Below, piece after piece: positions 1 through 64,000 of a stretch of 64,000 nt of DNA (the first letter of the stretch is position 1; each line of letters begins with the position of its first letter). A program made the translations under genes and the position numbers. The stretch is from the NCBI RefSeq assembly GCF_013283795.1, contig NZ_JABSOD010000001.1, forward strand, positions 190,009 through 254,008, in the 5' to 3' direction. The stretch comes from Rheinheimera lutimaris (GTDB taxonomy: Bacteria; Pseudomonadota; Gammaproteobacteria; Enterobacterales; Alteromonadaceae). Below the pieces are notes generated by a model that saw only the letters and a program-made list of their open reading frames with translations, was not told the DNA's origin and ran no database searches.

Positions 1-200
1 CGCTGATCTAACACTTTGATTTCATTTTCTAAAAAACGATTTCGCTGCGTTTGGCCATCAATTCTGGCGCTATAAACCATATTAATCAGAAACACGAGAA
101 GAAAGCTAAACATCGCAGTAGCAGTTAATACAGTAAGATATTGTTTTTGCCGTTCTTTTCGCGCTGCATCGCGCCACGGCAACAGGTTTATATATGCCAT
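1..200 (-). CDS. pilN: Type IV pilus assembly protein PilN, N-terminal part (cut by window edge)
   Basis: PilN is a bitopic inner-membrane protein of the type IV pilus alignment complex and binds PilM through its short cytoplasmic tail. The visible 66 residues begin MAYINLLPWRDAARKERQ, which matches the INLLPWR motif used by PilM-PilN pairing. A hydrophobic membrane helix follows at about residues 22-42, then the start of a periplasmic coiled coil. The ATG at 200 lies inside the last codons of pilM (13-base overlap), so the two are translationally coupled. The rest of the gene lies outside the window. Confidence 0.93.
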   Translation of the reverse strand, partial: MAYINLLPWRDAARKERQKQYLTVLTATAMFSFLLVFLINMVYSARIDGQTQRNRFLENEIKVLDQ

Positions 201-1267
201 GACGAAAAGCTCCTTAACGCCAAACCGCTGGCAACCATTAATTGTGACGCGTGACGGTTTAACTGCTCACGGTCAACTGACGTAGCGACTTCCATTGACT
301 TAAATGGATTTGCAACCACAGTATGAATACCCAGCTCATCAATCAACAGCTTATCAATGCCGTCAATTAACGCAGTACCACCAGAGATAATCAGGTAGTC
401 AACCGCATCTTTACCACTGCTGGTTAGATACATTTGTATACCACGGCGTACTTGCTGCAATAGCATCGTCTGAAACGGTGCCAACACCTCAAAAGTATAG
501 TTAGGCGGCAAATCGCCCGTTACCTTGGCTAACTCAGCTTCTTCATAACTCTTATTGTAATAAGACAGAATACTGCGGGTGTATTGATCACCGCCAAAAA
601 CCTGGTCCCGTGTATACAGCGTTTTGCCATTCTCGATAATGCTGAGCAATGTCATTGTTGCACCGATATCGACCATCGCAACAACTTTTTTCGCAGCGTC
701 ATCCGGCAATTGCTTCAAACACAGCTCAGCAGCACGACTAAGCGAATAGCTCTCTATATCGACGACTTTGGCATTAAAGCCTCCGTTGTCCAAAGCTGCT
801 ACGCGGGCTTCGATACTTTCGGTGCGTGCCGCGCTAAGCAGGACGTTAACCTTGGAGGGGTCTGACTCGTTAACATCGAGTTTCTCGAAATCAAGACTGA
901 CTTCATTTAACGGATAAGGAATAAGGGTATCGGCTTCAACTTCTATCTGACTTTCAAGTTCAGCATCAGTTAAGGACACATCCATAAAGATCACTTTACT
1001 GATAACAGTCGATCCGGATACAGCAGTGGCGGCAAATTTTACTGAGCGCGGGATCTTTTTACGGATCTTGCTCAACACATTCCCCACGGCTTCTATATCC
1101 TGGATCTCTCGATCAGCCATAGCACCTTTTATCATTGGCTCAACGGCAAATGCTTCTACTTTACACACGCCGTTGTGTTGACTTAACAACACAGCCTTGA
1201 CGGAGTGCGCACCGACATCGATGCCCACCATCATCGGTGTTTGTTTACTGAACAGGCGATTTATCAT
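188..1267 (-). CDS. pilM: Type IV pilus assembly protein PilM
   Basis: PilM is an actin-like (FtsA-fold) cytoplasmic ATP-binding protein that docks on the PilN tail and links the pilus platform to PilO and PilP. The 359 residues have the usual family length. An actin-type phosphate-1 motif is visible near the N-terminus (GIDVGAHSVKAVLL), a phosphate-2 type motif at about 200 (MVDIGATMTLL) and an adenosine-type glycine motif (IISGGTALIDG) near residue 300. It is the first gene of a pilMN(OPQ) operon and diverges from mrcA, a neighbourhood common in Gammaproteobacteria. Confidence 0.96.
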   Translation of the reverse strand: MINRLFSKQTPMMVGIDVGAHSVKAVLLSQHNGVCKVEAFAVEPMIKGAMADREIQDIEAVGNVLSKIRKKIPRSVKFAATAVSGSTVISKVIFMDVSLTDAELESQIEVEADTLIPYPLNEVSLDFEKLDVNESDPSKVNVLLSAARTESIEARVAALDNGGFNAKVVDIESYSLSRAAELCLKQLPDDAAKKVVAMVDIGATMTLLSIIENGKTLYTRDQVFGGDQYTRSILSYYNKSYEEAELAKVTGDLPPNYTFEVLAPFQTMLLQQVRRGIQMYLTSSGKDAVDYLIISGGTALIDGIDKLLIDELGIHTVVANPFKSMEVATSVDREQLNRHASQLMVASGLALRSFSSWHI

Positions 1268-1417
1268 AGCTTCCTGCGGCCAATTTATAGTTATGATTAT
1301 TGTCTCATTGTTAGCTCAGTCGCTAATTTTTGGCAAGAAAAAGCGTTTAATCTAAAGCTAATAAATATATACTAGCAGCGTTGTAACGGAATTGGGAGTA
1401 AAAATTGGGGCTATTCA

Positions 1418-4030
1418 GTGTCTTGGGTTAAAAAACTTTTAATTCTCAGTCTGAGCATGATCCTGTTTGGTATCATGACGATCGCAGGGATCTATTTCTA
1501 TCTCAAAGACGATCTTCCTGACGTCACTACCTTGTCAGACGTCAGGTTGCAGACTCCGATGCAGGTGTTTACCGCTGACGGTGAACTTATTTCGCAATTT
1601 GGAGAAAAGCGCCGTATTCCGCTAAAACTGGAAGAAATGCCTCCTTTGTTAGTACAAGCATTTCTGGCAGTTGAAGATACAAGGTTTTACGAGCATCCGG
1701 GTATAGATATTATCGGCATTTTTCGCGCTGTCACAGTCGTGGCCTCTTCCGGTGACTTCAGTCAGGGTGCCAGTACTATTACGCAGCAACTGGCACGTAA
1801 TTTTTTCTTAAGCCGTGAAAAGAAAATAGCCAGAAAAGTCAAAGAGATATTTCTTGCCTTTCATATCGAGCAGCTGTTAAGCAAAGATCAGATCTTAGAG
1901 CTTTATCTGAACAAGATAGAACTGGGACAACGGTCTTTTGGTGTTGGCGCCGCCGCTCAGGTGTACTTTGGTAAAACTGTGCATGAGCTGACAGTAGACG
2001 AAATAGCCATTATTGCCGGCTTGCCTAAAGCACCGTCAGCACTGAACCCAGTGCGCTCTGCCAGCAATGCCAGAGCACGACGCAATGTTGTGCTTGGCCG
2101 GATGCTGGACACCGGCGTTATTGATAAAGCAACTTACCAACAAGCGATAGCCGCACCAGTTACCAGCCGTTTACATGGCGCGCAGATCACCGCATCAGCA
2201 CCTTATATAGCTGAAATGGTGCGTCAGGAGATGGTCGCCCGTTTTGGAGAAGAAACCGCCTATTCCGCCGGGCTACAGGTTTTTACCACGATACAAAGCA
2301 AACAGCAGGCGGCAGCTAAAATCGCCCTGCAGCAAAATTTGTATAACTATGACGAACGCCACGGCTACCGTGGGCCTGTTGCCCAATTGTGGCCGGCAGA
2401 ACTGACCGAAGCAGCAGATGCTGAAGCGGTGTATCAAGAAACAGATCCTTTGAGCCCGGCCGATATTCAGGCCTATCTGGACCAACAATCCGGCATAGAA
2501 GACTTGCACTCAGCCGTCGTTACCGCCGTTAGTGCACAAAGCGCTGATATTATGTTGGCCGGCGGTCAGCAAGTCACGTTGGAGTGGGATGGCCTGAAAT
2601 GGGCAAGAAGTTTTATCTCTGATGAACGTCAGGGAGTGGCACCGAAAACGGCTTACAGTATTTTAGCGCCCGGCATGCATATACTTGTGCGAAAGTCAGA
2701 TGAAAAATGGCGTTTAAGTCAGGTGCCCCTGCCCAGCAGTGCTATTGTTGCTATCGATCCACATAATGGCGCAATACGCTCTTTGATTGGTGGTTACAGT
2801 TTCAGCCAAAGCCAGTTTAACCGTGCCACCCAGGCTAAACGTCAGGTCGGCTCTAATATTAAGCCATTTATATATTCAGCGGCACTGGAACATGGCTATA
2901 CGCTGGCATCGATAATGAACGATGCTCCTATCCATCAGTGGGACGACAACGCCGGAATTGCCTGGCGTCCAAAAAACTCTCCGGCAGTATACGACGGACC
3001 GATCCGTATTCGCGAAGCACTGGCAAAATCTAAGAATGTGGTGTCGGTGCGCTTATTACGCGGTGTCGGTGTCGATAATACCATCCGCCATTTACAAAAG
3101 TTTGGTTTTGCCGCGTCAGATCTACCGCGTAATGAAACCCTATCACTGGGTTCAGCATCCCTAACACCACTGGAGCTGGTTACCGGCTACGCTACTTTTG
3201 CCAACGGCGGTTATCTGGTCACGCCTTATGTTATCGATAAGATCCTGGATGAGGATGGGGTAGAACTTTATCAACATCAACCTGCTGTAGCCTGTCGCGA
3301 CTGTCTGGCAGAAACAGAAACAAAGGCTGAAACTGCAATCGATAATGAAGCCCTATTAAACGACTTGTTTAACACCCTGGAAACTGATGCCGCAGCTGAC
3401 CGGAACAACGCTATTGTTACAGAGAGCACAGCTGCGCCCATCGCGGAGCACGTTATTTCAGAACAAAACAGCTTCCTGATTGCCGATGCCTTAAAAAGCA
3501 GTGTTTGGGGCGGAGGAGACTGGCAACGGGGTACCGGTTGGAACGGTACAGCATGGCGGGTGCAGAGCCTGAAGCGGCGTGATATCTCAGCTAAAACAGG
3601 CACAACTAATGATTCCAAAGATACCTGGTTCTCCGGCTTTACACCTGATCTGGCTGTTACTGTCTGGGTTGGCTTTGACGACTCCAACCGCAGCCTCGGT
3701 AGAGCACAGTGGCATGCTAATATGGGGCAACAACAAAGCGCTGGTGCAGAATCCGGCGCCCGCACCGCACTGCCGGCCTGGTTAAGCTATATGCAAACGG
3801 CCCTGCAAGATGTGGCAGAGCAGCAAACCCCACCACCGGTAGGACTGGCATCTGTGCGTATCGATTTAAAGAGTGGTTTGTTAAGCCGAAGTAATGATCA
3901 CACCAGTGATTTTGAGTATTTCAAGCCGGGCACCGAACCAACTCAATATGCCGGCACAGATGTCCAGCAGATAAGCTTCGATAAAAGCCGTGACAAGAAA
4001 ACAGATGAAGAAGAGATAGAGCTATTTTAA
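1418..4030 (+). CDS. mrcA: Penicillin-binding protein 1A (bifunctional peptidoglycan synthase)
   Basis: This is a class A PBP: it polymerises lipid II (glycosyltransferase) and cross-links peptides (transpeptidase) in the periplasm, held by one N-terminal membrane helix (about residues 7-28). GT51 motifs are visible: EDTRFYEHPG with the catalytic Glu, then GASTITQQLARN, then LELYLNKIELG. An OB-type insert follows at about 320-430. The transpeptidase has SNIK near residue 478, an SKN motif near 535 and KTGT near 725. The 870 residues are normal for PBP1A. The start is GTG, preceded by GGGG at 7 bases; no in-frame ATG fits better. The gene diverges from pilM and ends at a strong hairpin. Confidence 0.97.
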   Translation: MSWVKKLLILSLSMILFGIMTIAGIYFYLKDDLPDVTTLSDVRLQTPMQVFTADGELISQFGEKRRIPLKLEEMPPLLVQAFLAVEDTRFYEHPGIDIIGIFRAVTVVASSGDFSQGASTITQQLARNFFLSREKKIARKVKEIFLAFHIEQLLSKDQILELYLNKIELGQRSFGVGAAAQVYFGKTVHELTVDEIAIIAGLPKAPSALNPVRSASNARARRNVVLGRMLDTGVIDKATYQQAIAAPVTSRLHGAQITASAPYIAEMVRQEMVARFGEETAYSAGLQVFTTIQSKQQAAAKIALQQNLYNYDERHGYRGPVAQLWPAELTEAADAEAVYQETDPLSPADIQAYLDQQSGIEDLHSAVVTAVSAQSADIMLAGGQQVTLEWDGLKWARSFISDERQGVAPKTAYSILAPGMHILVRKSDEKWRLSQVPLPSSAIVAIDPHNGAIRSLIGGYSFSQSQFNRATQAKRQVGSNIKPFIYSAALEHGYTLASIMNDAPIHQWDDNAGIAWRPKNSPAVYDGPIRIREALAKSKNVVSVRLLRGVGVDNTIRHLQKFGFAASDLPRNETLSLGSASLTPLELVTGYATFANGGYLVTPYVIDKILDEDGVELYQHQPAVACRDCLAETETKAETAIDNEALLNDLFNTLETDAAADRNNAIVTESTAAPIAEHVISEQNSFLIADALKSSVWGGGDWQRGTGWNGTAWRVQSLKRRDISAKTGTTNDSKDTWFSGFTPDLAVTVWVGFDDSNRSLGRAQWHANMGQQQSAGAESGARTALPAWLSYMQTALQDVAEQQTPPPVGLASVRIDLKSGLLSRSNDHTSDFEYFKPGTEPTQYAGTDVQQISFDKSRDKKTDEEEIELF

Positions 4031-4056
4031 AAAAAGCCCGCGACGCGGGCTTTATT
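4031..4056. terminator. Bidirectional rho-independent terminator between mrcA and argH
   Basis: The hairpin GCCCG-CGACG-CGGGC (4036-4050) has an A run on its left and a T-rich run on its right, so it can stop mrcA on the plus strand and argH on the minus strand. It starts directly after the mrcA stop codon. Confidence 0.85.
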
Positions 4057-4074
4057 GTCAGCCAGATTGTGCTG

Positions 4075-5454
4075 CTACGCCTGCTCAAACCACTGTTTAG
4101 CACTCGCTAATGCTGCCTGCACTTGCTGTGGTGCTGTACCACCGAGCGCGGTGCGCTTTTGCAAACCGGCTTCCAGTTGCAATGCCGGATAAACATCGTC
4201 GCCAATTAATTCACTGAATTGCTGTAACTCAGCCAATGGTAACGCTTCCAGCGCCAACTGTTGCTTCGCCGCATGCACCACCAGCTCACCTACTACCTCG
4301 TGCGCATCACGAAACGGCATGCCTTTACTAACTAAGTAATCGGCTAAGTCAGTGGCGTTGCTGTAGCCGAGCTCAGCCGCCAGACGACACTGCGCCTCGT
4401 TGACACTTAAGTGCGGAAGTACCGTGGCCAATACCAGCAAAGATTGCTGCCAGGTAGCCATCAGGTCAAAAAAGCCCTGTTTGTCTTCCTGCATATCTTT
4501 GTTGTACGCCAGCGGCAAGCCTTTTAACACGTGTAAAATAGCGACCAGATGGCCCAGCACACGGCCGGTTTTACCGCGCAGCAACTCGAATACATCGGGG
4601 TTTTTCTTTTGCGGCATTAGCGATGAGCCCGAACTTATCGCATCGCCCAGTTTGAAAAAGCCCGCTTCGCCGGAGCAAAAGAAAATAACATCCTCAGATA
4701 AGCGCGATAAATGCGTCATACAGATGCTGGCCGCAGCAGATAGCTCCACTACGTAGTCCCGGTCTGACACGGCATCCAGGCTATTCAGCGCGGCGCTGGC
4801 AAAACCGAGACGCTGCGCCAGTTGTTCACGATCAACCGCCACCCCGGTGCCGGCTAAGGCACCACAACCGAGCGGGCAGACATCTAAGCGCACTAAAGCA
4901 TCATCTAAGCGACTGACATCGCGCTTAAACATCTCAACATAAGCCAGCGCCCAATGTGCGACTAATACCGGCTGTGCCCGCTGCAAGTGAGTAAAACCAG
5001 GCATTACCGCGGTTCCGGCTTTATCGGCAAAGGTTAACAAGGCGGCAATGGCACCCAGTAATGACTGACGCACACTTTGTGCATTCAGTTTGCTCCATAA
5101 GCGCAAGTCCGTAGCGACTAAATCATTGCGGCTGCGGCCGGTGTGCAGCTTCTTCGCCACCGCACCCAATTTAGCCGTTAACTGCGCCTCTACCCAGCTG
5201 TGAATATCTTCCTCGCTGGTTTGCAGCGGCAGCTTAGCATCGGCTTCAATTGCCACCGCTAAATCGGCTAAGCCGGCATCCAGCTGCCCAGCTTCATCGC
5301 TACTGATAATACCGGCATGAGCTAACTGCTGTGCCCAGGCACGCGAGGCCTGAATATCCTGTTGTGCCAGCAGATAATCAAAGCTTAGCGAGTCGTTAAA
5401 CTCGCGAAACTCAGCCAGGGTTGCTTCCTGAAAACGTCCGCCCCACATTGCCAT
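4075..5454 (-). CDS. argH: Argininosuccinate lyase
   Basis: ArgH cleaves argininosuccinate to arginine and fumarate, the last step of arginine synthesis. The 459-residue protein has the fumarase/aspartase superfamily signature GSSLMPQKKNPD with the catalytic Ser loop, plus HTGRSRNDLVATDLRL and HLQRAQPV. Several Alteromonadales and Vibrio relatives carry a longer ArgH fused to an N-acetylglutamate synthase domain. This protein ends at the normal ArgH length, so no ArgA is fused here. It is the last gene of argCBFGH, 5 bases after argG. Confidence 0.97.
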   Translation of the reverse strand: MAMWGGRFQEATLAEFREFNDSLSFDYLLAQQDIQASRAWAQQLAHAGIISSDEAGQLDAGLADLAVAIEADAKLPLQTSEEDIHSWVEAQLTAKLGAVAKKLHTGRSRNDLVATDLRLWSKLNAQSVRQSLLGAIAALLTFADKAGTAVMPGFTHLQRAQPVLVAHWALAYVEMFKRDVSRLDDALVRLDVCPLGCGALAGTGVAVDREQLAQRLGFASAALNSLDAVSDRDYVVELSAAASICMTHLSRLSEDVIFFCSGEAGFFKLGDAISSGSSLMPQKKNPDVFELLRGKTGRVLGHLVAILHVLKGLPLAYNKDMQEDKQGFFDLMATWQQSLLVLATVLPHLSVNEAQCRLAAELGYSNATDLADYLVSKGMPFRDAHEVVGELVVHAAKQQLALEALPLAELQQFSELIGDDVYPALQLEAGLQKRTALGGTAPQQVQAALASAKQWFEQA

Positions 5455-5459
5455 AATAA

Positions 5460-6668
5460 TTAACCCTTTTGTTGCTGATGCAGCGCACGAATACGGCTGG
5501 CCAGGCTGTACAAACGAATAAAGCCGGCAGCATCTTTCTGGTTGTACACTTCATCGCCCTCAAAGGTGGCAAAAGCTTCAGAGTACAGTGAGTTGGGCGA
5601 GCGACGTTTGGCTACGGTAACATTACCTTTGTACAGCTTAATCACCACATCACCGGTTAATTGCTCAGCCAGCGAAGTGGCAGCCGCCAACAGCGCATCT
5701 TTAAGCGGGGTAAACCAGCGGCCGTCGTATACCAGTTGGGCAAACTCCTGGCCGACTTCTTCGCGGTATTTCAGTGAAGTACGGTCATATACCAGTGCTT
5801 CTAAGCCTTTTAACGCGGCCATTAAAATGGTGCCGCCCGGTGTTTCATAACAGCCGCGCGATTTCATACCCACTAAACGGTTCTCGACGATATCAATCCT
5901 GCCAATACCATGCTCAGAGCCGATTTCGTTTAACAATTCAATCGCTGCTACCGGCGCAACGGCATGGCCGTTAATTTTGCTCAGCTCGCCATTATCAAAG
6001 CTCAGCTCAACATAGGCTGCATGATCCGGCGCCTGCTCCGGTGACTTGGTCCACATCCACACCTGATCTGACGGCTCACACCAGGGATTCTCCAGCTCGC
6101 CGCCTTCGTGCGAGATATGCCATAAGTTAGCATCGCGGCTGTATATTTTGGTGGCAGACGCCGTAGTCGGTACTTTTTTCTCCGCTAAATAATCCAGCAG
6201 CGACTGGCGTGAATTAAACTGCCACTCGCGCCACGGTGCTATAACGGTTAACTGCGGTGCCAGCGCGGCAAAGGCACCCTCAAAGCGTACCTGATCATTA
6301 CCTTTACCGGTACAACCGTGACACAAGGCATCGGCGCCCAGCTCCAGCGCTAATTTTACCTGAGCGCGTGCAATCACCGGCCGGGCCATAGAGGTACCCA
6401 GCAAATACTGGCCTTCATACACGGCGCCGGTTTTCAGCGTCGGGTAAATCACTTCTTTGACTAACTCTTCGCGTAAATCGACAACATGACAGCTACTGGC
6501 ACCGGAGTTAATGGCTTTTTGCTCGACACCGGCCAGCTCTTCATCACCCTGGCCAACGTTGGCAACAAAAGCGATAACTTCGCAGTTATAGTTATCTTTT
6601 AACCAGGGCACTATGGCCGAAGTGTCCAGACCGCCGGAATAGGCTAAAACGACTTTTTTAATACTCAT
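5460..6668 (-). CDS. argG: Argininosuccinate synthase
   Basis: ArgG joins citrulline and aspartate with ATP to give argininosuccinate. The N-terminal P-loop-like AYSGGLDTS is present, followed by [13 protein letters not shown] and the conserved [15 protein letters not shown] block. The start is placed at the ATG at 6668 (402 residues, [15 protein letters not shown]), because GAGGA lies 5-7 bases upstream. A longer reading from 6683 would add five residues and overlap argF. The gap to argF is 7 bases. Confidence 0.97.
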
Positions 6669-6675
6669 AGTGTCC

Positions 6676-7590
6676 TCACGCAAATAAACTGATTAATACG
6701 GCATTCTGGGCATGCATGCGGTTTTCCGCCTGCAGTAAAACAAGTGACGCCTCGCTGTCGAGTACCTCGCTGGTAACTTCGTGCTCACGGTGCGCCGGTA
6801 AACAGTGCATAAAGTATTTTACCGCCAGCCGCTGCATGACAGCGGTGTTGATCTGATAGGGTTTAAACACCCGTTCGATAAGTTCAGGATCGGCTTTATC
6901 ACCCATCGACAACCAGGTATCAGTATAGATAGCATCGGCGCCGGCGGCGGCGGATAAATGCGGGCTTAGCTCTAATACTGCACCGGTAGTGGCGGCAATT
7001 TTCTGCACATTAAGCAGCACCTGCGCATCGGGTGAAAACCCCTGTGGCGTAACCACGGTCATCTTCATACCGCTAAGCGCAGCGCCTATCATTAATGAAT
7101 GACAAACATTATTGCCATCACCAACATAAGCCAGATGCACTTTGCTTAAATCGCCAAAGCGCTCTTTTAACGCCAGTAAATCGGCCAATGCCTGGCAGGG
7201 ATGATACAAATCGCTCAGCGCGTTAATCACCGGTTTATGGCTGGCCTGCGCCAGTTGCTCCAGCGTTTGCTGCGAGAACACCCGCGCGACAATGGCATCG
7301 GTCCAGCAAGCCAGATTGCGGCCAAAATCGGCGACGGTTTCGCGTTTGCCCATAGCGCCATTTTGCTGATCCAGATACACGCTATGGCCACCTAGCTTAT
7401 AAATACCGACATCAAAACTGACACGGGTACGCAGCGAGGGTTTCTCAAAAATCAGCGCGATGCTTTTACCCGCCAGCGCTTGGGTGTATTTCTGCGGTTG
7501 CTGTTTTACATTAAGCGCTAAATTCAGCAAATCGTTCAGCGTTGCCGGGCTTAATTCAGCCAGACTCAATAATTGGTTTAGTTTACTCAT
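6676..7590 (-). CDS. argF: Ornithine carbamoyltransferase
   Basis: ArgF transfers carbamoyl phosphate to ornithine to make citrulline. The carbamoyl-phosphate loop reads SLRTR, where the commonest form is [17 protein letters not shown], the DTWLSMG substrate loop and [13 protein letters not shown] are all present and point to ornithine as substrate. The start used is the ATG at 7590 (304 residues, MSKLNQ); a TTG two codons upstream is possible. It sits 43 bases after argB and directly precedes argG. Confidence 0.93.
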
Positions 7591-7633
7591 GTTCAACTGA
7601 CCTGCCGCCAGCGCGGCATCCTTGTTTAAGGGA

Positions 7634-8404
7634 CTAACAGACGATGCGCGTGCCTACTGCTTGCTGTCGCATCAGATTTAACAGATCTTGCGGCTGTTGC
7701 CAGCCCGCGACGGTAATACTTCGTCGCAGTGCCTGAGCGGTATCCAGTGCAGCATCCAGTTTTACTTTCATGCCGCCTTTAATTACGCCTTGTGTCACTA
7801 ATTTTGCAGCTTCAGCACCGTTAAGCTCGCTTATCAATTTTCCTTCGCCATCTAAAATACCCGGCACATCGGTCAGCAACACCAGTTGCCCCTGTACCAG
7901 TTGACAAATAGCGGCGGCAGCTAAATCGGCATTGACATTTAATAACTGGCCCAGCTCACCATGACCAACTGAGCTGAACACCGGCGTAAAGCCGCCAGCC
8001 AGCAGATGTTGCAATAAAGTGCCATCTTGTGGTTTAGCCACGCCCACTGCACCCAGTTTACTATTCAGTTCAAAGCGGCAGCTATTGCCGGCAGATAAGG
8101 TTAAACCGACCGGTTTTAAGCCCTGCAAAGCGGCACGCGCGACCATGTGCGAATTCACCGCACCGGCTAAGGCGCCGGCGATCACCGGCATTTGCTCAGC
8201 CGGTGAAATACGCTGGCCGTCGAGTTTTTCGGTGTGAAAACCAAATTTGGCCAGCCACTGATCCACCTGATCGCCACCGCCGTGCACCAGCACCAGCGGA
8301 TACTGCTGTTTTAGCTCAGCACACACAGCCAGTAATGCATCCAGCGCACTGTCGTCCTGCAACAAGCGGCCACCCATTTTCAGTACCAAAGGCGTATTAT
8401 TCAT
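7634..8404 (-). CDS. argB: Acetylglutamate kinase
   Basis: ArgB phosphorylates N-acetylglutamate, the second step of arginine synthesis. The 256 residues match the shorter, E. coli-like class, which lacks the N-terminal helix of arginine-inhibited hexameric enzymes. The amino-acid kinase fold motifs are visible: LKMGGRLLQD at the N-terminus, VHGGGDQVDQWL, and VNADLAAAAICQ with LLTDVPGIL further on. The start overlaps the argC stop by 8 bases, suggesting translational coupling. Confidence 0.96.
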   Translation of the reverse strand: MNNTPLVLKMGGRLLQDDSALDALLAVCAELKQQYPLVLVHGGGDQVDQWLAKFGFHTEKLDGQRISPAEQMPVIAGALAGAVNSHMVARAALQGLKPVGLTLSAGNSCRFELNSKLGAVGVAKPQDGTLLQHLLAGGFTPVFSSVGHGELGQLLNVNADLAAAAICQLVQGQLVLLTDVPGILDGEGKLISELNGAEAAKLVTQGVIKGGMKVKLDAALDTAQALRRSITVAGWQQPQDLLNLMRQQAVGTRIVC

Positions 8405-9437
8405 GGCTCACCCCAGCAAACAGGCCTGCGGTTTCCGGCTTGCCAAAGCGCACGTTCGCCGCCTGCATCGCCTGCGCTGCCGCACCTTTTAATAAGTTAT
8501 CAATCGCTGACACCACTACCAGTTGCTCGCCATCCTGTTGCCAGTGAATATCGCAATACGGCGTACCGGCGACATCAGCGACATTGGGCGAGTGCGATAC
8601 TAAGCGCACCAACGGTTTACCGTTATAAGCACTATTGAACGCCTGTTTTACCTGCTCTGCCGATACGCCAGCTTTCAGCGTCACCACGCTGGTGGCCAGG
8701 ATACCGCGCTTAAAGTTGCCTAAATGCGGTGTAAACACCACTTTGCGGGCTAAGTTTTGCTCTATTTCCGGCCGGTGGCGGTGTTTAAAAAAGCCGTAGG
8801 CATTTAAGCCGACTTCACAAAATGAGGTGCTAAGCGCGGCTTTACGGCCGGCACCGGATACGCCGCTGGTGGCATTAATCACCGGAATGCAGTTATCTGC
8901 CACTAAACCGGCTTTAAGCAGTGGTAACAGCGCTAAAGTGCAAGCGGTAGGATAACAGCCAGGTACCGAAATTAACCGCGGCAATGGCGTGCTCTGCCAT
9001 TCCATTAAGGAATACACCGCTTCCGCTAACAATTCAGGGTGCTGATGCTCATAACCATAATACTGCGGATACAGCTGCGGCTGCTTTAAGCGGAAGGCGC
9101 CGGATAAATCCACCACATCGATACCCTGCGCTAATAATAGCGGTGTTACCGCTTCACTGGCTTCATGTGGCAGGGCTAAAAAGGCGACATCAACTTTACC
9201 GTTTAAACCTGCAGCCAGCTCATCTGTCCACGGTTGCACCATGATGTCCAGTTGCTGTTTATAACGCGGGTAAAGTGAAGAGAACGGCTCGGCCGCCCGG
9301 CCAGCCGACGCATAAGCGCCAACCAGCTCAAAATAAGGGTTACGCGCTAAAATTACCGCCAGCTCAGCACCGCTGTAACCGGCTGCACCTAATACAATGC
9401 TGCGCACTAAAGAAGAAGATTTGTCTGTTGATAACAT
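8397..9437 (-). CDS. argC: N-acetyl-gamma-glutamyl-phosphate reductase
   Basis: ArgC reduces N-acetylglutamyl phosphate with NADPH to the semialdehyde. The Rossmann loop GAAGYSGAEL is near the N-terminus and the catalytic Cys lies in VPGCYPTACTLALL. The 346 residues are normal. It is the first gene of argCBFGH, about 48 bases downstream of the predicted transcription start. Confidence 0.97.
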   Translation of the reverse strand: MLSTDKSSSLVRSIVLGAAGYSGAELAVILARNPYFELVGAYASAGRAAEPFSSLYPRYKQQLDIMVQPWTDELAAGLNGKVDVAFLALPHEASEAVTPLLLAQGIDVVDLSGAFRLKQPQLYPQYYGYEHQHPELLAEAVYSLMEWQSTPLPRLISVPGCYPTACTLALLPLLKAGLVADNCIPVINATSGVSGAGRKAALSTSFCEVGLNAYGFFKHRHRPEIEQNLARKVVFTPHLGNFKRGILATSVVTLKAGVSAEQVKQAFNSAYNGKPLVRLVSHSPNVADVAGTPYCDIHWQQDGEQLVVVSAIDNLLKGAAAQAMQAANVRFGKPETAGLFAGVSHE

Positions 9438-9492
9438 CGGTTACGGCTCTCGAACAATAAATAACGTATAGGTATAGCACGAAACAGCCGCT

Positions 9493-9521
9493 AGTGTAGA
9501 ACGGCCGCCATGCAGTTTCAA
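9493..9521 (-). promoter_or_regulatory. Sigma70-like promoter of argCBFGH
   Basis: Read on the minus strand, -35 TTGAAA (9516-9521) and -10 TACACT (9493-9498) are separated by exactly 17 bases. The -35 overlaps the proximal ArgR box, the arrangement expected for repression by arginine. The assignment is from sequence alone. Confidence 0.65.
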
Positions 9522-9557
9522 GAATTATTATTCTGTTTTTGTGAATTTTTATACACA
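9519..9557. promoter_or_regulatory. Tandem ArgR operator (two ARG boxes)
   Basis: Two matches to the ARG box core TGAATwwwwATTCA are seen: AGAATTATTATTCT at 9521-9534 and TGAATTTTTATACA at 9542-9555. Their centres are 21 bases apart, so two 18-base boxes sit 3 bases apart, which is the geometry known for the hexameric ArgR repressor. The proximal box overlaps the argC -35 hexamer. Confidence 0.8.
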
Positions 9558-9577
9558 AACAAACAGGCTGCTATCAG

Positions 9578-12500
9578 CTATACCGCGACATCAACCCGAT
9601 TACGACCATTCTGCTTTGCCCTATATAGTGCACTGTCTGAACGTGATAACAGTTTATCGTGCTGCGTTTCACCGGCAAACCCGGCAATACCCATACTAAC
9701 AGTAATATGCAAATCGCCGGCGAACGCCGTGCAATCAATCTGCATGATGGCCCGGCGGATCCGCTCACAAATATCTGCTGCAGTCTGCACAGAGGTGTCC
9801 GGTAACAACAGGGCAAACTCTTCACCGCCCCAGCGCGCAACAGTATCCTCTTCGCGGCAATGACTACGGATCATATCAGCCACTAACTTCAGCACCTCAT
9901 CACCGATACTGTGACTATAGGCATCGTTAACTAATTTAAAGTGGTCGATATCCAGCAACACTAAACACAACGGCAGCTGTGTGCGCCGCGCTCTGGCACA
10001 TTGCTGTGCCAATGCTTCATCAAAGGCCCTGCGGTTGGCTAAACCGGTTAACGTATCCAGCCGCGCCTGCAGGGCAAACTCCTGCGCCTGGCGTTTAATT
10101 TGTTCCAGCAGTTCAGAGCGTTCTTTATCCACCGTGCGTAAATGATCTGCCTGTTGCTGCAATTCGACGGTTTTTTCTGCGACCTGCCAGCGCAACCACT
10201 GCTCACGCCGGCGCAAATGGTTGAGACGCCAGCGTATTAGTGCAACCGCGATAAATAACATGGCAGTGACAAACAGCAACCAGAAACCGGGTCGCTGCCA
10301 CAAATAAGGCGTGATAACAAAACTAAAGCCGGCTTGCTGTGTACTCCATTCGCCCTGTGGATAAGCCGCACGTACACTAAATTGATACTCCCCGGGCGGC
10401 AAATTGGTGTATTCGGCCGTATTGTTACTGCCCCGCTCTACCCAATCCGTGTCAAAGCCATGCAGTTTGGTGCGGTACTGAATACGTTGCGGCATAATAT
10501 AGCCCAGCCCGGCGAACTGCAGCTCCAGCCGGTTGACGCCGGCAGCCAGCCGCAGCCCGGGTTGCAACGCTACCGGCAGCCCGTTAACATGTACCGCTTC
10601 AATTACCACCGGCGGTATATTGGCGGCAAAACGCTTTAACATACCCGGTTGCACAGTGCTGGCGCCCTTGGACGTGGCAAACCATAAACTGCCATCGGAA
10701 GCCAGCGCCGCCGCCGGCATAGAGCCACCGTTAGCCTGAGCACTTTGCATACCGTCGCCTTCACCAAACAGTTCATAGTGCAGTGTACGGCGTTTTGCTG
10801 CCAGCATCTCGCTAAGCTGTTGGCGCCCGAATCGCAAAATACCGCGGTTACTGCTTAGCCAAAGGTTGTGTTGTTGATCAATTACCGCCTGAAATACTTT
10901 ATCAAAGGGTAAGCCGGCGCTGCGCCCCAGCATCTGTAAACTTCCGTCTGCCAGGTTATAGGCTACCAAACCACGATCTGTTGCCATCCACAGCACATCC
11001 GCCAGCGGATCCGGCGCAAAACCAAAGGCATACTCTGCGTTATCCAAAGCGGATAGATCTAACCTGCTAATATCACCGTTGGCTTGCCTTATTGCCACGC
11101 CGCCACCGGTGCCGATAAAGAGCCGGCCGTCGTCATGCTGATACAACGCCATAACAAAGGGGGCAGGTAAACCCTCGGCGCCGGCAAAGCTTTGTATTGT
11201 GCCCTGCTGCGCAACATAATTAAGCCCCTGACCGGTACCCAGCCATATGCCACCGGCGCTATCGGGCAAAATGGCGCGAATTTCGTTTGCCAGCAAGCCT
11301 GAGACTCTGTCGTATTGGCGCACGATGTGGCCGTCACGCCATTGCAAGGCACCATCGGAATAAGTACCAATCCAAACAGAGCCATCTGCTGCCTCTGCCA
11401 GGCTTAGCACCGACTGACCACGACTTGCTGCTGACAAATCTATGTTGTCGATGCCGCCGGCAGAATACCGGCTGATGCCCTGGCTGGTGCCAATCCATAC
11501 TGAGCCGTCAGAGTGCGGCATAACAGCGCGCACATAGTCTCCCGCCAGGCCATGTTCAGCAGTGTAAGTAACAAAAGGCGCATCGCGCAGCCGGAACAGG
11601 CCACCGTTAGTACCGACCCAAACACTGTTTTCCCGGTCAAGATATAACGCTAAAATACGGTTATTCGGTAAGCCACCGGCCATACTCAACGTTTCCAGAC
11701 CTAATTCGCTGTAACGTAATAACCCGCGATCAGTGGTACCAATCCAAATTTGCTTATCCTGTATCAGCAAACTTGATACCGGCTTACCGGCTAGATCAGC
11801 AGAAAATAATGTTACTGTCCCCTCATGCCAACGATATAAACCGCGTTCAGTGCCGATTAAAATGCTATCGCCATAGTGTTTTAGTACAAACACCGGTACC
11901 GCCGGTAAACCTTTCACCGGCCGGAACTGTGGTTCTGCAGCTGTGGTGTCCAACCATGCTAAACCGCTGCCCGAACCAATCCATAAGCGGTTGTTGCTGC
12001 TGTCCGTCAGTAAACTGTGGATCACATCGCTGGTTAAACCATCGGCAACCCGGTATTGCCGGCGGCTGCCCTCAACAGTTTGCTGAAACAAGCCCTGACC
12101 TTCGCTGCCCAACCACAAACTATCGGCGCTGTCCTGCGTAACAGCATTAATCAGCACATCAAATGCCGGCCAACTGTGCCAACCGTCGGCAGAGCGACGG
12201 CTTAAACCACCGCGGGATCCGCCAAGCAGCAGGTTACCGGCATTGTCTTTTGCTAAAGTGCGGATGCCGGAGTCCGGCAAGCCGGTCAGATCGCCACGAC
12301 CAAACACATCAAATTCACGACCGTTAAAACGGGCAGCACCTTCCCAGGTGGCTATCCATAGATAGCCATCAGCGCTTTGATTAATACTGTTGATGGTGTT
12401 GTGCGGCAAACCGTCACGGGTAGTCCAACTTTCCTGAAAGTAGTCTGTCAGCCGTGCCGGAGCAGCAGAGACGGAACCGCAAACAGCGCACGACAATAAT

Positions 12501-12601
12501 AACAGCAGGTAAGGTGTAACTATAAAATGACTGATACGGGCCAATACCCCGGCCCCGGCGGTTACTTCTGACATCTCAGCACGCCCCTGATCCTTCAGCA
12601 T
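9578..12601 (-). CDS. Sensory diguanylate cyclase with Reg_prop beta-propellers
   Basis: This inner-membrane sensor probably makes c-di-GMP. An N-terminal signal/membrane helix (about 25-45) is followed by a long periplasmic region with repeated WIGT and WLGT blades (Reg_prop, about 50-640). A Y_Y_Y-type domain follows (about 690-760), then a membrane helix (about 772-793), a short coiled coil and a C-terminal GGDEF domain. The active site is GGEEF at 925-929 and a product-inhibition site RxxD (REED) lies five residues before it, so the enzyme looks active and feedback controlled. Similar two-propeller receptors usually carry histidine kinases and sense carbohydrates; here the output is GGDEF. 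The ligand is unknown. An alternative start is the ATG at 12574. Confidence 0.92.
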   Translation of the reverse strand: MLKDQGRAEMSEVTAGAGVLARISHFIVTPYLLLLLSCAVCGSVSAAPARLTDYFQESWTTRDGLPHNTINSINQSADGYLWIATWEGAARFNGREFDVFGRGDLTGLPDSGIRTLAKDNAGNLLLGGSRGGLSRRSADGWHSWPAFDVLINAVTQDSADSLWLGSEGQGLFQQTVEGSRRQYRVADGLTSDVIHSLLTDSSNNRLWIGSGSGLAWLDTTAAEPQFRPVKGLPAVPVFVLKHYGDSILIGTERGLYRWHEGTVTLFSADLAGKPVSSLLIQDKQIWIGTTDRGLLRYSELGLETLSMAGGLPNNRILALYLDRENSVWVGTNGGLFRLRDAPFVTYTAEHGLAGDYVRAVMPHSDGSVWIGTSQGISRYSAGGIDNIDLSAASRGQSVLSLAEAADGSVWIGTYSDGALQWRDGHIVRQYDRVSGLLANEIRAILPDSAGGIWLGTGQGLNYVAQQGTIQSFAGAEGLPAPFVMALYQHDDGRLFIGTGGGVAIRQANGDISRLDLSALDNAEYAFGFAPDPLADVLWMATDRGLVAYNLADGSLQMLGRSAGLPFDKVFQAVIDQQHNLWLSSNRGILRFGRQQLSEMLAAKRRTLHYELFGEGDGMQSAQANGGSMPAAALASDGSLWFATSKGASTVQPGMLKRFAANIPPVVIEAVHVNGLPVALQPGLRLAAGVNRLELQFAGLGYIMPQRIQYRTKLHGFDTDWVERGSNNTAEYTNLPPGEYQFSVRAAYPQGEWSTQQAGFSFVITPYLWQRPGFWLLFVTAMLFIAVALIRWRLNHLRRREQWLRWQVAEKTVELQQQADHLRTVDKERSELLEQIKRQAQEFALQARLDTLTGLANRRAFDEALAQQCARARRTQLPLCLVLLDIDHFKLVNDAYSHSIGDEVLKLVADMIRSHCREEDTVARWGGEEFALLLPDTSVQTAADICERIRRAIMQIDCTAFAGDLHITVSMGIAGFAGETQHDKLLSRSDSALYRAKQNGRNRVDVAV

Positions 12602-12699
12602 TTGCTAATGCAAATTTTTTCTTGCAGCTTACCGCAATTTACGGCAACAACCAATCAGACTATAAACGAAAGTGTGTGACATTTAATACCGCCAGGCGG

Positions 12700-12730
12700 G
12701 AATAATTACGCCCGCTTCAAGCGGGCGTTA
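12700..12730 (-). terminator. Terminator after metF
   Basis: The inverted repeat ACGCCCGC-TTCAA-GCGGGCGT (12708-12728) lies just beyond the metF stop codon and is followed on the minus strand by TAATTATT. It closes the metBLF transcript. Confidence 0.75.
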
Positions 12731-12732
12731 TC

Positions 12733-13644
<912 letters not shown>

Positions 13645-13647
13645 TTA

Positions 13648-16074
13648 CTACGTCAGTGGGGCCGGCAAGGTTGCCGTACCAATAAGTTGATGAATTAATT
13701 GCGCCAGGTCGGCATGCAGGCCACCTGCTGTTACCACCCGACCTGCTCCAGGGCCTTTAAGCACCAGTGGATTATCGCAATACCAGCCGGAGCGGATCAC
13801 AAAAACGTTGTCGCACGGTGCTATCGCCGCCAGTGCGTGGTCAACGCTTACTTGCTGTAAGGCTACAGTGGCGCCCACCTTACCCTGTGCTAACGTCAGG
13901 CTGGCAACATAACGCAGCACCTTGCCTGTCGCCTTTGCCGTAGCAAACAGCTGCGCCATAGCCTCATCTAATGTTGCCCGTTGTGACCAAAATTGCTGCC
14001 AACTGCCCTGCTCCAGTCCGGCGGGTAACAGCGGCTGTAAGGCAATATCATCCAGCTCCAGTGTCAGCCCCAACTCACGCGCCAACACCAGTAATTTGCG
14101 CTGAACGTCTTTACCGGATAAATCATCGCGCGGGTCCGGCTCAGTTAAGCCGGCTTGCTGCGCTTGCAGCACAAACTCAGAAAACGGCTTACTGCCATCG
14201 TATTGGCACAATAACCACGACAGCGTGCCGGAGAAAATACCGCTGACTTCATCTATGCTGTCACCCGCGCTGAGTAACTCCTGCAAAGTACGCTGCACCG
14301 GTATACCGGCACCGCAGGTGGTATTAGTCAGCCATTGCCGCTGATGCTGTGCCAGGGCGTGTTTAATCTGCTGATACTCTGCGCCCGGCAGTGTTACGCC
14401 TTGTTTATTGGCACTGATAATATCGCAGCCGGCAGCGATAACCGCCGGATATAATGTGGCGAACTCGCGGCTTGGAGTAATATCCACCAGCACTTTCGGC
14501 GCCGGTAACGCCTGCAGGTAAGCCGCCAGCTGTTCTGTATTCCAGGCAACACCTGCAGCCAACGCTGCTTGCCAGTTGCTCACGGCAATGCTGTCACTCA
14601 GTGCGGCATGGCGTGAATTAATTACCGCCGCCAAATTAAGTTTAAGCTTAGCGTCAAAACGTTGCTGCTGCGCCCCCAGCATAGCGAGAAACTCTGCACC
14701 AACATTGCCGGTACCGGCCACGACTACTTGCAGCACCGGCTGCGGTTGAATTAAACAGCGGTGCAATTGCTCAAGCGCGGTCTCAGGCAGCGGCTTGGCC
14801 AACAACCAGATCAGCTGCTGAGTGCTTTCATAGCGGTGCAGTACGCCCTGCTGCTGCAATAATTGCTCTGCAGTATCAGTATGCGCGACAGCGCCGGCTT
14901 TTAACCACGCCAGCGCGTAATAACGCTGCGTATCCCATACCGCGTGAATATTTAACCCGGCCAGATAATCCAGTGCCTGCTCAGCGCATACCGCCGGCAA
15001 TAACCAACACAGATTGTCACCTTGTTGCGGCAGCGCAATCACCGGCTGCTGCAACTCCAGCGCCAGTTGTGCGGCGCTGATACTGCTATCCCGGTGTAAG
15101 GTCAATAAGGTGACGTTATCCAGTTCTGTGATAAAGCCCTGCTGTGCGACTTGCTGTGGCGCTTTTTCCTGCGAAGCACGCTCTGGTGCAGCATTGTCTT
15201 GCTGCACCACCTTGCAACCGGCATGTTGCGGCTGATAGCTGCTGCGCACCAGCAGCGCTGTGGCAGTGCCGGTTAACGGAGACAAGGTGCGGGCATGTAA
15301 TACCGGATTACCCAGCTGTGCCAGCTGACAGGCTTGCTGCCAGCTAACCTGACTGTACGGCAGCGCCGCTTTTACCTTGCGCGGATCGGCGCTGTAAATG
15401 GCTTTTACGTCGGTCCAGATAGTCACTTCAGCGGCATTGACCAAAGCGCCAAGCAAGGTAGCGGAATAGTCACTGCCATTGCGGCCCAACGTAATACTGC
15501 GGCCTTTGTCATCGCGGGCAATATAACCGGTAACAACATGTACCCGTTCAGCTTGTGTCAGGCCGCTTAACAATGCAGCCGACGCTGTCCAGTCCGGCTG
15601 ATGCTGCTTTAAACGCAGAAAATCGCGCGCATCCAGCGCTGCAGTATTCAAGCCGCGCTGTTTCAGCACCTCGCTTAATAACAGCGCCGATAAACGCTCA
15701 CCAATTGCCAGCACATCGTTGTGCTGCTGCTCTGCCAGCGCGTCGGGCACTGCCGCCAGCCATTGCTGTAATTGCTCTATCACAAGTGCGGCGCCATCAG
15801 CCGTCAGCGTCTGTTGCACTAACGCCGTTAGTTCGGCTTGCAGTGCAGCCAGGGCAACATCGCGGGCTTGTGTCTCTGTGGCAGCAATAATATTCAGTAA
15901 GGCATCAGTGGTATCACCCGGCGCCGACACCACTACCCACAGCGCTTGCTGATGGTTTTGTTGTTGTAAAATATCCGCCACCGCAGCAAAACGCTGCGCA
16001 TTGGCTAAGCTGCTGCCGCCAAATTTATGTACCTGTGCCGTAGCATGCTGTTGTGTTGTTAGCTGAACTTGCAT
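13648..16074 (-). CDS. metL: Bifunctional aspartokinase/homoserine dehydrogenase II
   Basis: MetL catalyses the first and third steps of the aspartate pathway feeding methionine. The aspartokinase half opens with VHKFGGSSLANAQRF and has GRNGSDYSATLLGAL. The homoserine dehydrogenase half has the NAD loop VVAGTGNVGAEF near residue 460 and GTLSWLLCQYDGSKPFS. The context between metB and metF supports MetL rather than ThrA. The start used is the ATG at 16074 (808 residues, MQVQLT), 6 bases after metB; a TTG at 16080 is also in frame. Confidence 0.95.
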   Translation of the reverse strand: MQVQLTTQQHATAQVHKFGGSSLANAQRFAAVADILQQQNHQQALWVVVSAPGDTTDALLNIIAATETQARDVALAALQAELTALVQQTLTADGAALVIEQLQQWLAAVPDALAEQQHNDVLAIGERLSALLLSEVLKQRGLNTAALDARDFLRLKQHQPDWTASAALLSGLTQAERVHVVTGYIARDDKGRSITLGRNGSDYSATLLGALVNAAEVTIWTDVKAIYSADPRKVKAALPYSQVSWQQACQLAQLGNPVLHARTLSPLTGTATALLVRSSYQPQHAGCKVVQQDNAAPERASQEKAPQQVAQQGFITELDNVTLLTLHRDSSISAAQLALELQQPVIALPQQGDNLCWLLPAVCAEQALDYLAGLNIHAVWDTQRYYALAWLKAGAVAHTDTAEQLLQQQGVLHRYESTQQLIWLLAKPLPETALEQLHRCLIQPQPVLQVVVAGTGNVGAEFLAMLGAQQQRFDAKLKLNLAAVINSRHAALSDSIAVSNWQAALAAGVAWNTEQLAAYLQALPAPKVLVDITPSREFATLYPAVIAAGCDIISANKQGVTLPGAEYQQIKHALAQHQRQWLTNTTCGAGIPVQRTLQELLSAGDSIDEVSGIFSGTLSWLLCQYDGSKPFSEFVLQAQQAGLTEPDPRDDLSGKDVQRKLLVLARELGLTLELDDIALQPLLPAGLEQGSWQQFWSQRATLDEAMAQLFATAKATGKVLRYVASLTLAQGKVGATVALQQVSVDHALAAIAPCDNVFVIRSGWYCDNPLVLKGPGAGRVVTAGGLHADLAQLIHQLIGTATLPAPLT

Positions 16075-16080
16075 AATCAA

Positions 16081-17346
16081 TTACCAAAAAGCGCTAAGTG
16101 CCGGATTTACCCGAAACTGCTGTTGTTGTTCATGGTCTGGTTTAACGGCCGTACCGATATTGGCGGCTTTATCAGCCTGTCGGCTGGCCTGTGCCACGGC
16201 ATTAAACGCCTGCAGCAAATCGGCCAGTAAATCATCGCTGTTCTCAATGCCCACCGATAAACGGATCAATGTCGGGCCTATACCTGCTGTCTGTTGTGCT
16301 TTGGCATCCATCGAAGCATGCGTCATAGTACCCGGGTGGCAAATCAGACTTTCAATACCACCAAGCGACTGGGCCAGGGTAAATAAACGCAGCGCAGAGA
16401 AAAATACCGGTAACAAGGCTGCATCGGCGGCTAAGTCAAAGCTACACATGGCGCCAAAACCACTCTGTTGTGCTTTGGCAATGGCATGGCCGGGGTGTTG
16501 AGGCAAGCCCGGGTAATATACTTTGGCCACCAGTGGTTGTTTCGCCAGAAAATCGACCACCCGGGCAGCATTATCCTGCTGCAGACGAATACGCGGCTCC
16601 AGCGTGCGTAAACCCCGCAGTGTCATATAGCTGTCAAACGGTGCGCCGGTAATGCCCAGGCAATTAGCCCACCACTTTAACTCGTCACCCAGTTGCACGC
16701 TGTTACACACCAATACACCGCCGACAATATCGCTGTGGCCGTTAATGTATTTGGTGGTGGAATGCACCACAATGTCGGCCCCCAGTGCCAGCGGTTGTTG
16801 CAGTACCGGCGATAAAAAGGTGTTATCAACCACTACCAGCGCCTGCAATTTCTTCGCTAACTGACATACAGCGCGCACATCGGTAATTTGCAATAACGGG
16901 TTCGATGGCGTTTCCAGCCAGATCATCTTCGGCGCAGCTTTACTTATTTGCTCTGCCCAGCCGGCTTGCTGAAAATTCACCACTAACAACTTAAAGGCGT
17001 TTTTACGCTGAGCTAAGTTGGTAAATAAACGGTAGCTGCCGCCATAGCAGTCATGCGGGATCACTAAGGTGTCATCCGGCGTAAGCAGTTGCAGTGCCAA
17101 CAGGCAGGCTGACATACCGGTACTGGTAACGATAGCCTTTACGCCACCTTCCAGCTCGGCTAATGTTTCGCCCAGCAAGTCACGTGTAGGATTGTTTGAG
17201 CGCGAGTAATCATACTGGCCCGGTTGCTTAAAAGCGGCTAATTCATAGGTTGAGGTTAGATACAGCGGTGGGGTAACCGCTGAAAAAGCGGTGTCCTGGG
17301 CAATACCCGCTCTGGCAGCGATAGTTGCGACATGACGCTTTGACAT
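16081..17346 (-). CDS. metB: Cystathionine gamma-synthase
   Basis: MetB is a PLP enzyme joining activated homoserine and cysteine to cystathionine. The PLP-binding Lys is in VVHSTTKYINGHSDIVGG and the SRSNNPTRDLLGE block near the N-terminus is typical of the Cys/Met metabolism family. The 421 residues are longer than the E. coli enzyme (386) by a C-terminal tail. Position between metJ and metL supports MetB over MetC or an O-acetylhomoserine enzyme. Confidence 0.92.
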   Translation of the reverse strand: MSKRHVATIAARAGIAQDTAFSAVTPPLYLTSTYELAAFKQPGQYDYSRSNNPTRDLLGETLAELEGGVKAIVTSTGMSACLLALQLLTPDDTLVIPHDCYGGSYRLFTNLAQRKNAFKLLVVNFQQAGWAEQISKAAPKMIWLETPSNPLLQITDVRAVCQLAKKLQALVVVDNTFLSPVLQQPLALGADIVVHSTTKYINGHSDIVGGVLVCNSVQLGDELKWWANCLGITGAPFDSYMTLRGLRTLEPRIRLQQDNAARVVDFLAKQPLVAKVYYPGLPQHPGHAIAKAQQSGFGAMCSFDLAADAALLPVFFSALRLFTLAQSLGGIESLICHPGTMTHASMDAKAQQTAGIGPTLIRLSVGIENSDDLLADLLQAFNAVAQASRQADKAANIGTAVKPDHEQQQQFRVNPALSAFW

Positions 17347-17361
17347 GGTGAAACCTCATTT

Positions 17362-17428
17362 AGATGTTTAGACGTCTAAAAGTATAATGATAGAAAAACA
17401 GATGTCAAACCATTTAGCCGTCTATAAT
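17362..17428. promoter_or_regulatory. metB-metJ divergent promoter region with MetJ boxes
   Basis: MetJ binds arrays of the 8-mer AGACGTCT. One array is AGATGTTT-AGACGTCT (17362-17377, the second unit perfect); a second is AGATGTCA-AACCATTT-AGCCGTCT (17400-17423). A minus-strand sigma70 promoter for metB, TTGACA (17403-17408) and TATACT (17381-17386), has a 16-base spacer and is covered on both sides by these boxes. A plus-strand TATAAT (17423-17428) may be the metJ -10. Confidence 0.85.
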
Positions 17429-17527
17429 GATTATTTGTTGCACACTATTTGACTGAGCGGCATAACACGATAGAATTTCGCCACTTGCGCAAGCAATACA
17501 ACATAATGACTAATACAAGGTAACCAT

Positions 17528-17863
17528 ATGGCTAAGTGGAATGGGGAATATATTCACCCGTACGCGGAACACGGTAAAAAATCAGAACTGGTAAAAAAAA
17601 TCACCGTATCTATTCCGCTGAACGTATTAAAGGTGTTGACCGACGAGCGCACCCGACGCCAGGTGAATAACCTGCGACATGCAACAAACAGCGAATTATT
17701 GTGTGAAGCATTTTTGCATGCGTTTACCGGCCAGCCTCTGCCTGCCGATGAAGACCTGCGCAAAGACAACCCACACCAAATTCCGGCAGAAGTACGTCAG
17801 ATCCTCACCAGCATGGGCAAGCCTATTCCGGTGATCATTGAAGCCGACAGTGACGAAGAGTAG
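17528..17863 (+). CDS. metJ: Methionine repressor MetJ
   Basis: MetJ is a ribbon-helix-helix repressor using S-adenosylmethionine as corepressor. The DNA-contacting beta strand is [15 protein letters not shown] and is followed by [26 protein letters not shown], a near match to E. coli MetJ. The 111 residues compare with 105 there. It diverges from metB across MetJ boxes, so it is probably autoregulated. Confidence 0.98.
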
Positions 17864-17896
17864 CACTGACGAAGAATAACGCATTGTTACAGATGC

Positions 17897-17926
17897 AAAA
17901 AAACCGCCGTTTGGCGGTTTTTTTAT
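17897..17926. terminator. Bidirectional terminator between metJ and rpoH
   Basis: AAACCGCC-GTTT-GGCGGTTT (17901-17920) is flanked by an A run and a T run, giving a U tract on either strand. It serves the convergent metJ and rpoH genes. Confidence 0.9.
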
Positions 17927-17946
17927 GCGTTGAAAACAGTTGCAGC

Positions 17947-18798
17947 TCAGCTCATGGCGGCCTGCAGCTTTTTCATCGCGTTCTTTTCTAACTGACGCAC
18001 ACGCTCGGCAGACACACTGTAACGATCGGCAAGTTCCTGCAGTGTCAGCTTGTTATGGTCTAACCAACGGGCCCGGACAATGTCCTGGCTGCGATCATCC
18101 AGCGTGCGCATAGCCGCCTGTAATCTGTCTACCGCGGCGTTGTCCCACTGGTCTTCTTCCACCCGCTGCGCCAAATCAGAGGCTTTGTCCTGCAAATAGT
18201 ACGCCGGTGCAGTATAGGCTGCTTCGTCGTCATCTTCCGGAGCATCAAACGGCATGTCGTAATTACTCATGCGTGACTCCATCTCACGCACTTCATGTTC
18301 AGCAACACCCAGCGATTCAGCCACGTTTTTCACTTCTTCCTGGTTAAACCAGCCTAAGTGTTTTTTCGCTTTACGCAGATTAAAAAACAATTTGCGCTGT
18401 GCCTTGGTGGTAGCAATTTTTACAATGCGCCAATTTTTCAGTACATATTCATGAATTTCAGCTTTGATCCAGTGCACCGCAAACGACACCAGCCGCACAC
18501 CTACATTAGGGTCGAAGCGTTTTACCGCTTTCATCAGGCCTATATTACCTTCCTGAATTAAATCACTGACCGGCAAGCCGTAACCGGAATAACTGCGGGC
18601 AATATGCACCACAAAACGCAGGTGCGACATAATCAATTGCCGCGCGGCTTCTAAATCACCGTTCTGGTGCAGGCGTTCAGCCAGGCTGCGCTCTTGTTCA
18701 GCGCTAAGCATGGCGATAGAACTGACAGCATGAGTGTAAGCTTCCAGGCTACTGCTGGCGGCTACCGGTAATGACATCATTTCTGCTGTATCGCTCAT
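17947..18798 (-). CDS. rpoH: RNA polymerase heat-shock sigma factor RpoH (sigma-32)
   Basis: RpoH directs transcription of chaperones and proteases after heat or misfolding stress. The family-specific RpoH box [12 protein letters not shown] is present. Region 2 is seen as [19 protein letters not shown] and region 4 near the C-terminus as [20 protein letters not shown]. The 283 residues have normal length. It lies downstream of ftsYEX, as in E. coli, but with a 124-base gap that carries its own promoter and a perfect CIRCE operator, pointing to separate control. Confidence 0.98.
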
Positions 18799-18831
18799 TT
18801 CTGTGTCCTTGCTTAACTAAGTGCATCGATA

Positions 18832-18858
18832 TTAGCACTCTTTGACAGAGAGTGCTAA
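18832..18858. promoter_or_regulatory. CIRCE element (HrcA operator) in the rpoH promoter
   Basis: TTAGCACTC-N9-GAGTGCTAA is an exact match to the CIRCE consensus, with perfect 9-base arms and the canonical 9-base spacer. It lies 34 bases upstream of the rpoH ATG. On the minus strand a candidate promoter, -35 TTAGCA and -10 TAATAT with an 18-base spacer, is formed partly from the two arms, so HrcA binding would block it. hrcA is not in the window. Confidence 0.92.
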
Positions 18859-18870
18859 TTTTAGTTGCTG

Positions 18871-18901
18871 CAGTTTTTAGATCTGCTTATTCTAAAAACT
18901 G
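18871..18901. repeat. Perfect 11-9-11 inverted repeat between ftsX and rpoH
   Basis: CAGTTTTTAGA (18871-18881) and TCTAAAAACTG (18891-18901) are perfect inverse complements separated by 9 bases. The stem is AT-rich and not followed by a clear T tract on the minus strand, so it is a poor terminator. It could be an ftsX transcript end hairpin or another operator 12 bases upstream of CIRCE. Confidence 0.7.
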
Positions 18902-18922
18902 AGAAGTCATAATTAAACGTTA

Positions 18923-19906
18923 TTAAGGGCCGGTTGGTTCAATCGCACTGATATGCCGCCGCACAGACAGGTAAGAGCCGCTTAAGCCCAGTAATACCGC
19001 AAGCAACATTAAACTGAAAAACTCCGGCACGCTAAGCGCCATCAAGCGGAACTCACTGCCGTATAGTGACGTGACACTGACAATGGCGCCCTGCAGCCAC
19101 CACAACATGGCTTCCACAATCAAAAACGCCAGCAAGCCACCAAATACGCCATACCAGATCCCGCTGTATAAAAACGGCCGCTGAATAAAAGCATCGGTGG
19201 CCCCTACCAACTTCATAACTTCAATTTCGTCTTTTTTGCTCATAATAGACAAGCGGATCGTATTGCCGATAATCAGCAGCACAGCACCCAGTAGCAGCAG
19301 CGCTATTACCAGCACGGCCTGGCGCAGCAAGCTGACAATGGCATCCAAACGGGTTAGCCAATCAATATCCAGTTTGCCAAACTCTACGATGCGCTCTTTT
19401 GATAACCGCTCAAGCAACTGCCGTGCGCTTTCGGCCGCGGTGTTTTTCGGCAACACCAGCAACACATCCGGCAACGGATTGTCCGTTAAGTAATTCAGGG
19501 CTGCACCAAAACCGGATACCTGACCAAATTCTTCCAACGCTTGCTGCTTACTGATGTGGGTTACCCGCGCTATGGCATTGTCGGCCTGCAGAATTTTCTG
19601 CAAACTGCTGATTTGCGTGGCACTGCTGTCGGCTTTAATAAACAGGCTGATCTCTGCAGCCTGAGTAAAGCTGTCGCTCACCTGCTGCACATTTTTTACC
19701 AGTAAATGCAACGTAGCCGGCAGCGTCAGACTGACGCCCAATACACCGATAGTCAGAATTGATGCCGAAGGCGTGCGCCACAGTTCGCCCAGACTGAATA
19801 AAGCCTGACGCACATGGTTAACCCAAAACATCACGAAACGACGGGCCGGGCTGATTTTATGCGCTGAAGCACCGCTGCTTACCCGGCCGGAAAACAAAAT
19901 ACTCAT
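18923..19906 (-). CDS. ftsX: Cell division protein FtsX
   Basis: FtsX is the four-helix membrane partner of FtsE; the complex activates periplasmic amidases at the division septum. After a cytoplasmic N-tail, a membrane helix is seen at about 50-70. A periplasmic loop containing SLFIKADSSATQISSL follows, and then three C-terminal helices from about residue 195. The ATG overlaps the ftsE stop by four bases. It is the last gene of ftsYEX. Confidence 0.96.
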   Translation of the reverse strand: MSILFSGRVSSGASAHKISPARRFVMFWVNHVRQALFSLGELWRTPSASILTIGVLGVSLTLPATLHLLVKNVQQVSDSFTQAAEISLFIKADSSATQISSLQKILQADNAIARVTHISKQQALEEFGQVSGFGAALNYLTDNPLPDVLLVLPKNTAAESARQLLERLSKERIVEFGKLDIDWLTRLDAIVSLLRQAVLVIALLLLGAVLLIIGNTIRLSIMSKKDEIEVMKLVGATDAFIQRPFLYSGIWYGVFGGLLAFLIVEAMLWWLQGAIVSVTSLYGSEFRLMALSVPEFFSLMLLAVLLGLSGSYLSVRRHISAIEPTGP

Positions 19907-20589
19907 AGCGGATCTTCCTGGTACTGCAGCAGGCCATCGTTAATCATCTTGCCCTGCTTTAACGTCAAAGTACGGTATTTCATACGCGCCACCAGGCCCA
20001 GATCGTGCGTCGCCACCAGCACCGACACCCCTACCTGATTAAAGGCTTCAAACACCCGCATAATGTCTTTGGATAAATCGGGGTCGAGGTTACCGGTGGG
20101 CTCATCCGCTAACAACAGCGGCGGTTTATTCACCACAGCGCGCGCTATGCCCACCCGTTGCTGCTCACCGCCGGATAAGGTATGCGGCAGGCAACGTACT
20201 TTGTCCAGCAAGCCCACTTTATCCAGTGCGGCATGCACCCGTTTCACCATATCTTTACCGCTGAAGCCTTCAATCACCAGCGGCAGCGCCACGTTGTCAA
20301 ATACAGTGTGGTTCATCAGTAAACGGTGGTTTTGAAAAATAATGCCGACATCACGGCGCACATAAGGAATATGGTTACGCCGGATCCGGCTTAAATCGAC
20401 GTCATTTATCAGCACGCGGCCGACACTCGGCCGTTCAATCAGGCTGATCAGTTTTAGTAAGGTACTTTTACCGGCACCGGAGTGGCCGGTTAAAAAGGCC
20501 ATTTCACCTTTTTCCAGTTTAAAACTTACCCTGTCCAGTGCAACAAAACCGCCGGGATAACTTTTACTGACCTGATCAAACTCGAGCAT
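19903..20589 (-). CDS. ftsE: Cell division ATP-binding protein FtsE
   Basis: FtsE is the ABC ATPase of FtsEX. Walker A is [13 protein letters not shown], the signature is [14 protein letters not shown] and Walker B is [13 protein letters not shown]. The 228 residues have normal length. It lies 2 bases after ftsY and overlaps ftsX by four bases. Confidence 0.97.
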
Positions 20590-20591
20590 GG

Positions 20592-21785
20592 TTAACTTTC
20601 CCGGTTAAACAGTGCGCGGATAAAATCCTGACTGTTAAACACACGTAAATCGTCAATACCTTCACCGACACCGATATAGCGCAGCGGTACTTTAAATTGG
20701 TCGGCAATGGCAAAAATAACCCCGCCTTTCGCTGTGCCGTCCAGCTTGGTTAAACTGATACCGGTTAGCTGAACTGCTTCATTAAACACCTTAGCCTGGC
20801 TCAGCGCATTCTGGCCGGTGCCGGCATCCAACGTCAGCATCACTTCATGCGGCGCAGTCGGGTCAATCTTCTGCAGCACGCGGACAATTTTTTTCAGCTC
20901 TTCCATCAGGTGAGCTTTGTTTTGTAAACGGCCGGCAGTATCGGCAATTAACACATCGGCTTTACGCGCTTTGGCCGCCTGATAGGCATCAAAAATAACC
21001 GAAGCGCTGTCAGCTCCGGTATGCTGGGCAATCACCGGAATATGGTTTCGCTCGCCCCATACCTGTAATTGCTCTACCGCTGCTGCGCGGAACGTATCGC
21101 CGGCAGCCAGCATCACTGACTTGCCCTGCTGCTTAAACTGTTGCGCCATCTTGCCGATAGTGGTGGTTTTGCCCACGCCGTTAACGCCTACCATCAAAAT
21201 GACGAAGGGGCCGTTCGCGCTGACCGGTTGCAGAGGTTGCTCAACGTCTTTGAGCAGCGTTGCCATATCCTGTTGCAGCTTTTCAAACAACAGGCCGGAG
21301 TCTTTCAGTGACTTACGATCAGCATGCTGTTCCAACTGACGAATAAGCTTCTGCGTGGTATCTACACCAACATCAGCCAGTAACAGCTGGGTTTCCAGCT
21401 CTTCGTAAAGCTCGTCATCAATTTTACGGCCACTGAATAAGCCAGCCAGGCCAGAGCCTAAGTTTTGGCTGGTTTTCGCTAAGCCTTGCTTTAAACGCGA
21501 AAAAAAGCCGGGCTTCTTCGCCGCATTCGCATTAACTATTGCTGCAGGTTCTACCGGCGCAATTGCTGCCGGCGGCGCACTATCAATTTGCGTTGTGGCA
21601 TCAGTTTGCGTTACAGGATCCGCTTGCGTATCAGTTGGCGCTGCGGTATCCGTTTCTGCGCTATGCTGAACCGGCAACGTAGCATCCGTTACATCGGATG
21701 ACTCAGGCTGCTGCACAGCGTTGTCGGCGGCATTGTCATCTTTGCCAAAGCCGAGCCAGGAAAACAGTTTATTTTTTTTGCTCAT
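20592..21785 (-). CDS. ftsY: Signal recognition particle receptor FtsY
   Basis: FtsY is the SRP receptor GTPase that delivers ribosomes to the translocon. A variable acidic and Thr/Ala-rich N-terminal A domain (about 1-90) precedes the NG domain. GTPase motifs are GVNGVGKTTTIGKMA, DTFRAAAVEQL, DTAGRLQNK and TKLDGTAKGG. The 397 residues are normal for gammaproteobacteria with a shortened A domain. It starts the ftsYEX operon and diverges from rsmD. Confidence 0.97.
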   Translation of the reverse strand: MSKKNKLFSWLGFGKDDNAADNAVQQPESSDVTDATLPVQHSAETDTAAPTDTQADPVTQTDATTQIDSAPPAAIAPVEPAAIVNANAAKKPGFFSRLKQGLAKTSQNLGSGLAGLFSGRKIDDELYEELETQLLLADVGVDTTQKLIRQLEQHADRKSLKDSGLLFEKLQQDMATLLKDVEQPLQPVSANGPFVILMVGVNGVGKTTTIGKMAQQFKQQGKSVMLAAGDTFRAAAVEQLQVWGERNHIPVIAQHTGADSASVIFDAYQAAKARKADVLIADTAGRLQNKAHLMEELKKIVRVLQKIDPTAPHEVMLTLDAGTGQNALSQAKVFNEAVQLTGISLTKLDGTAKGGVIFAIADQFKVPLRYIGVGEGIDDLRVFNSQDFIRALFNRES

Positions 21786-21867
21786 AAGCCCAAGTGTATG
21801 CAGATAAAAACTAAGGTAAACTTGGCGGTTATACTAACACCTTTGTGTTAAAGGCAAAACGGATTAG

Positions 21868-22491
21868 ATGAAACAAGCAAAAAGCAATGTAAAACGTCCT
21901 GCTGTTCAAAATAAGCGGCTGCCGGCAGTCAGCGGCGCGCCCGGCGAAGTGCGGATAATCAGTGGAAAATGGCGTGGCCGCAAACTGGCCGTGTTAAATG
22001 CAGATGGTTTACGTCCCACTACAGATCGCGTAAAAGAAACCCTGTTTAACTGGTTAATGCATGATATCAACGGTGCTACCGTATTGGATTGCTTTGCCGG
22101 CAGCGGCAGTTTAGCCATAGAGGCGCTGTCACGCTTTGCCAGCCGGGCTGTGCTGGTTGAACGCGACGCGGCTTTGGCGCGGCATCTGAAGCAAAACCTG
22201 CAAAAACTCAGTTGTGACAATGCCAGCGTAATTAATCAGGACTGCTTAAGCTTAGTGTCGGCTAAGGCCACACAGCAATACAGCCTGGTGTTTATCGACC
22301 CGCCGTTTCGCAAAAACCTCGCTGTGCCATGTTGTCAGGCGCTGGAGCAACACGGCTGGTTAACTGAAGAGGCGTTGATTTATCTGGAGACAGAAAAAGA
22401 AGTGGTGCTTGCAGACATGCCGGCCAACTGGCGTTTATTAAAAGAGAACATTGCCGGCCAATTAGCCTACCGGCTTTATCAGCGCAGCTGA
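21868..22491 (+). CDS. rsmD: 16S rRNA (guanine(966)-N2)-methyltransferase RsmD
   Basis: RsmD methylates G966 of 16S rRNA using S-adenosylmethionine. The SAM-binding VLDCFAGSGSLAIEAL and the catalytic tetrapeptide DPPF (VFIDPPFRKN) are visible, and the N-terminal VRIISGKWRGRKL is family-typical. It diverges from ftsY, as in many relatives. The last codons form one arm of a terminator hairpin. Confidence 0.96.
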   Translation: MKQAKSNVKRPAVQNKRLPAVSGAPGEVRIISGKWRGRKLAVLNADGLRPTTDRVKETLFNWLMHDINGATVLDCFAGSGSLAIEALSRFASRAVLVERDAALARHLKQNLQKLSCDNASVINQDCLSLVSAKATQQYSLVFIDPPFRKNLAVPCCQALEQHGWLTEEALIYLETEKEVVLADMPANWRLLKENIAGQLAYRLYQRS

Positions 22492-22502
22492 TAAAGCCTT
22501 TG
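22472..22502 (+). terminator. Terminator overlapping the 3' end of rsmD
   Basis: GGCTTTATCAGC-GCA-GCTGATAAAGCC (22472-22498) is a perfect 12-base stem with a 3-base loop, followed by TTTG. The left arm and loop are coding and the rsmD stop codon lies in the right arm. Confidence 0.75.
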
Positions 22503-22507
22503 CGTGG

Positions 22508-23122
22508 TTATTCCGCGCTGTTCAGTTCCATGCCCAGGTTGGTCAGCCCCTGCTGCTTTACCCAGTTTTGCAGCAGTTGTCGCTCTTCACGACCAAACAA
22601 TTTTATATCGGCCACCAGCGCAATCAGTTCCGCCAGACAGTCCATTTCGTATTGCATTAACGGATGCTCGCGCACTATTTTTTTCAGCTCAGCTTCCGTC
22701 GTTATATCGTCATCTATGCTGTCATGCTCAATTAAACGCGCCACCGTAGCCTGCGAAATTTTCGCCACATTAATAAATTCACCGGCATCTTGCTGAGCAA
22801 TACCGCTTAGCATCATATCCAGCGCGGTGGCACAATCTATTGCCGGGTAAACACCAAAAATATCAAAATCACTGATTTGCGGGGTAATCAGCTCCAGCTC
22901 TTCCGATAACTTTTCAAAGTTAATTTTGGCTTTTTTAACGGTTAACCACTCCCACACCAGGGTTAAAATATGCCGCGGCAATTCGGCATCACCGGTTTGG
23001 GTCACTTCAGCAAATAACTGGTAATTGGGTAGCATACGTTCGAGCAAGGTGGCGGCAACCGCAGCTTGCTGATAAAAATTCAGCTCACGCATCGTTTGAA
23101 AATTATTGGCTTTTTGTTTCAT
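22508..23122 (-). CDS. YjaG-like DUF416 family protein
   Basis: The protein (204 residues) resembles E. coli YjaG in layout: LLERMLPNYQLFAEVT, then LVWEWLTVKKAKINF and the strongly conserved FDIFGVYPAIDCATAL. The function of the DUF416 family is unknown; it is cytoplasmic and acidic with no membrane segment. The ATG at 23122 has AGGA a few bases upstream and overlaps the end of the preceding gene by 20 bases. A second ATG at 23092 is possible. It is the last gene of a three-gene operon. Confidence 0.85.
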   Translation of the reverse strand: MKQKANNFQTMRELNFYQQAAVAATLLERMLPNYQLFAEVTQTGDAELPRHILTLVWEWLTVKKAKINFEKLSEELELITPQISDFDIFGVYPAIDCATALDMMLSGIAQQDAGEFINVAKISQATVARLIEHDSIDDDITTEAELKKIVREHPLMQYEMDCLAELIALVADIKLFGREERQLLQNWVKQQGLTNLGMELNSAE

Positions 23123-23456
23123 CTTTGTCCTGAAGACATGACCAGCACATATCGAAGCTTTGATAGTTCAGCTCGCCGCAGCTACATAGCCACTGCGCCG
23201 GTTCATGTTGTAGTTGTTGTAAATACCGGCTGATTATACGCTGTGCGGTAGTAAATTGCTGCTGTGGAACCCAAAGTTGCACGCCAACATCATTTAGCGG
23301 CAGCTCACCGGCAGCTCCGGCAAGGTATTCGCCGCTGATCCTTACCGTCACAGCAGCGTGTTGCAGTAAACCCTGCACCAAGCCGGCTTCAAAGGTGTTT
23401 GCCGCCTGATATAGCCGCTGCCACTGCTGTACATCAGCCGGGTGCAGCAGCTCCAC
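23103..23456 (-). CDS. DUF2007-like protein with C-terminal zinc ribbon
   Basis: The N-terminal part (FEAGLVQGLLQHAAVTVRISG, then DVGVQLWVPQQQFTTAQRII) resembles the DUF2007 putative signal-transducing domain, a small alpha/beta fold. The tail CSCGELNYQSFDMCWSC has four Cys in a Cx1C-x10-Cx2C layout suited to one zinc ion, like RanBP2-type fingers. The start used is GTG at 23456, just after the stop of the upstream gene; an in-frame TTG at 23495 is an alternative. The function is not known. Confidence 0.7.
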   Translation of the reverse strand: MELLHPADVQQWQRLYQAANTFEAGLVQGLLQHAAVTVRISGEYLAGAAGELPLNDVGVQLWVPQQQFTTAQRIISRYLQQLQHEPAQWLCSCGELNYQSFDMCWSCLQDKDETKSQ

Positions 23457-23457
23457 G

Positions 23458-24774
23458 TTAGCCGGTGACCTGCAGTTGCTTTTGAGCGTACTCAAACTTC
23501 AGTTTGAACTCCATCATCCGCTCTTCCAGTGCCTGAACCTGAGCCTGATGCGCTTCTTCTTGCTGTTGCAACTCACTACGCAGGGTACGGATCAGTTCAC
23601 GGCTGCTGTCGGCTTCCTGCTGCTGCTTTTGTTCTGCGGCAAACTGCCGGTTTTGCGCATGCTCCAGTTGGGCATCCAACTTCTGGCTTTTTTGCAGCGT
23701 AAGCTGGTGTTGCTCCGTTAAATTAACGTAGTCGGCCTGCAATTTAGTTAAATCAGAACCCAAATCACCGCTTTGCTGCTGTATAGCGGCCAGCTGCTGC
23801 TGCGACTCAGTTACCTGTTGCTGTGCTTCGGCCAATTGTTGCTGCAGTTGCTGTTGCTGCGCACTAAGCTGCGTGCTGTGCTCCTCAGCTTCCTGCTGTA
23901 ATTGCTGGATTTTCTGCTGTTGCAGTTCCTGAGTTTTTTTCCGGTCCTGCACCTCTTGCTGCAACCGTGCAATGGCTTGTAGTTTATCTTGCTGCGAATG
24001 CTCCAGCTCTGCCAGACGCTCGCGCTCTGCGGCAAAATCATCAGCTTGCGTCGCTAACTGCTGCTGCAGTTGTTCCAGTTGTTGTTCGTACTGAGCTTGC
24101 AAATCGTTGAGCTGCTGTAACTGCTTTTGCTGCTGCTCGGTTGCCAGCTTTAATTCAGTTTTACTTTGTTGCACCGCCAGCTTTAACTCATGTGCTGCGG
24201 CTTTGGCCTGTTGCGTGTCCGCTTCAGCGGCATCCAGCTGTTGTTGCAATTGGCTGATTTGATGTTCAGCTTGCTGCAATTTTTTCTCTGCGGCGCCATT
24301 ATCCGAACCTGTTTGCTGCAACTCCGTCAATTGCTGCTGTAACAAAGCGACTTGGTTATGCTGCGATTCATATTGCTGCTGCATCGCATTGTAGTTTTGT
24401 TGCTGCGCACTGAGCTTCGCGGTAGTTGCTGCTAATTCTTCGGTTATAAGCTGATGCTGCTGGCGTAATTTTGCCAGCTCCTGGTTATCAGCACTGGCCA
24501 CCGGCACAGCCAAATCCAACTGCTGCTTGGCCTGCTGCCAGTCTTTAAATAATTTTTGGTAGGCTTGTTCCTGCTCAATTAAGCGCTGCTGCCATTGTTG
24601 CTGGCTATCGGCCAATACCCGGGCAGCAAACTGCTGTAGCTGCTGCTGTTGGGTATTTAACAGCTGGCCGGAAAAATCAACCAGACTGGCTTCCAGCTGC
24701 TGCTGTGCCGCCTGGGTTAATTCGGCAATAACTTGCTGCTCGTTTTTATTATTGTTCTTTTTCACTGCATTCAT
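23458..24774 (-). CDS. Glutamine-rich coiled-coil protein of unknown function
   Basis: The 438 residues are almost entirely predicted coiled coil: runs of Gln, Glu, Leu and Ala in heptads cover about residues 15-425, with no signal peptide or membrane helix. No enzymatic motif is seen and I do not recognise the family. The start is the ATG at 24774 (MNAVKKNNNK), which has a purine-rich AGAG upstream; a TTG at 24813 would add 13 residues. It is the first gene of an operon with the DUF2007-like and DUF416 genes. A structural or scaffold role is inference only. Confidence 0.75.
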   Translation of the reverse strand: MNAVKKNNNKNEQQVIAELTQAAQQQLEASLVDFSGQLLNTQQQQLQQFAARVLADSQQQWQQRLIEQEQAYQKLFKDWQQAKQQLDLAVPVASADNQELAKLRQQHQLITEELAATTAKLSAQQQNYNAMQQQYESQHNQVALLQQQLTELQQTGSDNGAAEKKLQQAEHQISQLQQQLDAAEADTQQAKAAAHELKLAVQQSKTELKLATEQQQKQLQQLNDLQAQYEQQLEQLQQQLATQADDFAAERERLAELEHSQQDKLQAIARLQQEVQDRKKTQELQQQKIQQLQQEAEEHSTQLSAQQQQLQQQLAEAQQQVTESQQQLAAIQQQSGDLGSDLTKLQADYVNLTEQHQLTLQKSQKLDAQLEHAQNRQFAAEQKQQQEADSSRELIRTLRSELQQQEEAHQAQVQALEERMMEFKLKFEYAQKQLQVTG

Positions 24775-24980
24775 TATCAGCTCTCGCTTTACTCCGGCAG
24801 CGCTTGCGCTCAAAGGGCTGCAACCGCTACAACGTCAACAGATTAGTTTGTTCGGCCAACACATTATCACGTATTTACGCCAGCACATACTACGGCGTTA
24901 ATTAGTGTAATATGACTTGCCACTGATAGCTAACGCTATTGAAATTCCGCCATTTAATTTCTCATTACAGGAACTTAAAT

Positions 24981-25370
24981 ATGATGGACCTGACTACACC
25001 TGCCCTGTTATTTCCGGCTATTTCGTTGCTGTTACTTGCCTATACCAATCGTTTTCTGGTGTTGGCACAACTGATCCGTGAGCTTAACCAACGCGAAGGC
25101 GACAATGTACGCGAGCTGGCAAAGCGGCAAATCTCTAACTTGCGTAAACGCATCATACTGATTAAAACCATGCAAGCCTATGGTGTACTTGGCTTTGTAC
25201 TGTGCACCGCCGCGATGTTTTGTTTGTTTATGTTATGGCAAATTGCCGGGCAGTTACTGTTCGTGATTAGCCTGATTAGCTTATTAATCAGTCTGCTCTA
25301 TTCTTTATATGAGATCCAAATCTCTTGTGATGCCATAAATATAGAACTGGAATCACTGCAAAACGGCTAA
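24981..25370 (+). CDS. DUF2721 family membrane protein
   Basis: This small inner-membrane protein (129 residues) has a hydrophobic N-terminal helix (about 7-30), a charged segment REGDNVRELAKRQISNLRKRI, then two hydrophobic segments (about 60-105). The arrangement matches DUF2721, whose function is unknown. The ATG at 24981 follows AGGAA with good spacing; the earlier TTG at 24939 is not needed. It diverges from the coiled-coil operon. Confidence 0.8.
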   Translation: MMDLTTPALLFPAISLLLLAYTNRFLVLAQLIRELNQREGDNVRELAKRQISNLRKRIILIKTMQAYGVLGFVLCTAAMFCLFMLWQIAGQLLFVISLISLLISLLYSLYEIQISCDAINIELESLQNG

Positions 25371-25400
25371 CCCTGATTAACACCGGCACCGGATGACAAC

Positions 25401-26924
25401 ATGAACAACGACGACTTTCTGTTTAATGAAGACGTTGCTGACAGCAGCGAAGCTGCAGCAGTAAATACAGCAACGCCATGGCTGGTACTGGTCGTTGACG
25501 ATGACAACAGTATTCATCAGATCACCTCACTGGTGTTAAACAACTTTGAGTTTGAACAGCGGCCGTTGCAACTGTTGCATGCCCACAGTGCCGCCGAAGC
25601 AGAAGCTATTATTCAACAGCAGCCGGATATCGCTCTGGCCATAATTGATGTGGTGATGGAAACCCAGCACGCCGGATTGGAACTGGTGAAAACTATCCGG
25701 CAGCAGCTGAACAACCGCCGTATGCGACTGGTATTACGCACCGGCCAACCGGGCGAAGCGCCGGAAGAGCATGTCATTCGTGATTACGACATTAATGACT
25801 ACAAAAACAAAACCGAAGTTACCGCCATAAAACTGAAAACACTGCTGTATGCCGGGCTGCGCTCGTACCGCGATATTTGTATTATTGAACACCACAAAGC
25901 CGGATTGGAAAAAATTATTGGCTGCACCACCAGTTTTTTGCAATGCAGTTCATTAAAAGAGTTTGCCTCGCTGATCCTCGGACAGGTGGCGTTTTTGCTC
26001 GGGCTGGAGCGGGAACAAATCTATTGCTGCGCCGCTATTAACAGTGCAACCGCCGACACTCTGCAGTTGGATGTTATTGCCAGCAATGTAGCAAGTAACA
26101 GCCAGCTGCCCCAGGAAGTGCTGGCTAAAATCATGCAAGTGCAGCAAGACAAAACCGCCTATTGTGGTGAAGATTGTTTTATTGGGTACTTTACCACCCA
26201 CAGGGGCAATGAAAACTTTCTCTATGTCAGCAAAGGCACCAAGCTGGAGCAAACTGAACATCAGTTGTTAAGCTACTTTTCGCACAATATCGCCATTGCC
26301 TATGAAAACATTCGCTTACGCGAGCTGATGCGCGACAGCCAGCGCGAACTGTCGTACATTTTGGGCGAAGCGGTAGAGAAACGTTCAAAAGAAACCGGCA
26401 GCCATGTCAAACGGGTAGCCAATTACAGCTACCTGCTGGCTATTAAAGGCGGCTTATCTGAGTATGATGCCGAGGTCATCAAACTGGCATCACCACTGCA
26501 TGATTTAGGCAAAATAGCCATTCCGGATCATATCTTAAATAAACCAGGCAAACATGACGCCGACGAATGGGCTATTATGCTGCAGCATGCCGAATTGGGT
26601 TACCAGATTTTACAACATTCCACTAACGAGATCCTGCAGATGGGTGCCATTATAGCGCAGCAGCACCATGAAAAATGGAATGGTAAAGGTTATCCGCAAG
26701 GCTTAAGCGGACACAACATTCATATTGCCGGCCGCATTACCGCTTTGGCTGATGTATTTGACGCCCTGGGCAGTGATCGCTGCTATAAAAAAGCCTGGCC
26801 GCTGGAAGAAATTATCGAACTTATCCGCCGTGAAAGAGGTCAACAATTTGATCCTGCGCTGGCAGATATTTTATTAAACAATCTGGATGATTTTATCGCT
26901 ATACGCGACGCCTATCCGGATTAA
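25401..26924 (+). CDS. Response regulator with REC, DUF3369 and HD-GYP domains
   Basis: This is probably a phosphorylation-controlled c-di-GMP phosphodiesterase. A receiver domain (about 25-150) has the acidic pocket VVDDDNS, the phospho-acceptor Asp near residue 82 in IIDVVMET and the Lys in YKNKTEV. DUF3369 spans about 165-310, and HD-GYP spans about 325-505. The catalytic HD is in HDLGKIAIPD (about 366) and the GYP signature is HHEKWNGKGYP (about 420), so the metal site looks intact. No partner histidine kinase is next to it. Confidence 0.93.
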   Translation: MNNDDFLFNEDVADSSEAAAVNTATPWLVLVVDDDNSIHQITSLVLNNFEFEQRPLQLLHAHSAAEAEAIIQQQPDIALAIIDVVMETQHAGLELVKTIRQQLNNRRMRLVLRTGQPGEAPEEHVIRDYDINDYKNKTEVTAIKLKTLLYAGLRSYRDICIIEHHKAGLEKIIGCTTSFLQCSSLKEFASLILGQVAFLLGLEREQIYCCAAINSATADTLQLDVIASNVASNSQLPQEVLAKIMQVQQDKTAYCGEDCFIGYFTTHRGNENFLYVSKGTKLEQTEHQLLSYFSHNIAIAYENIRLRELMRDSQRELSYILGEAVEKRSKETGSHVKRVANYSYLLAIKGGLSEYDAEVIKLASPLHDLGKIAIPDHILNKPGKHDADEWAIMLQHAELGYQILQHSTNEILQMGAIIAQQHHEKWNGKGYPQGLSGHNIHIAGRITALADVFDALGSDRCYKKAWPLEEIIELIRRERGQQFDPALADILLNNLDDFIAIRDAYPD

Positions 26925-26941
26925 GCTATAGGAAGATATAT

Positions 26942-27535
26942 ATGCTAAGCCAAACCCTGAAACGTCTTATTGTTACCAGTACCCTTGTTACCAGCCTGGT
27001 GCTGGCAGGCTGCGCCAGTGGCCCGAAAGTGCGCAGTGATGCTGCGGCAAACACTAATTTCAGCAGTTATAAAACCTTTGGTTTTATGCCGGAGCCGGCA
27101 ACCGACAAAGCCGGTTATACCACCCTCGTTACGCAGCACTTTAAAGATGCCATTACCAGTGAGATGACCGCGCTGGGCTATCAATTCAGTGAAACTAATG
27201 CTGATTTACTGGTTAACTTTAATTCCAATGTAGAAAGCCGCACCGACGTGCGCTCTATGCCATCGGCCAGTTTCCATTACGGTTACTACCATTACCGCCG
27301 TGGCATTTATGCCGGCTTTCCGATTTACACTACTGACGTTGACACAGTGCATTACAAAGTGGGCACAGTTAACATAGACGTTGTCGATGCAGCGAAGAAG
27401 CAATTAATCTGGGAAGGTGTATCTGAGGGCACACTGAAAAGAAAAGATTTAGAACAGCCGAAACAGGCTATAGCCAACGTAATCACGCTGATTTTTCAGC
27501 AGTTCCCTACCCGTCAGGCCGTGCCGCAGTCATAA
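26942..27535 (+). CDS. DUF4136 lipoprotein
   Basis: A lipoprotein signal with lipobox LAGC (Cys near residue 24) is followed by a DUF4136 domain, with NFSSYKTFGFMPEP and later VGTVNIDVVDAAKKQLIWEG. The residue after Cys is Ala, which predicts outer-membrane sorting. The function of DUF4136 is unknown. It begins 17 bases after the HD-GYP gene and is probably cotranscribed with it. Confidence 0.88.
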   Translation: MLSQTLKRLIVTSTLVTSLVLAGCASGPKVRSDAAANTNFSSYKTFGFMPEPATDKAGYTTLVTQHFKDAITSEMTALGYQFSETNADLLVNFNSNVESRTDVRSMPSASFHYGYYHYRRGIYAGFPIYTTDVDTVHYKVGTVNIDVVDAAKKQLIWEGVSEGTLKRKDLEQPKQAIANVITLIFQQFPTRQAVPQS

Positions 27536-27549
27536 CCCTGCGGCACTTT
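27522..27549 (+). terminator. Possible terminator between the DUF4136 and DUF3833 genes
   Basis: TGCCGCAG-TCATAACC-CTGCGGCA (27522-27545) is a perfect 8-base stem overlapping the stop codon of the DUF4136 gene and followed by CTTTG. The T tract is weak. Confidence 0.5.
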
Positions 27550-27563
27550 GACCGGGGCTGAGA

Positions 27564-28148
27564 TTACAGCACAGTGCCCGGCACTTGCTGTCGTATTTTT
27601 TCTTGTAACGCCGCACAGTCGGCGTTTTTATTTTGCTGCTGAATAGACAACGTCAGCTCACCCACCGTTACACCGAACTTATGTAAGGTCGTACGATTGA
27701 GCAGATTTTCGTTATCAATTAAGTACAGCCAGTCTTTTACTTTTACATCCAGCGTGTCGCCATCATACGGGATGCGCAGGGTATACTCCCAGTACAAGCT
27801 GTTACCGGCTAACTGGCCTGTTGCCTGGCCGACCACATCGCCGGCACTGCCGCTGACGCTGCCATCTGCATTTTGCTGCAGTTGCCAATGGCGCTGCTCA
27901 ATGCGGCCATCACTGAAGTAAAACAGCTCGTATAAGTTGCCGTTATTGCCCTGCCAGCTGCCACACAATTCCGCCGTAAAACGCACGCTTTGCTTACCTT
28001 GCCAGTCATGCAATACCCCCCAGGCACGGCTTTCGCCCTGAAAAAACTGATCCAGCTTTAGCTGTGGCGTCTCATTGCTATACTCCGACACCGACTGACT
28101 GCACCCCGACAACAACGCCGCAATGGCTAATAACGAAAATTTTTGCAT
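27564..28148 (-). CDS. DUF3833 lipoprotein
   Basis: The protein (194 residues from the ATG at 28148, MQKFSLL) has a short lipoprotein signal with lipobox LSGC. The body, with LDQFFQGESRAWGVLHDWQGK and VKDWLYLIDNENLLNRTTLHKFGV, fits DUF3833, a proteobacterial family often annotated as putative lipoprotein; the function is unknown. A longer reading from 28199 lacks a signal sequence and is rejected. It converges with the DUF4136 gene and diverges from the ECF sigma gene. Confidence 0.85.
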   Translation of the reverse strand: MQKFSLLAIAALLSGCSQSVSEYSNETPQLKLDQFFQGESRAWGVLHDWQGKQSVRFTAELCGSWQGNNGNLYELFYFSDGRIEQRHWQLQQNADGSVSGSAGDVVGQATGQLAGNSLYWEYTLRIPYDGDTLDVKVKDWLYLIDNENLLNRTTLHKFGVTVGELTLSIQQQNKNADCAALQEKIRQQVPGTVL

Positions 28149-28285
28149 AACGCCTCCACAATTGAGCACACTTACGGCTGATATCGCAGGGTAGCTCAAA
28201 AAAATGCAAAAAAACCTTCACAGCGGCAAACTAAATTGATTACCGGTCCGACTTATAAGCAAAACCAGCAGAGAATAATAATATC

Positions 28286-28846
28286 GTGTTTAAACGCAGT
28301 GACGAGAGCTTAATTGCCAAAGCGTTAAATGGCGACCAGCACGCCTGGCAACAACTGGTAAACCGCCATCAAAGCGCGCTGTTTTACTTTGGCCTGCGCT
28401 TGCTGGGTTCAAAAGAAGACGCCAGCGATTTACTGCAGGACGTACTGATGGTGCTGTGTCGTAATTTAGGCCAGTACCGCGGCGACAGCAGCTTTAAAAG
28501 CTGGTTATTTGGCATCGCCAATTACCGCGCCATGGACATGCTGCGTAAACGCAAGTACAGCGACAATGACGATGCGCTCTCAGAGCTGCCCGACGACACG
28601 CCGGAGTTAGGCCAACAGCTGGCCGGTGCACAGCAACAGCAGCAGGTACGGCAGCAGTTACGCAGCTTGCCGCCGGAGCAACGGCTGGTGCTGGAGCTGA
28701 AGTTTTATCAGCAATTCACCTTTGATGAAATTGCCGGCCAGTTGGCCATTTCTGCTAATACGGTTAAATCGCGGTTTTATGCCGCGCTGGATAAATTGCG
28801 CCTGCAGTTGGAGGACGACCATGTCGAACAATCAGCAAATTTTTGA
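28286..28846 (+). CDS. ECF-type RNA polymerase sigma factor
   Basis: This is a group 4 sigma factor of 186 residues. Region 2 is seen in SKEDASDLLQDVLMVLC and SSFKSWLFGIANYRAMDMLR. Region 4 is the helix-turn-helix FDEIAGQLAISANTVKSRFY. The start codon is GTG. It overlaps the next gene by 26 bases and heads a three-gene operon whose second product looks like a membrane anti-sigma factor. Which stress it answers is unknown. Confidence 0.93.
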   Translation: MFKRSDESLIAKALNGDQHAWQQLVNRHQSALFYFGLRLLGSKEDASDLLQDVLMVLCRNLGQYRGDSSFKSWLFGIANYRAMDMLRKRKYSDNDDALSELPDDTPELGQQLAGAQQQQQVRQQLRSLPPEQRLVLELKFYQQFTFDEIAGQLAISANTVKSRFYAALDKLRLQLEDDHVEQSANF

Positions 28847-29468
28847 GCAATGGCTCGAAGGTAAAATCAGCGCTGAGCACTGTGCGCAGCAACTGCAACA
28901 CGACCCGCTATGGTATGGCCGGCTGCAAAATGCTCTGGCAGTGCATGCTGATGCTAAAACACCTGAGTTTGCCGCTATACCGGCGTTTGACGCCAGCAGT
29001 GCTTTTGCCGGCCAGTGGCAACGCCCCGCGCCAAAACGCAGTTGGTGGCCGCAAGTCAGCCTGGCGCTGTCCTGTGCGGCAATGCTGATCAGCTTATCGC
29101 CGGCACAGTTTCGTCTGCAGGATGGCAGCCTGACGTTAAGCTGGCATAACCCCAAAGCCGAAGTCGATGCAGCAGTAACCAGCGCACTTACCGCGTACCG
29201 GCAACAGCAGCAACAATGGCTGGCGCAGCAACTGGATTTTCAGCAACAAAATACCAGCTCGCAGCTGGTGCTGTTAAAAGACTATTTACAGGATGAGCTG
29301 AAACGCGACCAGCGCAGCGATATGCTGCAACTGGTGGAATATCTGAACCAGCAACGTCAGTCTGACTGGCAATACTGGCAGGAAAACTATCAACCGATGC
29401 AGGCCGGCTATCGCCCTGCTGACAGCTACTATTTAACCCCAACAGACAGCGGAGTGGTAAAACCATGA
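28821..29468 (+). CDS. Putative membrane anti-sigma factor
   Basis: The protein (215 residues) has a short cytoplasmic part with QQIFEQWLEGKISAEHCAQQ, one membrane helix at about 76-94 and a Gln-rich periplasmic tail (about 95-215). The topology, size and coupling to the ECF gene suggest an anti-sigma factor, but no clear zinc anti-sigma motif is seen, so this is inference. The ATG at 28821 follows GGAGGA closely; a longer frame beginning at 28722 is inside the sigma gene. It overlaps the next gene by four bases. Confidence 0.7.
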   Translation: MSNNQQIFEQWLEGKISAEHCAQQLQHDPLWYGRLQNALAVHADAKTPEFAAIPAFDASSAFAGQWQRPAPKRSWWPQVSLALSCAAMLISLSPAQFRLQDGSLTLSWHNPKAEVDAAVTSALTAYRQQQQQWLAQQLDFQQQNTSSQLVLLKDYLQDELKRDQRSDMLQLVEYLNQQRQSDWQYWQENYQPMQAGYRPADSYYLTPTDSGVVKP

Positions 29469-30352
29469 TTGCATTACGTCGTACCTCATTACTTGTTGCA
29501 GCTTGCGCTGCGATTATCGGCCACAGCCCGCTGCTTGCTGCAGACGTCAGCCCGGCGCTGAAGAAAAACGCCGATATCCTGCAGACCATTTTGCACACCG
29601 CGTTTAAAGACAGTGAGCAAGCCAGGCTGTCGTCACTGCAATACAGTTATTTAAGCGGCCAGGGCATACTGTTTCAGGCCAGCAGCGGCAGCCGGCACAG
29701 GTTTGAGTTCAGAAATATCACTATGCAATCAGCTCCTGCAGCACCGGTTGCTCCCTTGCCACCGCTGCCGGGCAGCGAGTTTGAGTTTGAATTTGACAGC
29801 AGTGATATTGAACAAATAACTGAAGCGGCGGAGCAAATGGCCGAGCAAATGCATGACCAGCACCGCCAGGCGTACCGCATTGCAGAAAAGCAGCGGGTAA
29901 TAGAGCGGGAGCTAAGGGATGCTGAGCGTGAAAAACGTGATATTGAATTTAATAAAAGCCTGACCACACTGGACAAAGAGCAACAGCAGGAGCTGCAAAA
30001 GTTGCAGCAAAAAACTAAACTGCTGCAGGAAAAACTGACAGAGGTGGCCAAAGAAGCCGGATTAAGCCGCAAACAACTGGAAGAGCAGCGGGCTAAGCAA
30101 TTGGCTGAACAACAGCAACAAACGGCGGCGATGGTAAAAACCGTTGGCGAGAAGTTCAGCCAGGTGTTGTGTGATTACGGTGCCAGCCTGCGCGATATGC
30201 CGGATAACGAATATGTTACCTTGCAGGTGAATAACCGCGGCAGCGAAGGGCGCTATTACTGGGTGGTTAAAAAGGCCGATATTAACCAATGCATGACCGG
30301 GAAAATTAAAGCCAAAGATTTACTGGCCAAAACCACCAGCTATCAGTTCTAG
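29465..30352 (+). CDS. Exported coiled-coil protein of the ECF operon, unknown function
   Basis: A signal peptide (about 1-25, cleavage near LLAADV) leads to a 270-residue periplasmic protein. Visible parts are a small N-terminal domain (about 28-90), a Pro-rich linker (PVAPLPPLPGS), an acidic stretch and a long charged coiled coil (about 115-225). A C-terminal domain follows with two Cys (LCDYGASLRDM and INQCMTG) that could pair. I do not recognise the family. Its ATG overlaps the stop of the putative anti-sigma gene. It may be the signal-sensing or effector component. Confidence 0.7.
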   Translation: MIALRRTSLLVAACAAIIGHSPLLAADVSPALKKNADILQTILHTAFKDSEQARLSSLQYSYLSGQGILFQASSGSRHRFEFRNITMQSAPAAPVAPLPPLPGSEFEFEFDSSDIEQITEAAEQMAEQMHDQHRQAYRIAEKQRVIERELRDAEREKRDIEFNKSLTTLDKEQQQELQKLQQKTKLLQEKLTEVAKEAGLSRKQLEEQRAKQLAEQQQQTAAMVKTVGEKFSQVLCDYGASLRDMPDNEYVTLQVNNRGSEGRYYWVVKKADINQCMTGKIKAKDLLAKTTSYQF

Positions 30353-30444
30353 CATAAAACCGATACCAATACTGCCGGTGAAAGTTAACGAACCGGTTTG
30401 CCCACGCCAACGCGCCGTAAACCCATCCCTGGGGGCTCGACTAT

Positions 30445-30464
30445 AAACTTCATCCATGAAGTTT
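30445..30464. repeat. Palindromic hairpin after the ECF operon
   Basis: AAACTTCAT-CC-ATGAAGTTT is a perfect 9-base inverted repeat with a 2-base loop, about 90 bases beyond the last gene of the ECF operon. It may stop or stabilise that transcript and lies next to the REP-like copy A. Confidence 0.6.
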
Positions 30465-30470
30465 ATCCTT

Positions 30471-30512
30471 CGGACCAGCGCAGCTGTTCAAATTCGCTCC
30501 GGGCGAATTTGT
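30471..30512 (+). repeat. REP-like intergenic element, copy A
   Basis: The 42-base unit contains GGACCAGC and the hairpin CAAATTCG-N7-CGAATTTG. A second copy in opposite orientation lies at 36850-36891. Both sit between convergent genes. The intergenic stretch 30353-30591 holds nothing else that I can support. Confidence 0.65.
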
Positions 30513-30591
30513 CAGTATCCATGCCTTCAACGGTTGGCTTAGGGCAAGCCGATTCTCACTCAGCTGCTCAGCATTACAGCTGTCTGATGCA

Positions 30592-31215
30592 CTAAAGCTT
30601 CGGCCGGTGCATTTGAAACCGTGTTGTTGCATCCGCAACAAAATAGTCCGCCGGGCCACCGCCGCGCAGCACCGGCTGTGCCGCTGCCGTGTCATAAATA
30701 CCGTCTACCAGCAAATGCCGCGCAATATGCACTCCCACCACTTCGCCAAACACCATCCAGGTGGTGATCTTGCTGCCATCAGCCGCAGTTAGCTGCAATA
30801 CCTGGCTTAGCCTGCATTCAAAGGTTACCGGGCTTTGGGCCACATGCGGCACCTTAATAATGCTGGAGGCCTTCGCGGTTAACCCGGCCAGGGCAAATTC
30901 ATCCACCTCCGGCGCCACAGCGGCACTGGTCTGGTTCATCGCTTGTGCTAATGGTTTAGTTACCAGGTTCCAGCAAAACTCGCCGGTTTGCTCAATATTG
31001 CGCACCGTATCTTTGTAACTGGTGCTGGCAAAGCCAATAATCGGCGGTGTGTAATTAAAGGCATTAAAAAAACTGTAGGGCGCCAGGTTCAGCTGGCCAG
31101 CACTGTCTTGGGAGGAAATCCAGCCAATTGGCCGCGGTGCTACTAAGGCATTAAACGGGTCGTGCGCCAGGCCATGGCCTTTGGCCGGTTCATAAAAATA
31201 GATACTGTCGGACAT
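30592..31215 (-). CDS. Flavin reductase-like FMN-binding protein
   Basis: The protein (207 residues) has the flavin reductase-like split-barrel fold: FNALVAPRPIGWISS, then NLAPYSFFNAFNYTPPIIGF with the FMN-contacting Ser/Phe segment and FECRLSQVLQL. It probably binds FMN and belongs to the DIM6/NTAB group; the substrate is unknown. The start is the ATG at 31215 (MSDSIYFYEP). It diverges from the 2OG-Fe(II) oxygenase gene. Confidence 0.88.
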   Translation of the reverse strand: MSDSIYFYEPAKGHGLAHDPFNALVAPRPIGWISSQDSAGQLNLAPYSFFNAFNYTPPIIGFASTSYKDTVRNIEQTGEFCWNLVTKPLAQAMNQTSAAVAPEVDEFALAGLTAKASSIIKVPHVAQSPVTFECRLSQVLQLTAADGSKITTWMVFGEVVGVHIARHLLVDGIYDTAAAQPVLRGGGPADYFVADATTRFQMHRPKL

Positions 31216-31320
31216 TATTATCAGCAAGATTAACCAAAGTGCTGCCAGCCTACCAAAATCTGCTTTGGCTGCGTAAGCTTTTCAGCGACAATAGCAGGAC
31301 TTTTTCTGCTGAGCCTTGCT

Positions 31321-31953
31321 ATGTCCGGTTCTGTGTTAGCCAGCGATGCGCTGAATTTCGATGCCATTATTGACGCCTTTTATCAGCATGGCTGGGTCTG
31401 GCTGCCAAACTTTCTAAGCCCGCAGCTTAACGCCGCCTTGTTGCACGAGGCGCAGCATGAAGCGCAACTGACACCGGCCGGCATCGGCAGGCAGAGCGCA
31501 CATCAGGTAAATCAGCAAATCCGTCGTGATGCTACGCAGTGGTTTGATGGCCAAAGCGCGGCCCAGCAGCAATATCTGACCTTAATGGCACAGCTGCAGC
31601 TGATATTTAACCGCCGCTGCTTTTTAGGCTTGTTCGATTTTGAATGTCACTTTGCCCGTTACAATAAGGGTGATTACTACCAAAAACATGTTGATGCCTT
31701 TAGCGGCCGCTCTAACCGCGTACTTACCACCGTAAGCTACTTAAATAGCGTAAGCGCCGGTGGCGAACTGGCGTTATATGATGAACACGACCGGCTGATA
31801 GATAAATTTCTCCCCACCGCCGGCAGCTTGGTGTTATTTGAAAGCGAGCGTTTCCCGCATCAGGTGCTACCGGCCATCGATACCCGCTACAGCATTGCCG
31901 GCTGGTTTCGTAAAAATGCCAGCATTAACGGCGTGCTGGATCCGGCCAGTTAA
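31321..31953 (+). CDS. 2-oxoglutarate/Fe(II)-dependent oxygenase (prolyl 4-hydroxylase type)
   Basis: The double-stranded beta-helix motif is complete: HxD in YYQKHVDAFSGRSNRVLT, the distal His in FPHQVLP and the 2-oxoglutarate Arg in DTRYSIAGWFR. The N-terminal HGWVWLPNFLS is typical of P4H-like SM-20 proteins. The 210 residues have family length. The substrate is unknown. It lies just upstream of the copper cluster but ends 7 bases before the next ATG, so they could be cotranscribed. Confidence 0.88.
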   Translation: MSGSVLASDALNFDAIIDAFYQHGWVWLPNFLSPQLNAALLHEAQHEAQLTPAGIGRQSAHQVNQQIRRDATQWFDGQSAAQQQYLTLMAQLQLIFNRRCFLGLFDFECHFARYNKGDYYQKHVDAFSGRSNRVLTTVSYLNSVSAGGELALYDEHDRLIDKFLPTAGSLVLFESERFPHQVLPAIDTRYSIAGWFRKNASINGVLDPAS

Positions 31954-31960
31954 AGCGTCT

Positions 31961-32356
31961 ATGATAGCCGCCATGCGCACCGTATTCAGTTATTTGCTAT
32001 TGCTTACGTTGACACTATCCGGCCTGACCGGATCGGTGCAAGCTGCGCATGCTTACACCCTGGCCGATGCCCTTAGCCATAAAACGACTCAACCGCAAAC
32101 TACTGACACAGAGCATGAAATGCCATGCCACAGCGCAAAAAAAGCTGCCGTTGCAGACACTGAACACGACTGCTGCGACCAGCCTCAGCACCAATGTAAA
32201 GGCGATTGCTGTGCTAAGCATTGCGCCACCAGCGGTGCCTTGCTGGCCACTGAATTATTCCGCTATATCCGCCCCGATAACGCTGTTGCACAGCAAACCG
32301 TGCGCCTGCCGCAGTGGTTATTTGCCGAAGATCCGCCGCCACCGATAAACGCCTGA
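31961..32356 (+). CDS. Small exported Cys/His-rich protein before the copper pump
   Basis: The protein (131 residues) has a signal peptide (about 1-28), then a segment rich in Cys and His: MPCHSAKK, DCCDQPQHQCKGDCC and AKHC, seven Cys in about 50 residues. This fits metal binding in the periplasm and resembles small CopL-type proteins near copper genes, though I cannot prove the family. Two ATGs fit (31961 and 31973). Its place 63 bases before the CusB-like gene supports a role in copper or silver handling. Confidence 0.7.
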   Translation: MIAAMRTVFSYLLLLTLTLSGLTGSVQAAHAYTLADALSHKTTQPQTTDTEHEMPCHSAKKAAVADTEHDCCDQPQHQCKGDCCAKHCATSGALLATELFRYIRPDNAVAQQTVRLPQWLFAEDPPPPINA

Positions 32357-32373
32357 AACCGCTTTGTAGTTAA

Positions 32374-32387
32374 TGTCGTGCTGTAGC
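32374..32387. repeat. Short palindrome before the cusB-like gene
   Basis: CGTGCT-GT-AGCACG (32374-32387) lies in the 63-base gap before the adaptor gene. It may be an RNA hairpin or a regulator half-site; it does not match a MerR/CueR spacing pattern that I can defend. Confidence 0.4.
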
Positions 32388-32419
32388 ACGCGGCTTAAGT
32401 TTTGTTTCAGGAAAATACT

Positions 32420-33649
32420 ATGTTTAAGTTTTATGTTCTGGCGCTGCTGTTATTGCAGGGCTTACTGATACTATCGGCGCAGGCACAGGATCACAGCGGG
32501 CATGCTCATGCCAGCCCGGTCGCGGCAGCACAAAGTGTGTTAGCCGAAGCCAGCCCTTTATATGTCTGTCCAATGCACCAGCATATTCAGCAGGGCGAAC
32601 CCGGAAACTGCCCGATTTGTGGTATGGATTTAGTGCTGCAGCGTCAGCAAAAAACGGCGCAGGTGCAGGTAAACGGTGCCATGCAACAGGCACTGGCTAT
32701 CCGCACTGAAGCAGCTGCCCCACGCACCTTATGGCGCTTTATCGACACCTTTGCCACGGTGCAGTACGCCGAAGATGCCATTCACCACAGCCACATCCGT
32801 GCTGAGGGCTGGATAGAACAGCTGTTTGTGCGCAGTTTGGGCCAACGCGTTAAGGCCGGCGACAAGTTGTTTAGCTACTATGCACCCGATTTACTGGTGG
32901 CACAGGACGATTATCTGCAAGCATTATCGGTTAGCAAACAAAACGGCGAGCGTAGCAGCAGCTTAGTTAAACGCGCCGAAACCCGCCTGCGGCTGCTTGG
33001 CCTGAGCGATAAAGACATTAACCAACTGCAACAAAGCCGGCAAAGCCAGTATCAGATCACGGTTTACGCCCATCAGGATGGCGTGGTTACTATGCTGAAC
33101 GTGCGCGATGGTATGTATATCAAGCCCGGCGATACTTTAATTGAAATTACCAGTTTAAACAGTGTCTGGTTGGTAGCCGATGTGGCCGAAGCCCAACAAA
33201 GCTGGTTGTTTAACGGCATGAGCGCCGAAGTGGATATTCCGTCGCAGCACGTAAGTGCCATTGATGCCAAGGTGGATTACATCTACCCGGCGCTGGATGC
33301 ACAAAGCCGCAGCAGCAAAGTACGGCTGACGCTGGACAACAGCAAGCAACTGCTTAAACCGAATATGCTGTTACCGGTAAGGCTGTATGGTGGCCCGTTG
33401 CGTGATGTGCTTAGCGTGCCGCGTGATGCCGTGCTGCTAAACGGCAACAGCAGCCGGGTGGTGGTGCAAAATGGTGATAACTTCAGCGTGCGCACTATCA
33501 CTACCGGCAGCAGTGCTCAGGGCTATGTTGAAGTACTGTCCGGCTTACATGACGGCGAGCTGGTGGTGGTATCCGGCCAGTTTTTACTCGATGCACAAGC
33601 CAGCCTAAGCCAGTTGCCGCAAAGCAACAGCGCCAGCCACCAGCATTAG
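32420..33649 (+). CDS. cusB: Copper/silver efflux RND periplasmic adaptor (CusB-like)
   Basis: This membrane fusion protein would link the RND pump to an outer-membrane channel and bind Cu(I)/Ag(I). After a signal peptide (about 1-23), a heavy-metal-binding domain has YVCPMHQHIQQ and GNCPICGMDLV (about 47-72). The adaptor body follows, with GWIEQLFVRSLGQRVKAGD and YIKPGDTLIEITSLNSVW. The 409 residues match CusB. The ATG at 32420 follows CAGGA. The start lies 63 bases after the Cys/His-rich gene and the end is 11 bases before cusA. Confidence 0.92.
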   Translation: MFKFYVLALLLLQGLLILSAQAQDHSGHAHASPVAAAQSVLAEASPLYVCPMHQHIQQGEPGNCPICGMDLVLQRQQKTAQVQVNGAMQQALAIRTEAAAPRTLWRFIDTFATVQYAEDAIHHSHIRAEGWIEQLFVRSLGQRVKAGDKLFSYYAPDLLVAQDDYLQALSVSKQNGERSSSLVKRAETRLRLLGLSDKDINQLQQSRQSQYQITVYAHQDGVVTMLNVRDGMYIKPGDTLIEITSLNSVWLVADVAEAQQSWLFNGMSAEVDIPSQHVSAIDAKVDYIYPALDAQSRSSKVRLTLDNSKQLLKPNMLLPVRLYGGPLRDVLSVPRDAVLLNGNSSRVVVQNGDNFSVRTITTGSSAQGYVEVLSGLHDGELVVVSGQFLLDAQASLSQLPQSNSASHQH

Positions 33650-33660
33650 GAGCTAACGCG

Positions 33661-36600
33661 ATGATTAAGGCTATTATTCGCTGGTCGGTGCAAAACCCGC
33701 TGCTGGTATTATTAACCACACTGGCGCTGGCATTATTTGGTTATCAGGCCAGCCAGCAGCTGAAGCTGGATGCGCTGCCGGATTTATCCGACGTGCAGGT
33801 GATTATTAAAACCAGTTATCCTGGCCAAACCCCCGAAACTATTGAGCAGCAAGTCAGTTATCCGCTGTCGACAGCACTGCTGGCTGTTCCCAAGGCCAAA
33901 GCCGTACGCAGCTTTTCGATGCCAAACGACAGCTACCTGTATGTTATTTTTGAAGACGCCACCGACCCTTACTGGGCACGCTCACGGGTATTGGAATATT
34001 TGCAAACCGTTAGCCTGCCTGCTGGCGCTAAAGCCAGCTTAGGTCCTGATGCCAGCGGCGTCGGTTGGATTTTCCAATATGCGTTAACCGCAAAAAATAC
34101 CGATATATCATTAGAGCAGCTTACCAGCCTGCAGCAATTTTACCTGACGCCGGAGCTGCAAAGCGTCGCCGGCGTGGCGGAAGTGGCCAGCATTGGCGGT
34201 ATGGCCAAAACCTATCAGTTACAGCTTGAGCCGCGCTTAATGCGCGCTTTTAACGTTACCTTATCCCAGGTTATTGCCGCAATAAACAGCCACAACCAGC
34301 AACAGGGCGGCAGTGTGATTGAAGTGGCCGAAACCGAGCTGCTGGTGCAGGCCGGTGATTATATTCAGTCGCTGGCTGATTTAGCCGCGGTGCCGCTGGG
34401 TGTGCGTAACAGCGCTGACTACCCGCTAACTCTGGCCGATATCGGCAGCGTACAAACTGTGCCGGGCGCACGGCGCGGTATTGCCGAGCTGAACGGCGAA
34501 GGTGAAGTGGTCGGTGGCATTATTGTTATGCGCCATGGTGAAAACGCGCTTAGCACTATAGCAGCGGTAAAACGTAAACTGGCGGAGTTGAACAACGGCC
34601 TGCCCGACGGCGTAGCGCTGGTAACCGTGTACGACCGCGCTGAGCTGATTGAAAAGACCGTCAGCAATTTAAGCCAGAAGCTGCTGGAAGAAATGGCTGT
34701 TGTGGCACTGGTATGTCTGGTGTTTTTACTGCATGCGCGCTCGGCGTTAATCGCCGTCATCAGTTTGCCGCTGGCGCTGCTGGCCAGTATTTTACTGATG
34801 CAGCAACTGGGTATTAACGCTAACGTAATGAGCCTGGGCGGCATTGCCATTGCTATCGGCGCCCTGGTTGATGCCGCCATTGTAATGGTAGAGCACGGCC
34901 ATAAAAAGCTGGAGCAGGCCCGCGCCAACGGCCGCCAGTTAACTACAGCGGAGTTTCGTCAGACCATTATCGACGCCTGCCTTGATGTCGGCCCGGCGCT
35001 GTTTTTCTCCTTGCTGGTGATCACCGTCAGCTTTTTACCGGTGTTTATGCTCGAAGCTCAGGAAGGCCGTTTATTTGCCCCGCTGGCGTACACCAAAACC
35101 TTTGCTATGGCCTCTGCCGCTATTTTGGCAATTACGTTAATTCCGGTGTTAATGCTGTATTTTTTACGCGGCAAGATACCGTCAGAGCAGAAAAACCCGC
35201 TCAGCCGCGGCTTAATTGCGCTGTATACGCCACTGCTTAAACTGTGCCTGCGCTTTCCAACCACCTTAGTGCTGCTCAGTGTGCTGGCACTGGCCTCAAG
35301 CCTGTTGCCGTGGCAGCGTTTATCCAGTGAGTTTATGCCGGCCTTTGCCGAGGGCGACCTGTTGTATATGCCCACTACCCTGCCCGGTTTAAGCCCGGCC
35401 ACAGCAGCCAAATTACTGCAGCAAACCGACCGCTTAATTAAAACCGTACCCGAGGTAGCAACCGTGCTGGGCAAAAGCGGCCGCGCCAACACCGCTACAG
35501 ACCCGGCTCCGCTGACCATGCTGGAAACCAGCATTAAACTTAAGCCGCAAAGCCAGTGGCGTGACGGTTTTACGCTGGACGATATTATTGCTGAGTTAGA
35601 CGCTGCGGTGCAGGTACCCGGGCTGACCAACGCCTGGCTGCCGCCGATAAAAACCCGCATTGATATGCTCTCCACCGGCATCCGCACCCCGGTGGGTGTG
35701 CGCGTTAGCGGGCCGGATCTGAGCACTATTTCACAGGTGGCGCAGCAGTTGGAAGCTGAGATTAAGCAATTACCCGGCAGCCGTTCAGTGTTTGCCGAGC
35801 GCGCCGAAGATGGCCTTTACTTACACATTACGCCGGACTTAACCCAGCTGGGCCGCTACGGCATCACCCTGACCGAGCTGCAGCAATACGTCGCTTTTGC
35901 CATAGGCGGCGCGCCGGTGGCGCAAAGTATTCAGGGCCGCGAGCGTTACGATATCAGCCTGCGCTACCCGCGTGATTATCGCAGCCACCCGGATGATATT
36001 CGCCGGTTACCGCTGCAAAGCCGCGACGGCGCTTATGTGCTGCTGGAGCAAGTGGCAAAGGTAGAAGTGGTAAATGGCCCGGTGATGATCCGCGCCGAAA
36101 ACGCCCGCTTAACCAGTTGGGTCTATATCGACTTACCGGCGCAAACCCAGCTGGGCAGTTATATAGCACAGCTGCAAAGCTTGTTGGCAAGTCAGCGTTT
36201 TCCGCCCCAAGTCAGCGTTAGCATTGGCGGCCAGTATGAATATATGCTGCGCGTAACACAGCGGCTGGAGCAACTGGTGCCCTTTACGCTGCTGCTTATC
36301 GTGGTGCTGCTGTATTTGACCTTCCGCCGCTTTAGTGATGTGGTACTGGTATTGGTTACGCTGCCGTTTGCCCTCAGTGGTAGCTTGTGGTTGCTGTATT
36401 TGCTCGATTATCAGTTATCTGTCGCCGTGGCCGTGGGCTTAATTGCACTCAGCGGTGTCGCCGCCGAATTTGCCGTGGTTATGCTGTTGTATTTAAAGCG
36501 GGCGGTAGAAGACATTCAGCCGCAAAACCAACAACAATTGTGGCAGGCCATTATGCAAGGGGCTGTCCAGCGGGTGCGGCCAAAGGCGATGACAGTACTG

Positions 36601-36780
36601 ACGATTATTGTCAGCTTGCTGCCGATTATGCTCGGCAGTGGCGCCGGCAACGAAGTGATGCAGCGCATTGCCGCCCCGATGCTGGGTGGCATGATAGCCG
36701 CACCACTGGTGTCAATGCTGCTGATGCCGGTACTGTACTTTCTGTTGCTGCGCCGTACTTTGCCGGCAAACCATGCTTAA
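33661..36780 (+). CDS. cusA: Heavy-metal RND efflux pump (CusA-like)
   Basis: CusA is the trimeric proton-driven inner-membrane pump for Cu(I)/Ag(I). The 1039 residues match the family. The HME-RND TM4 motif GALVDAAIVMVEH carries the proton-relay Asp. The metal-path region has TDPAPLTMLETSIKLKP and KTRIDMLSTGIRTP, whose Met residues correspond to those of E. coli CusA and favour Cu/Ag over Co/Zn/Cd. No outer-membrane CusC partner is encoded next to it. Confidence 0.93.
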   Translation: MIKAIIRWSVQNPLLVLLTTLALALFGYQASQQLKLDALPDLSDVQVIIKTSYPGQTPETIEQQVSYPLSTALLAVPKAKAVRSFSMPNDSYLYVIFEDATDPYWARSRVLEYLQTVSLPAGAKASLGPDASGVGWIFQYALTAKNTDISLEQLTSLQQFYLTPELQSVAGVAEVASIGGMAKTYQLQLEPRLMRAFNVTLSQVIAAINSHNQQQGGSVIEVAETELLVQAGDYIQSLADLAAVPLGVRNSADYPLTLADIGSVQTVPGARRGIAELNGEGEVVGGIIVMRHGENALSTIAAVKRKLAELNNGLPDGVALVTVYDRAELIEKTVSNLSQKLLEEMAVVALVCLVFLLHARSALIAVISLPLALLASILLMQQLGINANVMSLGGIAIAIGALVDAAIVMVEHGHKKLEQARANGRQLTTAEFRQTIIDACLDVGPALFFSLLVITVSFLPVFMLEAQEGRLFAPLAYTKTFAMASAAILAITLIPVLMLYFLRGKIPSEQKNPLSRGLIALYTPLLKLCLRFPTTLVLLSVLALASSLLPWQRLSSEFMPAFAEGDLLYMPTTLPGLSPATAAKLLQQTDRLIKTVPEVATVLGKSGRANTATDPAPLTMLETSIKLKPQSQWRDGFTLDDIIAELDAAVQVPGLTNAWLPPIKTRIDMLSTGIRTPVGVRVSGPDLSTISQVAQQLEAEIKQLPGSRSVFAERAEDGLYLHITPDLTQLGRYGITLTELQQYVAFAIGGAPVAQSIQGRERYDISLRYPRDYRSHPDDIRRLPLQSRDGAYVLLEQVAKVEVVNGPVMIRAENARLTSWVYIDLPAQTQLGSYIAQLQSLLASQRFPPQVSVSIGGQYEYMLRVTQRLEQLVPFTLLLIVVLLYLTFRRFSDVVLVLVTLPFALSGSLWLLYLLDYQLSVAVAVGLIALSGVAAEFAVVMLLYLKRAVEDIQPQNQQQLWQAIMQGAVQRVRPKAMTVLTIIVSLLPIMLGSGAGNEVMQRIAAPMLGGMIAAPLVSMLLMPVLYFLLLRRTLPANHA

Positions 36781-36826
36781 GCAGGCACACAGCAGAGTTA
36801 GTTGCCGATAGCGCAGCCACAGACAT

Positions 36827-36840
36827 TTTCGCGTTAGCGA
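36827..36840. repeat. Short hairpin after cusA
   Basis: TTCGC-GTTA-GCGAA lies about 50 bases beyond the cusA stop and just before REP-like copy B. It may help end the cusA transcript, but no T run follows. Confidence 0.4.
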
Positions 36841-36849
36841 AGGCGGATA

Positions 36850-36891
36850 ACAAATTCGTCCGGAACGAATTTGGTCAGCGCAGCTGGTCCG
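36850..36891 (-). repeat. REP-like intergenic element, copy B
   Basis: This is the inverse of copy A at 30471-30512, with the perfect hairpin CAAATTCG-TCCGGAA-CGAATTTG and the shared GGACCAGC block on the minus strand. It lies between cusA and the DUF192 gene, which converge. Nothing else is evident in 36781-36969. Confidence 0.65.
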
Positions 36892-36969
36892 CTTGGTGGA
36901 GGGTAGGATGCCCGTAACCCCACTGTGGCGAGCAGAGCGGCAACTATCTCGTGCTACGAAGCTGGTGAG

Positions 36970-37407
36970 TTAGTTCTGGTGTTTCGGCAGCTCTACCTTT
37001 TGCCCTACCGCTACGCCATGTTTAGCAAACCAGCCACGCGGCATTTCCAGTGCAGCGATTACAGGCTTGGCAGACGGCACCGCTGTGGTATCGAAAGGCT
37101 CCAGCGTTATCAGTTCTGCTATGCGCCAGTCCGGGCCAATATAGGCTACATCCAGTGCCATAGCGGTATTGGCCATCCACAGCGCTATCGCTCTGGGCTC
37201 GCGGTATAGCAACAACATACCGGGATCCGCACTTTGCTGAAACATCAGCCCCTGTGCACGTTTTTCCGCTGTATCTGCCAGCTGCACCTCGATCAACACG
37301 TCACCCACCTGCAGCGGCACCAGGCTAAATACTTCACGTGGCTCATCCGGTACAGCGCAAACTAATAGCGGCAATATCATTGCCAGCGCTGCCAAAAATC
37401 GTGTCAT
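36970..37407 (-). CDS. DUF192 family exported protein
   Basis: A signal peptide (about 1-18) is followed by a DUF192 domain: VEVQLADTAEKRAQGLMFQ-type N-terminal block, LLYREPRAIALWMANTAMALD and the C-terminal PRGWFAKHGVAVGQKV. The family is a small periplasmic beta-rich fold of unknown function. It lies 17 bases after ubiA on the same strand and may be cotranscribed with ubiCA. Confidence 0.88.
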   Translation of the reverse strand: MTRFLAALAMILPLLVCAVPDEPREVFSLVPLQVGDVLIEVQLADTAEKRAQGLMFQQSADPGMLLLYREPRAIALWMANTAMALDVAYIGPDWRIAELITLEPFDTTAVPSAKPVIAALEMPRGWFAKHGVAVGQKVELPKHQN

Positions 37408-37424
37408 GCGGCTTTATCCTTGTA

Positions 37425-38300
37425 TCAAAATTCGTTAATTAGATAGCTTAGGGCAATACCGGCAAACACCAGCATGCCAACATAGTGATTGTGCAAAAAT
37501 GCATTAAAACAACCCTGCCGGCTGGCGCGGGCAAGCCGGTACTGATAAATAAAACAGCCGGCCGCGCCAACCAGACTGCAATAATACAACCAATGCAGCT
37601 GCGCCAAATAACCCACGCCCCCCAGCAGCAATAAGGTGCACAGTTGCAACAGTGCAATAATCGGCAAAGCGTAACGGCCAAATAAAATAGCGGTGGATTT
37701 AATACCGACGTTAATATCATCCGGCCGGTCGACCAGCGCATAATAGGTATCGTAAGCTACTGTCCACAGCAGGTTGGCCAGATATAACAACCACAACAGC
37801 GGCGGCAACTGTAGCTGAGTGGCCATAAATGCCATTGGCATGCCCCAGCTGAATGCCGCCCCCAACACTACCTGCGGTAAATGGGTGTAACGCTTCATAA
37901 ACGGATATATCGCTGCCAGCAGCACCGCCACCAACGATAACAACACCGTTTGCCAGTTTAAAAACACTAACAGACTGGCAGACAACAGCAGCAATAACAG
38001 AAACAACTGCAATGCCTCTGTGGCTGTTACCGCACCGCTGGCGAGGGGCCGTTGCTTGGTACGCTCCACAGCGCCGTCCCAATGCCGGTCAGCGTAATCA
38101 TTAATCACGCAGCCGGCGGCGCGCATTAGTACTACACCCAGGCTAAACACCAACAACAAATCTAATGACGGCACGCCTTTTGCCGCTAACCACAGTGCCC
38201 ACCAGGTCGGCCACAGCAGTAAATAGGTACCAATGGGTTTTTCCAGCCGCATCAGCTGTAAGTAGTGCCGCCGGTTATGCCAGCTTAACGCAAGACTCAT
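37425..38300 (-). CDS. ubiA: 4-hydroxybenzoate polyprenyltransferase
   Basis: UbiA prenylates 4-hydroxybenzoate in the inner membrane, an early step of ubiquinone synthesis. The two Asp-rich motifs are visible: NDYADRHWDGAVERTKQRPL and YDTYYALVDRPDDINVG. About eight to nine membrane helices are expected from the hydropathy of the 291 residues. Its ATG overlaps the ubiC stop by four bases. Confidence 0.97.
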   Translation of the reverse strand: MSLALSWHNRRHYLQLMRLEKPIGTYLLLWPTWWALWLAAKGVPSLDLLLVFSLGVVLMRAAGCVINDYADRHWDGAVERTKQRPLASGAVTATEALQLFLLLLLLSASLLVFLNWQTVLLSLVAVLLAAIYPFMKRYTHLPQVVLGAAFSWGMPMAFMATQLQLPPLLWLLYLANLLWTVAYDTYYALVDRPDDINVGIKSTAILFGRYALPIIALLQLCTLLLLGGVGYLAQLHWLYYCSLVGAAGCFIYQYRLARASRQGCFNAFLHNHYVGMLVFAGIALSYLINEF

Positions 38301-38866
38301 AGCGGGGTGTCATCCAGTAACGCCATCGCCGGTAAAAACGCTTCAGCGACCAGCAACGGCAAGCCGTCCAGCGTGAATACCGAGCGCCTGGCATGGCAAC
38401 GCGCCGCTACTGATAACTGTGGCAAGGCGATATCTAATTGCGTAGTTTCAATAATGCCGCGATGTAAGCCAGGCTGCTGAAAAATATAATCGCCCAGCGG
38501 GCGCTCGCCTAAATCAGCCAGTGGCCGCAACACGGTAACAGTTTGCTGTGGCAACCAGCTTTGTGCATAGACACAGGGCATGTCGTTGCACCATAAGATG
38601 ACTTCGCGCAGCTGAGCAGCAGCGGTATCCGGCAACAGATGCTGTAAAAAAGCCGGCAGTTCGCTTTGCTGCTCATTCAGCAGCTGCACACGAAACTGCC
38701 GGCAATGCCGCTTTAAGCGCGCAGTGAGTGATGCAGGCTCTGAGATCCACGGCGCCAGTTGCGGCGGCAAGGTTTGTACATTGGCTTCCCGCCAGGACGC
38801 ATCAAGAGAAATAAAGGGTGTATTCACAAAAGCACATTCTGAACTGAATAAGTCTGGCGGCATCAT
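38297..38866 (-). CDS. ubiC: Chorismate pyruvate-lyase
   Basis: UbiC releases pyruvate from chorismate to give 4-hydroxybenzoate, the substrate of UbiA. The protein (189 residues from the ATG at 38866) has the family features LREVILWCNDMPCVYAQSWLP, LGERPLGDYIF and the C-terminal ARRSVFTLDGLPLLVAEAFL. GGAG lies 7 bases before this ATG; a longer reading from 38926 is less likely. It heads ubiCA and diverges from the FliL-like gene. Confidence 0.95.
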   Translation of the reverse strand: MMPPDLFSSECAFVNTPFISLDASWREANVQTLPPQLAPWISEPASLTARLKRHCRQFRVQLLNEQQSELPAFLQHLLPDTAAAQLREVILWCNDMPCVYAQSWLPQQTVTVLRPLADLGERPLGDYIFQQPGLHRGIIETTQLDIALPQLSVAARCHARRSVFTLDGLPLLVAEAFLPAMALLDDTPL

Positions 38867-39006
38867 AGCAACTCCGGCGTGTTTTTTCAGCCGTAATAAG
38901 CAGAGAAAACGGCTTACTGCAAACAAGCTTAGCTGGTAAAATGCCGGGCTTAACGCTAAGGTTAGTGTCGTTACCAGCCTGTTTTTATCAACTACAAGTG
39001 ATACTT

Positions 39007-39402
39007 ATGATTAAAAGCCTGATTTTTTGTCTGCTGCTGTTAGCCAGCCTGCCTGCATTGGCGCAAGAACAACCGAAAGAAATTGTTTACTATGGTTTTG
39101 ACCCGGATATTGTCACCAATTATATTTCCGGCAACCGTCGCAGCTTAGGCTATATCCGCGTCACAGTGGAATTGATGATTGAAGATAAACGCTATTTACC
39201 GGCGATAGAACATCATGAGCCCTTGATCCTCGATACCATTATCGGCATTTTCAGCAAGCAGCCGGAAGACAAAATTAAGTCTTTAACCGGCCGTGAAGAA
39301 ATCCGTCTGGCGATCCTGGAGCAGTTACAACAAAGCATGAAAAAAGAAGCCGGTGAAATGATGATCCAGGATCTGTTATTTACTAAGTATCTGTATCAGT
39401 AG
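39007..39402 (+). CDS. FliL-like exported protein
   Basis: The protein (131 residues) has a signal sequence (about 1-19) and a FliL-type periplasmic domain: RRSLGYIRVTVELMIEDKRYLPAIEHHEPLILD is followed by the typical REEIRLAILEQLQQ helix. It is not in a flagellar cluster. Similar genes sit beside ubiC in related bacteria. Its role is unknown; stabilising a membrane complex is only inference. The last 20 bases overlap the convergent glpG gene. Confidence 0.85.
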   Translation: MIKSLIFCLLLLASLPALAQEQPKEIVYYGFDPDIVTNYISGNRRSLGYIRVTVELMIEDKRYLPAIEHHEPLILDTIIGIFSKQPEDKIKSLTGREEIRLAILEQLQQSMKKEAGEMMIQDLLFTKYLYQ

Positions 39403-40243
39403 CACTTATCTCTCTAGGTTTATGTCCGGGCCGGTTGCGTAGTAACCAGGCCCACGCCATCCCGGCAAGCAAGCCGCCTAAATGCGCCCAATTGGCCATA
39501 CTAACCCACAACACATCAAAGAAGCCCAGCATTAACCACAGCAGCATAAAACCAATTAAGCCGGAGCTGATGTGCAGACCCTGCGCCGGGTTCAGCCGGC
39601 CGGCAATCCAGAAATAACCGAACAGGCCATACACCACGCCGGATAAACCGCCAAAATGCGGGTTAACCATAAAATACTGTGCCGCATTAGAAATCAGCGC
39701 TACCGACAACGTCAGGTTAAGCAACAAGCCTGCCCCCAGCCGCTGTTCAAACCGGCTGCCGAGATAACACCACCAGGCCAGATTAAACACCAGATGGGTT
39801 AGCGAAAAATGCAGCAACATGGGCGTAAACCAGCGCCACAGCTCTGCCGGGTTAGTCAGTTGCAACCAACCACTGCTGCTGCGCCAATCCAGTTGCTGCC
39901 AGCCGTACACCAGTAAACACAACACAAACAGCAGCACGGTCAGGGGGGCTTGCTGCCATACACGGCGCATATCAAACTGCACCAGGGCGGTATCACTGCC
40001 GGCCTTTACCGGCTGGCTTAATTGCCAGGCAGCGGCCTGATAACGTGAATGACCGGGCTGTTGCAAAAACTGCGCAAACTCTTGTTCAACCTGCGCTAAT
40101 TGCTGTTCTGCCGCGTACAGCTCTGCCAGATCAGCGCGCAGCACTACCGCGCTAACGTCCAGGCCCAGCGCGACACAGTAGCCGGCAAACAACTGTGCCG
40201 CCTGCGCGGAATTTAACTCGGCAAATTTATGCACCGTCACCAC
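39383..40243 (-). CDS. glpG: Rhomboid intramembrane serine protease GlpG
   Basis: GlpG cleaves transmembrane helices inside the inner membrane. A cytoplasmic N-terminal domain (about 1-90) precedes six helices. The catalytic Ser is in [16 protein letters not shown] and the catalytic His in [30 protein letters not shown] carries the His-Asn of the oxyanion region. The 286 residues match the E. coli protein. It overlaps glpE by 17 bases. Confidence 0.96.
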
Positions 40244-40553
40244 TCACTACCGGCTGTTGCTGACGCCAGCTTTCTACGCCACCATCCATGCTATACACCT
40301 GCTCAAAACCCTGTTGCGCCAAATACTGTGCAGCACCCTGGCTGGAATTGCCGTGATAGCACACCACCACGACCGGTTGGTCAAACTCAAACTGCTGCAT
40401 AAAACCGGATAAACTGCCGTTGGTTAAATGATAGGCTCCGGCAATATGGCCGGCAGCATAGCTTTGCTCATCGCGGATATCGGCGATAACCACTTTGCCG
40501 TCAGCCAGCAACTCTGCGGTTTGTGTTACTGAAATATGTTGAAAATCGCTCAT
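40227..40553 (-). CDS. glpE: Thiosulfate sulfurtransferase GlpE
   Basis: This single-domain rhodanese moves sulfur from thiosulfate to cyanide or other thiols. The active-site loop [14 protein letters not shown] holds the catalytic Cys. The 108 residues match E. coli GlpE. It is translationally coupled to glpG; glpR and glpD are not nearby. Confidence 0.95.
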
Positions 40554-40730
40554 ACTTACCCCTTATTGTCAGCTGCAATATGATACCGCAGCCCGACAGA
40601 ATTAACAGCACCCCGGCGGACTACGGCAAATCACCGTACTTTAGTGTTAGTTTGACAAGAAACGCTGGACACTGATTAAACTATTGTTAACAATAGCAAC
40701 CAAAATTATCCCTCAACTACCGGAGTTCGC

Positions 40731-41321
40731 ATGACCAGCCTGATTATTCTGGCGATTCTTGTTGCGTTAGTGTTCTGGGTTATCAGCATTTTCAATAATC
40801 TGGTAAAACTGAAAAACCGCTTTCAAAACGCCTTTGCCCAGATTGAAGTACAGCTCAAGCGTCGCTATGACCTGATCCCTAACCTCGTCGAAACCGCCAA
40901 AGCCTATATGGCACATGAGCGCGACACGTTAGAGGCGGTGATTAACGCCCGTAATGCGGCTTTAGCCGGGTTAAAAGTGGCGGCTAACAACCCGGGTGAT
41001 GCCGGTGCTATCAATGCCCTGGCCGGTGCCGAGGGCGCATTGCAAAGCGCGATGAGCCGGCTTAACGTGGTAATGGAAGCCTATCCGGATTTAAAAGCCA
41101 ACCAGAATATGATGCAGTTATCTGAAGAGTTAACCAGCACCGAAAACCGTGTTGCCTTTGCCCGTCAGGCGTTTAATGATGGCGTAACCGACTACAACAG
41201 CTACAAACAAAGCTTCCCGCCGGTCATTTTTGCCGCCAGCTTTGGTCATGCTGCTGATGCAAAGTTGTTGGAATTTGCCGACAGCGCTGCTATTCAGGCT
41301 GCACCCAAAGTCAGTTTTTAA
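40731..41321 (+). CDS. LemA family protein
   Basis: One N-terminal membrane helix (about 2-22) precedes a helical-bundle domain with the family core KRRYDLIPNLVETAKAYM and HERDTLEAVINARNAA. The 196 residues match LemA. The function is uncertain; LemA genes often lie beside M48 proteases, as here, with an 18-base gap. A possible -35 TTGACA is at 40652-40657 but the -10 is weak. Confidence 0.93.
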   Translation: MTSLIILAILVALVFWVISIFNNLVKLKNRFQNAFAQIEVQLKRRYDLIPNLVETAKAYMAHERDTLEAVINARNAALAGLKVAANNPGDAGAINALAGAEGALQSAMSRLNVVMEAYPDLKANQNMMQLSEELTSTENRVAFARQAFNDGVTDYNSYKQSFPPVIFAASFGHAADAKLLEFADSAAIQAAPKVSF

Positions 41322-41339
41322 GCACTGACAAGGCAAAAT

Positions 41340-43187
41340 ATGAGCAGTAACTTTTTTGCCCAACAAGACCTGGCGCGGCGTAACACCCGCGTTTTAGTGG
41401 TGTTGTTTAGCCTTGCCGTGCTGTTGTTATTGCTACTGACTAACGTCGTTGCACTTATAAGCCTCGGTTTTATTGACCCTTCGGCGATTAACACCCCGCA
41501 GTACCGGCAACACCTGCCCTGGCATGTCATCGGTTGGGTAAGCGCGGTGGTGTTGGCTGCGGTCGGCATCGCGGTACTGCTGAAATGGCAGCAGTTAAAA
41601 GCCGGCGGTAAAGTCGTGGCAGAATCGCTAGGTGGCGTGCGGTTGTCACCTGACAGTAAGGATCCTCTGCAGCGGCGCTTACTTAACGTAGTCGAAGAAA
41701 TGGCGTTGGCGGCTAATACCCCGGTGCCGGCAGTGTATCTGTTGCCTGAGCAAGGCATCAATGCCTTTGCGGCCGGTTACAGCCCGGCCGATGCCGTAAT
41801 AGGCGTCACCCAAGGCTGCCTGGCGCAACTTAACCGCGACGAGCTCCAAGGCGTTATCGCGCATGAATTCAGCCATATATTAAACGGTGATATGCGGATG
41901 AATATCCGCCTGATTGCCATCTTAAACGGTATCTTATTTTTGGGCCATATCGGCTACTACATGCTGCGTGCCGGCGGCAGAAGCAGCACCATCCGCGCCG
42001 GCAACAGTCGTTCCGGCAACAGCAAAAACAATGGCGGCGGCTTGTTATTACTGGCGCTTGGTTTAGTGGTTATCGGCTATTTAGGTTCTTTTTTCGGCAA
42101 CCTGATTAAAGCGGCCGTAAGCCGCCAGCGCGAATTCCTTGCCGATGCCTCTGCCGTACAGTTTACCCGCAACCCGCGTGGCATTGCCGGCGCATTAAAA
42201 GCCATTGGCAGCCACAGCAGCCATAGCAAAATTGCCAACGCCAATGCCGATGAAAACAGCCATTTGTTTTTTGGCGAAGCCATCAGCCGCTGGGCCAGCA
42301 TTTTTGCGACCCACCCGCCACTGGCAATCCGGATTAAACGGCTGGAACCACATTGGAACGGCAAGTTTCCCACGCCACGCAGCGCGCAAACAGCCGCAGA
42401 GCCACAAACCGCAGCAGCACCGGCCAAACCCGGCAATGCAGAGCGTTTACAGCAAGCCCTGCCGTTGTTGTTATTGCACAGTAGCCGGCAAACGCAGCCG
42501 GCTACAGCTCTGGTATGCTGCCTGTTATTACAACAAGACGACAGTGTGCGCAGCAAACAGCTGCATTTAATTAAACAGATGGGCTCTGCAGCCTTATTAG
42601 AACAAGTTGACCAATTGTGCGATGCCGTAGCCGGTCTGAGCGAAGTACAACAGATACAACTGCTGCAACGGCTGGTGCCGGCATTGAAAGGTTTATCTGA
42701 AGCCGGTTTTGTACAGTTTAACCAGTTATTACAAGCGCTGTTGGCCAGCGTCACCACCGCTTCGCTTACGCCCTGGCTGATCAGCCAATTTGTTGAACAC
42801 AACGTCGCCGTGCAATACGATCAAACACAGATAGTGCGTAAAACCTCGGCTAAACCACTGGCGCAGTTGCAGGCGCAGGTACTACCGCTACTGGCGCTGA
42901 TAAGCAATGCAGCCGGCAACGAAGCCCAACAGCAACAAGCCTGGCAGGCAGCGCTCTCCCGGTTAGCATTAGCCGCTGACACCGCCAAACCGGCCGCTGA
43001 TCTGGCCGCGCTAAGCCGGCATTTGCCACTGTTGTTGGCGGCTTCGCCGCTGGTTAAGCAACAACTGTGGCAAGCCATAGAAGCCTGCGTGCGTGCCGAT
43101 CAGTTAATTGTGCAACAGGAAAAAGCCCTGTTACTGGCATTGGCGCTGCTGCTGGAAATACCCTGGCAGGCCGATGTGGAGAATTAA
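41340..43187 (+). CDS. M48 family metalloprotease with long C-terminal extension
   Basis: The N-terminal half is an HtpX-like membrane protease: two membrane segments (about 20-43 and 60-82) and the zinc motif HEFSH at about 176-180, inside VIAHEFSHILNGD. A further hydrophobic pair (about 195-205 and 230-255) is followed by REFLADASAVQF with the third zinc ligand near 263. Typical HtpX is about 290 residues; this protein has 615. The extra 280 residues (about 335-615) are Leu/Gln/Ala-rich helices I do not recognise. It follows lemA directly. Confidence 0.92.
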   Translation: MSSNFFAQQDLARRNTRVLVVLFSLAVLLLLLLTNVVALISLGFIDPSAINTPQYRQHLPWHVIGWVSAVVLAAVGIAVLLKWQQLKAGGKVVAESLGGVRLSPDSKDPLQRRLLNVVEEMALAANTPVPAVYLLPEQGINAFAAGYSPADAVIGVTQGCLAQLNRDELQGVIAHEFSHILNGDMRMNIRLIAILNGILFLGHIGYYMLRAGGRSSTIRAGNSRSGNSKNNGGGLLLLALGLVVIGYLGSFFGNLIKAAVSRQREFLADASAVQFTRNPRGIAGALKAIGSHSSHSKIANANADENSHLFFGEAISRWASIFATHPPLAIRIKRLEPHWNGKFPTPRSAQTAAEPQTAAAPAKPGNAERLQQALPLLLLHSSRQTQPATALVCCLLLQQDDSVRSKQLHLIKQMGSAALLEQVDQLCDAVAGLSEVQQIQLLQRLVPALKGLSEAGFVQFNQLLQALLASVTTASLTPWLISQFVEHNVAVQYDQTQIVRKTSAKPLAQLQAQVLPLLALISNAAGNEAQQQQAWQAALSRLALAADTAKPAADLAALSRHLPLLLAASPLVKQQLWQAIEACVRADQLIVQQEKALLLALALLLEIPWQADVEN

Positions 43188-43321
43188 TGCCGCCAATACA
43201 GGCTATTAGTCGTTAAAGCTGTGGCGCTGGCCGTTAAGCTGCGGATAATTCCGCACTACCCTTTAGCATTGCCGTTATTTCAGGTAGAATTAGCGCCCGT
43301 TTTTTCAGCAGGAATAGCGTC

Positions 43322-43786
43322 ATGACCGATAATCGATTGTTTCTGATGTACGATACGTCATTTGACGAGATGGATGCTGAAGGCAGCCCGGGATTTGGCT
43401 ATGTGTTGCTGTTTAACGAGCAGGACGCAGAGCAGTATCAAGCCGGTGAAAACCCGTCGTGTCCGGCGGTATCAATGTTATTTACCGACCATGCCGATGA
43501 GAGTATCAGTGGCGATCTGCTGGGCTGGGCGCATCTGGATGCAGAAATTTTTCAACAATTTCCGCTGGGGCACTTTTTGTTATTAATGGAACAGGCCGCT
43601 CAGGTCGCTATCAATGCGTATCGCCAGGTAGGCCAGGTGCCGGACCGTTTAATTGCCCAGCACTTAGACGACGAAGAGCTTATCCAGTTTGACGTGCAGT
43701 TCAATGATTTACAGCTTAGCGAACAGCAAACTGAACAACAATTGGCGCAGCAGCTTATGCAGGGCCGGCCTTATCTGGATTCGTAA
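43322..43786 (+). CDS. Hypothetical acidic cytoplasmic protein
   Basis: This 154-residue acidic protein has no signal, membrane helix or recognised motif. The sequence looks well formed (SFDEMDAEGSPGFGYVLLFN, then LLLMEQAAQVAINAYRQVGQ) and codon use resembles the neighbours. GCAGGAAT lies just upstream of the ATG. I do not recognise a family. Confidence 0.7.
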   Translation: MTDNRLFLMYDTSFDEMDAEGSPGFGYVLLFNEQDAEQYQAGENPSCPAVSMLFTDHADESISGDLLGWAHLDAEIFQQFPLGHFLLLMEQAAQVAINAYRQVGQVPDRLIAQHLDDEELIQFDVQFNDLQLSEQQTEQQLAQQLMQGRPYLDS

Positions 43787-43876
43787 CCGCGCGGCAATGT
43801 AAAACAGCTTTGCATTTCCCTGCCGTGGCTTTTACTATGAGCCGGTCTGTCAGCAGTTTATCCCGGAGAAAGCGTT

Positions 43877-44749
43877 ATGGCGCACGCCATTGATATGTCG
43901 GCAATTGAACAAGCGTTAAACGGTTTTACCATACCGCCGCAACCGGAAATTCTGCAGCACATTCAACAACAGCTGGATGCGCCTGAACCCAATATTAAAC
44001 GCATCGCCGCACTGATTAATCTCGATATCGGTATTGCCGGTTTTACTTTAAAAGTGGTGAATTCGTCATTTTTCGGCCTGCGGCAAAAAATCACCTCAGT
44101 TGAACATGCCTGTAAGTTTCTCGGTGTCAGCCGTGTGCTGAAACTGGTGCGCAGCGTACTGCTGCGTTTTACGCTGGCAGAGGGCCGTGACGACAGATTC
44201 AGCTTGAAGCTGTGGTCCAGTGCGCTGCAAACAGCCAATATCGCCATGACCCTGGCCAAGCATTTTAACTTTGCCCAGGACATCCAGGACGACTGCTACA
44301 GCCTTGGCTTATTTCATAACGCCGGTATTGCACTTATCCACCAACAAACCAGCCAGTATGAGCAGATTATGCAGCGTGGCTTACTGGCGCAGCAGGGTTA
44401 CAGCGAAATTGAAGAGCAGCATTTTCATACCTGTCATGAAGTGCTGGGGTTCTTAATCGCCGAATCATGGGGCTTAACGCCACAACTGTGTAATGTTATT
44501 GCTTACCATCACAGCCCGGCGTTAATGCTGGAGTCTGACAGCGAGTTAGAGAAACAGCTGTTTGCGCTGTTAAAACTGGCTGAGCATTTTAGCGGCGAAA
44601 GCCGGCAGTTATTCGATATTAATCTCGACCCGGAGTGGGAGCAATTTAAAAGCCCCATGCTGGAAGTGCTGGAAATAGAATTGCTGCAACTGCCGGAGCT
44701 GGCAGAGCTGCTGCACCGTCAGCATATCAGTACCGTTTATTCTGTCTGA
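43877..44749 (+). CDS. HDOD domain protein
   Basis: The HDOD domain (about 15-215), a non-catalytic relative of HD hydrolases, is seen as [21 protein letters not shown] and [18 protein letters not shown]. The next part is [14 protein letters not shown] in place of an HD metal site, then [11 protein letters not shown]. Such proteins often act in signalling, adhesion or motility. There are 290 residues and no receiver domain. The DUF2256 gene follows two bases after its stop. Confidence 0.9.
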
Positions 44750-44751
44750 AC

Positions 44752-44910
44752 ATGCCACACAAAAAGCTACTGCTGGCGCAAAAACGCTGTCCGGTATGCG
44801 GGCTGATGTTTAACTGGCGCAAAAAATGGCAACTTAACTGGCACACTGTAATTTATTGCTCTGAGCGTTGCCGCCGTAACAAAACATCTGACAAAAACGA
44901 AAACCGATGA
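44752..44910 (+). CDS. DUF2256 family small zinc-finger-like protein
   Basis: This 52-residue protein has two Cys pairs, [14 protein letters not shown] and CSERCRR, that could bind one zinc ion, and is very basic. The pattern fits DUF2256, of unknown function. The stop codon overlaps the ATG of dusC (ATGA), so the two are coupled; relatives also place DUF2256 beside tRNA-modification or photolyase genes. The length is under 60 residues. Confidence 0.88.
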
Positions 44911-45866
44911 AAATAATACTCGCGCCGATGGAAGGCGTGGTCGATGCCCTGATGCGTGATATGTTAACGCGGATTGGCGGCTACGATTTATGCATTACCG
45001 AATTTATCCGCGTGGTAGACCAAAAGCTGCCGCCGCGTGTATTCACCCGCCTGTGCCCGGAGTTACTCAACGGTGGCAAAACCTTTGCCGGTACGCCGGT
45101 ACGCGTGCAATTACTGGGGCAAGACCCGCACTGGCTGGCCGAAAACGCGGTACGCGCGGTTGAATTAGGCTCGCCCGGCGTCGATCTCAATTTTGGCTGT
45201 CCGGCCAAAACGGTTAACAAAAGCCGCGGCGGCGCTGTGCTGTTAAAAGAAACTAACCAGTTATATCAGATTGTAAAAGCCGTACGCGATGCGGTACCGC
45301 CGCAGTTTCCGGTAAGCGCCAAAATCCGCCTCGGTTATGAAGATACCTCACTGACACTGGATAATGCCGCAGCGATAGCCGCCGCCGGCGCCAGCATGCT
45401 TACCGTGCATGCCCGAACTAAAAGTGACGGTTACCGACCACCGGCCTACTGGCCCTGGATTGCCAAAATTAAACAACAGGTAGCTATTCCCCTGATTGCC
45501 AATGGTGAGATCTGGAATGCCACTGACGCCGCCCTGTGCCGGCAGCAGTCTGACTGCAAAGACATTATGCTCGGCCGCGGTGCCCTGGCCATGCCAAACC
45601 TGGCGCAAAGCATCCGCGATAATAGCCCCGCTATGCCATGGCCACAGGTGCTTGAACTGCTGATGCAGTATTCTGAATTTGAAATGTGCGGTGATAAAAG
45701 CCAATACTACAGCAACCGTATCAAACAGTGGTTCAGCTACTTAAAACTGCAGTATCCGCCGGCTGCCGAATTATTCAGCCAACTGAGAGTGCTGCGTAAA
45801 AGCAGCGAAATTCTGACAACCTTAGAACAAGCCCTGCACCTCGTTACAGACAACGCAACAGCTTAA
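44907..45866 (+). CDS. dusC: tRNA-dihydrouridine(16) synthase DusC
   Basis: DusC reduces U16 of tRNA with FMN and NADPH. The N-terminal [16 protein letters not shown] and catalytic Cys in [19 protein letters not shown] are visible, followed by the FMN/phosphate segment [12 protein letters not shown] and [10 protein letters not shown]. The 319 residues and the YLKLQYP C-terminal part fit the DusC subgroup rather than DusA or DusB. It is coupled to the DUF2256 gene. Confidence 0.92.
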
Positions 45867-45969
45867 GCCGGCATAAGTTGGCGAAATGTTAGCCATCATT
45901 CGCCACAATCCAAAAAGCCACTAAATAAAGACTATACTCCTCAAACAGTTAGTTTAAGGAGAATGCGTT

Positions 45970-47097
45970 ATGCCAATAAAAATAGCCGTGCTAATGGAAA
46001 GCCGGCCGGGCGAGAAGCGGGTGGCGCTGGTGCCTGCTGTCGCCGATAAACTCAGCAAACTTGGTTGCAACATCAGTATGCTCAGTGGGGCCGGCCTGAA
46101 TAGCAAACTACCCGACAACGCTTACAACAGCGTTGAAATTGCCGCTACTGAGCAGCATTTGTTAGCAGACGCCGATATCGTGCTGGCGGTACAACCGCCT
46201 AAACTGGCTGAGGTTGCGCTGTTAAAACCCGGTAGCATTCTGCTCAGCTTTATCTACCCGCATAAAGAAGCTGAATTAACCCGGCTGCTGTGTGAAAAAA
46301 ACATCACCTGCTTTGCCATGGAGCAAGTTCCCCGCATCAGCCGCGCCCAGGCGATGGATGCACTATCGTCACAGGCGGCGTTGGCCGGTTATTACGCCGC
46401 ACTTATGGCCGCCACTACGCTGTCGCGTATTTTGCCGATGATGACCACCGCGGTCGGCTCTATCCGCCCGGCACGCTGTCTGGTAATGGGCTTAGGCGTT
46501 GCCGGCTTACAGGCACTGGCCACCGCGCGGCGTTTAGGTGCTATTACCGAAGGCTACGATGTCCGGCCAGAAACCAAAGAGCAGGCCGAGTCCTTAGGTG
46601 CGAAATTTGTTGATACCGGTGTGGATGCCCGTGGCGAAGGCGGTTATGCCCGCGAGCTGACGCCGGAAGAGAAAGACAAGATTGCCGGCGTGGTCACGCG
46701 GCATATCCAACAGGCCGATATTGTTATCACTACTGCCGCCATTCCCGGCCGCCCCTCCCCCAAACTGATTAGCAAAGCGCAGGTCGATGGCATGAAACCG
46801 GGCGCGGTGATTATCGATTTGGCCGCCGAGGGCGGTGGCAATTGCGAATACAGCGTGCCTGGTGAAACGGTTACTCAGGGCCTGATCACCATAGCCGCGC
46901 CGTTAAATGTGCCGTCAATGCTGGCCGAACATGCCTCAGAGCTGTATGCGAAAAATTTACTGAATTTATTGCAGCTATTTGTGATTGACGGCGCCATCGC
47001 ACTTAATTGGGATGATGAAGTACTGGCGAAAACCGTGCTGACACATAACGGTGAAATAAAACCCGAAGCGGTAAAAACCGCACTGGCAAAACACTAA
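45970..47097 (+). CDS. pntAA: NAD(P) transhydrogenase alpha subunit, part 1
   Basis: This soluble NAD(H)-binding domain dI of proton-translocating transhydrogenase has 375 residues. The N-terminal RPGEKRVALVPAVADKL, the nucleotide loop MGLGVAGLQALATARRLGA and RARGEGGYARELTPEE-like mobile loop (about 220-232) are typical. In E. coli the membrane part is fused to this domain; here it is a separate gene. AAGGAGAA lies just before the ATG. Confidence 0.95.
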   Translation: MPIKIAVLMESRPGEKRVALVPAVADKLSKLGCNISMLSGAGLNSKLPDNAYNSVEIAATEQHLLADADIVLAVQPPKLAEVALLKPGSILLSFIYPHKEAELTRLLCEKNITCFAMEQVPRISRAQAMDALSSQAALAGYYAALMAATTLSRILPMMTTAVGSIRPARCLVMGLGVAGLQALATARRLGAITEGYDVRPETKEQAESLGAKFVDTGVDARGEGGYARELTPEEKDKIAGVVTRHIQQADIVITTAAIPGRPSPKLISKAQVDGMKPGAVIIDLAAEGGGNCEYSVPGETVTQGLITIAAPLNVPSMLAEHASELYAKNLLNLLQLFVIDGAIALNWDDEVLAKTVLTHNGEIKPEAVKTALAKH

Positions 47098-47131
47098 TAC
47101 ACTGTAAATACATTATTTATTGGGGATAGTT

Positions 47132-47446
47132 ATGGACTACACCACCACTGTTTTAACCGGCTTTGTCGCGCTGTATATTTTTATGCTGGCCGCCTTTACC
47201 GGTTTTGAAATTATCGGCCGCGTGCCGGCCATTTTGCACACGCCGTTAATGTCCGGCTCTAACTTTATCCATGGCATCGTGGTTGTCGGTGCGTTGTGGG
47301 CCCTGCTCAATGCATCTTCGCTGCCGGAGCAAATTATCGGCTTTCTCGGCGTGCTGTTAGGCGCCGGTAATGCCGCCGGCGGCTATGTGGTTACCGAGCG
47401 CATGCTGCAGATGTTTAAACCTTCAACCAAAACCCCTAAGGAGTAA
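47132..47446 (+). CDS. pntAB: NAD(P) transhydrogenase alpha subunit, part 2
   Basis: This is the small membrane subunit (104 residues from the ATG at 47132, MDYTTTVL) with three to four helices that form part of the proton channel. FTGFEIIGRVPAILHTPLMSG and NFIHGIVVVGALWAL are conserved in this family. GGGGA precedes the ATG. It sits between pntAA and pntB in one operon. Confidence 0.94.
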   Translation: MDYTTTVLTGFVALYIFMLAAFTGFEIIGRVPAILHTPLMSGSNFIHGIVVVGALWALLNASSLPEQIIGFLGVLLGAGNAAGGYVVTERMLQMFKPSTKTPKE

Positions 47447-47449
47447 GGC

Positions 47450-48868
47450 ATGAACGCAGCTTTACTCATCGACAGCAGTTACTTTATTGCCGCCTTTTTG
47501 TTTATCTATGGCTTAAAACGCATGTCGTCGCCGCTAACGGCCCGATCCGGCATAGTGGTGGCCGGTATCGGTATGGTGCTGGCCGTATTAGCCAGCTTTC
47601 TCTATACGCTGGATGTCAACGAGGCCGCCAAACCGCACCTTAGCACTAACCTTACGCTGGCGCTGCTTGCGCTGACACTGGGCCTTGGCTGGGCCTGGCG
47701 CAGTGGTAAAAAAGTCGCCATGACCGAAATGCCGCAAATGGTGGCACTGTATAACGGCATGGGTGGCGGCGCCGCCGCGGCGATAGCAGCAATAGAACTG
47801 ATTGGCTATAAAACCCACGGCAGCATCTCACTGAGTTTGGCCGTGCTGGGTGGTTTGATTGGTGCAGTCGCCTTGTCCGGTTCGCTTATCGCCTGGGCCA
47901 AGCTGGATGGTCGCATTAACGGCACACTGCGCTTTGCTGCGCTGCAGTTAGTAAACGGTAGCCTGTTGTTGGTGCTGCTGGGCATCGGCGCTTACATTAT
48001 CTGGCACGGCGGCAGCGTTGCCTGGCCGGTGTTTGCGGTGTTTTTTGCACTGGCGCTGATTTACGGCGTAATGATGACGATGCCGATTGGCGGCGCCGAT
48101 ATGCCGGTAGTGATCTCCTTGTACAACGCTTTTACCGGCTTAGCCGTTGGTTTTGAAGGCTATGTGCTTAATAACCCGGCACTGATGATTGCCGGCATGG
48201 TGGTCGGCTCGGCCGGCTCTTTGCTTACGCTGTTAATGGCCAAAGCGATGAACCGCTCGGTAGCCAATGTACTGTTTTCCAACTTTGGCGCCGCTGAAGA
48301 TGAAGCGCAGGGCGATATTGCCGGCAGCCAGAAACCCATTGATGCCGGTGATGCCGGTATTAATATGCGCTACGCCGGCAAGGTGATTATCGCGCCCGGC
48401 TATGGTCTTGCCGTGGCCCAGGCGCAGCACAAATTGTACGAGCTGGTAAAGCTGCTGCAAGACGCCGGGGTCGAGGTGAAATTTGCTATTCATCCGGTAG
48501 CCGGCCGTATGCCGGGCCATATGAATGTGCTGCTGGCCGAAGCCGGGGTGCCGTACGACATTATCTTTGATATGGAAGATATTAACGGCGAGTTTAAAGA
48601 AGCCGACGTCGCCATTGTTATTGGTGCCAACGACACGGTAAACCCGGCGGCACGCACTAACAAAAGCTCGCCGATTTACGGCATGCCGGTGTTAAATGTC
48701 GATATGGCCAAGCAAGTGTATGTGGTAAAACGTGGTCAGGGTAAAGGTTATTCCGGCGTCGAGAACGCGCTGTTTTACGCCGACAACACTCAGATGGTAT
48801 ACGGCGATGCGCAAAAAGTGATGGTATCAATGATTCAGGCGATTAAATCACTTGGCGGCGGGCATTAG
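47450..48868 (+). CDS. pntB: NAD(P) transhydrogenase beta subunit
   Basis: PntB has about nine N-terminal membrane helices (about 1-265) and a C-terminal NADP(H)-binding domain dIII. VIIAPGYGLAVAQAQHKLYELV is the nucleotide motif, and AIHPVAGRMPGHMNVLLAEA and GANDTVNPAA are diagnostic. The 472 residues are normal. It follows pntAB by three bases. Confidence 0.96.
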   Translation: MNAALLIDSSYFIAAFLFIYGLKRMSSPLTARSGIVVAGIGMVLAVLASFLYTLDVNEAAKPHLSTNLTLALLALTLGLGWAWRSGKKVAMTEMPQMVALYNGMGGGAAAAIAAIELIGYKTHGSISLSLAVLGGLIGAVALSGSLIAWAKLDGRINGTLRFAALQLVNGSLLLVLLGIGAYIIWHGGSVAWPVFAVFFALALIYGVMMTMPIGGADMPVVISLYNAFTGLAVGFEGYVLNNPALMIAGMVVGSAGSLLTLLMAKAMNRSVANVLFSNFGAAEDEAQGDIAGSQKPIDAGDAGINMRYAGKVIIAPGYGLAVAQAQHKLYELVKLLQDAGVEVKFAIHPVAGRMPGHMNVLLAEAGVPYDIIFDMEDINGEFKEADVAIVIGANDTVNPAARTNKSSPIYGMPVLNVDMAKQVYVVKRGQGKGYSGVENALFYADNTQMVYGDAQKVMVSMIQAIKSLGGGH

Positions 48869-48892
48869 GCGCCCCCGCAGCGCCATGGCTTA

Positions 48893-48918
48893 GCCGGCAG
48901 CCGCATTACGCCGGCTTT
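48893..48918 (+). terminator. Possible terminator between pntB and the mocR-like gene
   Basis: GCCGGC (48893-48898) pairs with GCCGGC (48910-48915) across an 11-base loop and is followed by TTT. It overlaps the 3' end of the convergent mocR-like gene. Confidence 0.45.
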
Positions 48919-50354
48919 GCGGCCTCAAGCTGACGCTGGCACAGTTGTGCCAGCGTTTGCAATGCCCGCTCCAACCTGGCATCTTGCTCTACCGCACCGT
49001 TTAAGCGGATAAAGTTACCAAAGACTGAGGCACTGCCGGCCGGCGTCGGCGAAAAAATAGCGCCCGGCGCTATGCTGATGTTCTCGCCCAGCGCTTGCTG
49101 CGCCAGCAGATAACCATCAACACCCTGTGGTAACTCTACCCAGAGCACAAAGCCCCCCTGCGGCTGGCTAACGCGGGTACCGGCCGGAAACAGCCGGCCA
49201 ATACTGCTGCTGATACGCTGCAACGCCGCCTGATACAACGGCCGCACCTCGCGTAAGTGCCGCTCATAACGGCCACTTTGCAACAACCGGGCTACCGCTA
49301 ATTGCGGCAATGCTGCGCTGCTGATATTGCTGATAAACTTCAGGTATTCCAGCTTAGCCGTATGTTTAGGGGCAATAACCCACCCCAGGCGTAAATCCGG
49401 CGACAGCGTTTTAGAAAAAGTGCTGCAGTAAAAAATATCCGCCTGTGGCGCCAGCGCAAAACAGCTGGCAGGCCTTGGTCCGGCAAAACCCAAATCACCG
49501 TAGGTATCATCTTCAATAAGCGGTATACCGCGCTCTGCCAATAGCTGCGCTATGCGCTTTTTGTCAGCATCCGGCATCAGGCTGCCCAGCGGATTACTGT
49601 AGTTGGCAATTAACACGCAGGCCTTTACCGGCCACTGCGCCAAAGCCTGTTGCAGCGCATCGGCAGCCAGCCCCGTCTGCGGATCGGCAGGCAAGGCTAA
49701 CGCTTTTAACCCGGCAGCTTCCAGTGCCTGCAGCAAACCGTAAAACGCCGGTGCTTCTATCACTACTATGTCGCCCGGCTGCGTTACCGCTTTTAAACTC
49801 AGCATTAAGGCTTCCTGACAACCATTGGTAATGATCACGTCCTGCGGTGCAACCACAGCACCTTGCAGTGCCATGCGCCTGGCTATTTCGCGGCGTAGCT
49901 CAGGCGCACCGCGGCTGGCCTCGTAGCACATTAACCGCGCCGGCGCGGCTTTAATTACCTGTTGCAGTGCCTTTTGCAGCGCATGTTGCGGTAAATACAG
50001 CGGTGCCGGTACTGCCGCGCCCAACCGCATATAAGCCGGATCAGCCGCAGCCTTAGATAGCGTAAGCGCCATCTGCTGGCTGCTTACGCTGGAGGGCAGC
50101 ACACTGTGTTGCAGCGGTGCGCCGCTAAGCGGCGGTGGTTGATGCCGCGCGGTAACCACGTAACCGCTGCGGTTATTGGCCTGTAAATAGCCGTCAGCCT
50201 CCAGTAAACGGTAGCTGGCCACCACAGTAGAGACACTAAGAGCGCGGCGTTTGGCTAACTCACGCACACCGGGCAAGCGCTCACCACAGGCATATTGCCC
50301 CTGCTCTATCTGCTGCTGCAGCTCACCGGCTAATTGTTGATATCGAAAACTCAC
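48906..50354 (-). CDS. MocR-type transcriptional regulator (GntR HTH plus aminotransferase fold)
   Basis: The N-terminal GntR winged helix is clear (about 1-75: GERLPGVRELAKRRALSVST and ASYRLLEADGYL). A fold-type I aminotransferase domain follows (about 110-475) with the PLP Lys in STFSKTLSPDLRLGW, and NYSNPLGSLMPDADKK. MocR proteins sense PLP-bound amino compounds rather than catalyse turnover. It lies 16 bases after the LysE-type exporter gene, so the pair likely forms an exporter operon that it autoregulates. Confidence 0.93.
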   Translation of the reverse strand: MSFRYQQLAGELQQQIEQGQYACGERLPGVRELAKRRALSVSTVVASYRLLEADGYLQANNRSGYVVTARHQPPPLSGAPLQHSVLPSSVSSQQMALTLSKAAADPAYMRLGAAVPAPLYLPQHALQKALQQVIKAAPARLMCYEASRGAPELRREIARRMALQGAVVAPQDVIITNGCQEALMLSLKAVTQPGDIVVIEAPAFYGLLQALEAAGLKALALPADPQTGLAADALQQALAQWPVKACVLIANYSNPLGSLMPDADKKRIAQLLAERGIPLIEDDTYGDLGFAGPRPASCFALAPQADIFYCSTFSKTLSPDLRLGWVIAPKHTAKLEYLKFISNISSAALPQLAVARLLQSGRYERHLREVRPLYQAALQRISSSIGRLFPAGTRVSQPQGGFVLWVELPQGVDGYLLAQQALGENISIAPGAIFSPTPAGSASVFGNFIRLNGAVEQDARLERALQTLAQLCQRQLEAAKPA

Positions 50355-50369
50355 CGCCGCTCCCGGGGT

Positions 50370-50984
50370 TCAGCTGCTGAACGCCTGCACCGCCTGCCAT
50401 AGTGGCGGCAGCACCGACAGCGCCAGCAAAGTACCCATTACATAATTAAACCAACGGCGTTGCCGTGGTGCCGTTAACAGCCGTTTTAAACCGGCACCAA
50501 ACAACAGCCAACTGCCGGTGCAGGGTAAACCTACCAGTAAAAACACCGCTGCAATCAGTACCAGTTGCTGCCAATACACGCCGTGCAAACTGGTAAAAGC
50601 GGCAATAGCACCGGTAATCATCACCCAGGCTTTGGCATTAACCCACTGGAACAACAGCGCCTGAATAAAACTCAGCGGCTTACTGCTGCCGGTAGCAAGC
50701 TGTACCGGCTCTGCCGTCGCAATTTTCCACGCCAGATATAGCAAATAAACCGAGCCAATAAATTTGATCCACTGATGCAGCATTGGTTGTTGCTGTAACA
50801 CCACGCCGGCACCCAGGCCCACTGCCAGTAACATCAGCAAAAAGCCCGTTTGAATACCGGCCAGGTGTGCCAGGCTTTTTTGCACGCCGTAGTTAACACC
50901 GGACGACATAATCATGATGTTGTTTGGCCCGGGCGTAATGCTGGTGGCAAAGGCAAAAAATACTAAAGCGCCGGCCAGTTTCAT
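50370..50984 (-). CDS. LysE/RhtB family amino-acid exporter
   Basis: The 204-residue inner-membrane exporter has the N-terminal signature ATSITPGPNNIMIMSSGVNYG and about six hydrophobic helices. The substrate is unknown; the family exports Lys, homoserine, threonine, cysteine and other compounds. AGGAG is 8 bases before the ATG. It precedes the MocR-type gene and has a direct-repeat array upstream. Confidence 0.92.
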   Translation of the reverse strand: MKLAGALVFFAFATSITPGPNNIMIMSSGVNYGVQKSLAHLAGIQTGFLLMLLAVGLGAGVVLQQQPMLHQWIKFIGSVYLLYLAWKIATAEPVQLATGSSKPLSFIQALLFQWVNAKAWVMITGAIAAFTSLHGVYWQQLVLIAAVFLLVGLPCTGSWLLFGAGLKRLLTAPRQRRWFNYVMGTLLALSVLPPLWQAVQAFSS

Positions 50985-51000
50985 AATGCATACTCCTGCT

Positions 51001-51015
51001 TGCTTAAATTAAGCA
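51001..51015. repeat. Palindrome before the lysE-like gene
   Basis: TGCTTAA-A-TTAAGCA is a perfect 7-base palindrome with a 1-base centre, 16 bases upstream of the LysE-like start codon. Its right arm overlaps the first direct repeat. Confidence 0.55.
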
Positions 51016-51108
51016 GTACAGTAGCGCGCCGCGCCAACAGAAAATATACACAGTACAGCGCAAAATAAGCAGTACAGATAAGATAAAAGCAAAAATAAAG
51101 CAGTACAG
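51011..51108. promoter_or_regulatory. Direct-repeat array upstream of the lysE-mocR operon
   Basis: AAGCAGTACAG occurs exactly at 51011-51021, 51067-51077 and 51098-51108, with a variant ACACAGTACAG at 51048-51058, all in one orientation. Start spacings are 37, 19 and 31 bases. MocR-type regulators usually bind direct repeats, so this is a candidate operator for the downstream MocR-like protein. The rest of the 315-base gap (50985-51299) shows no gene. Confidence 0.7.
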
Positions 51109-51299
51109 CATGACTAATTACTACATGCCCGTCACTAAATACCCGGAGCTGCGGCGCCAGGTCACACCAGTTGTGCGATAAACAATTAATTACACAAAAC
51201 ATTATACTACTGCTTCATAGTTATGCCTTTTGCCGTCGCTTAACTAAATAAAATAGTCTGGCTATTAGCTGTTATAAGTATCTATTTGGGGTAATTACT

Positions 51300-54266
51300 A
51301 TGAACCTGAGTTCTGTGAATAAATCCGCCGCAAAGCAGCCGGCATCGCCGGCCTGGTTGCTGGTACCGCTGCTGGCATTAGCCCTAACGGCTTGTGGCGG
51401 TGGCAGTGACAGCACTGCCGCGCCTGAAGATCCGCAAGCCGGCAACCCACCGCTTGTAACACCGGATCCGGATGCCGCTCTACCCGAACCGGCGCTGGAA
51501 GCCGCCCCCGGTGCCGAAACATCTCCCCTGCCTAAAGCAGACGGCCCCTCTCTGCCGGCACCACCGGCCGCGCTCAGACTCAGCCTGGCTTATGATAAAA
51601 GCGGCTTGGCTCAACCGATTGGCGGTATTACCGCAAGCTCATCCGGCGATGAAAATGCCAATAACAGCGCAGATAAAGCAGCCGATGGCGATTTAACCAG
51701 TCGTTGGGAAAGCGCCTGGAGCAATAATGCCGATGCTGACAGCGCTTGGATACAGTTTGATTTTGGCGCCAAAACTGCCATCGGCTATATGCAGTTGCAC
51801 TGGGAAAACGCCTACGCTGAAGAATATGCCATTTATATCTCTGACGATGCAGAAAACTGGTATCAACTGCGCTATATCGTCGGTGCCAAAGGTGGCACCG
51901 AAGAATTTTTTAATCTTGATATCGATGTCCGCTATGTTCGCCTGCAAGGTATCAGCCGCCACACCCAATATGGCTATTCATTATTTGAAGCAGAATTTAA
52001 AACCCCGGGCAGTGACAACTCTATGCCGCTGCTGGATACGTCCTATGTGCCTTATCCGCTAAGCGGCAGTGGCCGCCAGCCTCTGCCTGCGCCGGCCCAA
52101 CCGGTTGAAAGCGTGCGCTTTACCCTGGCCGACGGTACTTTGGTAACCCGCTTTGGTATGGTGGGCCGCTCGCGTCATGCCCGCGAACGCGGTGAAGAAT
52201 GGAACGAAGTGGGTTATGGCCTGAACGAAACCGTCGATGCACAGGGCAACCCTGCCGACAAAGGCCCTGGCGCGCATTTAAACTTTATTGCCAACTACTT
52301 TAAAAACCGCACCTGGGGCGTTGAGTTTATTGATAACAGTAATGTTGCCGGTGTTACTGCACCGAAGATTATCGTTAACCAGTATTATCAGCAGGCGCAA
52401 AAAGGCGGCGGCCACTCGTTTGTGCGCCGTTTTGATGAGCCCAATGTTACCGGCTTTGGCTGGATGAGCCCGGGCGATTTACTGGATGACTCTACCTATC
52501 TGACTGACGGTGCGCCCTGTCCGGTAATGCAAAAGCCAGCCAATGGCGTGCTGTTAAACCCCGACAGTGGCTACAACGGCATTATTGGTGCCAATGATGG
52601 CTGCAGCGTGGTTTTTGATACTTACCCTGGCCACAGAGCGCTGTCGGCTAATGCCGATGGCGTGTTGGTGCCAAACGGCAATAACGTGGCAGCAAGATCA
52701 CTGAAAAAAGGCGATATTATTGAGTTTACCGGCTCGTTCTTTTCCACCCGTGAAGTGATGGACTCCATTGGCGATAACGGTGCTTTTCGTTATTACACCA
52801 ACGAGCTGACCTACGTTATGGGCCAGGGTTTGCGCCCCTGGTATGGCGTGCAACCGCGCTTAATGAACCAGCCTTTACCGGACAGCACTCTGCAGGGCGG
52901 GTTGGGCTCGGTGTCTTACGATTATGCTGACAATGCCAGCTTTATCTTCCAGCAACCGCACAACAATATCGGCATGCAAAATATCCAGCGCTTTATGGAA
53001 GGCCGCCGCTGGTTGCATACCAATTTATGGACCGGCCAGCATAACGAAGCCGGTAATGACCGTAATGACGCGGGCATGTTGTTGCAGGGCCAGCATTTTA
53101 ATCAGTCTTCCTGTCTGGGCTGTCATATCAGCAATGGCCGCAGTGTCGCCCCTTCGGTCAAAAACCAACGGCTTGATACCATGGCTATCCGTGTTGGTGC
53201 TACCGGTACCGACACCAACGGTAACTATCTGCCGCACCCGATTTACGGCCAGGCACTGCAAATGAATGCGCGATCGAACACTACCGGCGCGGCGCAAAAC
53301 TGGGGTAATGCTGCTGTGGTTAGCGGTTTTACCACAAAGAACGTACAACTTGCCGATGGTACTGTGGTTGAACTGCGTAAAGCGGAAATTGCCTTTGAAG
53401 GCCCGGTACCTGAAGCTTATTCAGTACGCTCGGCCCAGCCTTTAATCGGTATGGGGCTGCTGGAAGCCATTGCCGATGACACCATTTTAGCGCGGGTACG
53501 CAGCGCCCCCGATGCCGATGGTGTGCTGGGTACTGCCAACTATGTCTATGACCCGGAAACCGGTGATGTGCGGCTGGGCCGTTACGGCTGGAAAGCCGGT
53601 AAAGTCAGCCTGCGCCATCAGGTAGCCAACGCTGCATTACTGGATATGTCGGTAACGTCATCCATTTACCCGAACCGTGACTGTCTGGCCGGGGCAGCAC
53701 ACTGCGATGCCGCCAGCGGTACAGAGCCCGGCTTACCGGATGACGCGCTTGAGTTAATGACAAACTATCTGCACCTGTTAGCCGTACCGGCGCAGCGCAG
53801 TCTGGTCAGCGGTTACCCTAAAGGCGTGTCGCCCATGGCCTATCTGGATGTTGAGCCGGCCAAAATCGCGCAGGGTGAGCAGGTGTTTAAAGCCATCCGC
53901 TGTAACGCCTGTCATGTCAGCGAAGTGCAAACCAGCGCCCGCTCAGCCTTTGATGAAGTGCGCAACCAAACTATCCGGCCTTACACCGACCTGTTATTAC
54001 ATGATATGGGTGAAGAGCTGGCAGATAATTTTGCCGAAGGCTTAGCCGGCGGCAATATGTGGCGCACTGCGGCGTTATGGGGTATCGGTTACACTAAATA
54101 CGTGGCCGCCGGCACACCGGTGGGATATTTGCACGACAGCCGCGCCCGTACATTAACCGAAGCCATTTTATGGCACGGCGGCGAAGCAGAAGTGATTAAA
54201 AACCGCTTTGTTAATTTACCCACCGAAGAGCGCGAAGCCCTGCTGGCTTTTCTGGGCTCGCTGTAA
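51300..54266 (+). CDS. Di-haem oxidoreductase lipoprotein with discoidin domain
   Basis: The protein (988 residues) starts with a membrane segment and lipobox LTACGGGS, so it is a surface or periplasmic lipoprotein. An Ala/Pro-rich linker (about 40-95) leads to an F5/8 type C (discoidin) domain (about 100-235: SRWESAWSNNADADSAWIQFDFG and DVRYVRLQGISR). A large C-terminal part follows with two c-type haem sites, SCLGCH near 604 and CNACH near 867, as in the DHOR family (DUF1111, MauG-related). Typical DHOR proteins are about half this length. The substrate and electron partner are unknown. Confidence 0.88.
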   Translation: MNLSSVNKSAAKQPASPAWLLVPLLALALTACGGGSDSTAAPEDPQAGNPPLVTPDPDAALPEPALEAAPGAETSPLPKADGPSLPAPPAALRLSLAYDKSGLAQPIGGITASSSGDENANNSADKAADGDLTSRWESAWSNNADADSAWIQFDFGAKTAIGYMQLHWENAYAEEYAIYISDDAENWYQLRYIVGAKGGTEEFFNLDIDVRYVRLQGISRHTQYGYSLFEAEFKTPGSDNSMPLLDTSYVPYPLSGSGRQPLPAPAQPVESVRFTLADGTLVTRFGMVGRSRHARERGEEWNEVGYGLNETVDAQGNPADKGPGAHLNFIANYFKNRTWGVEFIDNSNVAGVTAPKIIVNQYYQQAQKGGGHSFVRRFDEPNVTGFGWMSPGDLLDDSTYLTDGAPCPVMQKPANGVLLNPDSGYNGIIGANDGCSVVFDTYPGHRALSANADGVLVPNGNNVAARSLKKGDIIEFTGSFFSTREVMDSIGDNGAFRYYTNELTYVMGQGLRPWYGVQPRLMNQPLPDSTLQGGLGSVSYDYADNASFIFQQPHNNIGMQNIQRFMEGRRWLHTNLWTGQHNEAGNDRNDAGMLLQGQHFNQSSCLGCHISNGRSVAPSVKNQRLDTMAIRVGATGTDTNGNYLPHPIYGQALQMNARSNTTGAAQNWGNAAVVSGFTTKNVQLADGTVVELRKAEIAFEGPVPEAYSVRSAQPLIGMGLLEAIADDTILARVRSAPDADGVLGTANYVYDPETGDVRLGRYGWKAGKVSLRHQVANAALLDMSVTSSIYPNRDCLAGAAHCDAASGTEPGLPDDALELMTNYLHLLAVPAQRSLVSGYPKGVSPMAYLDVEPAKIAQGEQVFKAIRCNACHVSEVQTSARSAFDEVRNQTIRPYTDLLLHDMGEELADNFAEGLAGGNMWRTAALWGIGYTKYVAAGTPVGYLHDSRARTLTEAILWHGGEAEVIKNRFVNLPTEEREALLAFLGSL

Positions 54267-54269
54267 TAC

Positions 54270-54303
54270 AAAGCCCGGTGCTTAAGCTGGCACCGGGCTT
54301 TAC
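54270..54303. terminator. Bidirectional terminator after the di-haem lipoprotein gene
   Basis: AAAGCCCGGTGC-TTAAGCTG-GCACCGGGCTTT (54270-54301) is a perfect 12-base stem with an 8-base loop between two convergent genes. The A and T ends allow use on either strand. Confidence 0.85.
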
Positions 54304-54304
54304 C

Positions 54305-55480
54305 TCAGGCGTTAGCCGTTGCTGTGTTGGCGTTTGCTGAGCGGTTGCGGCGAAACCACAACACCATGGTCAACCCCACCGCAGCAGTGGCCGCACCGGC
54401 CAGCGGCACGGCGTTCAGGCCAAAGCCGGCGCTAATCATCAGCGCCCCCAACATAGCACCTAACGCATTGCCCAGGTTAAACGCGCCTATATTCATCGCC
54501 GACGCCAGGCTTGGTGCTTCTGCGGCCTCTTGCACCACCATCGCCTGCAACGGAGGCACCAGGGCAAAACTGGCAATACCCCACAGCAAGATAAGCGGCG
54601 CCACCAGTAGCGGCGACGATATCACCACCGCCAGCATTACCAGCAACAGCATCACCGCAATTAACGACGCAATCAGCGTTAAATCCATTGAGCGATCGGC
54701 AAAACGGCCACCAAGCACATTGCCTGCCGCGAGGCCGACGCCATATAGCACCAGCATCGCAGTGACAAACATAGTAGAGGCTTGGGTTTCATCCTGCAAA
54801 ATAGGCACTATGTAAGTAAATACAGTGAACATAGCGCTGGAGCTGACAACAGTTAACAGCAACGCCACCAGTACCGGCTTTTTGCCCAGCACCCTAAGCT
54901 CATTACGTACATTGGCTTTTTGTTTATTCACCATTGCCGGCAACGACAACCGCAGCGCCGCCATGGTGATAAGTCCGATAACAGCCATGGCAAAAAATGC
55001 CGGACGCCAGCCAATTACTTCACCTATATACGCAGCCAGCGGCACACCGCCGATAGTGGCAATGGTCAGGCCGGAAAACATCGCCGCCACCGCACCGGCC
55101 CGCTTTTCCGGCGGCACCACGTTCATCGCCACTATAGCGCCGACACCAAAAAAGGCGCCATGGTTAAATGAGGTAATAATCCGTGCGAGCAACAGCACGT
55201 TATAGCTGTCTGCCAGCGCAGAGATCAGATTGCCCAGCGTAAAAATCGCCATTGATAGCAGCAGCAGATTACGTCTTGCCATATTGGCAAATACTAATGT
55301 CATCAACGGGGCGCCAAGCAGTACACCAAAGGCATAGGCACTGATCAGCATACCGGCCGTCGGAATAGATACCCCCAGATCGCCGGCAATAATCGGTAGC
55401 ATGCCCATCGGAGCAAACTCTGTTACGCCAATACCAAAAGCACCAAAGGCAAGCGCGAGCAAAGGAATATTGATTTTCAT
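54305..55480 (-). CDS. MFS transporter (AraJ/sugar-efflux or drug-efflux type)
   Basis: This 391-residue protein has about 12 hydrophobic helices. The N-terminal GAFGIGVTEFAPMGMLPIIAGDLGVSI and the loop GAPLMTLVFANMARRNLLLL are typical of the DHA1/AraJ subfamily. The substrate cannot be told from sequence. It diverges from a LysR gene, the usual pairing for inducible efflux. Confidence 0.9.
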   Translation of the reverse strand: MKINIPLLALAFGAFGIGVTEFAPMGMLPIIAGDLGVSIPTAGMLISAYAFGVLLGAPLMTLVFANMARRNLLLLSMAIFTLGNLISALADSYNVLLLARIITSFNHGAFFGVGAIVAMNVVPPEKRAGAVAAMFSGLTIATIGGVPLAAYIGEVIGWRPAFFAMAVIGLITMAALRLSLPAMVNKQKANVRNELRVLGKKPVLVALLLTVVSSSAMFTVFTYIVPILQDETQASTMFVTAMLVLYGVGLAAGNVLGGRFADRSMDLTLIASLIAVMLLLVMLAVVISSPLLVAPLILLWGIASFALVPPLQAMVVQEAAEAPSLASAMNIGAFNLGNALGAMLGALMISAGFGLNAVPLAGAATAAVGLTMVLWFRRNRSANANTATANA

Positions 55481-55578
55481 ACAAAGTCTCGTTAATTTGT
55501 GATGGCGCAGAATATAATTAATTTATAAACCGAGAAAAAGTAGCAATCGATACATTCAGTTTTGCTCCGGAGTCACAA

Positions 55579-56496
55579 ATGAGCCTGATAAAAACAGACA
55601 GAACGGCCGAAATGGAAACCTTTTTGTGCGTCGCCTGTACCGGCAGTTTAAGCGCAGCAGCGCGCGAACTGGCACTAACTCCTTCTGCGGTCAGCCGGAT
55701 AATGACAAGGCTTGAAAAGCGCCTCGGTGTGCGTCTGATAGTGCGCAGCACCCGCAGCCTGCGTTTAACCAGCGAAGGTGAATCTTATGCATTAGCTGCC
55801 AGGCGTATTCTGAAGGATTTAGACGATACCGAATTAACCATTGCCAACCGCGGCAGCCCCAGCGGCAATATAAAGGTAACAACTGCCACGGCGCACAGCC
55901 GGCTAACGATAGTGCCGCTGTTAAAAGAGTTTTTGCAACGCTATCCGGATATTACTATCGAAATTGACGTATCAGACCAGATCAGAGATGTCGCTGCAGG
56001 CCATGTCGATGTTGCTATCCGGTTTGGGCAACTGCCTGATAGCGGCCTGCATGCCCGCCGTTTGGGTGACACAGGTCGGGTGGTGCTGGCCTCGCCGGAA
56101 TATCTGGCTAAAGCCGGCGTGCCGACAACACCGGCCGATTTGGCCCGGCACAATTGCCTGGATTTCAGCTTCCGCCGGTTAGAGCCCGGCTGGCCATTTC
56201 GGGAAAACGGGCATGATTTTATGTTGGCCATAACCGGAAATGTTATCGCCAACAATGGCGAAACCCTGGTAGAACTTGCGCAGCAGGGTATTGGTATTAC
56301 CCGGGTGGGCCGCTTTCACGTACAGCAGGCTTTGGCAAACGGGCAGCTGGTACCCTTGTTGGAAGAATATAACCCTCAGGACCGCGAAGCCATCCACGCC
56401 GTTTTTATCGGCGGTAACAATATCCCGGCAAGAAACCGTGTATTTGTCGACTACCTGGTGGAAAAAATGACCGGCAACGGCAGTACTGTTGTATAA
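55579..56496 (+). CDS. LysR family transcriptional regulator
   Basis: The N-terminal winged HTH (about 5-65) reads SLSAAARELALTPSAVSRIMTRLEKRLGVRLI and is followed by a substrate-binding domain (about 92-300) with AIRFGQLPDSGLHARRL and VELAQQGIGITRVGRF. The 305 residues fit the LysR family. It diverges from the MFS gene, so it probably controls that promoter. A decayed partial copy lies at 57477-57551. Confidence 0.93.
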   Translation: MSLIKTDRTAEMETFLCVACTGSLSAAARELALTPSAVSRIMTRLEKRLGVRLIVRSTRSLRLTSEGESYALAARRILKDLDDTELTIANRGSPSGNIKVTTATAHSRLTIVPLLKEFLQRYPDITIEIDVSDQIRDVAAGHVDVAIRFGQLPDSGLHARRLGDTGRVVLASPEYLAKAGVPTTPADLARHNCLDFSFRRLEPGWPFRENGHDFMLAITGNVIANNGETLVELAQQGIGITRVGRFHVQQALANGQLVPLLEEYNPQDREAIHAVFIGGNNIPARNRVFVDYLVEKMTGNGSTVV

Positions 56497-56559
56497 GCTG
56501 TGCACATATCCGTTTTTATCAGCACAGGCATAAGCTAAAAAAACTGCACCATTCCGGCT

Positions 56560-56744
56560 TTTTACCCCGGCAGTAACGGCCGTATTAATTTGTCTGAGTT
56601 TATGGATCTGCTTACTACGCTGGCACCAAAAACAAAGTCGGTAGTATTGAAGAAGATTTTAAGCGTGTAGACACCAACAATAACCTCTATATCGACTTTG
56701 CTGAATTCTTAGATTGGTGGCAAGACTGCTGATGGGAGTGTTAA
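56560..56744 (+). pseudogene. Decayed EF-hand gene copy
   Basis: Translated pieces match the intact EF-hand gene at 57647-57892. NGRINLSEFMDLLTTLAPKTK corresponds to NGRIDLTEFIELLTALAPKTK; a one-base deletion follows, then IEEDF, VDTNNNLYIDFAEFLDWWQDC, and TGG to TGA at the next Trp. The first loop has lost its Ca-ligand Asp residues. There is no start codon of its own. It lies just after the LysR gene. Confidence 0.85.
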
Positions 56745-56823
56745 AATAATATTAAATTAATTGAACAGCGATTTCTGAGAATTTTTATTTAGTGCAGGCA
56801 AAGTGTTTTGCCTGCACTAAATT

Positions 56824-57189
56824 TTATTTGACTAAGTGAACTAAATCACCTTGAACTACCATACAATCCTGACCGTATATTAACGGGATGTACCATTTAT
56901 TCATATCAATCCGAACATTAACCAGCAGATCGCCATCAATACCTGAATCTCTGCCATTTTTTATCGCATTGTCCATAGCACGCTGGATTCGGTCGCCATG
57001 ATCGCCAAATGGGAAGAAGATAACAGTGTGAATACAGGTCTCACCTTCCGTTTTGGCAGAAGTACTATTCTCGATTGAGTAGTCTAAACCCCTGACATTA
57101 TTTGTAGATGCAGCAGTGAACTGCCCCAATCTTACTGAACAGGCAGACAATGACAACATTAAAGCAACAACTGATAATACTTTAAACAT
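56824..57189 (-). CDS. Small lipoprotein, TRL-like
   Basis: The protein (121 residues) has a lipobox LSAC (Cys at 17) and a short domain with ENSTSAKTEGETCIHTVIFF and AMDNAIKNGRDSGIDGDL. The arrangement recalls the TRL-like (tRNA-associated locus) lipoproteins, but the match is by eye only. Base composition and codons are more AT-rich than the neighbours, which suggests acquired DNA. It lies between the two copies of the LysR/EF-hand duplication. Confidence 0.65.
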   Translation of the reverse strand: MFKVLSVVALMLSLSACSVRLGQFTAASTNNVRGLDYSIENSTSAKTEGETCIHTVIFFPFGDHGDRIQRAMDNAIKNGRDSGIDGDLLVNVRIDMNKWYIPLIYGQDCMVVQGDLVHLVK

Positions 57190-57403
57190 TTACTACTTTC
57201 CTTTTTTAAAAAATCGCGTGAATATAACACCGCACAAGTAGCAGTTCAATAGTCAAAAATTTCAAATATAATTATCTAATTTACATGATCAAAATATAAC
57301 CAATCACGAAAGGAAATTTAAAAAATCACGCAATTAGCAATGCGGATACAATATCTTTATTTGTTATTTAGCAAATACTTTAATTGAATTTTCATTTTAT
57401 TTA

Positions 57404-57460
57404 TTAATGATAAAACACAGTATTCTCAACCTTAAAACGGTTTAAAATATAGACAGAACG
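57404..57460 (+). repeat. Partial copy of the 59519-59575 upstream region
   Basis: TTAATGATAAAACAC is shared exactly at 57404-57418 and 59519-59533. The next bases also align (CTTAAAA with ATTAAAA, and GACAGAAC with AACAGAAC). The second site ends at the start of the small membrane protein gene, so 57404-57460 looks like a remnant of that promoter and start. The AT-rich gap 57190-57646 otherwise holds the LysR remnant and no gene I can support. Confidence 0.5.
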
Positions 57461-57476
57461 ATATTTCAGATAGCCT

Positions 57477-57551
57477 GCAATATAAAGGCAACAACTGCTC
57501 AAATTTCAGTTTCCACCGCGTAGAGCCCAGCTGGCCATTCAGAGAAAATGG
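57477..57551 (+). pseudogene. Internally deleted LysR gene remnant
   Basis: The 22 bases at 57477-57498 differ at one position from 55865-55886 in the LysR gene. The next block, 57501-57551, aligns with 56161-56212, about 43 of 51 bases the same. The roughly 275 bases between the two blocks in the intact gene are missing here. No reading frame remains. Confidence 0.85.
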
Positions 57552-57646
57552 CTTGTCGCATAACAGCATTCAGCGAGTAACATAGACAGCCATTTCACAG
57601 CAAAGTACACTGAAGCACTATTGCATTAACAAACAAGGCTATACGC

Positions 57647-57892
57647 GTGAACAAAGAAAATTTGTCTGAACAACAAATTGCAGAAATAAAAAGCAACTTC
57701 GACTTTTTTGACCGTGACGGCAACGGCCGCATTGATTTAACCGAATTTATCGAACTGCTTACGGCGCTGGCGCCGAAAACCAAAGCCAGCCATGTAGAAG
57801 AAGGCTTTAAGCTTATCGACACCAACAACAACGGCTATATCGACTTCGCCGAGTTTTTAGACTGGTGGCAAGACTGTTGGTGGGAGTATTAA
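57647..57892 (+). CDS. EF-hand calcium-binding protein (two EF-hands)
   Basis: This 81-residue protein has two canonical 12-residue loops, DRDGNGRIDLTE and DTNNNGYIDFAE, with acidic ligands at 1, 3 and 12 and Ile at 8, joined by a short helical linker. It has no signal peptide, so it is probably a cytoplasmic calmodulin-like Ca sensor or buffer. The start is GTG at 57647 with AAGG upstream. It is the intact member of a duplicated pair. Confidence 0.9.
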   Translation: MNKENLSEQQIAEIKSNFDFFDRDGNGRIDLTEFIELLTALAPKTKASHVEEGFKLIDTNNNGYIDFAEFLDWWQDCWWEY

Positions 57893-57958
57893 AATCAACG
57901 GGCAAGGTTACCGCCTGCCCTTCTGCAACTCCGGCATCAATTTCCCGGCCAAACAATA

Positions 57959-59239
57959 TTAATTGATCAGCTTGCCTTGATGCACAACAGCGAAAATCTG
58001 CTGGCTGTTTCGGATATCAGCAATGGGCGAGCTATGCAAAATCACTAAACTGGCCTGAGCGCCGGGTTGCAGGCCGGTGGGCTTTGCCAGAAATTGCCGC
58101 GCAGCGCTGGTGACACTGGCCAATGCCTGCCAATTACCAAGCCCGGCTGCAACAAACTTTTCCATTTCACGATGTACACTGAAGCCTTGCAAGGTGCCGT
58201 AGTTACCGGCGTCTGTGCCCGTAAGCAATACCACATCAGCTGCCACCAGGTTTTTGATCGATTGGTAATATTTCTCCGTGCGTTGTTTCGCCTGCTCTTT
58301 CTGCTGCGGCGTCATCTCGCTGGCCGCCTTTTGATAGCCTTGAAGAATCCGTTCTGCTGCGACTTTTTGTGCCAGCGCGGATTGCAGCACGTTAGAGAAC
58401 ATAAATTCATATTCATCAGTGTCACAGGCCAACGTTGGGATAACCACCAGCTTATTTGCCGCCAGCCGTTGCGCTAAATCTGCGCTAATAACGCCGTCAT
58501 CAGGCAAGTGGGTAATCGCATCCACGCCGGCGGCGATAGCACTGTCGATATCGGCCAAGGTATGGATATGCACTATGGTTCTGATACCATGCTTCTCTGC
58601 TTCTTCTGCAGCGGTTTTCAGTAACTCTGGCGTAAGCGACGGTAATCTGCCACCGATGGTACTAACCAGCTTAATCACATCGGCATGTTTTGCCGCCAAC
58701 TCGCCAATGTGCTGCTTCGCCTCTTGGGCATTGGCAATAGTGCGTGTTTTACCGAACTGAGAACAATGCCCGCCGGGTGCCGTTAAGCAAGACAAGCTGG
58801 TATAAATATCCGCACCGTCGATTAAACCACTGCGCTGCAACCGGCGATGCTCAAACAACCGCTCTTCATTGCCAAATAAATCGACAAAGCCGGTTACGCC
58901 GGCCTGCAACACCACCTGAGCCGCTGCCGCCGGGCCCATAGTTTCACTTTGACTATTGGGTGCACGATTGCCAAAAACATGGGTATGCATATCTATCAGC
59001 CCGGGGATAACAAATTTGCCACTGATATCCAGCTGCTGGCCGGTAAAATCTGGCGGAATGCTATCCAACCTGGCAAGAATGCCGGTGTGGTCCAGCAACA
59101 AATGTTGTTTGATGCTGCTGCGGTCACTGGGATCAAGCAAAGTACCGTTTGTCAGCAACAGCTGCTGCGCCGCTGCGGGCAGAGTAGAAAAGCCAGCGAT
59201 GAACAGATATAAGCTCAGGGTTATCAGACGATTTTTCAT
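57959..59239 (-). CDS. Exported amidohydrolase family protein
   Basis: A signal peptide (about 1-24) directs this 426-residue protein to the periplasm. The amidohydrolase metal site is complete: HxH in DMHTH (85 and 87), Lys in HADVIKLVST, His in VHIHTLAD and DAITHLP, and Asp in LTGTDAG. This fits imidazolonepropionase- or prolidase-like enzymes; the substrate is unknown. It lies convergent to the EF-hand gene. Confidence 0.9.
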   Translation of the reverse strand: MKNRLITLSLYLFIAGFSTLPAAAQQLLLTNGTLLDPSDRSSIKQHLLLDHTGILARLDSIPPDFTGQQLDISGKFVIPGLIDMHTHVFGNRAPNSQSETMGPAAAAQVVLQAGVTGFVDLFGNEERLFEHRRLQRSGLIDGADIYTSLSCLTAPGGHCSQFGKTRTIANAQEAKQHIGELAAKHADVIKLVSTIGGRLPSLTPELLKTAAEEAEKHGIRTIVHIHTLADIDSAIAAGVDAITHLPDDGVISADLAQRLAANKLVVIPTLACDTDEYEFMFSNVLQSALAQKVAAERILQGYQKAASEMTPQQKEQAKQRTEKYYQSIKNLVAADVVLLTGTDAGNYGTLQGFSVHREMEKFVAAGLGNWQALASVTSAARQFLAKPTGLQPGAQASLVILHSSPIADIRNSQQIFAVVHQGKLIN

Positions 59240-59562
59240 TATTATTCTCTCTGTTAAAACCAGTTAGTCGTAACCGAAAGAGAAAAAGTTTGAAAGCACA
59301 GCAAGTGGTAATTAAAAAAGGCGAACGAAGATAGCGATGAGAGATCCTCTATTCGCAGTTCAACTAAATGACGATTCATTAAAAATAACTTCTTTGCATT
59401 CTTACTAACTAATGGTGAAAACGGCTAAAACATTTGTTTCTGATCTATAACTGCTGAACCAAAAACCTCTAACTGACTAATTTTTAATAATAAAAATACT
59501 GGCATAACACTTGATTGCTTAATGATAAAACACCGCATGTTTAACATTAAAAGGATCAGCAT
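59240..59562. other. AT-rich intergenic stretch without a gene
   Basis: I see no gene in this 323-base gap. It holds the start-side sequence of the amidohydrolase gene and the upstream region of the small membrane protein gene. Part of it (59519-59562) is copied at 57404-57447. Confidence 0.6.
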
Positions 59563-59784
59563 ATGAACAGAACACTGGTTATTATCTTATTAGTTGCGGT
59601 AGGTATTTACTGCTTACCTACTTTACTGGCGGCGATTGCAACCATCTTCGCCATTTTGATCGGCGTTTTTAGCGCTATTCTTGGCGTGGGTATCTCATTA
59701 GTAGTTACGCTGTTGCCGGTTATTATTGTCGGCTACCTGATCTGGTGGTTGGTGCGCGATAACCGCCGAAACCGTCAGTATTAA
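59563..59784 (+). CDS. Small two-helix membrane protein
   Basis: The protein (73 residues) has two long hydrophobic segments (about 5-38 and 42-64) and a basic C-terminal tail DNRRNRQY, so the tail is probably cytoplasmic. There is no recognisable family motif. AAGGATC lies a few bases before the ATG. Function unknown; membrane-stress proteins have similar size. Confidence 0.7.
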   Translation: MNRTLVIILLVAVGIYCLPTLLAAIATIFAILIGVFSAILGVGISLVVTLLPVIIVGYLIWWLVRDNRRNRQY

Positions 59785-59802
59785 ACGTTTTTTGCAATAG
59801 CA

Positions 59803-59826
59803 GGGGCAGGGTTAATCGCCCCTTTA
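59803..59826 (+). terminator. Possible terminator after the small membrane protein gene
   Basis: GGGGC (59803-59807) pairs with GCCCC (59818-59822), then TTTA follows. The stem is short, so this is only a candidate; the gene converges with anmK. Confidence 0.45.
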
Positions 59827-59861
59827 AAAGCATATAAAATAACAACATATGCCGCTATACA

Positions 59862-61064
59862 CTAATCCGCAAAACTGATCTTACCCATAGTTACGCCCGG
59901 GATGCCCTCGCGGGCGTTGCTGAATTTTTGCTTACCACCCACCAAACATTCATTGGCCAATACGGCAAATAGCACCGCTTCTTTAGCGTCGGGGTTGATG
60001 CCTAAGTCGCCGGTAGTTTTGATCACGACATCCGGCAGAGCGGCCTGAATTTGGGCCATTAACAGCGGGTTATGGATACCGCCGCCACTGGCGTAAATAA
60101 CAAAGTTATCCAGTGCTGCGGTAGTTTGCTGTATCGCCGTAATGATCATATCAGCGCTAAAGCAATTCAGCGTGGCCATAATATCAGCATGGCTTAACTG
60201 CTCTGTGCCGGAGCGCTGCTGAGCACGGGCCAGATAAGCCAGATTAAACACTTCCGGCCCGGTGGTTTTCGGAAATTGCAGGGCAAAGAAATCGTCTTGC
60301 TTTAAAGCAACAAGTAAAGGCTTACTTACCTTACCCGCTTTAGCTAAATTGGAGTCTGCATCAAAATATTTACCCGGATAATGCTTTTGAATAAACGCAT
60401 CCATCATAGTATTGCCGGGGCCAATATCACTGCTGAATACCGCTTCGGCGTCCAACGTTTGCGGCAGCCAGGTAAAGTTAGCGATACCACCGATATTCAG
60501 CATAATGCGGTTTTCGTCTTTACTGCTAAAGAGTAAATAATCGCCATATACCGCCAGTGGCGCCCCTTCTCCGCCGGCAGCGATATGCTTTTGGCGAAAA
60601 TCACTGATGGTGGTAATACCGGTGGTTACCGCCAGATGATCGCCATCACCGATTTGCAAGGTGGCATTGCTGTAATCAGCCAGATTATGCTGGCGTTTCG
60701 GGCAGTGGAAAATGGTTTGGCCGTGGCTGGCGATAACGTCTATGTCTGCAGCATTTAACTGCCACTGCGCCAAGCAATGGTTAATCATGCGGCCGTGCTC
60801 TACCCCGATCCACGGATTTAACAACGTTACCGCCTGCAAGTCGACTTCACGTTTGGAAAACACTGCCTTAACGCGCCGCTTGTAATCTGTATCGTAATCT
60901 ACCGTGCAAAACTGCAATAACCTAATGGTGGTATTAAGGCCTTCGCCGCTCAGCTCACACAAGGCCACATCCAGGCCATCAAGTGACGTACCGCTCATCA
61001 GGCCAATAACCTTACGGCTGGGTTTAGCGGCAATAGCATACAACTGCTGAATATGACTGTGCAT
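59862..61064 (-). CDS. anmK: Anhydro-N-acetylmuramic acid kinase
   Basis: AnmK phosphorylates 1,6-anhydro-MurNAc from cell-wall turnover, opening the ring for recycling to glucosamine. The sugar-kinase motifs are visible: IGLMSGTSLDGLDVALCEL, ASHGQTIFHCP, NIGGIANFT and SSDIGPGNTMMD. The 400 residues exceed E. coli AnmK (369) partly by an N-terminal extension. AGGA lies 7 bases before the ATG. It diverges from the TonB-dependent receptor gene. Confidence 0.95.
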   Translation of the reverse strand: MHSHIQQLYAIAAKPSRKVIGLMSGTSLDGLDVALCELSGEGLNTTIRLLQFCTVDYDTDYKRRVKAVFSKREVDLQAVTLLNPWIGVEHGRMINHCLAQWQLNAADIDVIASHGQTIFHCPKRQHNLADYSNATLQIGDGDHLAVTTGITTISDFRQKHIAAGGEGAPLAVYGDYLLFSSKDENRIMLNIGGIANFTWLPQTLDAEAVFSSDIGPGNTMMDAFIQKHYPGKYFDADSNLAKAGKVSKPLLVALKQDDFFALQFPKTTGPEVFNLAYLARAQQRSGTEQLSHADIMATLNCFSADMIITAIQQTTAALDNFVIYASGGGIHNPLLMAQIQAALPDVVIKTTGDLGINPDAKEAVLFAVLANECLVGGKQKFSNAREGIPGVTMGKISFAD

Positions 61065-61263
61065 TAAAGGTTCCTGTAATCGTTAGCGCTGACAAAGCAA
61101 CTGTAGCATGAATAATTTATCCGACAAGAGCTGCACACCAACTAAATAAAATTGCATAAATCGTAATGTTGAGTTATATATTCGGTGGAACGCAAATTAA
61201 AATGTATAAAAAATTCATAAAGTCTAACCCGACATTTTACCCGGCAACAGGGAGTATATACAG

Positions 61264-64000
61264 ATGACATCTTACCTCAGCAGAAAAAACCACAGCTTTA
61301 ACTTGCGCCGTGCCTCTAAACTGGCGCTGGCGATTAATCTGGCTTTAGTCAGCCAACTTAGCATGGCACAGCAGGCCGACAGCACTGCCGGTGCAGAAAA
61401 AACTGAAGTGATCACCATTACCGGTTCACGTATTGCCCGCACCGAACTGGTTGCGTCCAGCCCGGTTGCATCGGTAGACGAAGTGCAAATTCAACTCGAC
61501 CGCGCGGTAAATGTCGAAGACATTACCGCCAAACTGCCGCAAGCTGCTGCCGGTGCCAATGCCACCGGCGCTACGGTGGGTGATTCGTTAGGCTCTTCTA
61601 CTATTGACCTGCGCAGCCTGGGCCAAAACCGTACCTTAGTGTTAATTAACGGCACCCGCGCGGTACCGTTCAGCTTTCGTAACTCGGTAGATGTAAACAT
61701 TATTCCGGCCGGATTAATTAAACGGGTTGATGTATTAACCGGTGGTGCCGCCGCGGTATACGGCGCCGATGCCGTAGCGGGTGTAGTGAATTTTATTATG
61801 GACGACCAGTTCGATGGTCTTGAACTGTCGGCCGGTTATGAAACCGCCGACGGCGGTGGTGAAAAACTCAATACCGAAGCCGTGTTTGGTGGTGATATAG
61901 CTAACGGCCGCGGCCACATTACCGGCTACATTGGCTATTCCGAACGCAAAGCATTGTTGGCCGGCGAACGCAGCTGGGCATTGCAAAACAGCGGCAGCAT
62001 GATCAATACCGGTGGTTTTTACACCGACGTAGCCAGCGGTAACAGCTTTGGTATCGATGACAACGGCGGCGTTACAGCTGAGCGTAACACGGTAAATGTT
62101 ACCGGTGATCGTTACCTGACCCAACCCATGGACCGTTTATCAGCCGGGCTGTTTTTCGGCGCAGAATTAAATGATTATGCCGAGCTGTATGGCCGCGGCA
62201 TGTACGCCAAGATAAAAGTCACCGGCGCCGGCGCCAGCGGGCAAACCCCGGTAAGCGTTAATGAGCAAGTTACCTTAACGGCAGATAACCCGTTCATTCC
62301 TGCTGCTGCCCGCGATTTAATCAGTTTTGATGCCAACGGCAATGCACTGGTAAACGTAGAACGCAACCTGGGCTTAGGCGTACAAACTACCGAAGCAGTG
62401 CGTGAGTCCAGCCAATTCCAACTGGGGATAAAGGGCGTGCTTACCGACAGCTTAAGCTACGACATCTATGCGCAATATGGCCGTACCGACGAAACGTCCA
62501 GCATTACCAACAATGCTTATAAAAACAACAACAGCGGTGCCAGCCGTTTTGGCGCCCTGGCTAACACAGTAGATATTTTTGACCCGCTGCTGGATTTGTC
62601 TTCGTTCAGCGCACCACTGCTGTATTCCAACCGTGAACGTACGCAAAGTGTTATGGCGGCTACTTTATCAGGCGACTCGGCACCACTGTTTGAATTACCG
62701 GCCGGCAGCGTAAGTTATGCGCTGGGGTATGAATACCGCAAAGAAACCGGTAAGCAACTGCCGGGCGATGCCTTTCGTAACGGCACCAGTTTTGCTGCAG
62801 TAAGTGTATTTGATATGGACGCCGGCTTTGACAGCAAAGAAGTGTACGCCGAAGTGTTGGTACCGCTGTTATTTGATCAGCCGTTTTTTGATCAACTGGA
62901 CTTTGAAGGTGCCTACCGCATTTCAGAATATTCCAATACTGATGCCGAAAACACCTGGAAACTGGGGCTGAACTGGGCTATCAACAGTGATATCCGTATT
63001 CGCGGCAGCCGCCAGACCGCATTTCGAGCACCTAACTTAGGTGAGTTTGCCAGCCCCATTACGGCGCTGTCGCTGGCGTTATTTGACCAAACCAGCGAGC
63101 AATTTGTACCGCGCTTTGCCGGCCGCTTTAACGGTGACCCATGCCTACTGGGTACCGGTAATGTCGAACAGTGCGCCCGCTATGGTGCAGCCCCGGCTGG
63201 TACGCCGTTTGATGCCTCTACCGCCAGCTATACCTTTGGCGGTAACCCGCAAATAAAACCGGAGCAGGCCGAATCGTCCACTTTGGGTGTGGTGTATACA
63301 CCAGCTTATATCAGTGGCTTTGATGTCACTCTGGATTACTACAGCATTAAAATTACCGATGCAGTAAGCCAAATCCAACCGGCTGCAGCGCTGCAAAACT
63401 GTTATATCGATAACCCGGTAGCCGGCAATCCGCTGTGTGATGCTGTACTGCGCGACCCGCAAACCGGCCTTATCAGCACGGCTATTGTAAATGATTTTAA
63501 CCTGGCCGCAGTACGCCAAAATGGCTTTGACCTGGCAGCTAACTATCGCTTTACCGCACCGGCAGCAATGGGCGGCAGCTTAAAGCTGGCGTATCAGGCC
63601 ACTATTATCACCAAACAAACACGGCAGAATAACGCCACCGTAGCGGCGATTGACTGTAAAGGCACCTTTGGCAGCGCATGCTCCGGCGACTTTGCCAGCG
63701 TGCTGCAGGCCGATTACAAGCACCGCGTTACGCTGGACTGGACCCTTGATACTGTGGCTATGCAGTTAGGCTGGCGCCGCATTGGTGAGGTAGAAAATGC
63801 CGCCGATCGTACCGTCAGTATCAGCGCGCAAAACTACCTGGACCTGGCTGCATCGTGGCAGGCCACTGACGAACTTAGCTTAACTGCCGGTATCGATAAC
63901 CTGCTGGATAAAGAGCCACCACTGCCGCTATCCGGTGCCAACCACTTTAACACTGTAAGCGACTACCCGGTTACCGGCCGTACTTTAGGTGTTTCACTGC
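61264..64000 (+). CDS. TonB-dependent outer-membrane receptor (cut by window edge)
   Basis: A long signal sequence (about 1-38) precedes a plug domain (about 50-180) with TEVITITGSRIARTELVASS, GQNRTLVLINGTRAVPF and VDVLTGGAAAVYGADAVAGV. The rest is a beta-barrel. The frame stays open to the window end, about 912 residues, and the last bases (LGVSL) look a few residues short of the barrel end. The start has GGAG 9 bases upstream. The ligand is unknown; neighbouring anmK makes a muropeptide or sugar possible but unproven. Confidence 0.9.
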   Translation, partial: MTSYLSRKNHSFNLRRASKLALAINLALVSQLSMAQQADSTAGAEKTEVITITGSRIARTELVASSPVASVDEVQIQLDRAVNVEDITAKLPQAAAGANATGATVGDSLGSSTIDLRSLGQNRTLVLINGTRAVPFSFRNSVDVNIIPAGLIKRVDVLTGGAAAVYGADAVAGVVNFIMDDQFDGLELSAGYETADGGGEKLNTEAVFGGDIANGRGHITGYIGYSERKALLAGERSWALQNSGSMINTGGFYTDVASGNSFGIDDNGGVTAERNTVNVTGDRYLTQPMDRLSAGLFFGAELNDYAELYGRGMYAKIKVTGAGASGQTPVSVNEQVTLTADNPFIPAAARDLISFDANGNALVNVERNLGLGVQTTEAVRESSQFQLGIKGVLTDSLSYDIYAQYGRTDETSSITNNAYKNNNSGASRFGALANTVDIFDPLLDLSSFSAPLLYSNRERTQSVMAATLSGDSAPLFELPAGSVSYALGYEYRKETGKQLPGDAFRNGTSFAAVSVFDMDAGFDSKEVYAEVLVPLLFDQPFFDQLDFEGAYRISEYSNTDAENTWKLGLNWAINSDIRIRGSRQTAFRAPNLGEFASPITALSLALFDQTSEQFVPRFAGRFNGDPCLLGTGNVEQCARYGAAPAGTPFDASTASYTFGGNPQIKPEQAESSTLGVVYTPAYISGFDVTLDYYSIKITDAVSQIQPAAALQNCYIDNPVAGNPLCDAVLRDPQTGLISTAIVNDFNLAAVRQNGFDLAANYRFTAPAAMGGSLKLAYQATIITKQTRQNNATVAAIDCKGTFGSACSGDFASVLQADYKHRVTLDWTLDTVAMQLGWRRIGEVENAADRTVSISAQNYLDLAASWQATDELSLTAGIDNLLDKEPPLPLSGANHFNTVSDYPVTGRTLGVSL

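Follow-up and report, generated by a model that had tools for sequence, protein, structure and literature searches.

What does a perfect operator of the HrcA repressor do in front of the gene for sigma32 in a gammaproteobacterium? Repression by HrcA and activation by sigma32 are commonly shown as parallel or alternative strategies of the heat-shock response, and in E. coli sigma32 is managed by means other than HrcA. The E. coli gene, found in the order ftsY-ftsE-ftsX-rpoH, has several promoters, one of them sigmaE-dependent, and is not known to carry a CIRCE. The locus analyzed here lies in a stretch of 64,000 nucleotides from Rheinheimera lutimaris (the window, to which all coordinates refer) and comprises the following features, the promoter elements being predictions scored against sigma factor consensus motifs.

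17947..18798, minus strand: rpoH, encoding a sigma32-type sigma factor of 283 aa (Pfam), the putative controlled gene, with CIRCE upstream in 31/31 genus genomes
18829..18837, minus strand: predicted sigma70 extended -10, TGC-TAATAT, whose TGCTAA belongs to the right arm of CIRCE
18832..18858, no strand assigned: CIRCE operator with perfect 9-bp arms, perfect also in 31/31 genus genomes
18841..18845, minus strand: predicted sigmaE -10, TCAAA, a motif match within the CIRCE spacer
18853..18858, minus strand: -35-like TTAGCA, identical to the left CIRCE arm, with an 18-bp spacer to the -10 and a weak consensus
18862..18868, minus strand: predicted sigmaE -35, GCAACTA, 16 bp before TCAAA

An exact CIRCE had been claimed in a sequence-only reading of this DNA, and a scan of the window confirmed it: TTAGCACTC-N9-GAGTGCTAA occurs at 18832-18858 with 0 mismatches. 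It is the sole CIRCE match in the window at up to 3 mismatches, against 0.04 expected from shuffles, and a chance origin was rejected on this basis. At the same threshold it is also the single CIRCE of the whole genome (4,083,776 bases), where a reversed-pattern control gave 0 matches. The distance to rpoH, previously put at 34 bases, proved to be 33 bp, counted to the ATG at 18798 (start codon 18798-18796, minus strand). A strain-local oddity was rejected as well, since CIRCE precedes rpoH in all 31 genomes of the genus that were searched, each of which carries exactly one perfect copy, upstream of that gene; the conservation in relatives that the earlier reading had proposed to check is thus present throughout this set. 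Across these genomes, the arms are invariant and the spacer is variable. Some of them contain additional matches at 2-3 mismatches, which look like chance because the reversed control gives similar numbers. On the minus strand, 13-43 bp upstream of CIRCE, another inverted repeat with perfect arms, CAGTTTTTAGA-N9-TCTAAAAACTG, occupies window positions 18871-18901; it is in part conserved in the genus and holds TAGAAT, a possible distal -10.

The putative controlled gene is assigned to the sigma32 type by its Pfam sigma-70 regions 1.2, 2, and 4. Upstream of it lie ftsX and two genes named from their position, ftsE for an ABC-type ATPase and ftsY for an SRP-type GTPase, the same order as in E. 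coli, and metJ lies beyond its 3' end. In relation to this gene, CIRCE overlaps or adjoins a predicted heat-shock gene promoter, as it ends 33 bp before rpoH and has a conserved -10 at its right arm. The candidate promoter TTAGCA/TAATAT suggested earlier is supported in its -10 half, TAATAT being present in 29/31 genus genomes and the preceding TGC in 31/31. The proposed -35 does not hold: TTAGCA is an invariant CIRCE arm, the hexamer pair has 8/12 consensus bases, and a sigma70 scan of 18700-19000 (threshold 9/12) found no promoter. Accordingly, we rejected the reading of TTAGCA as the genuine -35 of a standard sigma70 promoter, the hexamer being fixed by CIRCE anyway.

Going beyond the earlier reading, a sigmaE-like promoter is predicted to overlap the rpoH CIRCE. 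Scored against the sigmaE consensus GGAACTT-N16-TCNRA, a box in the same register reaches at least 10/12 in 21/31 genus genomes, with GCAACTA in the window genome, and is missing or degenerate (5-8 of 12) in the other 10/31. A locus of a sister genus has GGAACTT-N16-TCAAA, a 12/12 match. Compared with the rpoH sites of the class sample described below, the box of the window genus is displaced downstream by 6 bp, with equal internal spacing.

A search for the repressor gene, also proposed in the earlier reading, was successful: the genome has one hrcA, as does each of the 31 genus genomes searched. The gene is flanked by grpE and by a divergently oriented NAD kinase gene (nadK<>hrcA-grpE), and its product scores 236 bits against the TIGR00331 equivalog (cut-off 197), matches Pfam PF03444 (23.8 bits, cut-off 21) and PF01628, and matches structure 1STZ (E 2e-17). 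Residues 1-75, the DNA-binding winged helix, share 51-57% identity with one HrcA each from families f20, f7 (Kangiella-like), and f14; from residue 101 on, identity to the same proteins is 21-26%. The C-terminal domain is thus strongly diverged, because of which the GroEL responsiveness of this HrcA may differ. In the genus-level group g39, HrcA is still more diverged, with best Pfam hits of 31-51 bits and, in the two proteins compared, 43-45% identity in residues 1-75 and 13% from 101 on. The three g39 genomes examined each have one perfect CIRCE, before rpoH. Such extreme divergence outside the DNA-binding domain alongside a perfect rpoH operator (L291-L293, L093-L095) is odd for a sensing protein; the pattern fits selection for binding a single operator, with the remainder drifting.

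Further CIRCE copies at groES and dnaK, which the sequence-only reading had suggested looking for, were absent from the window genome and from 30 genus groES loci. At up to 3 mismatches, CIRCE was found upstream of groES in 0/30 and upstream of hrcA in 0/30 genus loci; the best alignments had 9 mismatches at groES of genome G013 and 7 at dnaK of the window genome, neither a CIRCE. The possibility that CIRCE also serves groES, dnaK, or hrcA here was therefore rejected, there being none at those loci and one genome-wide, and the window genus lacks the CIRCE at groESL and/or the dnaK operon that marks the classical HrcA regulon. What these loci do carry are motif matches to the sigma32 consensus CTTGAA-N12-16-CCCCAT, found at hrcA, groES, and dnaK. 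The consensus printed in PMC545781 is similar to the one scored here. The window hrcA has the sigma32-like promoter CTTGAA-N14-CCCCATAT, 58 bp before its start. Boxes of this type (CTTGAA-N14-CCCCAT) score at least 11/13 at 30/30 genus hrcA loci (22 at 12/13 or more, 8 at 11/13), values reached by at most 3/100 single-base shuffles in any region, and the 31st genus genome scores 11/13. The groES motif scores at least 11 in 30/30 genus loci and at least 12 in 25, and a score of 12 was obtained both for groES of G013 and for dnaK of the window genome. In the nine hrcA loci examined from beyond the genus, the motif reaches lower scores, 8-11 of 13, with the minima in G361 (8) and G086 (9).

Within the family sample, hrcA was detected in 104/395 genomes (103 over the cut-off), which represent 10/52 genera; the other 42 lack it. 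The 17 hrcA-positive genomes examined outside the genus all have CIRCE (up to 2 mismatches) before rpoH; these derive from 18 of the 45 non-genus genomes with an hrcA hit in the order sample and were chosen for hrcA. Genome G180 was set aside as a spurious hrcA hit, being below the family cut-off and without CIRCE. On an RpoH tree of 37 loci, CIRCE stands at rpoH in 13/13 hrcA-positive genomes (0-1 mismatches) and is absent from rpoH in the 18/18 listed hrcA-negative genomes (5-9 mismatches) and in six family genomes of unconfirmed hrcA status (7-8 mismatches). The tree compares related rows and resolves many deep forks poorly; it requires 6 changes of the hrcA label, at least 3 of which are forced by supported branches. 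The hrcA-negative genomes G033, G790, and G793, with an RpoH match and no locus, are left out of the tree. Seven of its 13 hrcA-positive rows entered via their CIRCE and six via RpoH or as the window, an entry bias for which the 17 genomes picked by hrcA serve as a check. At class level, hrcA was found in 268 and CIRCE (up to 1 mismatch) in 269 of 369 genomes, with both in 254, hrcA only in 14, CIRCE only in 15 (including several incomplete assemblies), and neither in 86 (Fisher 1e-52). This tracking of hrcA by the rpoH CIRCE in family and order supports a control of rpoH by HrcA.

Two further observations were made in the family. In the hrcA-negative genome G798, a remnant of the right arm, AGTGCTAA, persists at the former position before rpoH and the left arm has decayed, as would be expected if the right arm doubled as a promoter -10. 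Genomes G227, G805, and G806 possess a second, diverged RpoH-like gene, whose product is 43-52% identical to the window RpoH.

CIRCE before rpoH turned out not to be peculiar to this bacterium. A scan of contigs from named species for a CIRCE upstream of an rpoH start motif returned at least 118 loci; among the matches listed, the downstream gene matches RpoH in 118/118, and represented are Dyella, Rhodanobacter, Rhodocyclaceae, Methylomonas, Thiobacillus, Alcanivorax, Kangiella, and Geomonas. In the class sample, we inspected 75 sites from the first 38 CIRCE-bearing genomes, taken in list order and thus non-randomly: 34 are at groES, 31 at rpoH, 9 at hrcA, and 1 is unassigned (L355). In genome counts, 31/38 have CIRCE at rpoH and 34 have it at groES, and the rpoH copy is the only site in 2/38 (G629 and G644). 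Family f20 has a single perfect CIRCE, upstream of rpoH, in 4/4 genomes searched. In general, then, an rpoH CIRCE is common in the inspected class genomes, and its being the only site marks the clade of the window, and f20. Tandem CIRCE copies (0-2 mismatches each, 3-6 bp apart) occur before rpoH at L098 and L099 (f7, Kangiella-like) and also at L377 (G073, f14) and L379 (G206, f7).

The anatomy of the site recurs in the inspected genomes of the class. The right arm followed by nAT forms a TAAnAT -10 in 28/31 rpoH sites, 0/34 groES sites, and 1/9 hrcA sites; at groES, CIRCE directly follows TATNA. A sigmaE-type promoter (GGAACT-N17-TCNRA, at least 9/10) lies over CIRCE in 14/31 rpoH sites, with 0.03 expected from shuffles, and in 0/34 groES and 0/9 hrcA sites. 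The named-species loci show a GGAACT peak too, with the terminal T in 105 of the 117 usable among those listed; one of the 118 listed has no 60 bp upstream and was left out.

With a probability of roughly 0.8, we read the CIRCE as a working HrcA operator on rpoH, in a feedback in which sigma32 would drive hrcA and HrcA would repress rpoH, making HrcA a dedicated governor of sigma32. The sequences themselves show the operator, its single copy and its conservation, hrcA and its co-occurrence with CIRCE, and the promoter motifs; from these, we infer binding, repression, the sensing step, and the dynamics of the feedback as follows. The HrcA encoded on the chromosome would use CIRCE at 18832-18858 as its DNA operator and, when bound, would cover the -10 elements of both predicted promoters, the sigma70 TAATAT at the right arm and the sigmaE TCAAA in the spacer, and would repress rpoH in unstressed cells. 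On loss of HrcA activity, through heat itself or because GroEL is drawn off by misfolded protein, rpoH would be derepressed, and sigma32 would then drive groESL, dnaK, and the hrcA-grpE operon. HrcA, together with its likely folding helper GroEL, would rise, closing the negative feedback on rpoH. The loop is predicted to be closed because groES, dnaK of the window genome, and hrcA have no CIRCE and hrcA has a sigma32-like promoter; from the sigma32-like promoters of the genus hrcA and groES genes, groESL, whose product is a known HrcA partner in other bacteria, is predicted to be under sigma32 too, and the HrcA of the genus would have no other perfect CIRCE target. The repression of rpoH by HrcA proposed in the sequence-only reading thus gains from the presence of hrcA, the site in 31/31 genus genomes, and the tracking of hrcA by CIRCE; its placement as a second arm beside groESL does not stand.

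An alternative concerns the signal. HrcA could be a direct protein thermosensor, not responding to GroEL titration, in which case the target and the loop would be unchanged. GroEL titration is known for HrcA of other bacteria: PMC8533110 describes the Campylobacter jejuni HrcA as an intrinsic thermosensor whose binding is stimulated by GroE, and PMC6032397 describes GroE-stimulated binding for the Helicobacter pylori protein. The diverged C-terminal domain of the window HrcA is in keeping with direct sensing; however, both mechanisms can coexist, and we regard an exclusive thermosensor as tentative and somewhat doubtful.

The palindrome could instead act in RNA, if transcription from a farther-upstream promoter placed it in the 5' leader of rpoH, where a hairpin would stabilize the mRNA or mask the ribosome site. 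It can pair into a 13-pair stem (plus strand scan), the -10-like TAGAAT lies upstream within 18871-18901, and a 2004 title by Jager reportedly links CIRCE to mRNA 5'-end stabilization of Rhodobacter capsulatus groESL. However, the arms are identical in all 31 genus genomes, with no compensatory changes, while the spacer varies; the right arm runs on into a -10 in 28/31 rpoH sites of the class sample, so that the proximal rpoH transcript would start after the palindrome; and CIRCE is missing where hrcA is missing, all of which makes a role in RNA very unlikely. The weakest alternative, a relic site that HrcA binds with negligible repression of rpoH, sigma32 being mainly under translation and stability control as in E. 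coli, can point to the absence of hrcA from the E. coli control genome and from the 42 family-sample genera but is highly improbable, since perfect arms persist in 31/31 genus, 2 g32, and 3 g39 genomes while the genus groES and hrcA sites are gone, so that selection must act on the rpoH CIRCE.

HrcA control of rpoH would be a variant of known HrcA/CIRCE control and no fresh principle. It shares with the class I regulon of Bacillus subtilis the operator, an orthologous repressor (TIGR00331), and a heat-shock output. In B. subtilis, CIRCE stands at the groESL and dnaK operons, whereas here the target is the sigma32 gene, the chaperone operons are CIRCE-free with sigma32-like promoters, and hrcA, also without CIRCE, looks sigma32-driven. 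A 2003 study by Permina and Gelfand, devoted by its title to the same regulons of the beta-, gamma-, and epsilonproteobacteria, may already list rpoH sites. Leaving that study aside, the accessible portions of the literature naming both CIRCE and rpoH place the operator before rpoH only in PMC545781, where Rodionov et al. (2004) predicted a perfect CIRCE at -51 before Geobacter sulfurreducens rpoH. In the portion of that paper available, CIRCE is additionally predicted at groESL and hrcA-grpE-dnaKJ of Geobacter, whereas the window genus has its single perfect copy at rpoH; promoter overlap, loop, and wider distribution are not described there for the Geobacter rpoH site. The main text of a review of proteobacterial regulons (PMC5343134) mentions neither HrcA nor rpoH, and the available parts of PMC3224663 and PMC11764788, which mention both HrcA and rpoH for Xylella and further plant pathogens, describe no CIRCE at rpoH.

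On a broader scale, we consider it somewhat probable that control of rpoH by HrcA is ancestral and general in Beta- and Gammaproteobacteria, with CIRCE set in overlapping sigmaE and sigma70 promoters as a stress gate, and that the E. coli type is a derived loss. If so, rpoH would be the gate that receives stress signals from both the cytoplasm (HrcA) and the envelope (sigmaE). The co-occurrence pattern and overlapping promoter motifs yield sharp and cheap predictions. The HrcA and sigma32 strategies here appear as one series circuit, widely conserved in sequence, and the genus would offer a naturally occurring repressor with one target, in which to ask what such a protein contributes when the sigma factor is already under chaperone control. 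In Rheinheimera and its relatives, the gate would be the last target of HrcA, closed into a loop from sigma32 through HrcA back onto rpoH, which suggests that E. coli may be the simplified case.
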